A stretch of 39,968 nt of DNA, taken from the NCBI GenBank assembly GCA_011389965.1, contig JAABTF010000020.1:1-39968 (forward strand), written 5' to 3'. Both the position numbers and the translations under genes were made by a program. How positions within the stretch are numbered: position 1 is the stretch's first letter; each line of letters opens with the position of its first letter. The DNA is from Halothiobacillus sp. (GTDB lineage Bacteria; Pseudomonadota; Gammaproteobacteria; Halothiobacillales; Halothiobacillaceae). The notes under the pieces were generated by a model. The model was not told the DNA's origin and ran no database searches. It saw only the letters and a list, made by a program, of their open reading frames with translations. Below are positions 1 to 39,968 of the stretch, one piece after another.

Positions 1-13
1 GCTCTTCCGATCT
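1..13. other. Illumina adapter remnant at contig end
   Basis: Bases 1-13 (gctcttccgatct) are identical to the 3' end of the standard Illumina TruSeq/PE adapter. The homology of the following reading frame to SpeD resumes right after it (Asp-Ile-Asp-Val-Ser-Thr-Cys from base 15). A 13-base exact match at the very end of the window is very unlikely by chance, so these bases are probably untrimmed library sequence and not genome. Confidence 0.93.
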
Positions 14-14
14 G

Positions 15-419
15 GACATCGACGTGTCCACCTGCGGGCGGATCTCACCGCTGCGGGCGCTCAATTACCTGATCCACAGCTTCGATTCGGACATCGTCAC
101 CCTCGACTACCGTGTGCGCGGCTTCACGCGGGATGTTCACGGACACAAGCACTTCATCGATCACGAGATCAACTCGATCCAGAACTACATGTCCGAGGAC
201 ACGCGCGAGCGCTACCAGATGATCGACGTGAACGTCTATCAGGAGAACATCTTCCACACCAAGATGCTCCTGAAGGACTTCGATCTGGACAACTACCTGT
301 TCGGCCACGGTACCGACGACTACGGGCCGGCCGACTGCGCGCGGATCGAAAAGGCGCTGAAAAAGGAGATGTACGAGATCTTCTACGGCCGCAACCTGGC
401 CGATGCCGACGTCGTATAA
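15..419 (+). CDS. speD: S-adenosylmethionine decarboxylase, 3' part (5' end missing)
   Basis: This is the C-terminal ~134 residues of SpeD, the pyruvoyl-dependent enzyme that decarboxylates S-adenosylmethionine to supply aminopropyl groups for spermidine. The readable part starts at DVSTCG, which carries the catalytic-site Cys region. It continues through the strongly conserved block [38 protein letters not shown] and ends with YGRN, all typical of the enterobacterial-type enzyme (about 264 residues). The Lys-Ser self-cleavage site that generates the pyruvoyl group lies upstream of the contig edge and cannot be checked. The true start is absent, and the GTG at 24 is an internal Val codon. The gene is convergent with glcF, with only 5 bp between the stop codons and no terminator visible there. 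Confidence 0.95.
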
Positions 420-424
420 AGGCG

Positions 425-1678
425 TCAGTCGCGCCGTTGGGCGAGGGCGGCGGCTATCACTTCCACCGGCTGGGCCATCGTCAGTTCCGCACCGGCGGCC
501 AGATGGGTGGCGCAGCCGACATTGGCGCTGACCACCATGTCCGGTTGCAGGTTCTCGATCGATTCGAGTTTCGGCGCGCGCAGTTCGTCGGCCTGCCGCG
601 GATAGAGCATTACCTGCATCCCGGCGGCGCCACAACAGCGCTGATTGTCGGCGATATCCAGCAACTCGAGGCCCGGTATTCGTTCCAGCAGTTGGCGGGC
701 GGCGTCGGGCTGCTTGAGATGGTTGCGTTGGCTGCAAGGGGTGTGGATCGCGATCCGCCAGTCCAGCGCCGGTATCGATGGCCACTCGGTCGGTTCGCGT
801 TCCAGCAGCCATTCGGTGATCTCGCGCACTCGCAGTCCGTGTTCCGCTTCCAGCCCGGCCAGTTCGCTGCGGCAGGCGGTCCCGATGACCACCACTTCGT
901 CCAACCCCGCCTCCCGGAATGTCGCGGCGTTACGTTCACGCTGATTGCGCGCGCCCTCGGGGTCGCCGCCATGGGCATGCATGGCGCCGCAGCAGGTTTG
1001 GGCGGGGGGCGTGATGACTCGGTATCCCAGCGCCGTCAGCACGTCACGCGCGGCCCGCGCGGCCGTGGCGTTCATGGCCTGGCCGGTGCAGCCGACAAAC
1101 AGGCCGACCGTTCCGCGTTCGGCGCCGTGATTCGAAACCGTTGCCTGAGACTGGGGCAGGCCCCGAGGTAGGCCCAAGGGTCGGCGGGGCAGCGATTGGC
1201 CAATCACGCCGGCCAGTCGGCGGGTGAGGCGACCGGCGCCCAGTGTCATGGTGACGCGGTATAGCCCCCATGCAATGCCCAGGCGGCGGCGCCGCGTCAG
1301 CAAGACGTCGCGCAGCCAGCGCCAGTGCCGGCCGAGTGCCCGGGGCCGCAGTGCGGCCTCGTCCCCACGGGCGAGGCGGGCGCGGCCCGCGTCGATCAGT
1401 CGGCCATATGCCACTCCCGAGGGGCAGACCGATTCGCAGGCGCGGCAGGTCAGGCAGCCGTCGAGGTGATCGCGGACACTCGCGTCCACGGGCAGCCCGC
1501 CGTCACTGATGCCCAGCAGCAGACTGATGCGCCCGCGGGGGCCGTCGGCCTCGTTCTCGGAGAGGGCGAAGGTGGGGCAGTGCGGCACGCAGATGCCGCA
1601 CATCACGCAGTCGAGTGCGTCGGCGCGGATGGCCTCGTCGAGCGTCAATGGGGCGGTATGGCTGGCTTGGGAGGGCAT
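425..1678 (-). CDS. glcF: Glycolate oxidase iron-sulfur subunit (GlcF-like)
   Basis: This 417-residue protein resembles GlcF, the iron-sulfur subunit that takes electrons from the flavin subunits GlcD/GlcE during oxidation of glycolate or a related 2-hydroxy acid to the keto acid. Two ferredoxin-type [4Fe-4S] motifs are visible: C24-x2-C27-x2-C30-x3-C34-P and C75-x2-C78-x2-C81-x3-C85-P. Two Cys-rich CCG domains follow, with QTCCGAMHAHGG and RCCGAAG signatures. I chose the ATG at 1678 because the conserved N-terminus (LTLDEAIRADALDCVMCG) begins soon after. The frame stays open to 1912, but that extension is unlike the family and covers a terminator-like hairpin. No glcD or glcE is adjacent on either side, so the partner subunits must lie elsewhere or the protein serves another oxidoreductase such as a LutA-type complex. 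Confidence 0.88.
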   Translation of the reverse strand: MPSQASHTAPLTLDEAIRADALDCVMCGICVPHCPTFALSENEADGPRGRISLLLGISDGGLPVDASVRDHLDGCLTCRACESVCPSGVAYGRLIDAGRARLARGDEAALRPRALGRHWRWLRDVLLTRRRRLGIAWGLYRVTMTLGAGRLTRRLAGVIGQSLPRRPLGLPRGLPQSQATVSNHGAERGTVGLFVGCTGQAMNATAARAARDVLTALGYRVITPPAQTCCGAMHAHGGDPEGARNQRERNAATFREAGLDEVVVIGTACRSELAGLEAEHGLRVREITEWLLEREPTEWPSIPALDWRIAIHTPCSQRNHLKQPDAARQLLERIPGLELLDIADNQRCCGAAGMQVMLYPRQADELRAPKLESIENLQPDMVVSANVGCATHLAAGAELTMAQPVEVIAAALAQRRD

Positions 1679-1828
1679 GTTGGGCAGATTGCAGTGGCGC
1701 GCGGTGATGGTCAAGGCGCGCGCCTCTCGGGGTGGATAGAATTCACCTCGAGGGGTTGTCACGCCCGGCAGTATTAGTATATATTGATACTGTGAATTGC
1801 TTATCCTCCTTTGGTGGTTCTTATTTTT

Positions 1829-1854
1829 TGCCGGCGTTTGCCGGCATTTTTTTT
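1829..1854 (+). terminator. Hairpin plus T8 upstream of rplM
   Basis: A perfect 7-bp stem (tgccggc / gccggca, 1829-1835 with 1840-1846) with a GTTT loop is followed by eight T residues (1847-1854). In the + direction it has the form of a Rho-independent terminator. It sits between divergent glcF and rplM, so it would stop transcripts entering from speD or antisense to glcF. On the - strand the hairpin is followed by A residues and should not terminate. Confidence 0.6.
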
Positions 1855-1905
1855 GCCCGGTGTATTGGTAGCCACGGTTCGGATTGCGAATAGGGCAGGA
1901 ATTCC

Positions 1906-1935
1906 TTCGCAATACGGAGCGATCCGCTTTATACT
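1906..1935 (+). promoter_or_regulatory. Candidate sigma70 promoter for rplM-rpsI
   Basis: A -10 hexamer TATACT (1930-1935) lies 18 bp after TTCGCA (1906-1911), which matches the -35 consensus at four of six positions. It lies downstream of the 1829-1854 terminator and about 195 bp before the rplM start, which implies a long 5' leader. Ribosomal protein operons often have such leaders. No autoregulatory fold was identified. Confidence 0.5.
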
Positions 1936-2049
1936 CCGCGGTTCGTCAGGAGAACGCGGATCTTCCTGGTTGCAGCCCGCTCCGAGGGGCAGAGGCAGCG
2001 CCGGGGATCCGATGTGTCTCCCGAGTTCGTGTCGGTTGCGAAATCGGCC

Positions 2050-2078
2050 TTGCGGGGCGCGCTGCCTTCGGGTAGACT
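2050..2078 (+). promoter_or_regulatory. Second candidate promoter nearer rplM
   Basis: TTGCGG (2050-2055), a 17-bp spacer and TAGACT (2073-2078) form a plausible but weaker sigma70 promoter about 50 bp before the rplM start codon. It may be an alternative or additional start to the upstream TATACT promoter. Confidence 0.35.
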
Positions 2079-2130
2079 TCGCGCCCTCTTGAAATCAATG
2101 TATCGCTTCTGGTTTGGGAGCTGTCGATCC

Positions 2131-2559
2131 ATGAAAACCTATTCCGCCAAGCCGGCCGAGGTCAAACGCGACTGGTACGTCATCGATGCATCCGGCAAAA
2201 CGCTGGGTCGTCTGGCCACCGAGGTCGCCCGTCGTCTGCGTGGCAAGCACAAGGCCGAGTACACCCCGCACGTGGACACCGGTGATTACATCGTTGTCGT
2301 TAACGCGAAGGACATCAAGGTCACTGGCAAGAAAGCCACTGACAAGATGTATCACTTCCACACTGGGTTTATCGGCAACATGCGTCACTTCACCTTCGAA
2401 AAGCTGATGGAGCGCTCCCCGGAGCGGGTCATCGAGCTCGCGGTGAAGGGCATGCTGCCGAAGAATTCCCTTGGCCGTCAGATGTACACCAAGCTCAAGG
2501 TCTACGCAGACGCCGAGCATAACCATCAGGCGCAACAGCCCCAGCCGCTCGAGATCTAA
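2131..2559 (+). CDS. rplM: 50S ribosomal protein L13
   Basis: L13 is an early-assembly protein of the large ribosomal subunit that binds 23S rRNA. The 142-residue product has the same length as E. coli L13. It shows the family blocks [59 protein letters not shown] and [11 protein letters not shown]. The ATG at 2131 is chosen by homology and has GGGAG about 11 bp upstream. The frame is open further upstream (to 2014), but that part has no family similarity. It is followed after 12 bp by rpsI, the standard bacterial operon. Confidence 0.98.
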
Positions 2560-2571
2560 GAGAGACTAGCT

Positions 2572-2964
2572 ATGGCAATGACACAGAATTACGGAACCGG
2601 TCGTCGCAAGACATCTTCTGCACGGGTATTCCTGCGGCCGGGTACCGGCAAGATCACGATCAATGGCAAGGCCATCGAAGACTTCTTCGGTCGCGAAACT
2701 GGCCAAATGGTCGTGCGCCAGCCGCTGGAGCTGCTGGAAGTGAGTGACAAGTTCGACGTAGTCGCCACGGTCGCTGGCGGTGGTCCGAGCGGCCAGGCCG
2801 GCGCCATGCGCCACGGTCTGACTCGTGCGCTGATGGACTACGACGAGGCCTATCGCCCGGCGCTGCGCGAAGCAGGTTTCGTTACCCGCGACGCTCGTCA
2901 GGTCGAGCGGAAAAAGGTCGGTCTGCGCAAGGCACGTCGTTCGGTTCAGTTCTCCAAGCGCTGA
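2572..2964 (+). CDS. rpsI: 30S ribosomal protein S9
   Basis: S9 is a small-subunit protein whose basic C-terminal tail reaches the P site and contacts tRNA. The 130-residue product has the family length and blocks: [29 protein letters not shown](T)RAL, and the terminal [17 protein letters not shown], including the invariant final Lys-Arg. It is the second gene of the rplM operon and is followed by a strong terminator at 3004-3032. Confidence 0.98.
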
Positions 2965-3003
2965 TCACACGACCTTGCTGGCCCAGCTTGGCTGGGAACG
3001 ACG

Positions 3004-3032
3004 AAAAACCCCGCACTCGGTGCGGGGTTTTT
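3004..3032 (+). terminator. Rho-independent terminator of rplM-rpsI
   Basis: A perfect 12-bp inverted repeat (3004-3015 with 3021-3032; core ccccgca/tgcgggg) with a CTCGG loop has flanking A and T runs and further T residues to 3038. It lies 40 bp after the rpsI stop. Confidence 0.93.
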
Positions 3033-3038
3033 GTTTTT

Positions 3039-3666
3039 GCCACGGCAAACTTGCGTCCTTCCACCGTCACCAGGAAACCCTTCTGATTGATGTATCCCCT
3101 TTCGGTGGGACGACGTGGCCCGGCCCGGCAGGCGATCTTCCACCGCCAAGATCCGCGTGTTCGCCGCGTTCCCCGCCCAGATCGTAGCTCGAGCCAAAGG
3201 CTGGGCAGACGCCTGGCCTGGGTCGTTGCCGCGCGGGGATAACGGACTGGCGCGTCATTCCGGCGCTCTCGTCTCTGACGGCCACCAGCTCCCACTAGAG
3301 AAATACCCTTCCGCGCGGACGAGCGCCCCGCATCTACCCGGCTCAAGGCGCGCAGAGCGGCATCCGATTCGTGCAGAGTTTCCCTGGGAGTGGTGGCTTG
3401 CGCGCACCAGCGATGGTGCGGCGCCGGCTTGATCTGCGCTCAGGAGGCGGGCGATTGCCTTATCCCTGTGGTGGCACCCATAGCAGGGCAGCCCATGGGT
3501 CAAGGTGTGGTTTTTTTGGGAGAGGGGGCATCTAGTGCCATCGCCCGGCGGCGCCAACGCCGGAGTGGAGACTCTGGCGCGCGATCTCGGCGATTTATCC
3601 GGAATGGGGCCCATGAGAGGCCCCGTCAGATGGAGAGAGGGGTGACCCGCGGGACGGATCAGGAGA
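3039..3666. other. Gene-poor stretch between rpsI and bamD
   Basis: This ~630 bp holds no reading frame I recognise. Several overlapping open frames exist on both strands, but all have Arg/Pro/Ser/Ala-rich, low-complexity translations typical of non-coding GC-rich DNA. Local features are a GTCATTCCGGCG-like stretch near 3254, reminiscent of dispersed proteobacterial intergenic repeats, an inverted repeat acccat/atgggt near 3475-3500, and a ggggcc/ggcccc hairpin at 3606-3624 just downstream of bamD. No tRNA, tmRNA, SRP or RNase P signature motif was seen. A small RNA, a repeat remnant or a decayed gene are all possible. Confidence 0.5.
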
Positions 3667-4488
3667 TCAGGAAGACTGGTCGGCCGACTGGCGCGTGGCC
3701 TTGAGAACCGCTTCGGCGTCGGCCTTCTCTTTTTCCAGCCCCAACTTGTCGTAGGCCTTGATCAGGAGTTCCAGTGCCGGAATGGTCGAGGTCGAGCCGT
3801 TGTATTTCTCCAGCGCACGCTGTGAGCGATTGGCCGCGGCCAGCCACGCGCCGCGGCGCATGTAGTACTGGGCCACCTGGACCTCGTGTTCGGCCAGGGC
3901 ATTACGTACCCGGATCAATCGGCGACTGGCGTCGTCGACGTATTGGCTCTTCGGGTACTGCTCGACCAGACGGGAGAAGGCCCGGTAGGCTTCCTGGAGG
4001 ACCGTCTGGTCTCGCTTGGACAAATCCGGTGGGGCGATCTTGTTGATCAGCGAATCACCGCGGCTCATGTTGGCCAGGCCCTTGAGATACAGGGCATAAG
4101 CCACATTGTCACCACGCGGATGCAGTTGGATGTAGCGATCGGCAGCGGCAATGGCCGAATCCGGTTCGTCGTACTTGTGATAGGCGTAGGCGACTTCCAG
4201 CTGCGCTTGCTCGGTGTAGGCGCCGAAGGGGTAACGGCCCTCGAGGGTTTCGTACTTCTTGATCGCCGTTTCGTAGTCTCCGCGGCGCATGGCCTCGTTG
4301 GCTTCCTGGTAAAGCTGAGCGGCCGACGCGGTCGGGTCGCTAAGGTTGACCCCGTCGTCATCGGACTTGGAGAACCAGGAACAGCCGCTGGAGAGCGCGA
4401 CCATGCCGGCTATCAGGGCCGCTCGGGCAACATGCCGGGTCAGGGAACGGCGGGATACCGGGCGGGAACGGTCGCGATGCTGGATCAT
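3667..4488 (-). CDS. bamD: Outer-membrane assembly lipoprotein BamD
   Basis: BamD is the essential lipoprotein of the BAM complex, which inserts beta-barrel proteins into the outer membrane. The 273-residue product starts with a basic region, a hydrophobic stretch (ARAALIAGMVAL) and a lipobox-like LSSGC, with lipidation expected at Cys36. The -3 position is Ser instead of the usual Leu. The mature part is five TPR-like repeats, including LYQEANEAMRRGDYETAIKK, GRYPFGAYTEQAQLEVAYAY and DEPDSAIAAADRYIQLHP. The ATG at 4488 is the only reasonable start giving a signal peptide. The frame is open to 4644, but that extension would bury the signal. It is divergent from rluD, the same arrangement as in E. 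coli. Confidence 0.94.
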   Translation of the reverse strand: MIQHRDRSRPVSRRSLTRHVARAALIAGMVALSSGCSWFSKSDDDGVNLSDPTASAAQLYQEANEAMRRGDYETAIKKYETLEGRYPFGAYTEQAQLEVAYAYHKYDEPDSAIAAADRYIQLHPRGDNVAYALYLKGLANMSRGDSLINKIAPPDLSKRDQTVLQEAYRAFSRLVEQYPKSQYVDDASRRLIRVRNALAEHEVQVAQYYMRRGAWLAAANRSQRALEKYNGSTSTIPALELLIKAYDKLGLEKEKADAEAVLKATRQSADQSS

Positions 4489-4701
4489 GATGATGGAGTG
4501 ATAGCCGCAGGCAGTGTATGAATGTTTGCCCACCGTACAGCGCGGCGCGTTGATGGGGCGGACTTTAACGGCTAATCTTCGCAGATAAGGTTCCAAAAAC
4601 CAACCAATTGCGCGACGGGTGCTCACCCGTCTTTTTATTGTCACGGCAGTCTGCTTTCATTTGATTGCGGGCAGCCGCTCGATCGGCAGAAATCTGGATA
4701 C

Positions 4702-5694
4702 ATGGAAATCGATAGAACACTGGTTGTGCCCGCCGAATGTGCCGGGATGCGGCTCGACCAGGCGGCAGCGCGCTGCTGGCCCGACTTCTCGCGCAGTCGC
4801 ATCAAGGGCTGGATCAAGGCCGGGCAGGTGACGCTCAATGGGCATCCCGCCCGGCCTCGCGATACCGTTCTCGGCGGCGAGGAACTGGGGCTGACTGCTG
4901 AGCTCGAGCAGCAGGGCGCGGATCGGCCGCAGGCGATCCCGCTGGATATCGTCTTTGAGGACGACCACCTGCTGGTGGTCAACAAGCCGGTGGACCTGGT
5001 CGTTCACCCCGGGGCCGGCAATCCGGATGGCACCCTAGTCAACGCCCTGCTGCATCACGATCCGGACCTGGCGCTGCTGCCGCGGGCCGGCGTGGTGCAT
5101 CGGCTGGACAAGCAGACCAGCGGCCTGTTGGTGGTAGGCAAGACCCAGGGGGCCTTTCAAAGCCTGGTGGCGGACCTGGCCGAGCGGCGCATCGGACGGG
5201 AATACGATGCCATTGTTCTGGGGCACATCATCGCGGGAGACACCGTCGAGGCCCCCATCGGTCGACATGCGCGCGATCGCCAGCGTCAGGCCGTGGTGCC
5301 TCAGGGCAAGCCGGCGGTGACCCACTACCGCGTGGTCGAGCGATTCGGCGAGCATTCCTGGTTGCGGGTGCGTCTGGAGACCGGGCGGACGCACCAGATC
5401 CGTGTGCACATGGCGCATATCCGCCATCCCATTGTCGGCGACCCGCTGTACGGCGGGCGGCCCAAGTTGCCGCGCGGGGCCGAGGACCTGCTGGTCGAGG
5501 TGTTGCGGGACTTCGGTCGCCAGGCGCTGCACGCCCGCCGGTTGACCTTGCGCCACCCGGAGACCGGGGAGACACTCTCGCTCGAGGCTCCCATGCCCGA
5601 GGATATGGACGAACTGATCGATTTGTTGCGTGACTACCGTGACGGCTTTGACGAAGGGGAGGCAGAAGTTATTTATGTCCAGGACGACGACTGA
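4702..5694 (+). CDS. rluD: 23S rRNA pseudouridine(1911/1915/1917) synthase
   Basis: RluD isomerises uridines in helix 69 of 23S rRNA and is the growth-relevant large-subunit pseudouridine synthase. The 330-residue protein has an N-terminal S4 RNA-binding domain (about residues 17-80, with SRSRIKGWIKAGQVTLNG). The catalytic domain carries HRLDKQTSGLLVVGKT, with Asp136 as the catalytic aspartate. RLETGRTHQIRVHMAHIRHPIVGD is the conserved late motif, split here over RLETGRTHQIRVHM and IRHPIVGDPLYGG. Position next to bamD and pgeF matches the conserved order. The 3' end overlaps pgeF by 20 bp, implying translational coupling. Confidence 0.95.
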   Translation: MEIDRTLVVPAECAGMRLDQAAARCWPDFSRSRIKGWIKAGQVTLNGHPARPRDTVLGGEELGLTAELEQQGADRPQAIPLDIVFEDDHLLVVNKPVDLVVHPGAGNPDGTLVNALLHHDPDLALLPRAGVVHRLDKQTSGLLVVGKTQGAFQSLVADLAERRIGREYDAIVLGHIIAGDTVEAPIGRHARDRQRQAVVPQGKPAVTHYRVVERFGEHSWLRVRLETGRTHQIRVHMAHIRHPIVGDPLYGGRPKLPRGAEDLLVEVLRDFGRQALHARRLTLRHPETGETLSLEAPMPEDMDELIDLLRDYRDGFDEGEAEVIYVQDDD

Positions 5695-6454
5695 CCGATC
5701 CGACGGCGTGCGTTTCATCGAGGCGACATGGCCGGCGCCTGCCGGTGTGCGTGCCGGTGTGACCACCCGGGTGGGCGGACACAGTGAGCCGCCATTCGAT
5801 GCGTTCAATCTGGCCACGCACGTCGGTGACGAGCCCGGGCGGGTCGAGGCCAATCGCCGGGATCTCGAGTCGCTTCTCGCGTTGCCCGAGTCGCCACGCT
5901 GGCTGCATCAGACGCACGGCACGCAGGTGATCGGCCCCGATGTGCCGGGAGACGGCCCCGAAGCCGACGCGGCTTTTACCGACCGTGCCGACGAGGTGCT
6001 GGCCGTGTTGACGGCCGATTGCCTCTCGGTAACCTTGACCAGCCACGACGGCCGGGAGATTGCCGTGGCTCATGCCGGCTGGCGGGGGTTGGCCGATGGG
6101 GTGATCGAGCAGGCGGTCGAACGTTTTTCCGTCGCGGGCGACGAGATGATGGCCTGGCTGGGCCCGGCGATCGGACCGCAGCACTTCGTGGTCGGCGGAG
6201 AGGTCCGCGAGGCATTCATGCACGAATACCCGCCGGACGCCTCGGCGTTTCGCGGCGCGGCCGAGCCGGGCAAGTTCCATGCGGACCTGTTTGCCCTGGC
6301 ACGGTCCCGGCTGCGACGTCAGGGGATCAGCCGGGTCTACGGCGGCGAGCGCGACACCTTCGGCCAGCCGGACCTTTTCTATTCCTACCGGCGCGACCAG
6401 GGTAAGACGGGACGCATGGCGACCCTGATCTGGCGAGAGCCGGACCAGGTTTGA
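5675..6454 (+). CDS. pgeF: Purine nucleoside phosphorylase/laccase-domain protein (YfiH)
   Basis: This 259-residue protein belongs to the YfiH/DUF152 family. Members have been described as purine nucleoside phosphorylases or oxidases and as peptidoglycan-editing factor in E. coli. The probable metal ligands are visible: His81 in LHQTHG, Cys116 in TADCLSV and His133 in VAHAGWRGLA. The conserved end DTFGQPDLFYSYRRDQGKTGRMA is present in pieces (GERDTFG, FYSYRRD, TGRMATLIW). The ATG at 5675 lies inside the end of rluD, with GGGGAGG 12 bp upstream. The rluD-pgeF pairing is conserved in many Proteobacteria. Confidence 0.92.
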   Translation: MSRTTTDRSDGVRFIEATWPAPAGVRAGVTTRVGGHSEPPFDAFNLATHVGDEPGRVEANRRDLESLLALPESPRWLHQTHGTQVIGPDVPGDGPEADAAFTDRADEVLAVLTADCLSVTLTSHDGREIAVAHAGWRGLADGVIEQAVERFSVAGDEMMAWLGPAIGPQHFVVGGEVREAFMHEYPPDASAFRGAAEPGKFHADLFALARSRLRRQGISRVYGGERDTFGQPDLFYSYRRDQGKTGRMATLIWREPDQV

Positions 6455-6498
6455 CTTCGCCGCGCGTCTCCGTAACCGAAACAAGAGGATCGAAGCAA

Positions 6499-7029
6499 AT
6501 GGCACAACCACAACCATGGCTTTTGCTGACACTGGTCGGGGCCGATCGCCCCGGCATCGTGGCACATATCACCCGCGTGCTGTTCGGTGTGGGTGCCGAG
6601 TTGGGCGAGACTGCCATGATGCGACTGGGCAATCAGTTCGCCATCATGATGATGGTCCGCGGCGCAGGTAACCCGGAAGAAGTGGCCGGGCTGCTGGAGT
6701 CCGTGCGTGCGGATTTCAATCTCAAGCTGCATGTGGACGAGATCGATGCTTCGCTTCATCAGCATCGCGAGCCGGATATCTCGGTGACGGTCCATAGCGC
6801 CGACCGCAGCGGTATCGTCGCCGAGGTGACTGCCGCCTTGCTCGAGGCCGGCATGAACATCCTGGATCTGCGCTCGGACGTGGGCGGGTCGGCCGAAAAG
6901 CCGATCTACATCATGCAGATCGACGGCGAAAGCAGCGCCGGCGTCGAGCCGATCGAACAGTGTGTGGCGCGCTTCGCCGATCAGGGGCTGACCGTGCGCG
7001 TCACGCCCCTCGAAACGATGCGGGGTTGA
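6499..7029 (+). CDS. Double ACT-domain regulator, GcvR-like
   Basis: The 176-residue product consists of two ACT domains (about residues 8-80 and 92-165). Each begins with a recognisable ligand-binding loop: LVGADRPGIVAHITRVLFG and HSADRSGIVAEVTAALLEAG. ACT pairs of this size are typical of GcvR, the amino-acid-sensing antagonist of the glycine-cleavage activator GcvA, and of related glycine-cleavage-type regulators. The ATG at 6499 follows AAGAGGATCG; the frame is open from 6451, overlapping pgeF, but the extension lacks family similarity. It lies 3 bp before def. No gcvA or gcvTHP is in the window, so the regulated target is not shown. Confidence 0.8.
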   Translation: MAQPQPWLLLTLVGADRPGIVAHITRVLFGVGAELGETAMMRLGNQFAIMMMVRGAGNPEEVAGLLESVRADFNLKLHVDEIDASLHQHREPDISVTVHSADRSGIVAEVTAALLEAGMNILDLRSDVGGSAEKPIYIMQIDGESSAGVEPIEQCVARFADQGLTVRVTPLETMRG

Positions 7030-7032
7030 AGC

Positions 7033-7524
7033 GTGGAGCCGTTGCCGATCCTGACCTACCCGGACGATCGCCTCAAGGCGGTCTGTGAGCCGGTCGAGCA
7101 GTTCGATCCGGAGCTGCGCGAGTTCGCCGAACACCTGCAGCACACTGCCGACCAGGGGCCGTCGGCGGTCGGTATCGCCGCGCCGCAGGTCGGGCGCATG
7201 CAACGCCTGTGTCTCGTTGATGCCACGCGGGCCAAGCGCCCGGTGGACAACCATGGGCCGCTGGTGCTGATCAATCCCGCGATCACCAATTGGAAGGGCT
7301 TTGCCGTCGGTCGCGAGGGTTGCCTGTCCATCCCCGACTACACCGGCAAGGTGATCCGCGCCGAGACCATCGAGCTCACTGCCCAGGACATCGAGGGCCG
7401 GATCGTGACCTTCAAGATGAAGGGCTTCGAGGCGCGCATCGCCCAGCACGAGATCGATCACCTCGACGGCATCCTTTTTCTCGATCGGCTGGTCAGCCGT
7501 CACGCGGATCTGCGCGAGCGGTAA
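7033..7524 (+). CDS. def: Peptide deformylase
   Basis: Def removes the N-formyl group from nascent proteins using a bound Fe2+ or Zn2+. The 163-residue product shows the three family motifs. Motif I is AVGIAAPQ (residues 45-52), motif II is EGCLS with metal ligand Cys97, and motif III is QHEIDHLDG with ligands His139 and His143 and catalytic Glu140. Motif I has Ala45 where the first Gly of GxGxAAPQ is usual. Translation starts at GTG 7033, three bases after the stop of the ACT gene, so it is probably co-translated. It is separated from fmt, its common partner, so a second def-fmt copy may exist elsewhere. Confidence 0.93.
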   Translation: MEPLPILTYPDDRLKAVCEPVEQFDPELREFAEHLQHTADQGPSAVGIAAPQVGRMQRLCLVDATRAKRPVDNHGPLVLINPAITNWKGFAVGREGCLSIPDYTGKVIRAETIELTAQDIEGRIVTFKMKGFEARIAQHEIDHLDGILFLDRLVSRHADLRER

Positions 7525-7531
7525 CTTACTG

Positions 7532-7553
7532 ACCCGGAACGTGTTCTGGGTTT
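7532..7553 (+). terminator. Probable terminator after def
   Basis: An 8-bp stem (acccggaa / ttctgggt, with one G-U pair) and a CGTG loop are followed by TTTCTCT, 8 bp past the def stop. The T tract is weak. Confidence 0.5.
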
Positions 7554-7648
7554 CTCTGTGCTATCTTCCTTGAGGCACGAGCCCATCCACTTGGCTCGAG
7601 CGTCTGCCGGTGCTGTATCCGTCAGACCTTGCCCTGGGGGAGGTGCCC

Positions 7649-8548
7649 ATGGGCGTAGTGCTGGTCATCCTTGCTGCCATTCTCTGGGGCGTGTCCGGCG
7701 GCATTGCCGCCATGCTCATCGAGCACGGCTGGGATCCGCTGGTCGTTTCCTTCTATCGCGGCGCGATCGGTTTTGTCTGTTTCGCCACCTGGTGGATCGC
7801 ACGGTCGGCTGCCATCCCGTTTCCCGGCCGCAAGGCAATCGGCTGGGCCGCCCTCGCCGGTCTCGGGGTCGCCGGCAATTTCGTCTTCTACTTCCTCAGC
7901 ATCTCGCACGCCAATGTCGCGGTGGCCGTGACGCTGATGTACATGGAGCCGATCTATGTCTGCCTGGTGCTGCTTGTGATCGGTGCGGCACGCCTGAGCC
8001 CGGCACTGGTGGTCGCGATCGCCGCGGTGATCCTTGGCGTGGCCCTCCTCACCCAGATTGTCGGCGGTAGCCGGATTGACGACCTGTCCCCATTCGGCGT
8101 GGCCGCCGGGCTTCTCTCCGGCATCGCCTATGCGGTGTTTCTCTTCGGCTTCAAGAACGCGACCCGTTACGCGTCTCCCGTGGTGGTGCTCGGGGTGGCC
8201 TTCGCGGTCTTTCTCCTGATCCTGGCGCCGCTGGTCGACCACGGTCAGGTGGCGACCGCGCCGTTTTCTGACGACGTGCCGCTGTTCCTGCTGCTGGGGA
8301 TTTTCGGCGCCGGTCTGTCGTTCTTTCTGTACGTGTTCGGTCTGCGGACGGCCCGACCGGTTGCCGTCTCGCTAGTCGCCGCGGTCGAGCCGGTCACTGC
8401 CTCTCTCTTTGCCCTCCTGGTGCTGGGGCAGGGGCTTGCGGTCGGGCAATGGCTGGGCATGTTCCTGATTCTGGCTACCGTCACCGTGCTGAGCATCAAG
8501 CAGCGTGCGAAATGGGCGGAGCAACAACCGGCTGTTATCGAATCGTGA
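7649..8548 (+). CDS. EamA/DMT-family transporter
   Basis: This 299-residue integral membrane protein has about ten hydrophobic segments arranged as two EamA repeats. The first starts at the N-terminus (GVVLVILAAILWGVSGGIAA) and the second near residue 150 (GVAAGLLSGIAYAVFLFGF). The drug/metabolite transporter superfamily exports amino acids, nucleotides or metabolites, and the substrate cannot be told from sequence. The start at ATG 7649 has GGGGGAGG 8 bp upstream and begins directly at the first membrane helix; an ATG-less extension to 7610 is unlikely. The C-terminus (after about residue 282) is short, basic and presumably cytoplasmic. Confidence 0.88.
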   Translation: MGVVLVILAAILWGVSGGIAAMLIEHGWDPLVVSFYRGAIGFVCFATWWIARSAAIPFPGRKAIGWAALAGLGVAGNFVFYFLSISHANVAVAVTLMYMEPIYVCLVLLVIGAARLSPALVVAIAAVILGVALLTQIVGGSRIDDLSPFGVAAGLLSGIAYAVFLFGFKNATRYASPVVVLGVAFAVFLLILAPLVDHGQVATAPFSDDVPLFLLLGIFGAGLSFFLYVFGLRTARPVAVSLVAAVEPVTASLFALLVLGQGLAVGQWLGMFLILATVTVLSIKQRAKWAEQQPAVIES

Positions 8549-8626
8549 TCCGACTGACATGCGACGGTCACCGAGTTGCGGGATAACGGAGTCCTCCTGT
8601 TCCCACTCCGTCGGAGAGGTGCCCGG

Positions 8627-9460
8627 ATGGATCACGTCAACCCGTCTCATCGCTATCGCACCGTCATCGTGTCGGACGCCCATCTGGGTACACCCGACGC
8701 GCGTGGCGAGTACCTGCTCCATCTTCTGGAGTCGATAGACTGCGAGTACCTTGTTCTCAATGGCGATCTCATCGACGTCTGGAACATGCAGCGTCGGGGT
8801 TGGCGTGGAGCGCCGGCCACGACACGGCTGTTCCAGCAACTGCTGCGCCTGGCCGCTGCGGGCACCGAGGTAATCTATGTCCCGGGGAATCATGACGAGT
8901 GCTTCCGCGACTACGTCGGAGAATCCTTCGCCGGGGTCGGTTTGCATCGCCAGTGGCGGCATGCGCTGGCCGATGGCCGTACGGCCCTGATACTGCACGG
9001 CGACGAGTTCGACGGGGCGATGTCGAGCGCCCGGATGGCCCGACTCGCGGGCAATCTCGGTTACGAGCTCTTGCTGCGTTTCGATCGGCTCAGTCGCCGG
9101 CTCCGTGATCGGCAGGGTCGCGGGCATTGGTCGCTGTGCCGGTTCGTGAAATCCCGCATTCCCGGGGCGTTGGGTTACATTCGCCAGTTCGAGCAGGCGG
9201 CCTTGGCGCATGGCACGGCCGAGGGCGTCGACGTGGTGATCTGTGGGCATATCCATCATGCCAACCTGTTCGATCAGGGCGGGGTCACCTACGCCAATTC
9301 CGGCGACTGGGTCGAACATTGCACCGCCCTGGTCGAGCATCATGACGGCCGACTGGAGATATTGGACTGGGCGAGGGTGGCGGATGGGATCGCCCGTGAC
9401 GAGATTGGCCCGTCGGTAGAGGCGGAAGACGGGTCGGACCGAGCTGCGGCCTGCGGCTGA
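8627..9460 (+). CDS. LpxH-like metallophosphoesterase (COG2908)
   Basis: The 277-residue protein is a calcineurin-like phosphoesterase close to UDP-2,3-diacylglucosamine diphosphatases. All metal-binding motifs are visible: SDAHLG (Asp17, His19), NGDLID (Asp47), GNHD (Asn88, His89), LHGDEFD and CGHIHH. It is longer than LpxH of E. coli (240 residues) and reads SDAH instead of SDLH, so it belongs to the broader LpxH-like group, not certainly the lipid A enzyme. The ATG at 8627 has GGAGAGG 9 bp upstream. The C-terminal ~25 residues are acidic and poorly conserved. It follows the EamA gene by 78 bp. Confidence 0.82.
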   Translation: MDHVNPSHRYRTVIVSDAHLGTPDARGEYLLHLLESIDCEYLVLNGDLIDVWNMQRRGWRGAPATTRLFQQLLRLAAAGTEVIYVPGNHDECFRDYVGESFAGVGLHRQWRHALADGRTALILHGDEFDGAMSSARMARLAGNLGYELLLRFDRLSRRLRDRQGRGHWSLCRFVKSRIPGALGYIRQFEQAALAHGTAEGVDVVICGHIHHANLFDQGGVTYANSGDWVEHCTALVEHHDGRLEILDWARVADGIARDEIGPSVEAEDGSDRAAACG

Positions 9461-9494
9461 AGCACGATTTCAGGCAAAGCCGACAGCGCCCGTC

Positions 9495-9524
9495 CTTGAA
9501 AAGCGTCGGGTCGCGCCTACATTC
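9495..9524 (+). promoter_or_regulatory. Candidate sigma32 (heat-shock) promoter of clpB
   Basis: CTTGAAA (9495-9501) is a perfect match to the sigma32 -35 element. After 15 bp comes CTACATTC (9517-9524), a partial match to the -10 consensus CCCCATNT. It lies 44 bp upstream of clpB, a classical heat-shock gene, which makes the assignment credible. Confidence 0.65.
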
Positions 9525-9567
9525 GTAAGCAGTTACGCGAAATTCTACTGCAGACGAGGTGCCTTGA

Positions 9568-12177
<2,610 letters not shown>

Positions 12178-12209
12178 CGCCGCTGCACAACCGCCATGCC
12201 GATATTTGA

Positions 12210-12242
12210 GACCGCGTCACGGTTCGCCGTGCGCGGTCTTTT
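12210..12242 (+). terminator. Rho-independent terminator after clpB
   Basis: Stem gaccgcg/cgcggtc (12210-12216 with 12232-12238) continues after a one-base bulge into cacgg/ccgtg, capped by a TTCG tetraloop (12223-12226) and followed by TTTT. It lies 33 bp past the clpB stop and within the region that an over-long DUF389 start would cover. Confidence 0.85.
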
Positions 12243-12282
12243 CGGTTATGGTTTGGGCCGGAAAAAGCAGCAGGATGCGCGC

Positions 12283-13269
12283 GTGGCCCTAAAGATCATT
12301 GAAATCGTGGCGCCGGCCAGTGAAAAGGCCGCCATCGCCCGGATTGCCGACTCGCATGACGTGGTCGACTGGTGGCGCACCTCCTCGTTCGAGGACGAGC
12401 GCTTCTCCACCGAGATGGTGGTGCGTCCCGAAGGGCAGCAGGAGGTGCTGGATGACCTGCAGGCCATCCTCGATCGCTGCGAGCATGCACGCATTATGAT
12501 TCGCGGCGTGCAAGCCACCCTGCCGGCGGCGCAAGACGAGGAGGGCGAGGACGAGACGCGCAGCCGCACCGCGGCCCGTTCGCGCGAGGAGCTCTATGCG
12601 GAAGTCGCCGGAGGCGGCTCGATCACCTCCACCTACTTGATGCTGTGTGCACTGTCGGCGGTGGTTGCCGCCATGGGGATGTTCGAGGACAACACCGCCG
12701 TGGTGATCGGCGCCATGGTGATCGCCCCGCTGCTCGGCCCGAATCTCGCCCTCGCCTTGGGGACCACGCTGGGTGACACGGCCCTGTCGCGCCGGGCCGT
12801 GGCGGCCAATTTTGCCGGCCTGGGGCTCTCGGTCGGATTGGCGCTGCTGATCGGGCTAGTACTCGATCCGGTGAGCAATAGCCAGCTGGCTGCGCGTACT
12901 GACGTCAGTTACCCGGCCATGATCCTGGCGCTGGCCTCAGGAGCCGCGGCGGTGCTGTCGCTGACCTCCGGCGCCGCGGCAGGCCTGGTGGGCGTGATGG
13001 TGGCCGTGGCGCTCATGCCTCCGGCCGCGGCCCTGGGATTGTTCGTCGGCTGGGCGCAGTGGGACAACGCCCTCTCGGCGGGATTGATGCTGGCGATCAA
13101 TATCGCGGCCATCAACCTGTCGGCCAAGCTGGTATTCGTCCTCAAGGGCATTACCCCCCGACGCTGGCCGGCGAAGAGCCGGGCGCGGCGGTCGGTACGT
13201 TGGTCGTTCGCCTTCTGGGGCGTATCGCTGTTGATCCTGGCCGTGTTGATCGGACTGGCCGAATACTGA
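12283..13269 (+). CDS. DUF389 (TIGR00341) membrane protein
   Basis: The product (328 residues from the preferred start) has a soluble N-terminal domain (about 1-110) with ALKIIEIVAP and VVDWWRTSSFEDERFSTEMVV in pieces (VVDWWRTSS, FSTEMVVRPEG). An Arg/Glu-rich linker is followed by six or seven membrane helices with the DUF389 signature AVVIGAMVIAPLLGP and VALMPPAA. The molecular function of the family is unknown. GTG 12283 is chosen because the conserved domain starts with (V)ALKIIEI. The ATG at 12196 would translate through the clpB terminator hairpin and yields a non-family leader. It stands alone between clpB and pyrE. Confidence 0.82.
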   Translation: MALKIIEIVAPASEKAAIARIADSHDVVDWWRTSSFEDERFSTEMVVRPEGQQEVLDDLQAILDRCEHARIMIRGVQATLPAAQDEEGEDETRSRTAARSREELYAEVAGGGSITSTYLMLCALSAVVAAMGMFEDNTAVVIGAMVIAPLLGPNLALALGTTLGDTALSRRAVAANFAGLGLSVGLALLIGLVLDPVSNSQLAARTDVSYPAMILALASGAAAVLSLTSGAAAGLVGVMVAVALMPPAAALGLFVGWAQWDNALSAGLMLAINIAAINLSAKLVFVLKGITPRRWPAKSRARRSVRWSFAFWGVSLLILAVLIGLAEY

Positions 13270-13342
13270 TTTCCGTCGTCGGTCCGCAAGGGCCACACTG
13301 TCACCTGAGTTATCAACCCAAATCATCGAGAGTTAGCCCGCC

Positions 13343-13990
13343 GTGCAGGATTATCGTCAGGCCTTCGTTCAGTTTGCCGTGGAGCATCAGGCGCTCAAGT
13401 TCGGCCGCTTCACGCTTAAGTCGGGTCGTGAAAGCCCCTATTTCTTCAATGCCGGGGCCTTTGCCGATGGCCGGGCGCTGGCCGCACTGGGCGGCTTTTA
13501 TGCCGACGCGATTATCGATGCGGGCATCGGATTCGATGTCCTTTTCGGCCCCGCCTACAAGGGCATTCCTTTGGCGGCCGCCACCGCCATTGCGCTGGCC
13601 GAGCGTACGGGCGAACCCGTGCCTTGGTGTTTCAACCGCAAGGAGGCCAAGGATCACGGCGAGGGCGGGAATCTCGTCGGCGCGCCGCTGGCAGGCCGGG
13701 TATTGATCGTGGATGACGTGATCACGGCGGGCACTGCCATTCGCGAATCGTTGGACCTGATCCAAGCCGCCGGGGCCGAGGCCGTGGGGGTGGCCGTGAT
13801 GATGGATCGCCAGGAGCGTGGACAGGGCGATCTGTCCGCGATCGGCGAACTCAAGCGGGATCACGACCTCGAGGTGGTCGCCATTGCCAACCTGGACGGC
13901 CTGATCGAATTCTGCGCCGGCGATCCTGAACTGACCCAGTTGGCCAAATCCATGGCGGCCTATCGGGCGGAATTCGGCGTGGACGCCTAA
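13343..13990 (+). CDS. pyrE: Orotate phosphoribosyltransferase
   Basis: PyrE converts orotate and PRPP to orotidine 5'-phosphate in pyrimidine synthesis. The 215-residue product matches the enterobacterial length (213). It shows [21 protein letters not shown] in pieces ([18 protein letters not shown]), the [10 protein letters not shown] catalytic loop, and the PRPP-binding motif [17 protein letters not shown] (written [13 protein letters not shown]). The start is GTG 13343, preceded by GAGAGTTAGC. A strong terminator follows at 14035-14064. Confidence 0.97.
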
Positions 13991-14034
13991 ATTTCGGCTC
14001 GGCGCCGAGTGCCACAGCCGGCAGATACCCATGA

Positions 14035-14064
14035 AAAAGGCCCCGCTTGCGAGCGGGGCCTTTT
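14035..14064. terminator. Bidirectional terminator between pyrE and rpsT
   Basis: A perfect 13-bp stem (14035-14047 with 14052-14064; core ggccccgct/agcggggcc) with a TGCG loop is flanked by AAAA and TTTT. It can therefore end both pyrE on the + strand and rpsT on the - strand, whose stop codons face each other. Confidence 0.92.
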
Positions 14065-14126
14065 GCGTCCTTCGGGCTTTCTGGTCTTGGCGCAGCGTTG
14101 CCGCGCCCAGACACCCGGTACGGGAC

Positions 14127-14387
14127 TTAGACGGACTTGATGCGGTTGACCAAGCTCGACTTGCGGCGGGCAGCGGTATTCCGCTTGAGAATGCCCTTGT
14201 TCACCATCCGGTCGAGGACCGGCTGGGCTTCACGATAAGCTTGCTGCGCCTTGTCCGCATCACCGTCCTTTACGGCCTTGATGACGGCCTTGTAGGCGGT
14301 GCGTACCTGCGAGCGCATCGCCATGTTGTGCTGGCGGGCTTTCTCCGCCTGGCGAACGCGCTTTTTGGCTTGAGCGGTATTGGCCAC
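14127..14387 (-). CDS. rpsT: 30S ribosomal protein S20
   Basis: S20 binds 16S rRNA helices 9 and 44 during small-subunit assembly. The 86-residue product is Lys/Arg/Ala-rich, with MANTAQAKKRVRQAEKAR at the N-terminus, YKAVIKAVKDGD in the middle and GILKRNTAARRKSSL near the end, as in E. coli S20 (87 residues). GAGGAG sits 7-12 bp before the ATG on the - strand. It has its own promoter at 14480-14453. Divergent from priA. Confidence 0.97.
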   Translation of the reverse strand: MANTAQAKKRVRQAEKARQHNMAMRSQVRTAYKAVIKAVKDGDADKAQQAYREAQPVLDRMVNKGILKRNTAARRKSSLVNRIKSV

Positions 14388-14452
14388 GGGTAAACTCCTC
14401 GATTCGGCTATAAGACTCGTGATCTGATGGAAACATCAATTCAAGGCGCGGG

Positions 14453-14480
14453 ATTATGCCATATCTGCCGCCATAGTCAA
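14453..14480 (-). promoter_or_regulatory. sigma70 promoter of rpsT
   Basis: On the - strand TTGACT (14480-14475), a 16-bp spacer and CATAAT (14458-14453) form a good sigma70 promoter 65 bp upstream of the rpsT start codon. Confidence 0.7.
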
Positions 14481-14556
14481 CCATGGCGGAGAAAGGTGCT
14501 CCCATTCGCCGCCGTGAATATCCCGGCAGCCGGCGCCCTGAGTTATCCTGCCGGTA

Positions 14557-16830
14557 ATGAGCAATGACCCGGCAGGAAAACATGAGATCCCGTGCGTGAC
14601 GGCGGAGCATAGCACGACTGCCCCAGTCAGCCGGTCATTCTGGACGGTCGTCGTGCCGGGGCCGTTTTTTGGCGGCTTTATCTACCATCACGATGCCGAG
14701 TTGACCCCAGCGCCGCAACCCGGAGTCCGGGTGCGGGTCGCGTTCGGTCAGTCCAGCCGTGTCGGGCTGGTCCTGGCGCAGGGCGATGCCCAGGGACAGG
14801 AGACCCGCCCGATCGAGGAAGTGCTGGATCACGTCCCCCTCCTCGACGCCGCGTCACTGGCCTGTCTCGAATGGGCGGCGGCCTACTATCACCACCCCAT
14901 CGGCGAGGTGCTGTCCGCCGCACTGCCGACAGCGTTGCGAGGCGAGCGCAGCCTGCGGGTCGCCGGCCTGAAAATCACGGCGTCGGGAAGAGTCGCCCTG
15001 GAAACCGGTGAGGCGCGGGGCAAACGCCAGCAGGCAGTCCTGGCCGCGCTGGCACAAGAGAAAGAGGGCCAAGGGAAGGAAGATCAGGATTTGCTTGCGG
15101 TCAGCGCCATTCCCGAGGCCGATGCCGGCGTTCGGCGGCGGCTGTTGGAACGAGGATGGGTCGAGCTCGGCGAGGTCAATGCCCCGGCCGAATGGCCGGC
15201 AGGCGAGCCGTCCCGTGAGACCCCACCCTCGCTGAGCGACGAGCAACGGGCGGCGGTTGCCGCGGTGGAGGAGGGCGGTTGGCAATTTGCCGCCTGGTTG
15301 CTTGAGGGGGTGACCGGCAGCGGCAAGACCGAGGTTTATCTGGTCTTGATCGAGCAGGCGCTCGCCGCGGGTCGGCAGGTCCTGGTCGTAGTGCCGGAGA
15401 TCTCGCTGACGCCGCAACTGATTGATCGCTTCTCCCGTCGGTTGGCCGCCCGTCCTGCGGTGTTGCACTCGGGGCTGTCGGACGGCGAGCGGCTGGCGGC
15501 CTGGCGAGCCGTTGCCGGGGGAACGGCATCCTTGGTGATCGGCACCCGTTCGGCGGCCTTTGTGCCCTTGGCGCGTCCGGGACTGATCGTGGTGGACGAG
15601 GAGCACGATGCCGCCCTCAAACAGCAGGAGGGGTTCCTCTACCATGCCCGTGATGTGCTCGTCTGGCGGGCACGGCAGATGGGGGTGCCGATCCTGCTCG
15701 GCTCGGCCACGCCGTCACTGGAGAGTCTGCGTCATGCCTGGGCGGGGCGATATCGCCACTTGCGCCTGCATCAGCGAGCCAGCGGGGCATCCATGCCCGC
15801 CATGCGCTGTCTCGACATCCGCGCCCAGCCCATGGAGGGGGGCGTCTCGCCGGCCCTGATGACGGCCATCGAGCGCCACCTGCTCGCCGGCGGGCAGGTG
15901 ATGCTCTATCTGAACCGTCGCGGCTATGCCCCCAGCCTGGTCTGCCACGCCTGCGGTTACGTTGCCGGCTGCCCGCACTGCGATGCCTATCTAACCTGGC
16001 ACCGCGACGCGGGTCGATTGCGCTGTCATCACTGTGGGTTCGAGCAGGGGGTTCCGCCCGATTGCCCATCCTGTCACGCTGCCCTGTCGGTGCGCGGCAT
16101 GGGTACCGAGCAGCTTGAGGACGTCCTGGCGGCACGCTTTCCGGGCTTTGGTATCGTCCGGCTGGACCGCGACGCGACTGCCGGCAAGGGCGTGATGGCT
16201 CAGAGCCTGGCGCGGATCGCCCGCGGCGAGGCCCGCCTGGTGGTTGGCACACAGATGCTGGTCAAGGGACACGACTTCCCCGGAGTGACCTTAGTGGGCG
16301 TCATCAATGCCGATCAGGCGTTGTTCGCCGCCGATTTTCGCGGGCCGGAGCGCTTCGCCCAGTCGCTGTTGCAGGTGGCCGGACGTGCCGGGCGGGCCGA
16401 GCGCCCCGGCGAGGTGCTGGTGCAGACGCATGATCCGTCGCACCCGGTGCTCACGCGTCTGTTGGCGGAAGGGTATACGGCAGTGATGGCGGCCGAACTG
16501 GCCGAGCGAGAGCAGGCGGAGCTACCGCCGACACGATTCGCGGCCCTGATCCGCGCCGATGCCCCCGATGCCGAGCGGGTCCGCGGGTTTTTGAGCGGCA
16601 TTGCCGAGCAACTCGGACAAGACGCCAACGACCGTTTGTCGGTTTGGGGGCCGGTGCCCGCACCGTTGGCCCGTCGGGCGGGCCGTCACCGCTTCCAGCT
16701 GCTGCTGCTTGCCCGAGTGCGGAGCGATCTCCATCGGGCGCTTTGGCAGATCGACGAACAGGTGGGCACGCGCCGGCCCGGGCAACGGTTGCGTTGGTCG
16801 ATTGATGTCGACCCGGTCGACTTGGCTTGA
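14557..16830 (+). CDS. priA: Primosomal replication-restart helicase PriA
   Basis: PriA recognises stalled or collapsed replication forks and reloads DnaB through the primosome. The 757-residue protein has the 3'-DNA-binding domain (about 28-130; GPFFGGFIYHH and PGVRVRVAFGQSSRVGLVL). The DEAH-type helicase follows with GVTGSGKTEVYL (Walker A near residue 251), VDEEHD near 346 and GSATPSLES. A zinc module near residues 461-506 contains CHACG, CPHC, CHHCG and CPSC, eight Cys in all. The late helicase motifs are VGTQMLVKGHDFPGVTLVGV and LLQVAGRAGRAERPG. E. coli PriA has 732 residues. The ATG at 14557 is the first in frame; a start closer to the conserved FWTVVVPGP is possible. Confidence 0.97.
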   Translation: MSNDPAGKHEIPCVTAEHSTTAPVSRSFWTVVVPGPFFGGFIYHHDAELTPAPQPGVRVRVAFGQSSRVGLVLAQGDAQGQETRPIEEVLDHVPLLDAASLACLEWAAAYYHHPIGEVLSAALPTALRGERSLRVAGLKITASGRVALETGEARGKRQQAVLAALAQEKEGQGKEDQDLLAVSAIPEADAGVRRRLLERGWVELGEVNAPAEWPAGEPSRETPPSLSDEQRAAVAAVEEGGWQFAAWLLEGVTGSGKTEVYLVLIEQALAAGRQVLVVVPEISLTPQLIDRFSRRLAARPAVLHSGLSDGERLAAWRAVAGGTASLVIGTRSAAFVPLARPGLIVVDEEHDAALKQQEGFLYHARDVLVWRARQMGVPILLGSATPSLESLRHAWAGRYRHLRLHQRASGASMPAMRCLDIRAQPMEGGVSPALMTAIERHLLAGGQVMLYLNRRGYAPSLVCHACGYVAGCPHCDAYLTWHRDAGRLRCHHCGFEQGVPPDCPSCHAALSVRGMGTEQLEDVLAARFPGFGIVRLDRDATAGKGVMAQSLARIARGEARLVVGTQMLVKGHDFPGVTLVGVINADQALFAADFRGPERFAQSLLQVAGRAGRAERPGEVLVQTHDPSHPVLTRLLAEGYTAVMAAELAEREQAELPPTRFAALIRADAPDAERVRGFLSGIAEQLGQDANDRLSVWGPVPAPLARRAGRHRFQLLLLARVRSDLHRALWQIDEQVGTRRPGQRLRWSIDVDPVDLA

Positions 16831-16914
16831 CTCCCGGGGTAGCCCAGCCTGCAGTACACTGGAACAACTAGGTAGCCGTGCGGTGGTTTCTCACCTGCGG
16901 CTTGAAGACTCTGA

Positions 16915-17271
<357 letters not shown>

Positions 17272-17286
17272 TAGGGGCGGCCCTTC

Positions 17287-18363
17287 TTAATCCGACAGGA
17301 TGCGTCCGACGCGGTAGGGGGTAGGGTCGAGCGCTGGTGAGCGGCCATGCATCAGGTCGCTCAAAAGCGATGCGCTGGCCGGGGCCATGGCCAGTCCGTT
17401 GCGGAATCCGCCCGTATTGAGCCACAGCCCCTCGATATGGGGGTGGGCGCCCAGGATGGGGATCTCGTCGGCCGAGCCGGGACGCAATCCGGCCCAGCGG
17501 TGCGTAATCGCGGCGCCGGTGAGTGATGGCCACAGTCTACATGCCGTGGCATGCAGAGCGGCCTGCGCCGTCGAGTCGATGTGCTTGTCGAAGCCGGCGT
17601 ACTCAACCGTCGAGCCGATGACCACCGATCCGTCCCGGCGCGGAATCAGGTAGGTCCCCGCCTCCATCAGGATGCGCTCGAGGCGGTTTTCCTGTCGCGG
17701 CTCGAGGCGGAGCATCTGACCCCGTACCGGGAAGACGCTGCCCCGGCGGGCGTCGGGTGTCAGTGCCTCGCTCCAGGCGCCTGCCGCGATCACCACCTGG
17801 TCCGCTGCCCATGCGCCCTCCGTCGTGATTACCCCCGTGACCCGGTTGCCATCCAGGCGAAGCCGGTCGGCGGCGCAATGGGCGTGGATCGTGATCCCTT
17901 CCGACTCGGCCGCCTCGCTCAGCGCTAGCAGCAGGCGCGGGTTGCGCACGTTGGCGACGTCGGGGAGCAGCAGTTCGGGGAAATCGCCTCCCGACAGCCA
18001 TTCATGGCGCATGCCAAAGCGGTCGAGCCATTCGCCCACGCCTTTCGCCGACTCGCCGGGGCCGACAGGGTCGAGGATCTGCATCCCGGTGACCTGTCGT
18101 TCCGCGTCGGTGGGTGTATCGAGTGATTCGAGCAGGGCGGGGTATTCGCGCATGCCGTGCGTCGCGAGCGCCATTACTGCCTCGGGGTAGCGCCAGGCAT
18201 ACAAGGGGCAGAGAATGCCTCCACCGGCCCAGGATGCCTCGGTGCCCGGTTGGCTGCGATCGATGACCATCACCGAGCCACCCTGGCGCCGCAGCGCGAG
18301 TGCAGTGGTTAGCCCGGCCACCCCGGCGCCGACTATCAGGATATCGGGTCTGGTCGAATTCAC
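17287..18363 (-). CDS. thiO: Glycine oxidase ThiO (FAD-dependent)
   Basis: ThiO oxidises glycine to iminoglycine, feeding dehydroglycine into the thiazole branch of thiamine synthesis. The 358-residue protein starts with an FAD dinucleotide-binding motif (ILIVGAGVAGLTTALALRR). It shows the ThiO signatures ASWAGGGILCPLYAWRYP and, near the C-terminus, HRWAGLRPGSADEIPILG (in parts) and FRNGLAMAPASASLL. Related D-amino-acid dehydrogenases share the fold, but the AGGGIL and RNGLAMAP stretches favour ThiO. thiS and thiG are not in the window. The stop lies 15 bp from the convergent glnB stop with no visible terminator. Confidence 0.87.
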   Translation of the reverse strand: MNSTRPDILIVGAGVAGLTTALALRRQGGSVMVIDRSQPGTEASWAGGGILCPLYAWRYPEAVMALATHGMREYPALLESLDTPTDAERQVTGMQILDPVGPGESAKGVGEWLDRFGMRHEWLSGGDFPELLLPDVANVRNPRLLLALSEAAESEGITIHAHCAADRLRLDGNRVTGVITTEGAWAADQVVIAAGAWSEALTPDARRGSVFPVRGQMLRLEPRQENRLERILMEAGTYLIPRRDGSVVIGSTVEYAGFDKHIDSTAQAALHATACRLWPSLTGAAITHRWAGLRPGSADEIPILGAHPHIEGLWLNTGGFRNGLAMAPASASLLSDLMHGRSPALDPTPYRVGRILSD

Positions 18364-18454
18364 GGCGTGATGGAGGCCACTCGTAAGCCCGTCGACAAGC
18401 GATGTCGGCCATCGACCGTGATCATACGGCGGTCGGCGGCCCGACTTGGGAAAC

Positions 18455-18528
18455 TGGAGCGGGTGAAGGGAATCGAACCCTCGTCTTAAGCTTGGGAAGC
18501 TTCTGCTCTACCATTGAGCTACACCCGC
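18455..18528 (-). tRNA. tRNA-Gly (anticodon CCC)
   Basis: The 74-nt sequence folds into a full cloverleaf on the - strand. The acceptor stem is GCGGGTG/CACCCGC with an encoded TCCA end (18455-18458). D stem GCTC/GAGC, T stem GAGGG/CCCTT with TTCGATT loop. The anticodon loop TTCCCAA places CCC at 18496-18494. It closely resembles E. coli glyU. The top pair of the anticodon stem (27-43) is a G-A mismatch. It sits alone between thiO and the pil genes. Confidence 0.95.
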
Positions 18529-18538
18529 AGCGAGGGGG

Positions 18539-18567
18539 ATTATCGTGGTCTGGTCGGCCAAACGCAA
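18539..18567 (-). promoter_or_regulatory. Promoter of tRNA-Gly
   Basis: On the - strand TTGCGT (18567-18562), a 17-bp spacer and GATAAT (18544-18539) lie so that transcription would begin a few bases before the tRNA 5' end at 18528. Confidence 0.62.
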
Positions 18568-18601
18568 GCACGGACCGTGCCGCGCCACGTGCTCGAACGG
18601 G

Positions 18602-19756
18602 TCAATCCAGCCGTGGCAGGTCGTTGCTGTCGCCCGCTTCCTCGTGGATGCCGCTGGAGTCCTCCGCCGCGGCCTTGAGCTCGTCCTGACCGCTGCCAAA
18701 GCTCATCAACCACTCCATGTTGCTGCGGCTGTCGGCGTTCGCCAAGGCTTCTTCGCGAGTGATCAGCCCCTTCTTGTATAGCTCCATGATCGACATATCG
18801 AAGGTCATCGCACCGCTGGAGGCGTTCTTTTCCATTGACTCCTTGATGGCGTCCACCTCCCCGCGCTTGATCAGGTCGGCAACCAGTGGCGTATTGACCA
18901 TGATCTCGACGGCGGGCAGTCGTCGCCCATCGTTGCCGATGATCAGGCGCTGGGAAATGATCGCCTTGAGATTGAGCGACAAGTCCATCAGCAACTGGTC
19001 GCGCGACTCCGAGGGGAAGAAGCGGATAATGCGATCGAGGGCCTGGTTGGCATTAGTGGCGTGCAGGGTGCTCAGGCAAAGGTGGCCTGTGTCGGCATAG
19101 GCCAGGGCGTGTTCCATGGTGGCCCGATCGCGCACCTCGCCGATCATGATGACGTCCGGCGCCTCGCGCAGCGCCTCCTTGAGTGCTGCGGTGTAGGAGC
19201 GCGTGTCAACGCCCACCTCTCGCTGGTTGACCACTGAGTTGCGGTGTTTGAAGGCGAATTCCATCGGGTCCTCGATGGTGAGGATATGCCCTGGGCGGGC
19301 TTCTGCCCGGTAATCGACCATGGCGGCCAGCGTGGTGGACTTGCCCGAGCCGGTCGCGCCCACCACCAGGATCAGTCCGCGTCGTTCCGTGATCAACTCC
19401 TCGACCAACAGCGGCAGGTTCAGATCGGCAGCCCGCGGGATCTGCTCCCGGATGAATCGGATCACCAGCGACCACTCGCCGCGCTGTTGGAAGACATTCA
19501 TCCGGAAACGGCCGATTCCCGGACGCGACAACGCCACGTTGAGTTCGAGGTTTTCCAGGAAGTCGTCGATCTGATGGGCGTTGAGTACCGAGCGCGCCAG
19601 TTCTTCGACCTGGCCAGTGTGTAGTCGGTCCTTGCCGATGAAGCGCATTTCCCCTTGGATCTTGATAGCGGGTGTTGTGCCACTGGAAAAGTAAAGATCG
19701 GAGCCTTCCTTGTCGGCCAGCAGCTTGAGATAGGGTTCGAGGCTCAATTGGCTCAT
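18602..19756 (-). CDS. PilT/PilU-family ATPase, third paralogue
   Basis: This 384-residue protein is a type IV pilus retraction-type ATPase of the PilT/PilU family. Visible motifs are GATGSGKSTT (Walker A, Lys139), the Asp box ILTIEDPMEF, the Walker B region PDVIMIGEVRD, and the His box GHLCLSTLHA. The C-terminal part (MTFDMSIMELYKKGLITREEA, in parts LYKKGLITREEALANADS) is PilU-like, followed by an acidic, low-complexity tail. It is the last of three tandem paralogues, 25 bp after the PilU gene. It differs from that protein throughout, so it is an old duplication. The exact role (extra retraction motor or regulator) is unknown. Confidence 0.85.
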   Translation of the reverse strand: MSQLSLEPYLKLLADKEGSDLYFSSGTTPAIKIQGEMRFIGKDRLHTGQVEELARSVLNAHQIDDFLENLELNVALSRPGIGRFRMNVFQQRGEWSLVIRFIREQIPRAADLNLPLLVEELITERRGLILVVGATGSGKSTTLAAMVDYRAEARPGHILTIEDPMEFAFKHRNSVVNQREVGVDTRSYTAALKEALREAPDVIMIGEVRDRATMEHALAYADTGHLCLSTLHATNANQALDRIIRFFPSESRDQLLMDLSLNLKAIISQRLIIGNDGRRLPAVEIMVNTPLVADLIKRGEVDAIKESMEKNASSGAMTFDMSIMELYKKGLITREEALANADSRSNMEWLMSFGSGQDELKAAAEDSSGIHEEAGDSNDLPRLD

Positions 19757-19781
19757 GAACGGGGTCCTGTTGGCGGTCGGG

Positions 19782-20927
19782 TCAGTCGGACTCGACCTTG
19801 AGGTCGTTTTCCGAATCGTCCTCGCGGCTCTTGGGCAGGCCGCGCTTGCTTTCCAGTTTGATGCGCAGGCGCAGATCGTTGACCGAGTCGGCCTTGCTTA
19901 TGGCTTCGTCGTAGTCGACCTCGTAGGCGTCGTAGAGTTCGAACAGCGCCTGATCGAAGGTCTGCATTCCCAATTCGCGGGAGCGTTTCATCACTTCCTT
20001 GATCTCGGAAACATCGCCCTTGAAGATCAGATCGCCGATCAGAGGGGTGTTGAGCAACACTTCTACCGCCGGGACACGCCCTTCGCCCTCGGTCTTTCGC
20101 AGCAACCGTTGTGATATCACCGACTTGAGGTTGAGCGACAGGTCCATCAGCAATTGCTGGCGCCGCTCTTCGGGGAAGAAGTTGATGATGCGATCGAGGG
20201 CCTGGTTGGTGTTGTTGGCGTGCAGCGTCGACAGACAGAGGTGGCCGGTCTCGGCGAATGCGATGGCGTGATCCATGGTTTCGCGGTCACGGATCTCGCC
20301 GATCAGGATCACGTCCGGCGCCTGGCGCAGGGTGTTCTTCAGGGCGGTCCCGAAGGATTCGGTGTCCATGCCCACTTCGCGCTGGGTCACCAGGCAACCC
20401 TTGTGCTTGTGCACGAACTCGATCGGGTCCTCGATGGTGACAATGTGACCGCGAGAGTTCTCGTTGCGGTAATCGAGCATCGCGGCCAGCGAGGTCGATT
20501 TGCCCGAACTGGTCGCGCCAACGAAAATTACCAGCCCACGTGCGGTCATGGCGATGTCGCCCAGCACCGGCGGCAACTTGAGCTCGCCGAAGTTGGGGAT
20601 CTCCGAGCGGATCATCCGCAGCACCATGCCCTCGCTGCCGCGCTGCATGAAGGCGTTGATGCGAAAGCGCGCCACGCCGGGCAGTGAGATGGCGAAGTTG
20701 GCCTCGTGGGTCTCCTCGAATTTCGCCACCTGCTTGTCGGTCATGATCGATCGAACCAGGAGTTGGGCATGTTCCATCGATAACTTCTGGTCGGTGAGGT
20801 GGACCACCTTGCCATCGACCTTTGCCGATGGGGGCGCTCCCACGGTGACGAACAGATCGGAGGCGTCACGATCCACGGCTCGTTTGAGCAGGGCCTGAAC
20901 GTAATTAGCTGCTTGCTGGCGATCCAT
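19782..20927 (-). CDS. pilU: Type IV pilus retraction ATPase PilU
   Basis: PilU works with PilT to depolymerise type IV pili and boosts the retraction force. The 381-residue protein matches PilU of Pseudomonas in length and blocks: SDLFVTVGAPPSAKVDGK (in parts), GLVIFVGATSSGKSTSLAAM with Walker A Lys143, IVTIEDPIEFVHKHKGC, LVTQREVGMDTESF, GHLCLSTLHANNTNQAL and MQTFDQALFELY. The Walker A reads GATSSGKS, with Ser in place of the usual Gly at the fifth position. The C-terminal tail is charged (Glu/Asp/Lys-rich). It lies 68 bp after pilT and 25 bp before the third paralogue. Confidence 0.9.
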   Translation of the reverse strand: MDRQQAANYVQALLKRAVDRDASDLFVTVGAPPSAKVDGKVVHLTDQKLSMEHAQLLVRSIMTDKQVAKFEETHEANFAISLPGVARFRINAFMQRGSEGMVLRMIRSEIPNFGELKLPPVLGDIAMTARGLVIFVGATSSGKSTSLAAMLDYRNENSRGHIVTIEDPIEFVHKHKGCLVTQREVGMDTESFGTALKNTLRQAPDVILIGEIRDRETMDHAIAFAETGHLCLSTLHANNTNQALDRIINFFPEERRQQLLMDLSLNLKSVISQRLLRKTEGEGRVPAVEVLLNTPLIGDLIFKGDVSEIKEVMKRSRELGMQTFDQALFELYDAYEVDYDEAISKADSVNDLRLRIKLESKRGLPKSREDDSENDLKVESD

Positions 20928-20995
20928 CGGCTTGGCTTCTCAACTTGCACTGGCGTTGGTGGGCCGCCCCCGGGTGCGGCGACCGGCGTGGGGCA

Positions 20996-22045
20996 TTACA
21001 TAAAGTCGTTCTTGTTCTTCGCCCGGCCCCGGGCCAGGGCTTGGGAGATCACGCCGCGAGAAACCAATTGCTTGAGGTTCTGGTCGAGCGTCTGCATCCC
21101 CTGTCCCTGTCCGGTCTGGATCGAGGAATACATCTGGGCGATCTTGTTTTCCCGGATCAGGTTGCGGATGGCCGGCGTGCCCAGCATGATCTCGTGCGCC
21201 GCGACGCGTCCTCCGCTGATCTTCTTGAGCAGGGTCTGCGAGATGACGGCCCGCAGCGATTCCGACAGCATGGCCCGAACCATGTCCTTCTCCGCCGAGG
21301 GAAAGACGTCGATGATCCGGTCGATGGTCTTGGCCGCCGAGTTGGTGTGCAGCGTGCCGAATACCAGGTGGCCGGTCTCTGCGGCGGTCAACGCCAGGCG
21401 AATGGTTTCCAGGTCGCGAAGCTCGCCCACGAGGACCACATCCGGGTCTTCCCGCAGGGCGGAACGCAGCGCGGCACTGAAGCTGTGCGTGTCGCGATGC
21501 ACCTCACGCTGGTTGAGCAGGCATTTCTTCGATTCGTGGACGAATTCGATCGGGTCTTCGACCGTCAGGATGTGGTCGTTGCGATTGTCATTGATGTAGT
21601 CGATCATCGCGGCGAGCGTGGTGGATTTGCCCGAGCCGGTCGGCCCGGTCACCAACACGATGCCGTTGGGGTAGTCGCAAAGGTCCTTGAATACGTTGGG
21701 GGCGTCGAGTTGCTCCAGAGTTAGCACCTTGCTGGGGATGGTGCGAAAGACCGCGCTGGCGCCCCGGTTCTGGTTGAAGGCGTTGACACGGAAACGGGCA
21801 TGGCCGCGCAGCTCGAAGGAGAAGTCGACCTCGAGATTGTCCTCGTATTCCTTGCGTTGCCGGTCGTTCATGATGTCGTACACCATGCTGTGGACCTGTT
21901 TGTGGTCCATGACCGGTACGTTGACCTTGCGGATGTCGCCATCGATCCGCACACGAGGCTGCTCGCCAGCCGAGAGGTGCAGGTCGGAAGCACCGTTTTT
22001 CACGGTGAACATCAGGAGGGAGTCGATATCTCGGGATTCGGCCAT
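20996..22045 (-). CDS. pilT: Type IV pilus retraction ATPase PilT
   Basis: PilT is the main hexameric motor for pilus retraction, driving twitching motility and DNA uptake. The 349-residue product shows SDLHLSAGEQPRVRIDGDIR (in parts), GPTGSGKSTTLAAM with Walker A Lys140, ILTVEDPIEFVHESKKCL, LNQREVHRDTHSF, DVVLVGELRDLETIRLAL, GHLVFGTLHTNSAAKTIDRI and the family C-terminus AIRNLIRE...MQTLDQNL. The ATG at 22045 has AAGGACG upstream on the - strand. The open frame runs on to 22297, into the divergent yggS, so the longer starts are rejected. It is first in a three-gene retraction-ATPase operon. Confidence 0.95.
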   Translation of the reverse strand: MAESRDIDSLLMFTVKNGASDLHLSAGEQPRVRIDGDIRKVNVPVMDHKQVHSMVYDIMNDRQRKEYEDNLEVDFSFELRGHARFRVNAFNQNRGASAVFRTIPSKVLTLEQLDAPNVFKDLCDYPNGIVLVTGPTGSGKSTTLAAMIDYINDNRNDHILTVEDPIEFVHESKKCLLNQREVHRDTHSFSAALRSALREDPDVVLVGELRDLETIRLALTAAETGHLVFGTLHTNSAAKTIDRIIDVFPSAEKDMVRAMLSESLRAVISQTLLKKISGGRVAAHEIMLGTPAIRNLIRENKIAQMYSSIQTGQGQGMQTLDQNLKQLVSRGVISQALARGRAKNKNDFM

Positions 22046-22181
22046 GCGATCGTCCTTTCGGGGAGGTGGTTCCCGCGTCAGTTCCATTGGTGATGCCGCC
22101 TTTTGGGGCGCGATCCGCGTGGTGATGCGGTGCGGCAGTCGGCGTGAAGACAAGGTAAAACGAACGCGATCAAGGTGCAAG

Positions 22182-22850
22182 ATGGCAAGTAGAGAAAGCG
22201 CGTACCGCGATGTCCTCGGTCGGATCGAGGCGGCGGAAAAAGAACGGGCCGCCCGTACGGGGGAGCATCGTTCCGTCAGGCTAGTGGCAGTGAGCAAACG
22301 CCAGTCGGCGGAGGCGATCGCGGCGCTGGCCGATTTGGGTCAACGCGATTTCGCCGAGAACTACCTGCAGGAGGGGATGGAAAAGCAGGCCGCCCTTGCC
22401 GGGCGGCGGCTGACCTGGCATTTCATTGGGCCGATCCAGTCGAACAAGACCCGGTCGATTGCCGAGCACTTCGACTGGGTGCACAGCGTGGATCGCATCA
22501 AGCTGATTCGCCGTCTGGGCGAACAGCGGGATCCAGCCCAGAACCCGCTCAATGTGTTGCTGCAGGTGAATGTCGACGACGAGGCCTCCAAGGCGGGGGC
22601 GTCGCCGGCCGAGGTGCCCGCCCTGGTGGAGGAGTTTGCGGGCCAGCCGACTTTGAGGCTGCGCGGCCTGATGTGCATCCCGCGGCCGGGTAATACCCAG
22701 GCTTTCGAGTCCCTAGCGGAGTTGAACGCCGCACTGCCCCGGCCGCTGCCGGATCTGTCCATGGGCATGAGCGGGGATTTCGAAGCGGCCATCGCGGCGG
22801 GCTCGACCATCGTGCGGGTGGGAACCGCCCTGTTCGGTCGCCGCGACTGA
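22182..22850 (+). CDS. yggS: PLP homeostasis protein YggS/PROSC
   Basis: The 222-residue protein is a single-domain TIM-barrel pyridoxal-phosphate-binding protein involved in PLP and amino-acid homeostasis. Lys39 in LVAVSKRQSAEAI is the Schiff-base lysine. FAENYLQEGMEK, WHFIGPIQSNKTR, QVNVDDEASKAG, GLMCIPRPG, LSMGMSGDFEAAI and VRVGTALFGRRD are family blocks. The ATG at 22182 follows AAGGTGCAAG. It diverges from pilT and precedes proC, the order found in Pseudomonas and other gammaproteobacteria. Confidence 0.95.
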   Translation: MASRESAYRDVLGRIEAAEKERAARTGEHRSVRLVAVSKRQSAEAIAALADLGQRDFAENYLQEGMEKQAALAGRRLTWHFIGPIQSNKTRSIAEHFDWVHSVDRIKLIRRLGEQRDPAQNPLNVLLQVNVDDEASKAGASPAEVPALVEEFAGQPTLRLRGLMCIPRPGNTQAFESLAELNAALPRPLPDLSMGMSGDFEAAIAAGSTIVRVGTALFGRRD

Positions 22851-22950
22851 CTTGTCGTGAGGGCTCCTGTCTGGGCGGGCATGCGGCAAAGGGCGGCGGA
22901 TTCGTGTTATTTTTCGCCTTGATCATTTCAACGGAACGGCAGGTGAGACG

Positions 22951-23793
22951 ATGAATGCTTCACGAATCGCCTTTATCGGTGGCGGGAACATGGCCGCGGC
23001 CCTGATCGGCGGCATGCTGCACGATGCCCCCGAGGGCGCCCGTCCCTCGATCGTGGTGGCCGAGCCGGACGAAGAGCGCCGTCGCACCCTGACATTGACG
23101 CTGGACATCGACACCGCCGAGGACAACCTCGCGGCACTCGACGGCGCGCAGCTGGTGGTGCTGGCGGTCAAGCCGCAGACCATGCGGTCCGTGGCCGAGC
23201 AGCTCGGCCCACATCTGGCCGCCGGCCAACTGGTGGTGTCCATCGCGGCCGGCGTGCCCGTGGATGCGCTGCGCGGCTGGCTGGGCGGACACGAGGCGAT
23301 CGTGCGCGCTATGCCCAATACCCCCTCGATGGTGGGTTGTGGCGCCACGGGCCTGTATGCCGCCGAAGCCGTCAGCCGGGAACAGCGCAGTGACGCCGAA
23401 TCCCTGATGCGGGCGGTCGGCATCGTCCAGTGGCTGGATCGCGAGTCGCAGATCGACGAGGTCACCGCGCTTTCCGGGAGTGGGCCGGCCTATGTCTTCT
23501 ACCTGATGGAGTCGATGCAGGCGGCGGGCGAGGAGCTGGGCCTGGATGCCGACATGGCGCGCTTGCTGACGCTGGAGACGGTTTACGGGGCGGCCAAGCT
23601 GGCGTTGGCGGCCGATGATTCTCCGGCCGAATTGCGGCAGCGCGTCAGTTCCCCGGGCGGCACCACCGAGCAGGCCATTTCTGAGCTGGAATCCTCGGGG
23701 GTGCGAGGCGCGTTTTCCCGTGCCATTCTCGCCTCGCGCGATCGCAGCCGCGAGCTGGCGGCCAAGGTTTCAGGCAGCAACAAGACGTCCTGA
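22951..23793 (+). CDS. proC: Pyrroline-5-carboxylate reductase
   Basis: ProC reduces pyrroline-5-carboxylate to proline with NAD(P)H. The 280-residue product has the N-terminal nucleotide-binding motif FIGGGNMAAALIGG, LAVKPQTM, RAMPNTPSMVGCGATGL, the conserved ALSGSGPAYVFYLMESM and the signature RQRVSSPGGTTEQAI. The start is ATG 22951, preceded by GGCAGGTGAG. It lies 100 bp after yggS and 47 bp before yggT. Confidence 0.97.
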   Translation: MNASRIAFIGGGNMAAALIGGMLHDAPEGARPSIVVAEPDEERRRTLTLTLDIDTAEDNLAALDGAQLVVLAVKPQTMRSVAEQLGPHLAAGQLVVSIAAGVPVDALRGWLGGHEAIVRAMPNTPSMVGCGATGLYAAEAVSREQRSDAESLMRAVGIVQWLDRESQIDEVTALSGSGPAYVFYLMESMQAAGEELGLDADMARLLTLETVYGAAKLALAADDSPAELRQRVSSPGGTTEQAISELESSGVRGAFSRAILASRDRSRELAAKVSGSNKTS

Positions 23794-23840
23794 CGGTCAA
23801 TTCAGGGCGTCGACAACCCAATCTCAACGAGTGATGTCAG

Positions 23841-24392
23841 ATGAGCGGTAGCTTCGGGGATCCGAGTGTTTTCCTGGTCCGGGTGCTTTTCGAGCTGGTG
23901 GCGTTTGTGGCGTTCGCCCGCTACTTCCTGCAGCTTTTTAGGGCCGATTTCTTCAACCCCGTCACCCAGGCGGTGGTCAAGATTACCGATCCGGTTCTCA
24001 ACCCCTTGCGTACCGTCATCAAGCCGGTGGGGCGGCACGACCTGGCCGCCTTGGTATTCGCCATTCTGATGGTGGCGCTGATGGTCTGGGCGATCACGGC
24101 CCTACAGGGTGTCGGGCTCGGTATCAGCGGTCTGCTGATGGGCACGCTGTACTTCGCGTTTCTCACCGTCACCAACCTGTTTTTCTGGACGGTGCTGTTG
24201 CGCGCGGTGGCCTCCTGGCTGGGCAACGAACGTTCGCCGGGCGTGTCGTTTCTCGCCGATCTGACCGACCCGGTCGTCGCCCCCGTTCGCCGAGTCCTGC
24301 CGCCGTTGGGCGGTATCGATCTCTCGCCGCTGGCCGTGCTGCTGATCATCCAGGTGGCGCAGATGGTGGTCGGCAATCTCTTGATGGGCTGA
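23841..24392 (+). CDS. yggT: YggT family membrane protein
   Basis: This 183-residue integral membrane protein has two YggT repeats. Each is a pair of hydrophobic helices followed by a DPVLNP- or DPVVAPVRR-type motif ([15 protein letters not shown] near residue 50; [20 protein letters not shown] near residue 140). The family is linked to osmotic tolerance and membrane-protein processes, but its biochemical role is not settled. It is placed as usual between proC and metX. Confidence 0.92.
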
Positions 24393-24411
24393 GGACGTGA
24401 CGGGGAATTCG

Positions 24412-25596
24412 ATGAAAGAGGCCGTGAAACCGCCGAACACGATGCAGCAGCCGGGATCGGTGGGGCTGGTCGAGCCGCAGACGGCACATGTGGATGTGCC
24501 ATTGCTGCTGGACTGCGGCCGGCGGATCGAGGCATACGATCTGGTTTACGAGACTTACGGCGAGCTCAACGAGGCCGCCGACAACGCCGTGCTCATCTGC
24601 CACGCGTTGTCCGGTGATCACCATGCCGCCGGCCGCCACCGCCCGGAAGATCGCAAGCCCGGCTGGTGGGACACCGCGATCGGGCCGGGCAAGCCCATCG
24701 ATACCGACCGGTTCTTTGTGGTTTGCGTCAACAACCTGGGTGGCTGCAAGGGGTCCACGGGGCCCCTCTCGATCAATCCGGAGACCGATCGCCCTTATGG
24801 CCCGGATTTCCCGATCCTGACCGTCCGCGACTGGGTCAACAGCCAGCATGCCCTGATGCGCCAGCTGGGTATCGCGCGCTGGGCGGCGGTTGCCGGCGGC
24901 AGCCTGGGTGGCATGCAGGTCATGCAGTGGGCCATCAGCTACCCCGAGGCGGTGGCGCACGCCGTGGTGATCGCCGCGGCGCCCAAGCTCTCGGCGCAGA
25001 ATATCGCCTTCAACGAGGTGGCCCGTCAGGCCATCATCACCGACCCGGATTTCCACGACGGGCGTTATGCCGAGCACGGCACCATCCCCCGGCGTGGCTT
25101 GATGCTGGCCCGGATGCTGGGGCACATCACCTATCTTTCCGATGACGCCATGCGGGCCAAGTTTGGGCGCGAGCTGCGTTCGGGGCGCGTCCAGTACGGC
25201 TTCGACGTGGAGTTCCAGGTCGAGTCCTACCTGCGCTACCAGGGCACCAGCTTCGTCGATCGCTTCGACGCCAACACCTATCTTTTGATGACCAAGGCGC
25301 TGGACTACTTCGACCCGGCCGCCGAGGCGGGCGATGACCTGGCGACGGCGCTCGAACCCGCCACGGCCCGGTTTCTGGTGGTGTCTTTCACCTCCGACTG
25401 GCGCTTCTCCCCGACGCGTTCGCGCGAGATCGTCCGGGCATTGCTCGCCGGCGGCAAGTCCGTTTCCTACGCCGAGGTCGAGGCCCATCAGGGGCACGAT
25501 GCCTTCCTGATGCCCATTCCCTATTACCACCAGGTATTGACTGGCTACTTCGACAACATCGCGCGCAGCATCTCGCAAACGGAGGCCGCCGAATGA
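24412..25596 (+). CDS. metX: Homoserine O-acyltransferase MetX
   Basis: MetX activates homoserine with an acyl-CoA as the first committed step of methionine synthesis. The 394-residue alpha/beta hydrolase has the nucleophile elbow GGSLGGMQ (Ser164), Asp329 in FTSDWRFSP and His362 in HQGHDAFL, the complete triad. [13 protein letters not shown] and [19 protein letters not shown] are further family blocks. ATG 24412 (GGGGA 7 bp upstream) is preferred; an upstream GTG at 24397 has its own GAGG and would add five residues. Whether it uses acetyl-CoA or succinyl-CoA cannot be settled by eye; many gammaproteobacterial MetX proteins are succinyltransferases. The end overlaps metW by 4 bp. Confidence 0.95.
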
Positions 25597-26198
25597 ACCG
25601 CCCGGACTGGGATATCGTCACCGGCTGGATCCGCGAGGGCGCTCGGGTGTTGGACCTGGGCTGCGGTGATGGCGCGCTACTGCAGCATCTGATCGCCGAG
25701 CGCTCGGTCCGTGGGCTGGGCATGGAGGTCGATGACGAGCGGGTCGCCCATGGCGTGGCCGCGGATCTCGACGTGATCCAGTCGGATCTCGATGCCGGCA
25801 TCCGAGACTGGTTCGGGCCACATTCGTTCGACTACGTCGTGGTCAGCCAGACCATCCAGGCCATTCGGCACCCCGAGCGGCTGCTCAGCGAGATGCTCGA
25901 GATCGCCGAGGAAGGCATCGTCACCTTTCCCAATATGGGTTACTGGCGCAATCGCTGGCAGCTGGGTATTCAGGGGATGATGCCGACCACCAAGGCCTTG
26001 CCGAATCCCTGGTACAACACCCCCAATATCCACCTGTGCACGTTGCGCGACTTCGAAGCGCTGTGTGAAGGGCTGGGGATCGAGATCCTCGACCGTGCCG
26101 TGGTCGACCAGGCCCGCCAGAGCTCGCCCCTGCTGCGCGCCCTGCCCAACTGGTTTGGTGAACACGCCATCTACCGCATTCGTCGGCGAGTGGTGTAG
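25593..26198 (+). CDS. metW: Methionine biosynthesis protein MetW
   Basis: MetW is a SAM-methyltransferase-fold partner of MetX and is needed for full homoserine acylation in several Proteobacteria. The 201-residue protein has the motif [16 protein letters not shown] and the MetW blocks [32 protein letters not shown] and [13 protein letters not shown], followed by [19 protein letters not shown] (in parts PWYNTPNIH). The start overlaps the metX stop (ATGA at 25593), the usual coupled arrangement. It is the last gene of the yggS-to-metW run and is convergent with the methyltransferase gene. Confidence 0.95.
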
Positions 26199-26226
26199 GC
26201 CCACCCTCGCGGCACGGGTTTTAAAG

Positions 26227-26835
26227 TTAGCCGTGCCTGCGTCCTGATTCGCGCACCGCGCGGTGGACGGTGTAGGTCTTGCCCTGCTTTATCTTCTCGT
26301 AGTTGCCGAACTGTTCCTTCATGGTGCGCTTGAAGTAGTCGCGCAGTCCGTTGATGGACACGAACCACACCTCGCCACCGGGGTTCAGGCCCCGCCACGT
26401 GTCGAACAGCATGATCTGCCACATTTCCTTGCCCACCTTGGCTGGGACATTCGAGTAGAGCCGGTCGAATCGGGTGTCCTTGATCGCCGACAGTCCGTTG
26501 GACAGCCGTGCCTCGGCATTTTTCAGGTGGTTGCGGCCGATATTCCCCTGGGCGTAGTCCACCGCGACGAAGTCCTTGTCGAGGAGTATCACCTGGCTGG
26601 CCGGGCATGCCTTGGCCATGCTGGTGCCGATCGGCCCGTAGCCGCATCCCAGGTCGATGATGGTGCTTCCATCCGGCGGGACCGGGGTGTGCTCCAGCAG
26701 TAGCCGGGTGCCGGCATCGACCTCCCGCGGGGAAAACAGCCCCCAGGTGGAGTGCAGGATCAGGCGCTGACCTAGCAGCTCGCAGTCGATGACCTGATCG
26801 CGACGCAGCGCGTCGATTTGCGGGGCTGTGCTCAT
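26227..26835 (-). CDS. Class I SAM-dependent methyltransferase, RsmC-like fold
   Basis: The 202-residue protein resembles the catalytic "MTS" domain of RsmC-type methyltransferases: WGLFSPREVDAGTRLLLEH, then TIIDLGCGYGPIG for SAM binding, VILLDKDFVAVDYAQGN, and a motif IV position reading SNVPAKVGKE where base methyltransferases have NPP(F/Y). The loss of NPPY suggests a non-nucleobase or altered substrate. The C-terminal region (FGNYEKIKQGKTYTVHRAVR) resembles archaeal/bacterial relatives that end in YRV-type strands. Its ATG overlaps the zur stop by 4 bp, so the two are co-translated. Substrate unknown. Confidence 0.75.
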   Translation of the reverse strand: MSTAPQIDALRRDQVIDCELLGQRLILHSTWGLFSPREVDAGTRLLLEHTPVPPDGSTIIDLGCGYGPIGTSMAKACPASQVILLDKDFVAVDYAQGNIGRNHLKNAEARLSNGLSAIKDTRFDRLYSNVPAKVGKEMWQIMLFDTWRGLNPGGEVWFVSINGLRDYFKRTMKEQFGNYEKIKQGKTYTVHRAVRESGRRHG

Positions 26836-27356
26836 GTGGCGGTTCCGTTGGGCTCGTGGGTGTCACTGTGGTCGAGGGACTCGGCGGCCTTGCGCTCACG
26901 CGCAAGACGGCAGTCGCGGCACAAGCCGCGCAGCTCGATTACCTCCGACCAGGGGGAAAACCCCACGCTGCTGGCGAGTGTCGCCAGGGCGGCATGCACG
27001 GCCTCGCTGCCTTCCTCGCGGATATCGCCGCAGTCATTGCAGATCAGGAGGATGGCCTGGTGGGGATGCTGGGGATGGTCGCAGCCAACAAAGGCATTGA
27101 GGCTCTCGATACGATGTATCAGGCCGTGTTCGAGCAGGAAGTCCAGCGCCCGGTAGACCGTGGGCGGCTTGACTTGTTCTCCGTGCCGCGAGAGCCGCTC
27201 GATCAGATCATAGGCCTTGGTTGCCTCGTGGCTGGACCATATCTCCCGAAGCACCTCCCGGCGGATCGGGGTCAGGCGCGCATTGGCCCGATGGCAGAGT
27301 GTTTCGGCTCGGGCAAGGGCTTGCTCGACGCACTGATGGTGGTTGACACAGGACAT
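26832..27356 (-). CDS. zur: Zinc uptake regulator Zur (Fur family)
   Basis: Zur represses zinc-acquisition genes when Zn2+ is bound. The 174-residue protein matches E. coli Zur (171) in length and pattern: CHRANARLTPIRREVL, then the winged-helix segment KPPTVYRALDFLLEHGLIHRIES, FVGCDHPQHPHQAILLICNDCG, and GLCRDC. Cys106, Cys109, Cys146 and Cys149 form the structural zinc site. The KPPTVYRALDFLLE wording favours Zur over Fur. ATG 27356 is chosen by homology; the frame is open further upstream to 27440. It diverges from the metallo-hydrolase operon across about 260 bp and is coupled downstream to the methyltransferase. Confidence 0.9.
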   Translation of the reverse strand: MSCVNHHQCVEQALARAETLCHRANARLTPIRREVLREIWSSHEATKAYDLIERLSRHGEQVKPPTVYRALDFLLEHGLIHRIESLNAFVGCDHPQHPHQAILLICNDCGDIREEGSEAVHAALATLASSVGFSPWSEVIELRGLCRDCRLARERKAAESLDHSDTHEPNGTAT

Positions 27357-27459
27357 GGTCTGGACGCGGTCGGACGTGGATGGGCATGATAGCGCAGTTG
27401 CTTCCGGGGCAGGGCAGAAGCAAACTTGACTCCGGATCAAGAATGTCGATCGGCCCGGC

Positions 27460-27473
27460 GTTGAAATTTCGAC
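27460..27473. promoter_or_regulatory. 14-bp imperfect palindrome in zur / metallo-hydrolase divergent region
   Basis: GTTGAAATTTCGAC is a palindrome with one mismatched pair, about 105 bp from each side's start region (zur at 27356, hydrolase at 27620). It does not match the known AT-rich gammaproteobacterial Zur box. It could be an operator for Zur or another regulator, or chance. Confidence 0.3.
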
Positions 27474-27619
27474 GGCCGGGGGCCAATATTTAGAAGTCGC
27501 TAATAAAGCAGGTGGGCCTGCGTCCTCCCTCGCCAGTCTGGCTTGAGCCGGTTTGATCCGGAATCGTTTCAGAGCAGCAGCGACGGTGAGTGGACAAGGT
27601 GTACCGGAGGAGTCGAGTT

Positions 27620-28645
27620 ATGGAATACAAGAGTCAGTTCCTGGCGACGCGCCGTCGTTTTCTGCGCAATCTGGGCATGACGGCCGGTCTGTCCGCCGTG
27701 CCCATGTCCTGGGCCTCGAGCGTCTTCGCCCAAGAGGAATTGGTGGTGGAAGGGCCGCCCATGCCGGATATCCCGGCGACCGAGGTCGCGGAGAACGTCT
27801 ACTGCATCGTCTCGCCCTGGGGGTTCCCCTCGGTGGAAAACCAGGGAATGATGAGCAACGTCACCTTCGTCATCACCGAAAAGGGTGTAGTGATCATCGA
27901 TTCCGGCGCGTCGTTGCAGATCGGCCGGATGGCACTGCGGCAGATCCGAAAATTCACGGACAAGCCGATCGCGGCGGTCTTCAATACCCATTATCACGGC
28001 GACCACTGGCTGGGGAATCATGCCTTCGTGCAGGAAAACCCCGACGTGCCGATCTACGCCCACGCGAAGACCACCTCGGCCATCCTCAGCAACCAGGGTG
28101 ACTTCTGGAAAAGCTTGATGGAGCGATCGACGGACAATGCCATTGCCGGCACGGTGGTCACGCCGCCGAACGAGATTGTCGGTCACGGCGACGAGATCGA
28201 CTTTGGCGACACCACCGTGCGCGTACACTTCTATGGCACCGCCCATACGCCGTCGGACATCAGCCTCGAGTTGGTGGAAAAACGCATCGTCCACGTGGGC
28301 GACATTGCCATGAACAACCGCATCGCCTTCATGGACGACGGCAGTTTTCTGGGCACCTTCAAGGCATTCGATGCCCTTGAGAAAAGCGTGCCGGAGGCCT
28401 TTTGGATCCCGGCGCATGGCTTCCCGGCCTACGACCTGATCGAGCACAACCGCCGTCTGTTCGAAGGCATCTACGAGTCCGCCGAGCGCGCCGTCAACGA
28501 GATGGCCAGCCCGGGTGTGGTCAAGGACTACGTGCTCGAAGACGAGCGCGTCAGATATTACGCTCCCTTCGTCAACGGCTTTGACGAAAACATCGGCAAG
28601 TACGCCTCTCTGGCGTTTCTCGAGGCCGAAGCGGCCGCATTCTAG
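27620..28645 (+). CDS. Tat-exported metallo-beta-lactamase-fold hydrolase (SoxH-like)
   Basis: The 341-residue protein carries a twin-arginine signal (TRRRFLRNLG, residues 10-19, then a hydrophobic stretch ending VFA-Q near 37), so it should be folded with metal before export to the periplasm. The mature part is a metallo-beta-lactamase fold with all metal ligands: THYHGDHWLGN (His124, His126, Asp128, His129), GTAHTPSD (His209), GDIAMNN (Asp228) and PAHGFP (His266). Related proteins include SoxH-type hydrolases of sulfur oxidisers and quinoprotein-associated metallohydrolases; no specific substrate is established. ATG 27620 has GGAGGAG upstream; a GTG at 27590 would displace the Tat motif. 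First gene of the sulfur-type cluster, 117 bp before the YeeE/YedE pair. Confidence 0.85.
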   Translation: MEYKSQFLATRRRFLRNLGMTAGLSAVPMSWASSVFAQEELVVEGPPMPDIPATEVAENVYCIVSPWGFPSVENQGMMSNVTFVITEKGVVIIDSGASLQIGRMALRQIRKFTDKPIAAVFNTHYHGDHWLGNHAFVQENPDVPIYAHAKTTSAILSNQGDFWKSLMERSTDNAIAGTVVTPPNEIVGHGDEIDFGDTTVRVHFYGTAHTPSDISLELVEKRIVHVGDIAMNNRIAFMDDGSFLGTFKAFDALEKSVPEAFWIPAHGFPAYDLIEHNRRLFEGIYESAERAVNEMASPGVVKDYVLEDERVRYYAPFVNGFDENIGKYASLAFLEAEAAAF

Positions 28646-28654
28646 ATGGCCCGC

Positions 28655-28719
28655 GGGGCTCAGGTTCGCCTGAGTCCTCGTGAGCATCACAAGCATTCGC
28701 GTCCCCGGGCTGCCCGGGG
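28655..28719 (+). other. Two hairpins between the hydrolase and the transporter genes
   Basis: Stem 1 pairs 28655-28664 with 28669-28678 (ctcagg/cctgag core, TTCG loop, two G-U pairs). Stem 2 pairs 28703-28709 with 28713-28719 (ccccggg/cccgggg, CTG loop). Neither has a following T run, so they look like RNA-processing or stabilising structures instead of a terminator. Confidence 0.5.
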
Positions 28720-28762
28720 TGATGGACTTTTAAACGCTAATTCCAGGAGGTTCAGCAGAGAG

Positions 28763-29275
28763 ATGTCATGCCAAGTCAGGCCGCTATGGCCACCCTTCGT
28801 TGCCGGGATCGTGCTCGGCCTGGTGCTGTTGCTCACGTTCGTTCTGGTGGGTAACGGCATGGGCTCCTCGGGGGCCTTCGCTCGCGTTGCCACCGAGATT
28901 GGACTGCAAGTGGCGCCAGAAGCCACGCGTGAGAACGCCTATCTGGGTGGTATGGCACAAGGCAATCCTCTGGCCGCCTGGATCGTGGTGGCCGCGGTCG
29001 GAACCCTGATTGGCGCCATTCTCGCGTCGGTTTCCTCCGGTCGGTTTCGCGTCAAGGTGGATCGTGGTTCCGGGCGCATTGGGGCGTTTCCCCGACTGCT
29101 GCTCGCCTTGGGCGGCGGCATTCTCGCCGGCTTCGGCTCGCGCTTGGCCGCAGGCTGCACCAGTGGCGTCGGTCTGTCGAATACCGCCATGCTCGGTGTT
29201 GCCGGATTTGTCTTCCTGATCACGTTCTTCATCGTTGGGATCGCGGTCAGCATGCTGATGCGGAGGGTTTGGTAA
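28763..29275 (+). CDS. YeeE/YedE (DUF395) transporter, N-terminal-half protein
   Basis: This 170-residue membrane protein has about four hydrophobic segments and the YeeE/YedE signature GFGSRLAAGCTSGVGLSN, with Cys132 in the position that lines the transport path in the thiosulfate transporter TsuA. E. coli-type TsuA is one ~350-residue chain; here the protein covers half of it. The partner half starts on the next base run, with TAATG overlap at 29273-29277. ATG 28763 follows AGGAGG at 28747 with a long spacing; GCAGAGAG lies closer. Predicted role: import of thiosulfate or another sulfur species together with the next protein. Confidence 0.88.
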   Translation: MSCQVRPLWPPFVAGIVLGLVLLLTFVLVGNGMGSSGAFARVATEIGLQVAPEATRENAYLGGMAQGNPLAAWIVVAAVGTLIGAILASVSSGRFRVKVDRGSGRIGAFPRLLLALGGGILAGFGSRLAAGCTSGVGLSNTAMLGVAGFVFLITFFIVGIAVSMLMRRVW

Positions 29276-29934
29276 TGGATTACGGAACGGCAGGTACCGC
29301 ACTGGCCACCGGCATCCTGTTTGGCTTCGTGCTCGAGCAGGCGGGATTTGGTTCACCGTGCAAACTCACCGCCCAGTTCCGGTTGACGGACTGGTCGGTG
29401 TTCAAGGTCATGTTTTCCGCGATCATCGTCGCGGCTGTCGGCATTTTGCTGCTTCAAGTGAACAACACCTTCGGCGCGCAGGGGTTCTACGTTTCCGAGA
29501 TGTATCTCTGGGGCACGGTGCTCGGGGCGGTGTTGATCGGGGCCGGCTTTGCCATTGGCGGCTACTGTCCTGGCACGTCGGTGGTCGGCCTGGGCAGTGG
29601 CCGTATCGACGGCCTGATCTTCATGCTCGGCATGGTCGTCGGCGTCTGGGCATTTGCCGGGGTCTATGACACGAGCTTTATCCAGACGGTGGTGAACACC
29701 GCGTATGTGTCTGCCAAGACCGTGCCCGAACTGTTCGGTGTTTCTCCCTGGTTGGTCATCGTGGCCATGGTGCTGATGCTGATTGCCGGCTTCGCCGTGG
29801 GCAGGGCGCTCGAACGTCGCACCCAGGGCGTATACACGGCCGAGGACATCACCGAAGGGCATGCACCCGATCAGCCCGACGATCTGTCGCGTGATCTCGG
29901 TCGTGAAGCGACAGCCGAAAACCGTAGCGACTGA
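29275..29934 (+). CDS. YeeE/YedE (DUF395) transporter, C-terminal-half protein
   Basis: The 219-residue protein is the second half-transporter, with five or six membrane helices. Its Cys motifs are EQAGFGSPCKLTAQF (Cys29) and GGYCPGTSVVGLGSGRIDG (Cys98), the two conserved cysteines expected of this half. The C-terminal ~35 residues are hydrophilic (acidic and Arg-containing) and presumably cytoplasmic. Its ATG overlaps the stop of the preceding half (TAATG), so stoichiometric co-translation is likely. A GTG at 29269 would add two residues. Comparable split pairs are known as PmpA/PmpB-type proteins. Confidence 0.88.
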   Translation: MDYGTAGTALATGILFGFVLEQAGFGSPCKLTAQFRLTDWSVFKVMFSAIIVAAVGILLLQVNNTFGAQGFYVSEMYLWGTVLGAVLIGAGFAIGGYCPGTSVVGLGSGRIDGLIFMLGMVVGVWAFAGVYDTSFIQTVVNTAYVSAKTVPELFGVSPWLVIVAMVLMLIAGFAVGRALERRTQGVYTAEDITEGHAPDQPDDLSRDLGREATAENRSD

Positions 29935-29954
29935 ATCGATCACATGATGCACTG

Positions 29955-29973
29955 GCGGGGCGATTTGCCCCGC
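29955..29973 (+). other. Hairpin between transporter and Cys-repeat gene
   Basis: A perfect 7-bp stem gcggggc/gccccgc (29955-29961 with 29967-29973) with a five-base loop lies 21 bp after the transporter stop and 22 bp before the next start. No T tract follows, so it may be a partial terminator or mRNA-stability element. Confidence 0.45.
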
Positions 29974-29995
29974 TAATCGGCAGGAGAAAGAGAGT

Positions 29996-30463
29996 ATGGA
30001 TTCGAAGAAGATTACCCAGCGTGCCCGTGCCCGACGGGCACTCAAGGCATCTATTCCGGCGGTGGCATTCAGCGTGGGGGCCTCCCTGGCAGCCACCACC
30101 ATGGTGCCGTTTTCCGCGGCCTATGCACGTGGTGCCAATCCCTGTGCGCCATCAACCCGCGGAGGCAATCCTTGTGCCCCATCGGCCCGTGGCGGCAACC
30201 CCTGCGCGCCATCAGCCCGCGGCGGCAATCCTTGTGCCCCGTCGGCCCGTGGCGGCAACCCCTGCGCGCCATCAGCCCGCGGCGGCAATCCTTGTGCCCC
30301 ATCGGCCCGCGGCGGCAACCCTTGTGCCCCGTCGGCCCGTGGGGGCAATCCCTGCGCGCCATCAGCTCGCGGCGGCAATCCCTGTGCCCCGTCGGCACGT
30401 GGGGGCAATCCATGTGCCCCGTCGGCCCGGGGGGCGAATCCCTGTGCCCCGGGCGGGGAATAA
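29996..30463 (+). CDS. Exported Cys-repeat protein, eleven ARGGNPCAPS units
   Basis: I do not know a functional name for this 155-residue protein. The start is MDSKKITQRARARR, basic, followed by a hydrophobic segment (SIPAVAFSVGASLAATTMVPF) and a signal-peptidase site AYA-RG near residue 44. Everything after that is eleven tandem 10-residue repeats ARGGNPCAPS, each with exactly one Cys; the first and last units read ARGANPCAP. No aromatic or acidic residue occurs in the repeats. The secreted part would thus be a basic, Gly/Pro/Cys chain with 11 evenly spaced thiols, suited to binding metal or carrying sulfane sulfur, or to forming disulfide or wall-like networks. AGGAGAAAGAG precedes the ATG. 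It sits inside a sulfur-transport cluster. Confidence 0.85.
   Translation: MDSKKITQRARARRALKASIPAVAFSVGASLAATTMVPFSAAYARGANPCAPSTRGGNPCAPSARGGNPCAPSARGGNPCAPSARGGNPCAPSARGGNPCAPSARGGNPCAPSARGGNPCAPSARGGNPCAPSARGGNPCAPSARGANPCAPGGE
30125..30454 (+). repeat. Eleven tandem 30-bp coding repeats with 60-bp super-repeat
   Basis: Eleven in-frame 30-bp units encode the ARGGNPCAPS repeats. In units 2 to 6 two synonymous versions alternate: one uses aat-cct-tgt-gcc, the other aac-ccc-tgc-gcg. Units 3 and 5 are identical, and units 4 and 6 differ by one base. This shows amplification as 60-bp double units, followed by third-position drift at both ends of the array. There is no spacer DNA, so it is not a CRISPR array. 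Confidence 0.95.
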
Positions 30464-30487
30464 GGCCCGGCTTCTGTGATTCAGCCC

Positions 30488-31195
30488 ATGTCTGTGGCGA
30501 GCCAGTCAGGCTCGGTAGTCGAACGCATTCAAGGTGGCTGCCTGCCCGCGGGCTGGGAAGAAGCCGGTCTGGCGGCATGGGATGAATGGGTGGGCATCCA
30601 GCAGGCGCTCGCCAGTGACAATCAGACCGTGTTGACCGAACTGTTCCGTGATCATCGCGACGAAGGGTTTGATTACTGGGCCCATTTTCCGGCCGACGAT
30701 GCCCAGGACGCGAACAGCGGGGCACGCTTCTATTACCACGCCCATGATCCGGCCGAGTGGACTCATGAGGAGCACGGGCATTTTCACTTGTTCATACCCA
30801 GGGAAGGCGAGCCCAATTTTGCGCACGTGGTGGCGTTGTCGATGACGGCGCAGGGTGCCCTGTCGCGGGTTTTTACGACCAATGCCTGGGTGACCGGCGA
30901 GAGCATGCTGCCGGCCGATCGCCTCCTCGAAGGCCTCCCGGAGGCGTTCGAGATCAATCGAGCACGACCGTCGTGGCTGGTGGGACGCTGGCTGACGGCA
31001 GCCGTGGCACTGCTCATGCCTGTGATCGCGACCTTGCTTAAGGCCCGGGACCAGCAACTGCTCGACCCGGGGGGAACATGGCCGAACCCGGCGGTGAGCG
31101 CCGACAGGGATCGTCACATATTGAGTGAGGAGGTGGTGGATATGCCCACCTTGGTTACCGCCTGGTCGCAACGGGCCGCGGCCCTGACGGAATAG
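30488..31195 (+). CDS. DUF6969-like protein with HGHFH motif
   Basis: The product (235 residues) resembles, as far as I can recall, proteins of the uncharacterised DUF6969 group. Visible blocks are ARFYYHAHDP, EEHGHFHLFIP, HVVALSMTAQGALSRVFTTNAWVTGE and PSWLVGRWLTAAVALLMPVIATLL. The cluster of His (HAH, HGHFH) suggests a metal site. No signal peptide is visible, so it is presumably cytoplasmic; one hydrophobic stretch (LTAAVALLMPVIATLL) could be a membrane-associated helix. ATG 30488 is used; a GTG at 30476 is possible. Neither has a clear ribosome site. It follows the Cys-repeat gene by 24 bp and precedes the rhodanese by 83 bp. Confidence 0.7.
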   Translation: MSVASQSGSVVERIQGGCLPAGWEEAGLAAWDEWVGIQQALASDNQTVLTELFRDHRDEGFDYWAHFPADDAQDANSGARFYYHAHDPAEWTHEEHGHFHLFIPREGEPNFAHVVALSMTAQGALSRVFTTNAWVTGESMLPADRLLEGLPEAFEINRARPSWLVGRWLTAAVALLMPVIATLLKARDQQLLDPGGTWPNPAVSADRDRHILSEEVVDMPTLVTAWSQRAAALTE

Positions 31196-31278
31196 TTTTT
31201 TTCTCACCCGTTTCGAGGTGGGTTTTCGGGCGCCCGAGTGACGCCGATTTTTGATGTACGAAGAAGGAGTTGAGTCAT

Positions 31279-32274
31279 ATGAATCTTAAGCGGTTTCTCG
31301 TTGTTCCCGCCGGAGCGGCGGCGCTGGCCGTCGCACAGGGAGCCTGGGCTATGGATGTGCCCGGTCCGGTGGTCGACCCCCAGTGGTTGAATGACAATCT
31401 CGACGAGGTCACGGTTCTTCAGATCACGGGATCGGAAAAGGCGTTCGCGATGGCGCCAAAGTACGAGACCGTTGAGGGCAAGAAGGTGGTTTCCGTGGTT
31501 TCTGGCCACGTTCCCGGCGCGCGGTTCGTCGATTGGGGCAACGTGCGTGTCGAGCGGATGGAGAACGGCAAGAAGGTTGGCAAGCTGATTCCGGCGAAGT
31601 CCGACTTCGAGGGCTTCATGCAATCGTTGGGCGTGGACAAGAATGACAGCGTGGTCATCGTGCCCCTGGGGCTTTCCGGTTCCGATTTCACCAAGGCCAC
31701 TCGCCTGTACTGGCAGATGAAGTATTTCGGCCACGACAACATGGCCCTGCTCGACGGCGGCCTGGCCAACTGGCTGGCGGCGGGTTTCGATGGCGAGACC
31801 GGCAAGCCGGCCGCGATCGATGGTGGCGATTGGACCGCGACCGACGAGCGGGACGAGATCCTGGCAACCTACGCCGAGGTGCGACAGGCCGCCGACAACC
31901 CGGGCAGCATGCAACTTGTCGATGCCCGTCCGCCGAACCAGTACATGGGTGTGTTCAGCAAGTCCAAGACCGTGCCGGGCCACTTGCCGGGTGCGGTCAA
32001 CATGCCCACCTCTCTGTTGGTGCGCGCCGATGGTGCTGCGGCGAACTTCCTGCCGGCCTCGAGTTACGAGTCCATGATGGAATTCAAGGGACTCGATCCG
32101 TCTGGGCCGATGATCACTTACTGCAACTCGGGCAACCTCGCCTCGGGGGTCTGGTTCGTCGCCAGCGAGATCGCGGGTAACGACAACGTCGAGCTTTACG
32201 ACGGCTCCATGAAGGAATACGGCATGTACGCCGACGAGGGCGCCACGTCGGTCAACCCGGCCAATATCTACTGA
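31279..32274 (+). CDS. Periplasmic two-domain rhodanese (thiosulfate sulfurtransferase type)
   Basis: This 331-residue sulfurtransferase has a Sec signal peptide (basic start MNLKRF, hydrophobic core, AWA-M near 24). Two rhodanese domains follow. The C-terminal domain carries the active-site loop YCNSGNLAS with Cys282, and HLPGAVNMP upstream, as in TST/MST enzymes. In the N-terminal domain the corresponding loop reads PLGLSGSD (129-136) with no Cys, so that half is structural as in classical tandem rhodaneses. It would move sulfane sulfur between thiosulfate or persulfides and acceptor thiols in the periplasm. AAGGAG lies 9 bp before ATG 31279. A terminator follows at 32314. Confidence 0.9.
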   Translation: MNLKRFLVVPAGAAALAVAQGAWAMDVPGPVVDPQWLNDNLDEVTVLQITGSEKAFAMAPKYETVEGKKVVSVVSGHVPGARFVDWGNVRVERMENGKKVGKLIPAKSDFEGFMQSLGVDKNDSVVIVPLGLSGSDFTKATRLYWQMKYFGHDNMALLDGGLANWLAAGFDGETGKPAAIDGGDWTATDERDEILATYAEVRQAADNPGSMQLVDARPPNQYMGVFSKSKTVPGHLPGAVNMPTSLLVRADGAAANFLPASSYESMMEFKGLDPSGPMITYCNSGNLASGVWFVASEIAGNDNVELYDGSMKEYGMYADEGATSVNPANIY

Positions 32275-32313
32275 TATCGAACCATTTGCACTGCCCGACT
32301 CGGGCGACATAAG

Positions 32314-32339
32314 CCTCGCCACTCTGGCGGGGTTTTTTT
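32314..32339 (+). terminator. Terminator after the rhodanese gene
   Basis: A 7-bp stem cctcgcc/ggcgggg (32314-32320 with 32326-32332, one G-U pair) with an ACTCT loop is followed by seven T residues. It closes the sulfur-type cluster. Confidence 0.9.
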
Positions 32340-32446
32340 GATTTCCGTGACGCGGCGTGGTGCCGTCAATCCGCTAAGCAACCGCTCCGAGCAGCGTATA
32401 CACTCGGGGTGGACTTACATGACACAGCATCCAAGGAGGTTGAATT

Positions 32447-32932
32447 ATGACTACATGGGTAGTGGTTGCCGATGACGGGCGGGCACGTTTCCTTGAAGTT
32501 CGTGACAACCCGGGAGCGTATCTGGGTAGCCAGGCCTTTCCCTCCAGCCAGCCGGCGCCAAAGGGTGAGCTTGTCGAGATCACCTCGCTATCGAACTCCT
32601 CTGCACGTCTCGACAATGAGGACTTGGTTACCGACCGTCCCGGCGCCACCAAGGACCGGCAGGGCGAGGCCTTGCATGCCTACGAGCCCGCCAATACGGC
32701 CAAGGATACCGAGGCGAAGCGGTTCGCTCGCGATGTCGTGTCTCGTCTTGATCAGGCTCGGCAGGATGGCAAGATGGACCGCTTCTACCTTTTGGCGGCT
32801 CCCCATTTTCTCGGCGTGCTGCGGGACGAGATGGGCAATCATTTGGCGGAAGTGCTAGTCGAACAGACGGCCAAGGATTTGACGCTTCGCTCGACCGAAG
32901 AGATTCGCGTGGCGTTGCCACATAAGCTTTGA
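32447..32932 (+). CDS. Host attachment family protein (Host_attach, PF10116)
   Basis: The 161-residue protein matches the Host_attach family, first linked to plant-host attachment in Agrobacterium but widespread in free-living Proteobacteria with unknown role. Visible blocks are TTWVVVADDGRARFLEV, LDNEDLVTDRPGATKDR, FARDVVSRLDQARQDGKMDRFYLLAAPHFLGVLRDEM (in parts) and DLTLRSTEEIRVALPHKL. No signal peptide or membrane segment is present. AAGGAGG lies 8 bp before the ATG at 32447, a strong ribosome site. It lies downstream of the rhodanese terminator, so it is a separate transcription unit. Confidence 0.85.
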   Translation: MTTWVVVADDGRARFLEVRDNPGAYLGSQAFPSSQPAPKGELVEITSLSNSSARLDNEDLVTDRPGATKDRQGEALHAYEPANTAKDTEAKRFARDVVSRLDQARQDGKMDRFYLLAAPHFLGVLRDEMGNHLAEVLVEQTAKDLTLRSTEEIRVALPHKL

Positions 32933-32986
32933 GCACATAACTGGATGCTGAAATTTTGATCGATAGCCAGAAGAAGGAGGTTCCCG

Positions 32987-33196
32987 ATGTTCCTTAGGCG
33001 GATGGATAATGGCGACATGGTCGAGGTGCTCGACGTGGAAACCCTCGCCGATCCGGCTTTGCCCAGTGTAATGGGGCGGCAACATGCTGGTGAGGAGATG
33101 CAAGACGAGGAAAGTTTCGAGAAGGAAGAACTCGAGTTTCCGTCCGGAGAGCCGCTTCCTCAATGCTGGGTGGACCTTCACTGGCGAGAGGAATGA
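32987..33196 (+). CDS. Conserved small acidic protein, 69 residues
   Basis: A 69-residue acidic protein (MFLRRMDNGDMVEVLD...) with the blocks GRQHAGEEMQDEESF and ELEFPSGEPLPQCWVDLHW. I recall similar short proteins, often loosely named acetyltransferase, in other gammaproteobacteria but no function. It is too short to be a GNAT enzyme. AAGAAGGAGG just before the ATG (33-bp class ribosome site at 32973-32982) and the good codon use support a real gene. It follows the host-attachment gene by 54 bp and ends before a strong terminator. Confidence 0.75.
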   Translation: MFLRRMDNGDMVEVLDVETLADPALPSVMGRQHAGEEMQDEESFEKEELEFPSGEPLPQCWVDLHWREE

Positions 33197-33222
33197 TTGC
33201 CATCCGCCCGTGAATCGAAAAG

Positions 33223-33255
33223 GCCGCCCGTTCATTTTGACCGGGCGGCTTTTTT
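33223..33255. terminator. Terminator between the 69-residue gene and the membrane protein
   Basis: An 8-bp GC stem gccgcccg/cgggcggc (33223-33230 with 33242-33249), extended by an A run upstream and six T downstream, lies between two convergent genes. It can act in both directions. Confidence 0.88.
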
Positions 33256-33283
33256 CATTCTTCCGATTTTCTCATTCGGCGGA

Positions 33284-33745
33284 TCAGGGAATGACCCAGA
33301 GAGTCAGCGACAGAAGCAGACTGGCGATGGCACTGCCGATAACAGGCAACATCATCAAGCCAGCCAACGGCTCTCGCTTCGCCAATTGCCAAGCCACCCA
33401 GATCAGCCCGGCCAGCCACACAATAGCCAGAAGCAATGCCAGCATGGACATTTCGGCACCGAGGAGGAGCACGACGAGCAAGGGCAAGGCAAGCGCGGCG
33501 ATCAAGGCAAGTCGCTCTGTCCCCGGATGGGGTGCCGTAATCGAAGCCGCATAGGCGAATGCGGCCCAGGCCAGCAAAAAGGCGAAGCCCATGGCTCCGC
33601 TCAGAGGAGACGCCGGCAGGGTGCGGGCATAGGCGGCCCCGGGCGGATGAAGCCCCAGTCCCAGCCACAGCAGCAGGGCGGCGACAATCAGGCTTGCCAC
33701 CATCCAGTAGGCGAGGGATCGACGATCAACAACTGGTTCGGTCAT
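33284..33745 (-). CDS. Small integral membrane protein, unknown
   Basis: The 153-residue product is almost entirely hydrophobic, with about five predicted membrane helices (SLAYWMVASLIVAALLLWLG, FAFLLAWAAFAYAASI, LIAALALPLLVVLLLGA, MLALLLAIVWLAGLIWVAW and MLPVIGSAIASLLLSLTLWV in parts). No catalytic motif is visible, and I do not recognise the family. It is not a TspO homologue by its Trp/Pro pattern. ATG 33745 has GGAGGAC 7 bp upstream on the - strand; the frame is open further to 34102, overlapping the epimerase gene, so the longer start is rejected. It ends before the terminator at 33223-33255. Confidence 0.72.
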   Translation of the reverse strand: MTEPVVDRRSLAYWMVASLIVAALLLWLGLGLHPPGAAYARTLPASPLSGAMGFAFLLAWAAFAYAASITAPHPGTERLALIAALALPLLVVLLLGAEMSMLALLLAIVWLAGLIWVAWQLAKREPLAGLMMLPVIGSAIASLLLSLTLWVIP

Positions 33746-33940
33746 GCGGGAGTCCTCCGTGTTTTTGTCTGTTATCGACAGAACATAGCAGCAAATGGCG
33801 ACGAGCCGGCTGCAGCGGCGCGTGCGACCAGACCTAGTGTTGAGTAAGACGATCGGCTGGGCATCCGAGTGTCTATACTCAAGGTGGACTGGCCACGGTT
33901 TGCCGCCCGGCAAGCGGGAGACGATCAGAGAGTTTTGGGC

Positions 33941-34921
33941 ATGCATGTCTTGATTACCGGTGGAGCGGGTTTCATTGGCTCGCACCTCGTGGACCGCCAT
34001 CTGACGGCGAGAGATAAGGTCCATGTTGTGGATGATTTGAGCACCGGCTTCCAGTCCAATGTCGCGGCACATCTTTCCAACCCGCATTTCCGCTTTACCC
34101 AAGCCGACATCGTCACCTGGGCCGACCTAAATGAGGCCGTGACCTGGGCCGATCGGATCTATCACCTCGCCGCCGTGGTGGGCGTATTCCGCGTGCTCGA
34201 ACGTCCCATCGATGTTTTGGCCACGAATATCGCTGGCTGCGAGCGGCTGCTGCGAGCGGTCGATCATTGCGGCTGGCGGCCAGAGGTTCTGCTCGCGTCC
34301 AGCTCCGAGGTCTACGGACCCCGCACCGACCCATGCCTGCGAGAGGACATGGACCTGATCATCCAGCCCGAGGCCCCGCCGCGCTGGAATTACGCCATCA
34401 GCAAGCTGGCCGACGAGGCTTTCGCCCTCTCCTACGCGCGGACCAAGGATATCCCCGTGACGGTGGTGCGCCTTTTCAATACCGTCGGGCCTCGTCAGAC
34501 CGGTCGCTACGGCATGGTGGTGCCGCGCTTCGTCAGCCAGGCCGTGGCGGGCGAACCGCTGACCGTGTTCGGTGACGGGGCGCAGAGCCGCTCGTTCACT
34601 GATGTGCGTGATACCGTGCAGATGCTCGATCAGCTGGCGGGGTGCGCGAGCACCGATGGGCTGATCGTCAATGTCGGTGGCAACCACGAGATTTCCATCA
34701 ATGAGCTGGCCGAGCGCGCCATCGAACGTGCAGACTCGATGTCCCCTGTCGAGCATTTGCCCTACGAGGTGGCTTATGGTCAGGAGTACGTCGACATCTC
34801 GCACCGCTGTCCGGATCTCACGCGGCTGCACGGACTGATCGAATACCTCCCACAATGGACATTGGACGCCACCCTGGACGACCTGATCGCCCGGGTCCGG
34901 CATAGAGAAGGAGCCTCCTGA
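33941..34921 (+). CDS. NAD-dependent sugar epimerase/dehydratase
   Basis: The 326-residue protein is an extended short-chain dehydrogenase of the UDP-sugar type. GGAGFIGSH (7-15) binds NAD, VVDDLSTG recognises the cofactor ribose, SSSEVYG holds the catalytic Ser/Thr position, and Y151-A-I-S-K155 is the catalytic YxxxK. RLFNTVGPRQTGRYGMVVPRF (in parts RLFNTVGPRQ) and VFGDGAQSRSFTDVRDTV are typical of UDP-glucose 4-epimerase and UDP-glucuronate decarboxylase relatives. The exact sugar is not decided. ATG 33941 places the Rossmann strand at the very start. It lies 9 bp before the glycosyltransferase gene, and supplies an activated sugar to it by inference. Confidence 0.88.
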   Translation: MHVLITGGAGFIGSHLVDRHLTARDKVHVVDDLSTGFQSNVAAHLSNPHFRFTQADIVTWADLNEAVTWADRIYHLAAVVGVFRVLERPIDVLATNIAGCERLLRAVDHCGWRPEVLLASSSEVYGPRTDPCLREDMDLIIQPEAPPRWNYAISKLADEAFALSYARTKDIPVTVVRLFNTVGPRQTGRYGMVVPRFVSQAVAGEPLTVFGDGAQSRSFTDVRDTVQMLDQLAGCASTDGLIVNVGGNHEISINELAERAIERADSMSPVEHLPYEVAYGQEYVDISHRCPDLTRLHGLIEYLPQWTLDATLDDLIARVRHREGAS

Positions 34922-34930
34922 GGAGGGCGC

Positions 34931-36325
34931 ATGGCAACCACACCCTATTTTGTCCTGAGTCCGAGCGCCGTGCTCAGCATCATCGGGCTGATCCGCGGGC
35001 CGGACAATACCGACCCCAACCCCTCCGAGGACTGGCGCGAAGCGGTCGTCGACGTTGTCATCCCGGCGCTCAACGAGCAGGCCAACGTGGTGCTCGCACT
35101 GGAGTCGGTGCGGCGGCAGACCAAGCAGCCGCGCAATATCATCCTCGTCGACGATGGCAGTAGCGATCGGACCATCGAGTACGCCCGTGCCTTCGTCGAG
35201 TATCACGGCATGCCGCTGACCGTGATCCAGCGCGACCATCCCATCGGCAAGACGCCCACGATCAAGCGCCAGTCGCGCGAGTACGATGCGGATGTCGAGT
35301 TCATCCTAGATGCCGATACCTATCTTGATGCAGACAACTACATTGCCCGGACGGTCGAGGAGCTCTATCAGGGGGCGGGCATCGCCAGCGCCTGTGGCGT
35401 GATCTTGCCCACTCGCGAGAAGGACCGTCGCCGGCGCATCAACGAGCCGGCGATCAGCGCGTTCCTGGACGCGAAGGAGGGGGTGGACCTCCACCAGCCA
35501 CAAGGCAACTGGTGGCACCGCCTCAACCGTAACCTCACCGCGGTCTATCGCCAGCAGCTCTACACCTTCCTGCAGCGATTCGTCTATGTCGGCCAGATGA
35601 AGTTCTTCGGCAGCATCACCAATCCGGTGGGCTGCGCGGTTGCGTACCGGCGCAAGTTCATCAAGGATCTGTTCGACAAGTACGAGCCCGTCATGGGCGA
35701 CGACCTGACCAACTCCGAGGACATTTTTATCGGCTTTGCGCTGATGAATGAGGGGTATCGCAATATCCAGCTCCAGGACGTCACTGCGCATTCGATGGAG
35801 CCGGAGATGCGCAACCTGCCGCGGCAGATCTACATGTGGTCGTCCTCGTTCCTGCAGAGCTGCTACTACTTCGACGGGTTGCTCGGCAGCCCCTTCAAGG
35901 TCCTGCGGCGGATGCGCCACCGCTACCGGGAAAAGCACGATCCGGCAATCAAGGAAATGGTCGCCCGGCGCAAGGTCCGTGAGGCCTATCGTCAGCCGTT
36001 CGGCGTGGCCCATACCGAAAGGGAGGGGCGACCTGCCGGCTGGATTCCGTTCATGGCGGCGTTCGAGAAGGTCGCCTTCCCGACAGCCCTACTGGTCATG
36101 ATCATCCTGCAGTTGTGGGAGCCACTGATCGTCACCCTGATCGCCGAGATGATCATCGCAGTGGGCATCCTGACCTATGTCTCCAGGGGGCGGCGCTTCA
36201 AGGCCTTCCTGCAGGGCATCCTGATGACTCCGATCCGCTACGCGAGCCTGCTCTACGACCTGGTGACCATCGGCCGCTTTGCCACGGATCTCTGGATTAC
36301 GGGGAATAGAAAATGGCGCAAATGA
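34931..36325 (+). CDS. Family 2 glycosyltransferase, membrane-bound, EPS synthase-like
   Basis: The 464-residue protein has a GT2 domain: VVIPALNEQANV, LVDDGSSDRT (74-79), the DxD motif DADTY (Asp127, Asp129), and a late NSEDIFIGFALMNEG region with the SED base-type motif (262-264). Processive synthases usually have Q(Q/R)xRW next; here RQIYMW (299-303) keeps Gln and Trp but lacks the Arg-Trp pair. Two or three hydrophobic segments near residues 376-412 and 425-450 anchor it in the inner membrane. GAGGAGGG lies upstream of ATG 34931. It sits between a sugar epimerase and a TPR/beta-barrel protein, consistent with polysaccharide synthesis; the product is unknown. Confidence 0.85.
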   Translation: MATTPYFVLSPSAVLSIIGLIRGPDNTDPNPSEDWREAVVDVVIPALNEQANVVLALESVRRQTKQPRNIILVDDGSSDRTIEYARAFVEYHGMPLTVIQRDHPIGKTPTIKRQSREYDADVEFILDADTYLDADNYIARTVEELYQGAGIASACGVILPTREKDRRRRINEPAISAFLDAKEGVDLHQPQGNWWHRLNRNLTAVYRQQLYTFLQRFVYVGQMKFFGSITNPVGCAVAYRRKFIKDLFDKYEPVMGDDLTNSEDIFIGFALMNEGYRNIQLQDVTAHSMEPEMRNLPRQIYMWSSSFLQSCYYFDGLLGSPFKVLRRMRHRYREKHDPAIKEMVARRKVREAYRQPFGVAHTEREGRPAGWIPFMAAFEKVAFPTALLVMIILQLWEPLIVTLIAEMIIAVGILTYVSRGRRFKAFLQGILMTPIRYASLLYDLVTIGRFATDLWITGNRKWRK

Positions 36326-38172
36326 TACGTTTTCCCCTTCGCGGCCTGTCGGCCAGGCAGTTCGGCGCACTCGCGCTGATTGCCACGGTGGTCTTTGCGC
36401 CACCGGCCTTCGCTCAGGCAGCCATTCATGCGGTTCCGGAAGCGGCCTTGGCTGCGGAGATGCAACAGGACTGGGCGACCGCCGCATCGGTCTACCGGGA
36501 TGCACTCGAAACCGATCCGGATCGCACGGATCTGTGGCGCCGGCTGGCCGACGTGCTGGCAGCCGACGGCCAGCCGGTTGCGGCAGCACAAGCGCTGGAC
36601 CAGGCGGTCGAGACCGAGCCCGACGATGCAGACCTGCGCCTGGCAGCCAGCGCCGCTTGGGCGCAGGCCGACCAGCCGGCACGGGCGCTGGAGCACTGCC
36701 AGGCAGCCGCCGATGCGCGCCCGGACGATGTCTCTGTGCTGCGCAAGTGTGCCCGGCAGGCCAACTGGGCAGGGGACTCGGTAGCCGTGGTCCGGATGCG
36801 CGAACGCATTTACGGGATCAGCGGCGATGCAAGCGACCTGAAGGCCTATGCTCGGGCGCTGGGCGGTGCCGGCGAGCTCGATGAGTCGGTCGCCCTGTAC
36901 CACGAATACCTGGCGACGCATCCGGATGATGCCGAGGCGCTGCTTGGTTACGCCACCATCCAGACCTGGCGAGGCGACTATGCCAATGCCGCCGATGCAC
37001 TCGCTCACTATCGCAAGGTACACGGCGAGGATGATGAGTGGGCCGCCCGCAGCGCGCGGCTGCTTGCCTGGGCGCATCGCCCCAGCCGGGCGCGGCCGTT
37101 CAACAACGAACTGCTCGCCGCTGAGCCTGACAACTACGAATATCTCTATACCCGCATGCTGATCCTGCGCGGTGAAAAGCGCCACACCGAGGCGATCGCG
37201 GCGCTCGAGCCCCTCAAGCGTCTGCGGCCGAAATCCAAGGACACGCTCGACGCGATCCGCAGTACGCATGCTTTTCTGCGCTCGAACATCGGCATCGAGG
37301 TTGGTTGGTGGGATGACGCCGACGACATCAGCCTGCGCCGTTTTGCGGTCAAGGGGCGCTGGTCGCTGACGCCCGAGACCTATCTCTATGGTCGACTGGA
37401 GCACCGCGACCTGCGCACCAAGGCCGGCAGCCCGTACGTGGGGGTGGAGGGCGATACCGCCATCGACATCGAACAGGGTTGGGTAGGTGCGCGCCACCGC
37501 TTCAGCCCGCTGCTCGAGATCGGTGGCGAGGTCGGCGCGGCAAGCATCGACGGCGGTGGCGGGGACCATGGCCTCTACGGCCTCTATGCCGATCTGCGGC
37601 CGCTCGACAACCTGTGGGTGGACCTGTCTGCGACCCGCCGGGTCTGGGATATCTCGCCGCAGTCGGCCTCGCTCGGTATCACGATGCGGGATCACCGGGC
37701 CCGTATCCACTGGCAGCCCACGCTGCGGCATTTCGTTAACGCCGAGGTGGCCCACGGTCGTCTGAGCGACGGTAATCGGCGAGACGAGGTCTACGTCAAT
37801 CCCTACCGCGCCATGCTCCGTACCGAGCGTTTCAATCTTGACCTGGGCGTCTCGGCCCACTGGCAGGACTATGACGAGGATCTTGCCAATGGCTACTACG
37901 ACCCCGGGAACTATCGCCGTTTCGCCGTCACCGCGGTCGGCTACTGGAAGTTCTCTGACGACGACGGTCTGAGCGTCAGTGTCAGCCCGGGCTGGCACAC
38001 CGACGATAGCCTTCCCCAGTACGAGTTCGGTACCGACGTCTCGGTCGAGTTGATCAACGGCATCTATCGCGACTGGTACAGCCGTCTGAGCGCCGCGTAC
38101 AGCGACCGCTCCCAGACCACTGGCCGCTACGACGCCTACTCGGTCAACTGGCAATTGCTGCGCCGGTTCTGA
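36313..38172 (+). CDS. TPR plus outer-membrane beta-barrel protein, EPS-export-like
   Basis: The 619-residue protein has a signal peptide (hydrophobic core ALALIATVVFAPPAFAQ, cleavage AFA-Q near 36). About residues 37-300 are helical TPR-like repeats (WATAASVYRDALETDPDR, DESVALYHEYLATHPDDAEALLGYA). A C-terminal domain from about 310 has alternating short strands rich in Tyr, Trp and Arg, ending in LLRRF, the terminal Phe of outer-membrane barrels. This TPR-then-barrel layout is that of PgaA, PelB and YaiO-type exporters. Two ATGs are possible: 36313, and 36322, which would overlap the glycosyltransferase stop as ATGA. No lipobox is seen. It probably exports or shapes the polymer made by the preceding enzyme. 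Confidence 0.85.
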   Translation: MAQMIRFPLRGLSARQFGALALIATVVFAPPAFAQAAIHAVPEAALAAEMQQDWATAASVYRDALETDPDRTDLWRRLADVLAADGQPVAAAQALDQAVETEPDDADLRLAASAAWAQADQPARALEHCQAAADARPDDVSVLRKCARQANWAGDSVAVVRMRERIYGISGDASDLKAYARALGGAGELDESVALYHEYLATHPDDAEALLGYATIQTWRGDYANAADALAHYRKVHGEDDEWAARSARLLAWAHRPSRARPFNNELLAAEPDNYEYLYTRMLILRGEKRHTEAIAALEPLKRLRPKSKDTLDAIRSTHAFLRSNIGIEVGWWDDADDISLRRFAVKGRWSLTPETYLYGRLEHRDLRTKAGSPYVGVEGDTAIDIEQGWVGARHRFSPLLEIGGEVGAASIDGGGGDHGLYGLYADLRPLDNLWVDLSATRRVWDISPQSASLGITMRDHRARIHWQPTLRHFVNAEVAHGRLSDGNRRDEVYVNPYRAMLRTERFNLDLGVSAHWQDYDEDLANGYYDPGNYRRFAVTAVGYWKFSDDDGLSVSVSPGWHTDDSLPQYEFGTDVSVELINGIYRDWYSRLSAAYSDRSQTTGRYDAYSVNWQLLRRF

Positions 38173-38461
38173 TCACCTGCAGTCGCTTCCTGAAATGAAG
38201 TCAGGTGGTGGCTCTGGTAGAGTCGCGGCCTTATCGGCAGGAAAGCGCCGTCTTCCGAAATCCTCGTGGAGGCGTTTCCGTGGTTCATTCTGTTCATCAT
38301 ATCTCCATCCGGCCGTCCCTCATGGGGCATCCGGTCGAGCAAGCGGGGCGGCTGGTGCGCGCGAATGCGGGCACGGGACACCCCCTTGTCGTGATGGCAG
38401 GCGAGTCTGAACGGTCCGGCTACTTTCTGCCTAATCCCAATTCGCTGGACAGAGAGTCACG
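38173..38461 (+). other. Intergenic region upstream of the SulP gene
   Basis: No gene is recognised here. A small hairpin cctga/tcagg lies at about 38192-38208. A longer leader of about 250 nt precedes the transporter start; no clear -35/-10 pair or riboswitch core was identified. Short open frames have low-complexity translations. Confidence 0.4.
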
Positions 38462-39952
38462 ATGAACTGGTACCGCATCAAGCAGGAATGGTTTTCCAAC
38501 CTTCGAGGGGATGCCTTGGCGGGGCTGGTGGTGGCCCTGGCGCTTATTCCGGAGGCGATCGCGTTCTCCATTATTGCCGGCGTCGACCCCAAGGTGGGGC
38601 TGTACGCCTCGTTCGCCATCGCGGTGGTGATCGCCTTCACCGGGGGGCGGCCGGGCATGATTTCGGCCGCGACGGCGGCCACGGCCCTGCTGATGATCAC
38701 CCTCGTTGCCGATCACGGCCTGGAATACTTGCTGGCCGCCTCGATACTGGCCGGGGTGCTGCAGATCGGGGCGGGCTACATCCGCCTGGACCGGTTGATG
38801 CGGTTCATTTCCAACTCGGTAATGACCGGCTTCGTCAACGCCCTGGCCATCCTGATCTTCATGGCCCAACTGCCCGAGCTAACGAATGTCACCTGGCACG
38901 TTTACGCCATGACCGCGGCCGGCCTGGTGATCATCTACGGCCTGCCCAAGATCACCAACGTGATCCCCTCGCCGCTGGTCACCATCGTGGTGCTCACCGT
39001 CATCGCCTGGTACATGAACATCGACGTGCGCACCGTCGGTGACATGGGCGAGATGCCCGACACCCTGCCGGTGTTCTTCCTCCCCGACATCCCGCTGAAC
39101 CTCGAGACGCTGATGATCATCCTGCCGTACTCGGCAGCCATCGCGGTGGTCGGCCTGCTCGAGTCCCTGATGACGCAGAACCTGCTCGATGGCCTGACCG
39201 ACAGCAAGACCAGCAAGGCCCGCGAGTGCAAGGGCCAGGGCATCGCCAACATCGTCTCCGGTTCGATGGGCGGCATGGCCGGCTGCGCGATGGTTGGCCA
39301 GTCGGTGATCAACATCAAGTCCGGCGGCCGCACCCGCCTCTCGAGCCTGCTGGCGGGTGTCTACCTGCTGATCCTGGTGGTGTTCCTCTCGCCGCTGTTG
39401 GTGCTGATCCCGATGGCCGCCCTGGTGGCAGTGATGATCATGGTGTCCATCGGTACCTTCAGTTGGGGCTCGATCCGGGATCTCAAGAAGCACCCCATGA
39501 GCACCAACGTGGTGATGGTGATGACCGTGATCGTCACCGTGGCGACCCACAACCTCGCCTACGGCGTGCTCACCGGCGTGCTGCTGGCGGCGATGTTCTT
39601 CGCCAACAAGGTCGGCCAGTACATGTATGTCTCCTCGCGGCTGTCCGAGGACGAGAACGATCCGCGTCACCGCACTTACGAGGTGGCGGGGCAGGTATTC
39701 TTTGCCTCCAGCGAGAAATTCCTCGAGTCGTTTGATTTCAAGGACGACGTGGATAAGGTGACGATCGACCTGTCGAAGGCGCACTTTTGGGACATCACCG
39801 CGGTGACCGCCCTGGACAAGGCGGTGGTCGACTTCCGCCGGGAGGGTATCGAGGTCGAGGTGATCGGCATGAACCAGGCCACCGCCACGATCGTCGACAA
39901 GCACGCCGTCCACGACAAGCCGGACGCCGCCGAAAAGCTGATGGGGCACTGA
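38462..39952 (+). CDS. SulP-family anion transporter with STAS domain
   Basis: The 496-residue protein has about ten to twelve membrane helices, starting [19 protein letters not shown], with the SulP motifs [13 protein letters not shown] and [20 protein letters not shown] (in parts [10 protein letters not shown] and [13 protein letters not shown]). A C-terminal STAS domain spans about residues 405-490 ([22 protein letters not shown]). The family includes sulfate permeases and the bicarbonate transporter BicA. In chemolithoautotrophs SulP proteins often take up inorganic carbon, so both sulfate and bicarbonate are open. ATG 38462 follows GACAGAGAGTCACG, a modest ribosome site. A further gene may begin 4 bp after the stop. 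Confidence 0.93.
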
Positions 39953-39956
39953 ACCA

Positions 39957-39968
39957 ATGGGAAACGAG
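39957..39968 (+). CDS. Possible start of the next gene (4 codons)
   Basis: An ATG at 39957 opens a frame Met-Gly-Asn-Glu that leaves the window after four codons, 4 bp after the SulP stop. The close spacing suggests an operon partner, but the identity cannot be told. Confidence 0.3.

Follow-up and report, generated by a model that had tools for sequence, protein, structure and literature searches.

Six open reading frames lie side by side on the forward strand of the window, by which we mean the whole 39,968-nucleotide stretch of Halothiobacillus DNA analysed here, and each was verified at the position assigned to it by an earlier sequence-only reading. The first gene (27620..28645) codes for a SoxH-like hydrolase of the metallo-beta-lactamase fold (PF00753, E 7e-25) with a HYHGDH metal motif and a Tat-type signal, TRRRFLRN. 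Two YeeE/YedE transporter halves follow, a PmpA-type C-terminal half (28763..29275; PF04143 positions 176-308, E 2e-18) and a PmpB-type N-terminal half (29275..29934; PF04143 positions 3-155, E 3e-18). Next come a protein with a signal-like N-terminus and 11 NPCAP units at 10-residue spacing (29996..30463), for which neither Pfam nor NCBIfam yielded a match, and a DUF6969 protein (30476..31195; PF22308, E 7e-53) predicted to be a cytoplasmic metalloprotein. The last gene (31270..32274, with the ATG at 31279 a likelier start than 31270) codes for a tandem rhodanese with a Sec-like signal (PF00581, E 1e-19; active loop CNSGNLAS). All signal peptides were judged by eye, without a predictor. The gaps between the six genes are, in order, 117, -1, 61, 12 and 74 bases, and a terminator-like stem with a T run (32311..32335, forward strand) marks the end of the cluster; the scan behind this last feature is weak on its own because it returned 8 such sites in the region versus 4.0 expected from shuffles.

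Matches to DUF6969 occur in 19 of 27 Halothiobacillaceae genomes and were not found in the other eight, some of which are incomplete drafts. Of the family's 19 other DUF6969 loci, thirteen carry zur and all six genes in identical order, four are interrupted by contig ends and agree with the window order in their visible parts, and two are of another type. In the 13 complete loci, zur is divergent and adjoins the cluster (family loci being the ones inspected for zur). Within the host genome, DUF6969 had no match beyond the window's own copy. We also considered whether a second YeeE pair there, on contig C30 (5,474 bases), has the same neighbours, and rejected this candidate, as the contig gave no Cys repeat in the scan and no DUF6969 match.

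The repeat protein is constrained at the coding level. Comparison of its 10 full repeat units (450 codon pairs) gives 214 synonymous codon differences and 18 nonsynonymous ones, and a DNA-level artefact was rejected on this basis. Given the synonymous bias of the repeat codons and the recurrence of the same six-gene order beside zur in family loci, we concluded that the gene set is more than chance.

A four-part core beyond the family

The sequence-only reading took the six families for one unit and named rare co-occurrence in other genomes among the signs that would count against it. A neighbourhood scan shows the genes recurring together far beyond this genome, but the core that is conserved has four parts rather than six. 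We inspected the best 80 of at least 577 DUF6969 relatives, a set rich in closely related members (Azospirillum and Thalassospira, for instance), and in 35 of these 80 loci YeeE lies within 4 kb of DUF6969. A Pro-Cys peptide is present in all 35 (26 detected by script and nine by eye, the latter with two or three motifs), and a rhodanese in 30, although on the opposite strand in two (L085 and L121). Within the same 80 loci, the two transporter halves are kept in some and replaced by a full-length YeeE in 20, and the metallo-hydrolase, which had been counted as a member, was found in only seven. A unit of all six families was rejected on account of those seven loci. The wider conserved core is YeeE/YedE, a small exported or membrane-anchored Pro-Cys-repeat peptide, DUF6969 and rhodanese, with the metallo-hydrolase as an accessory gene.

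We also drew 369 gammaproteobacterial genomes evenly, and 30 of them contain DUF6969. Outside the family, the Cys-repeat peptide adjoins DUF6969 in 22 of the 26 loci of this draw (17 by script, including the GCC-type repeat of L163, and five by eye), with YeeE in 12 and rhodanese in 11. Close relatives of the rhodanese occur in 76 of the 369 genomes, so at least 46 genomes must carry them without DUF6969.

The association of the peptide with DUF6969 is also evident when YeeE loci are compared with one another. The comparison covers 29 of 30 loci, since L199 is a family cluster locus whose contig is cut before DUF6969. The scan, which requires two or more xPC motifs with G, A or S as the next residue within 60 residues, detected the peptide in 9 of 11 YeeE loci with DUF6969, and in the remaining two it was seen when the loci were read. 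In YeeE loci of the same genomes without DUF6969 the result was 0 of 18, a figure valid for that motif rule and 1.5 kb flanks because peptides like CAPCGAPC would be missed. At L180, two of the three scan matches are out of frame.

We considered that co-transcription might reflect family history, with YeeE, rhodanese and peptide acting separately and sharing no single pathway, a reading favoured by the presence of the peptide-DUF6969 pair in loci that lack YeeE. However, YeeE linkage is found to either side of the midpoint root of the DUF6969 tree, with 6 changes of rule-based labels versus 22.6 in shuffles (three rows are unlabelled, and several long branches leave parts of the tree unsure). 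Among the loci of the tree, L123 does not belong to the YeeE group, YeeE is not visible on the cut contigs of L048 and L156, and it lies downstream at L151. Moreover, distant families share the order YeeE-peptide-DUF6969. Separate action seems to us very improbable.

The transporter and the sulfur enzymes

The window transporter consists of adjacent PF04143 halves with one conserved Cys each, which identifies a split YeeE pair. The columns of Cys98 (N-terminal half) and Cys132 (C-terminal half) are occupied by Cys in all 15 rows of halves and all 20 rows with full-length YeeE, window included, and each half has further, non-invariant Cys residues. Single-sequence searches with each half gave no match. 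In having N- and C-terminal halves with one invariant Cys apiece, the pair resembles PmpAB/YedE1E2 as described in passages of PMC11582611 and PMC10812762, a likeness drawn from the domain halves and Cys columns of these loci. Split YedE1E2 is reported to import zero-valent sulfur with one essential Cys per half, and rhodanese genes near yedE1E2 have already been reported (PMC10812762). Unlike those systems, the window halves have a Cys-repeat peptide and DUF6969 as neighbours, and neither of these is mentioned in the same passages of the two papers. SoxT1A is likewise reported to deliver sulfur to the cytoplasm (PMC11582611), and the window transporter shares its Pfam family and a conserved Cys with SoxT and TsuA. 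In contrast to these, the C-terminal half lies far below the full-length NCBIfam TsuA cut-offs, which a half-length protein can hardly reach (39 bits versus 645 for NF041049 and 26.6 versus 400 for NF052577), and no Sox protein is among the eight window proteins scanned.

The window rhodanese has the PF00581 domains and catalytic Cys of its superfamily. Its nearest solved chains are thiosulfate sulfurtransferases, and it scores 98.8 bits versus a cut-off of 250 for 3-mercaptopyruvate sulfurtransferase (NF008557). Active loops begin with CN in 30 of the 31 rhodaneses listed and with CG in one, the loop at L085 being CGSGVAA; in the subfamily alignment the loop is mostly CNTGH versus CNSGNLAS in the window. 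All seven cluster metallo-hydrolases carry an HxHxDH motif, and the window hydrolase remains below the cut-offs for SoxH-related PQQ hydrolases (141.7 versus 280 bits for TIGR04559, its best NCBIfam model, and 128.5 versus 300 bits for TIGR04558).

The Cys-repeat peptide and DUF6969

Across loci the peptides contain from 2 to more than 20 Cys residues. The locus repeat scan gave 52 matches, five of which are out-of-frame or antisense shadows (L046, L052, L071, L073 and L113) and one a distant chance match (L076). Relatives, some of which lack YeeE, have Cys repeats and a SoxA/TsdA-type cytochrome c domain fused in one protein; this assignment holds for six of six proteins of that type with a correct frame, each of which the CCP_MauG model matches more weakly, and an out-of-frame ORF without a family at L161 was left out of the count. 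With YeeE, rhodanese and these fusions as recurrent partners, the sulfur setting originally suggested for the cluster is supported. Further contexts of the repeats, namely an FGE-family protein, cytochrome P460 and DSP phosphatase, indicate no plain sulfur-import role.

No other gene accompanies the peptide as constantly as DUF6969, whether or not a sulfur transporter is encoded nearby. An adjacent Cys peptide was not found in 25 of the best 80 of at least 577 DUF6969 loci, among them those of Azospirillum and its kin, where DUF6969 stands beside MCE/ABC-auxiliary genes, and a profile search located such a peptide elsewhere in 5 of 22 of these peptide-less genomes. DUF6969 is not needed everywhere, since four rhodanese-YeeE loci in genomes without it carry another short Cys peptide, ACAPCGAPC.

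The window DUF6969 protein scores 179.6 bits against PF22308 (gathering cut-off 27) and has no signal peptide visible by eye, which suggests a cytoplasmic location. Conservation across 70 sequences reveals five invariant His residues, and a His/Glu cluster comprises H88, H90, E99, H100, H102, H104 and H117. Its AlphaFold2 model is confident (pLDDT 93.8, pTM 0.91). Neither of two fold searches of the PDB gave a match with an E value of 0.001 or lower, and resemblance to a solved fold was rejected, with TM-scores of at most 0.34 among the matches listed in one of them (50 of 178). A DUF6969 profile likewise matched no PDB chain up to E 1. In our best reading, DUF6969 would be a cytoplasmic metalloenzyme acting on the peptide, perhaps as its maturase.

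An exported Cys-rich peptide paired in one cluster with a His-rich, probably cytoplasmic enzyme candidate recalls the layout of bufferins and MNIO enzymes as given in passages of PMC12452194. By analogy, the peptide could be a copper or zinc buffer or metallophore modified by DUF6969, with rhodanese and YeeE supplying or clearing sulfur so that the thiols of the peptide stay reduced or persulfidated. Divergent zur in the 13 complete family loci and three peptides that are also His-rich (L071, L073 and L113) fit this proposal. However, the window enzyme candidate is DUF6969, and DUF692, the MNIO family, has no match among the six window proteins. The window peptide is also devoid of CxxC pairs, and the partners that recur most strongly are sulfur proteins, zur having been surveyed in family loci. 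The MNIO landscape paper nowhere uses the words DUF6969, rhodanese or YeeE in its main text. We consider metal buffering unlikely.

Another possibility is envelope defence against reactive sulfur or oxidants, wherein the peptide would be a sacrificial thiol sink and the transporter would clear sulfane sulfur. Carriers include Devosia, Mesorhizobium and Arenimonas, none of which is known to us as a sulfur chemolithotroph. YedE1E2 also lowered oxidative stress via GSSH, according to passages of PMC10812762. This reading explains neither the constant DUF6969 partner nor the Cys repeats fused to SoxA/TsdA-type cytochromes, and we regard it as distinctly unlikely.

A proposed route for sulfane sulfur

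Our preferred reading, tentative and a little short of even confidence for the mechanism as a whole, is that the cluster encodes a module that captures sulfane sulfur outside the cytoplasm and imports it. The donor in the periplasm could be, for example, thiosulfate, polysulfide or a thiol persulfide; the exported rhodanese would draw sulfane sulfur from it and load this onto the isolated, Pro-preceded Cys residues of the repeat peptide, which may act as a multi-site thiol buffer or sulfane-sulfur relay. The split YeeE/YedE transporter, of the PmpAB/YedE1E2 type, would then accept the sulfur on its conserved Cys residues and pass it to the cytoplasm. There DUF6969, as a putative metalloenzyme, may serve the peptide as its maturase or dedicated chaperone before it is exported. 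A possible role for the SoxH-like hydrolase, rare elsewhere, is the release of a sulfur substrate. Covalent sulfur on an exposed periplasmic Cys would be a principle shared with SoxYZ, and the fusions of repeats to SoxA/TsdA-type cytochromes in relatives are a second point of likeness. SoxY itself is present in the host genome. Each SoxY arm has one Cys, in contrast to the 2 to more than 20 of the repeat peptides.

A bolder proposal, which we find doubtful on balance, is that DUF6969 is a metal-dependent enzyme of a new class, its fold unmatched in the PDB, that modifies exported repeat peptides at their Pro-Cys motifs, and that the mature peptide is a multi-thiol carrier which receives sulfur from rhodanese or from SoxA/TsdA-type cytochromes and hands it to YeeE transporters. 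If true, a new family of ribosomal peptides would serve sulfur traffic across Pseudomonadota.

The open-access literature searched, which leaves most subscription journals outside, yielded no description of a six-gene or Cys-repeat sulfur cluster, in keeping with the initial impression that the combination is not a described system; it also yielded no paper on DUF6969 and no Halothiobacillus fitness data. The SoxT paper (PMC11582611) describes the import of sulfur into the cytoplasm as poorly understood. A conserved four-part module with a candidate thiol carrier opens this question to direct tests in Halothiobacillus or Guyparkeria. The module also offers a clue to what DUF6969 does, and it draws attention to exported Cys-repeat peptides as a class, with a partner that may carry out new chemistry.

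The window's gene cluster and its conservation in the Halothiobacillaceae

In the window's source genome, a 2.0-Mb draft in 132 contigs, the six genes at positions 27620-32274 all lie on the forward strand, separated by short gaps and followed by a terminator-like stem, which confirms the arrangement described in the sequence-only reading. Pfam and NCBIfam assign a metallo-beta-lactamase-fold hydrolase, two YeeE/YedE transporter halves, a DUF6969 protein (PF22308) and a two-domain rhodanese, and neither database gives a match to the Cys-repeat protein (29996-30463). Visual inspection shows a twin-arginine stretch and an HYHGDH motif in the hydrolase; in the rhodanese it shows a Sec-like signal and a Cys within a CNSGNLAS loop. 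The Cys-repeat protein consists of a signal-like N-terminus and then 11 NPCAP units with a period of exactly 10 residues. When the ten full units are compared with one another, 214 synonymous and 18 non-synonymous differences appear in 450 codon pairs, and thus the repeat is kept at the amino-acid level rather than as DNA alone.

DUF6969 is present in 19 of 27 family genomes. Among 19 family loci compared (the window's own left out), 13 retain zur and all six genes in unchanged order, and four are interrupted by contig ends, with the visible part agreeing with the cluster. The other two (L025 and L026) are of another type, wherein the neighbours of DUF6969 include an apparent HD-GYP protein (by eye) and a Cys-repeat protein that also carries a cytochrome domain; L025 also has a full-length YeeE. 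The Zur-like regulator (26835-27440, reverse strand) is divergent to the cluster, as in 13 of 13 complete family loci. A Host_attach/baeRF family protein (32447-32932) immediately follows the cluster terminator; it is downstream in all seven complete same-genus loci and unmatched in six complete sister-genus loci.

Association of DUF6969 with Cys-repeat peptides and YeeE

A named-genome scan with a DUF6969 alignment returned at least 577 relatives, and the counts in this paragraph refer to the best 80 of these. YeeE was found by profile search within 4 kb of DUF6969 in 35 loci, all 35 of which have an exported or membrane-anchored Pro-Cys-repeat product (hereafter the peptide) and 30 of which also have a rhodanese (on the opposite strand in L085 and L121). 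Cys-repeat genes no more than 2.6 kb away from DUF6969 were detected by script in 46 of 80 loci, short peptides containing 2-3 PC motifs were recognized by eye in nine more, and neither approach revealed an adjacent peptide in 25. The metallo-hydrolase occurs in only seven of 80 loci and is therefore an accessory gene. The proposal of a six-gene sulfur pathway is partly supported: its YeeE/Cys-repeat/DUF6969/rhodanese core is conserved, and we found no description of this core in the literature open to search, whereas the hydrolase is not part of it.

A less biased, even draw of 369 gammaproteobacterial genomes has DUF6969 in 30 genomes (24 of 271 genera). Among 26 loci from this draw outside the window's family, the script detected Cys repeats in 17 (one, L163, of a GCC type), five have a short peptide of 2-4 copies seen by eye, and four have no peptide by either approach. 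Rhodanese is present in 11 of the 26 and YeeE in 12. In 11 of these 12 the peptide is positioned between YeeE and DUF6969, and most of these peptides begin with a membrane-anchor-like segment that ends in DHTRH; the exception is L151, with YeeE downstream. In the named-genome set of 80 loci, peptide types include NPCAPSARGG (Guyparkeria), APCAA/SPCAA (Rhizobiales), NPCAA (Thalassospira and Marinobacter) and HPCEAE (Micavibrio-like MAGs).

As a control, we compared 29 YeeE loci listed from 23 DUF6969-bearing genomes. DUF6969 adjoins YeeE in 11, with the peptide found by scan in nine and on reading the loci in the remaining two; the scan found it in none of the 18 YeeE loci without DUF6969. Two observations count against a strict rule. 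First, in 17 of 22 genomes in which no peptide adjoins DUF6969, a profile search found none elsewhere either. Second, four rhodanese-YeeE loci (L234, L236, L237 and L243) in genomes without DUF6969 encode a different short membrane-anchored Cys peptide, ACAPCGAPC, possibly a second peptide type. The cluster rhodanese has relatives (E up to 1e-40) in 76 of the 369 genomes versus 30 for DUF6969, and so at least 46 have the rhodanese without DUF6969.

Fusions and other neighbours of DUF6969

A connection to sulfur apart from YeeE comes from six proteins near DUF6969, from Marinobacter, a Halothiobacillaceae MAG and other gammaproteobacteria, in which NPC or CAPK repeats are fused to a cytochrome c domain that Pfam matches best to SoxA/TsdA (L051:7104-7967, L099:7193-7870, L102:6363-7070, L152:8760-9449, L025:6457-7194 and, just above the cut-off, L151:5760-6527); CCP_MauG matches the same six more weakly. 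YeeE is nearby in L025 and L151, and none was seen in the other four. Cys repeats are also fused to cytochrome P460 (L056 above the cut-off, L064 below), and NPC repeats stand N-terminal to a DSP-type (BLH-like) phosphatase adjoining DUF6969 (L083:3559-4359 and L050:6695-7417).

Characterised FGE acts on Cys. An FGE-sulfatase cluster protein occurs in ten of the best 80 loci (of at least 577), the Pfam match being shown for L080. DUF6969 adjoins a protein of this family in L094, L096, L109 and L118, where the NPC-repeat gene is divergent, and in L062, L080 and L119, where that gene is elsewhere in the genome. In Azospirillum (L055 and others), DUF6969 sits beside MCE/ABC-auxiliary genes without the peptide; the neighbourhood of L155 is similar but includes an NPC-repeat gene.

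DUF6969 and a candidate sulfur path

Five His residues of DUF6969 (H88, H90, H102, H104 and H117) are invariant in 70 sequences, and H100 (68 of 70) and E99 (69 of 70) nearly so. An AlphaFold2 model from 66 sequences (pLDDT 93.8, pTM 0.91) places the conserved His/Glu residues on or beside consecutive predicted strands, from which we infer a putative metal site; a Foldseek search found no PDB match at E 0.001 or better. Because no signal peptide is visible, DUF6969 is probably cytoplasmic. In the DUF6969 tree, YeeE-linked members fall on either side of the midpoint root, with 6 label changes versus 22.6 in shuffles.

According to one report, a split YedE1E2 imports zero-valent sulfur, each half having one essential Cys, and rhodanese genes lie near yedE1E2 (PMC10812762); another describes sulfur delivery to the cytoplasm by SoxT1A (PMC11582611). 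One Cys is kept per transporter half in our alignments (15 of 15 rows of aligned halves, 20 of 20 with full-length proteins). The main rival explanation is that the peptide buffers metal. Given that the rhodanese is exported and that the peptide carries isolated Cys residues, each after a Pro, the simplest scheme is that sulfur would pass from the rhodanese to the peptide, as intermediate, and then to the YeeE transporter. This carrier step, its direction and the chemistry of DUF6969 are our inference. DUF6969 is the peptide's most constant partner, and it may act on the peptide prior to export.
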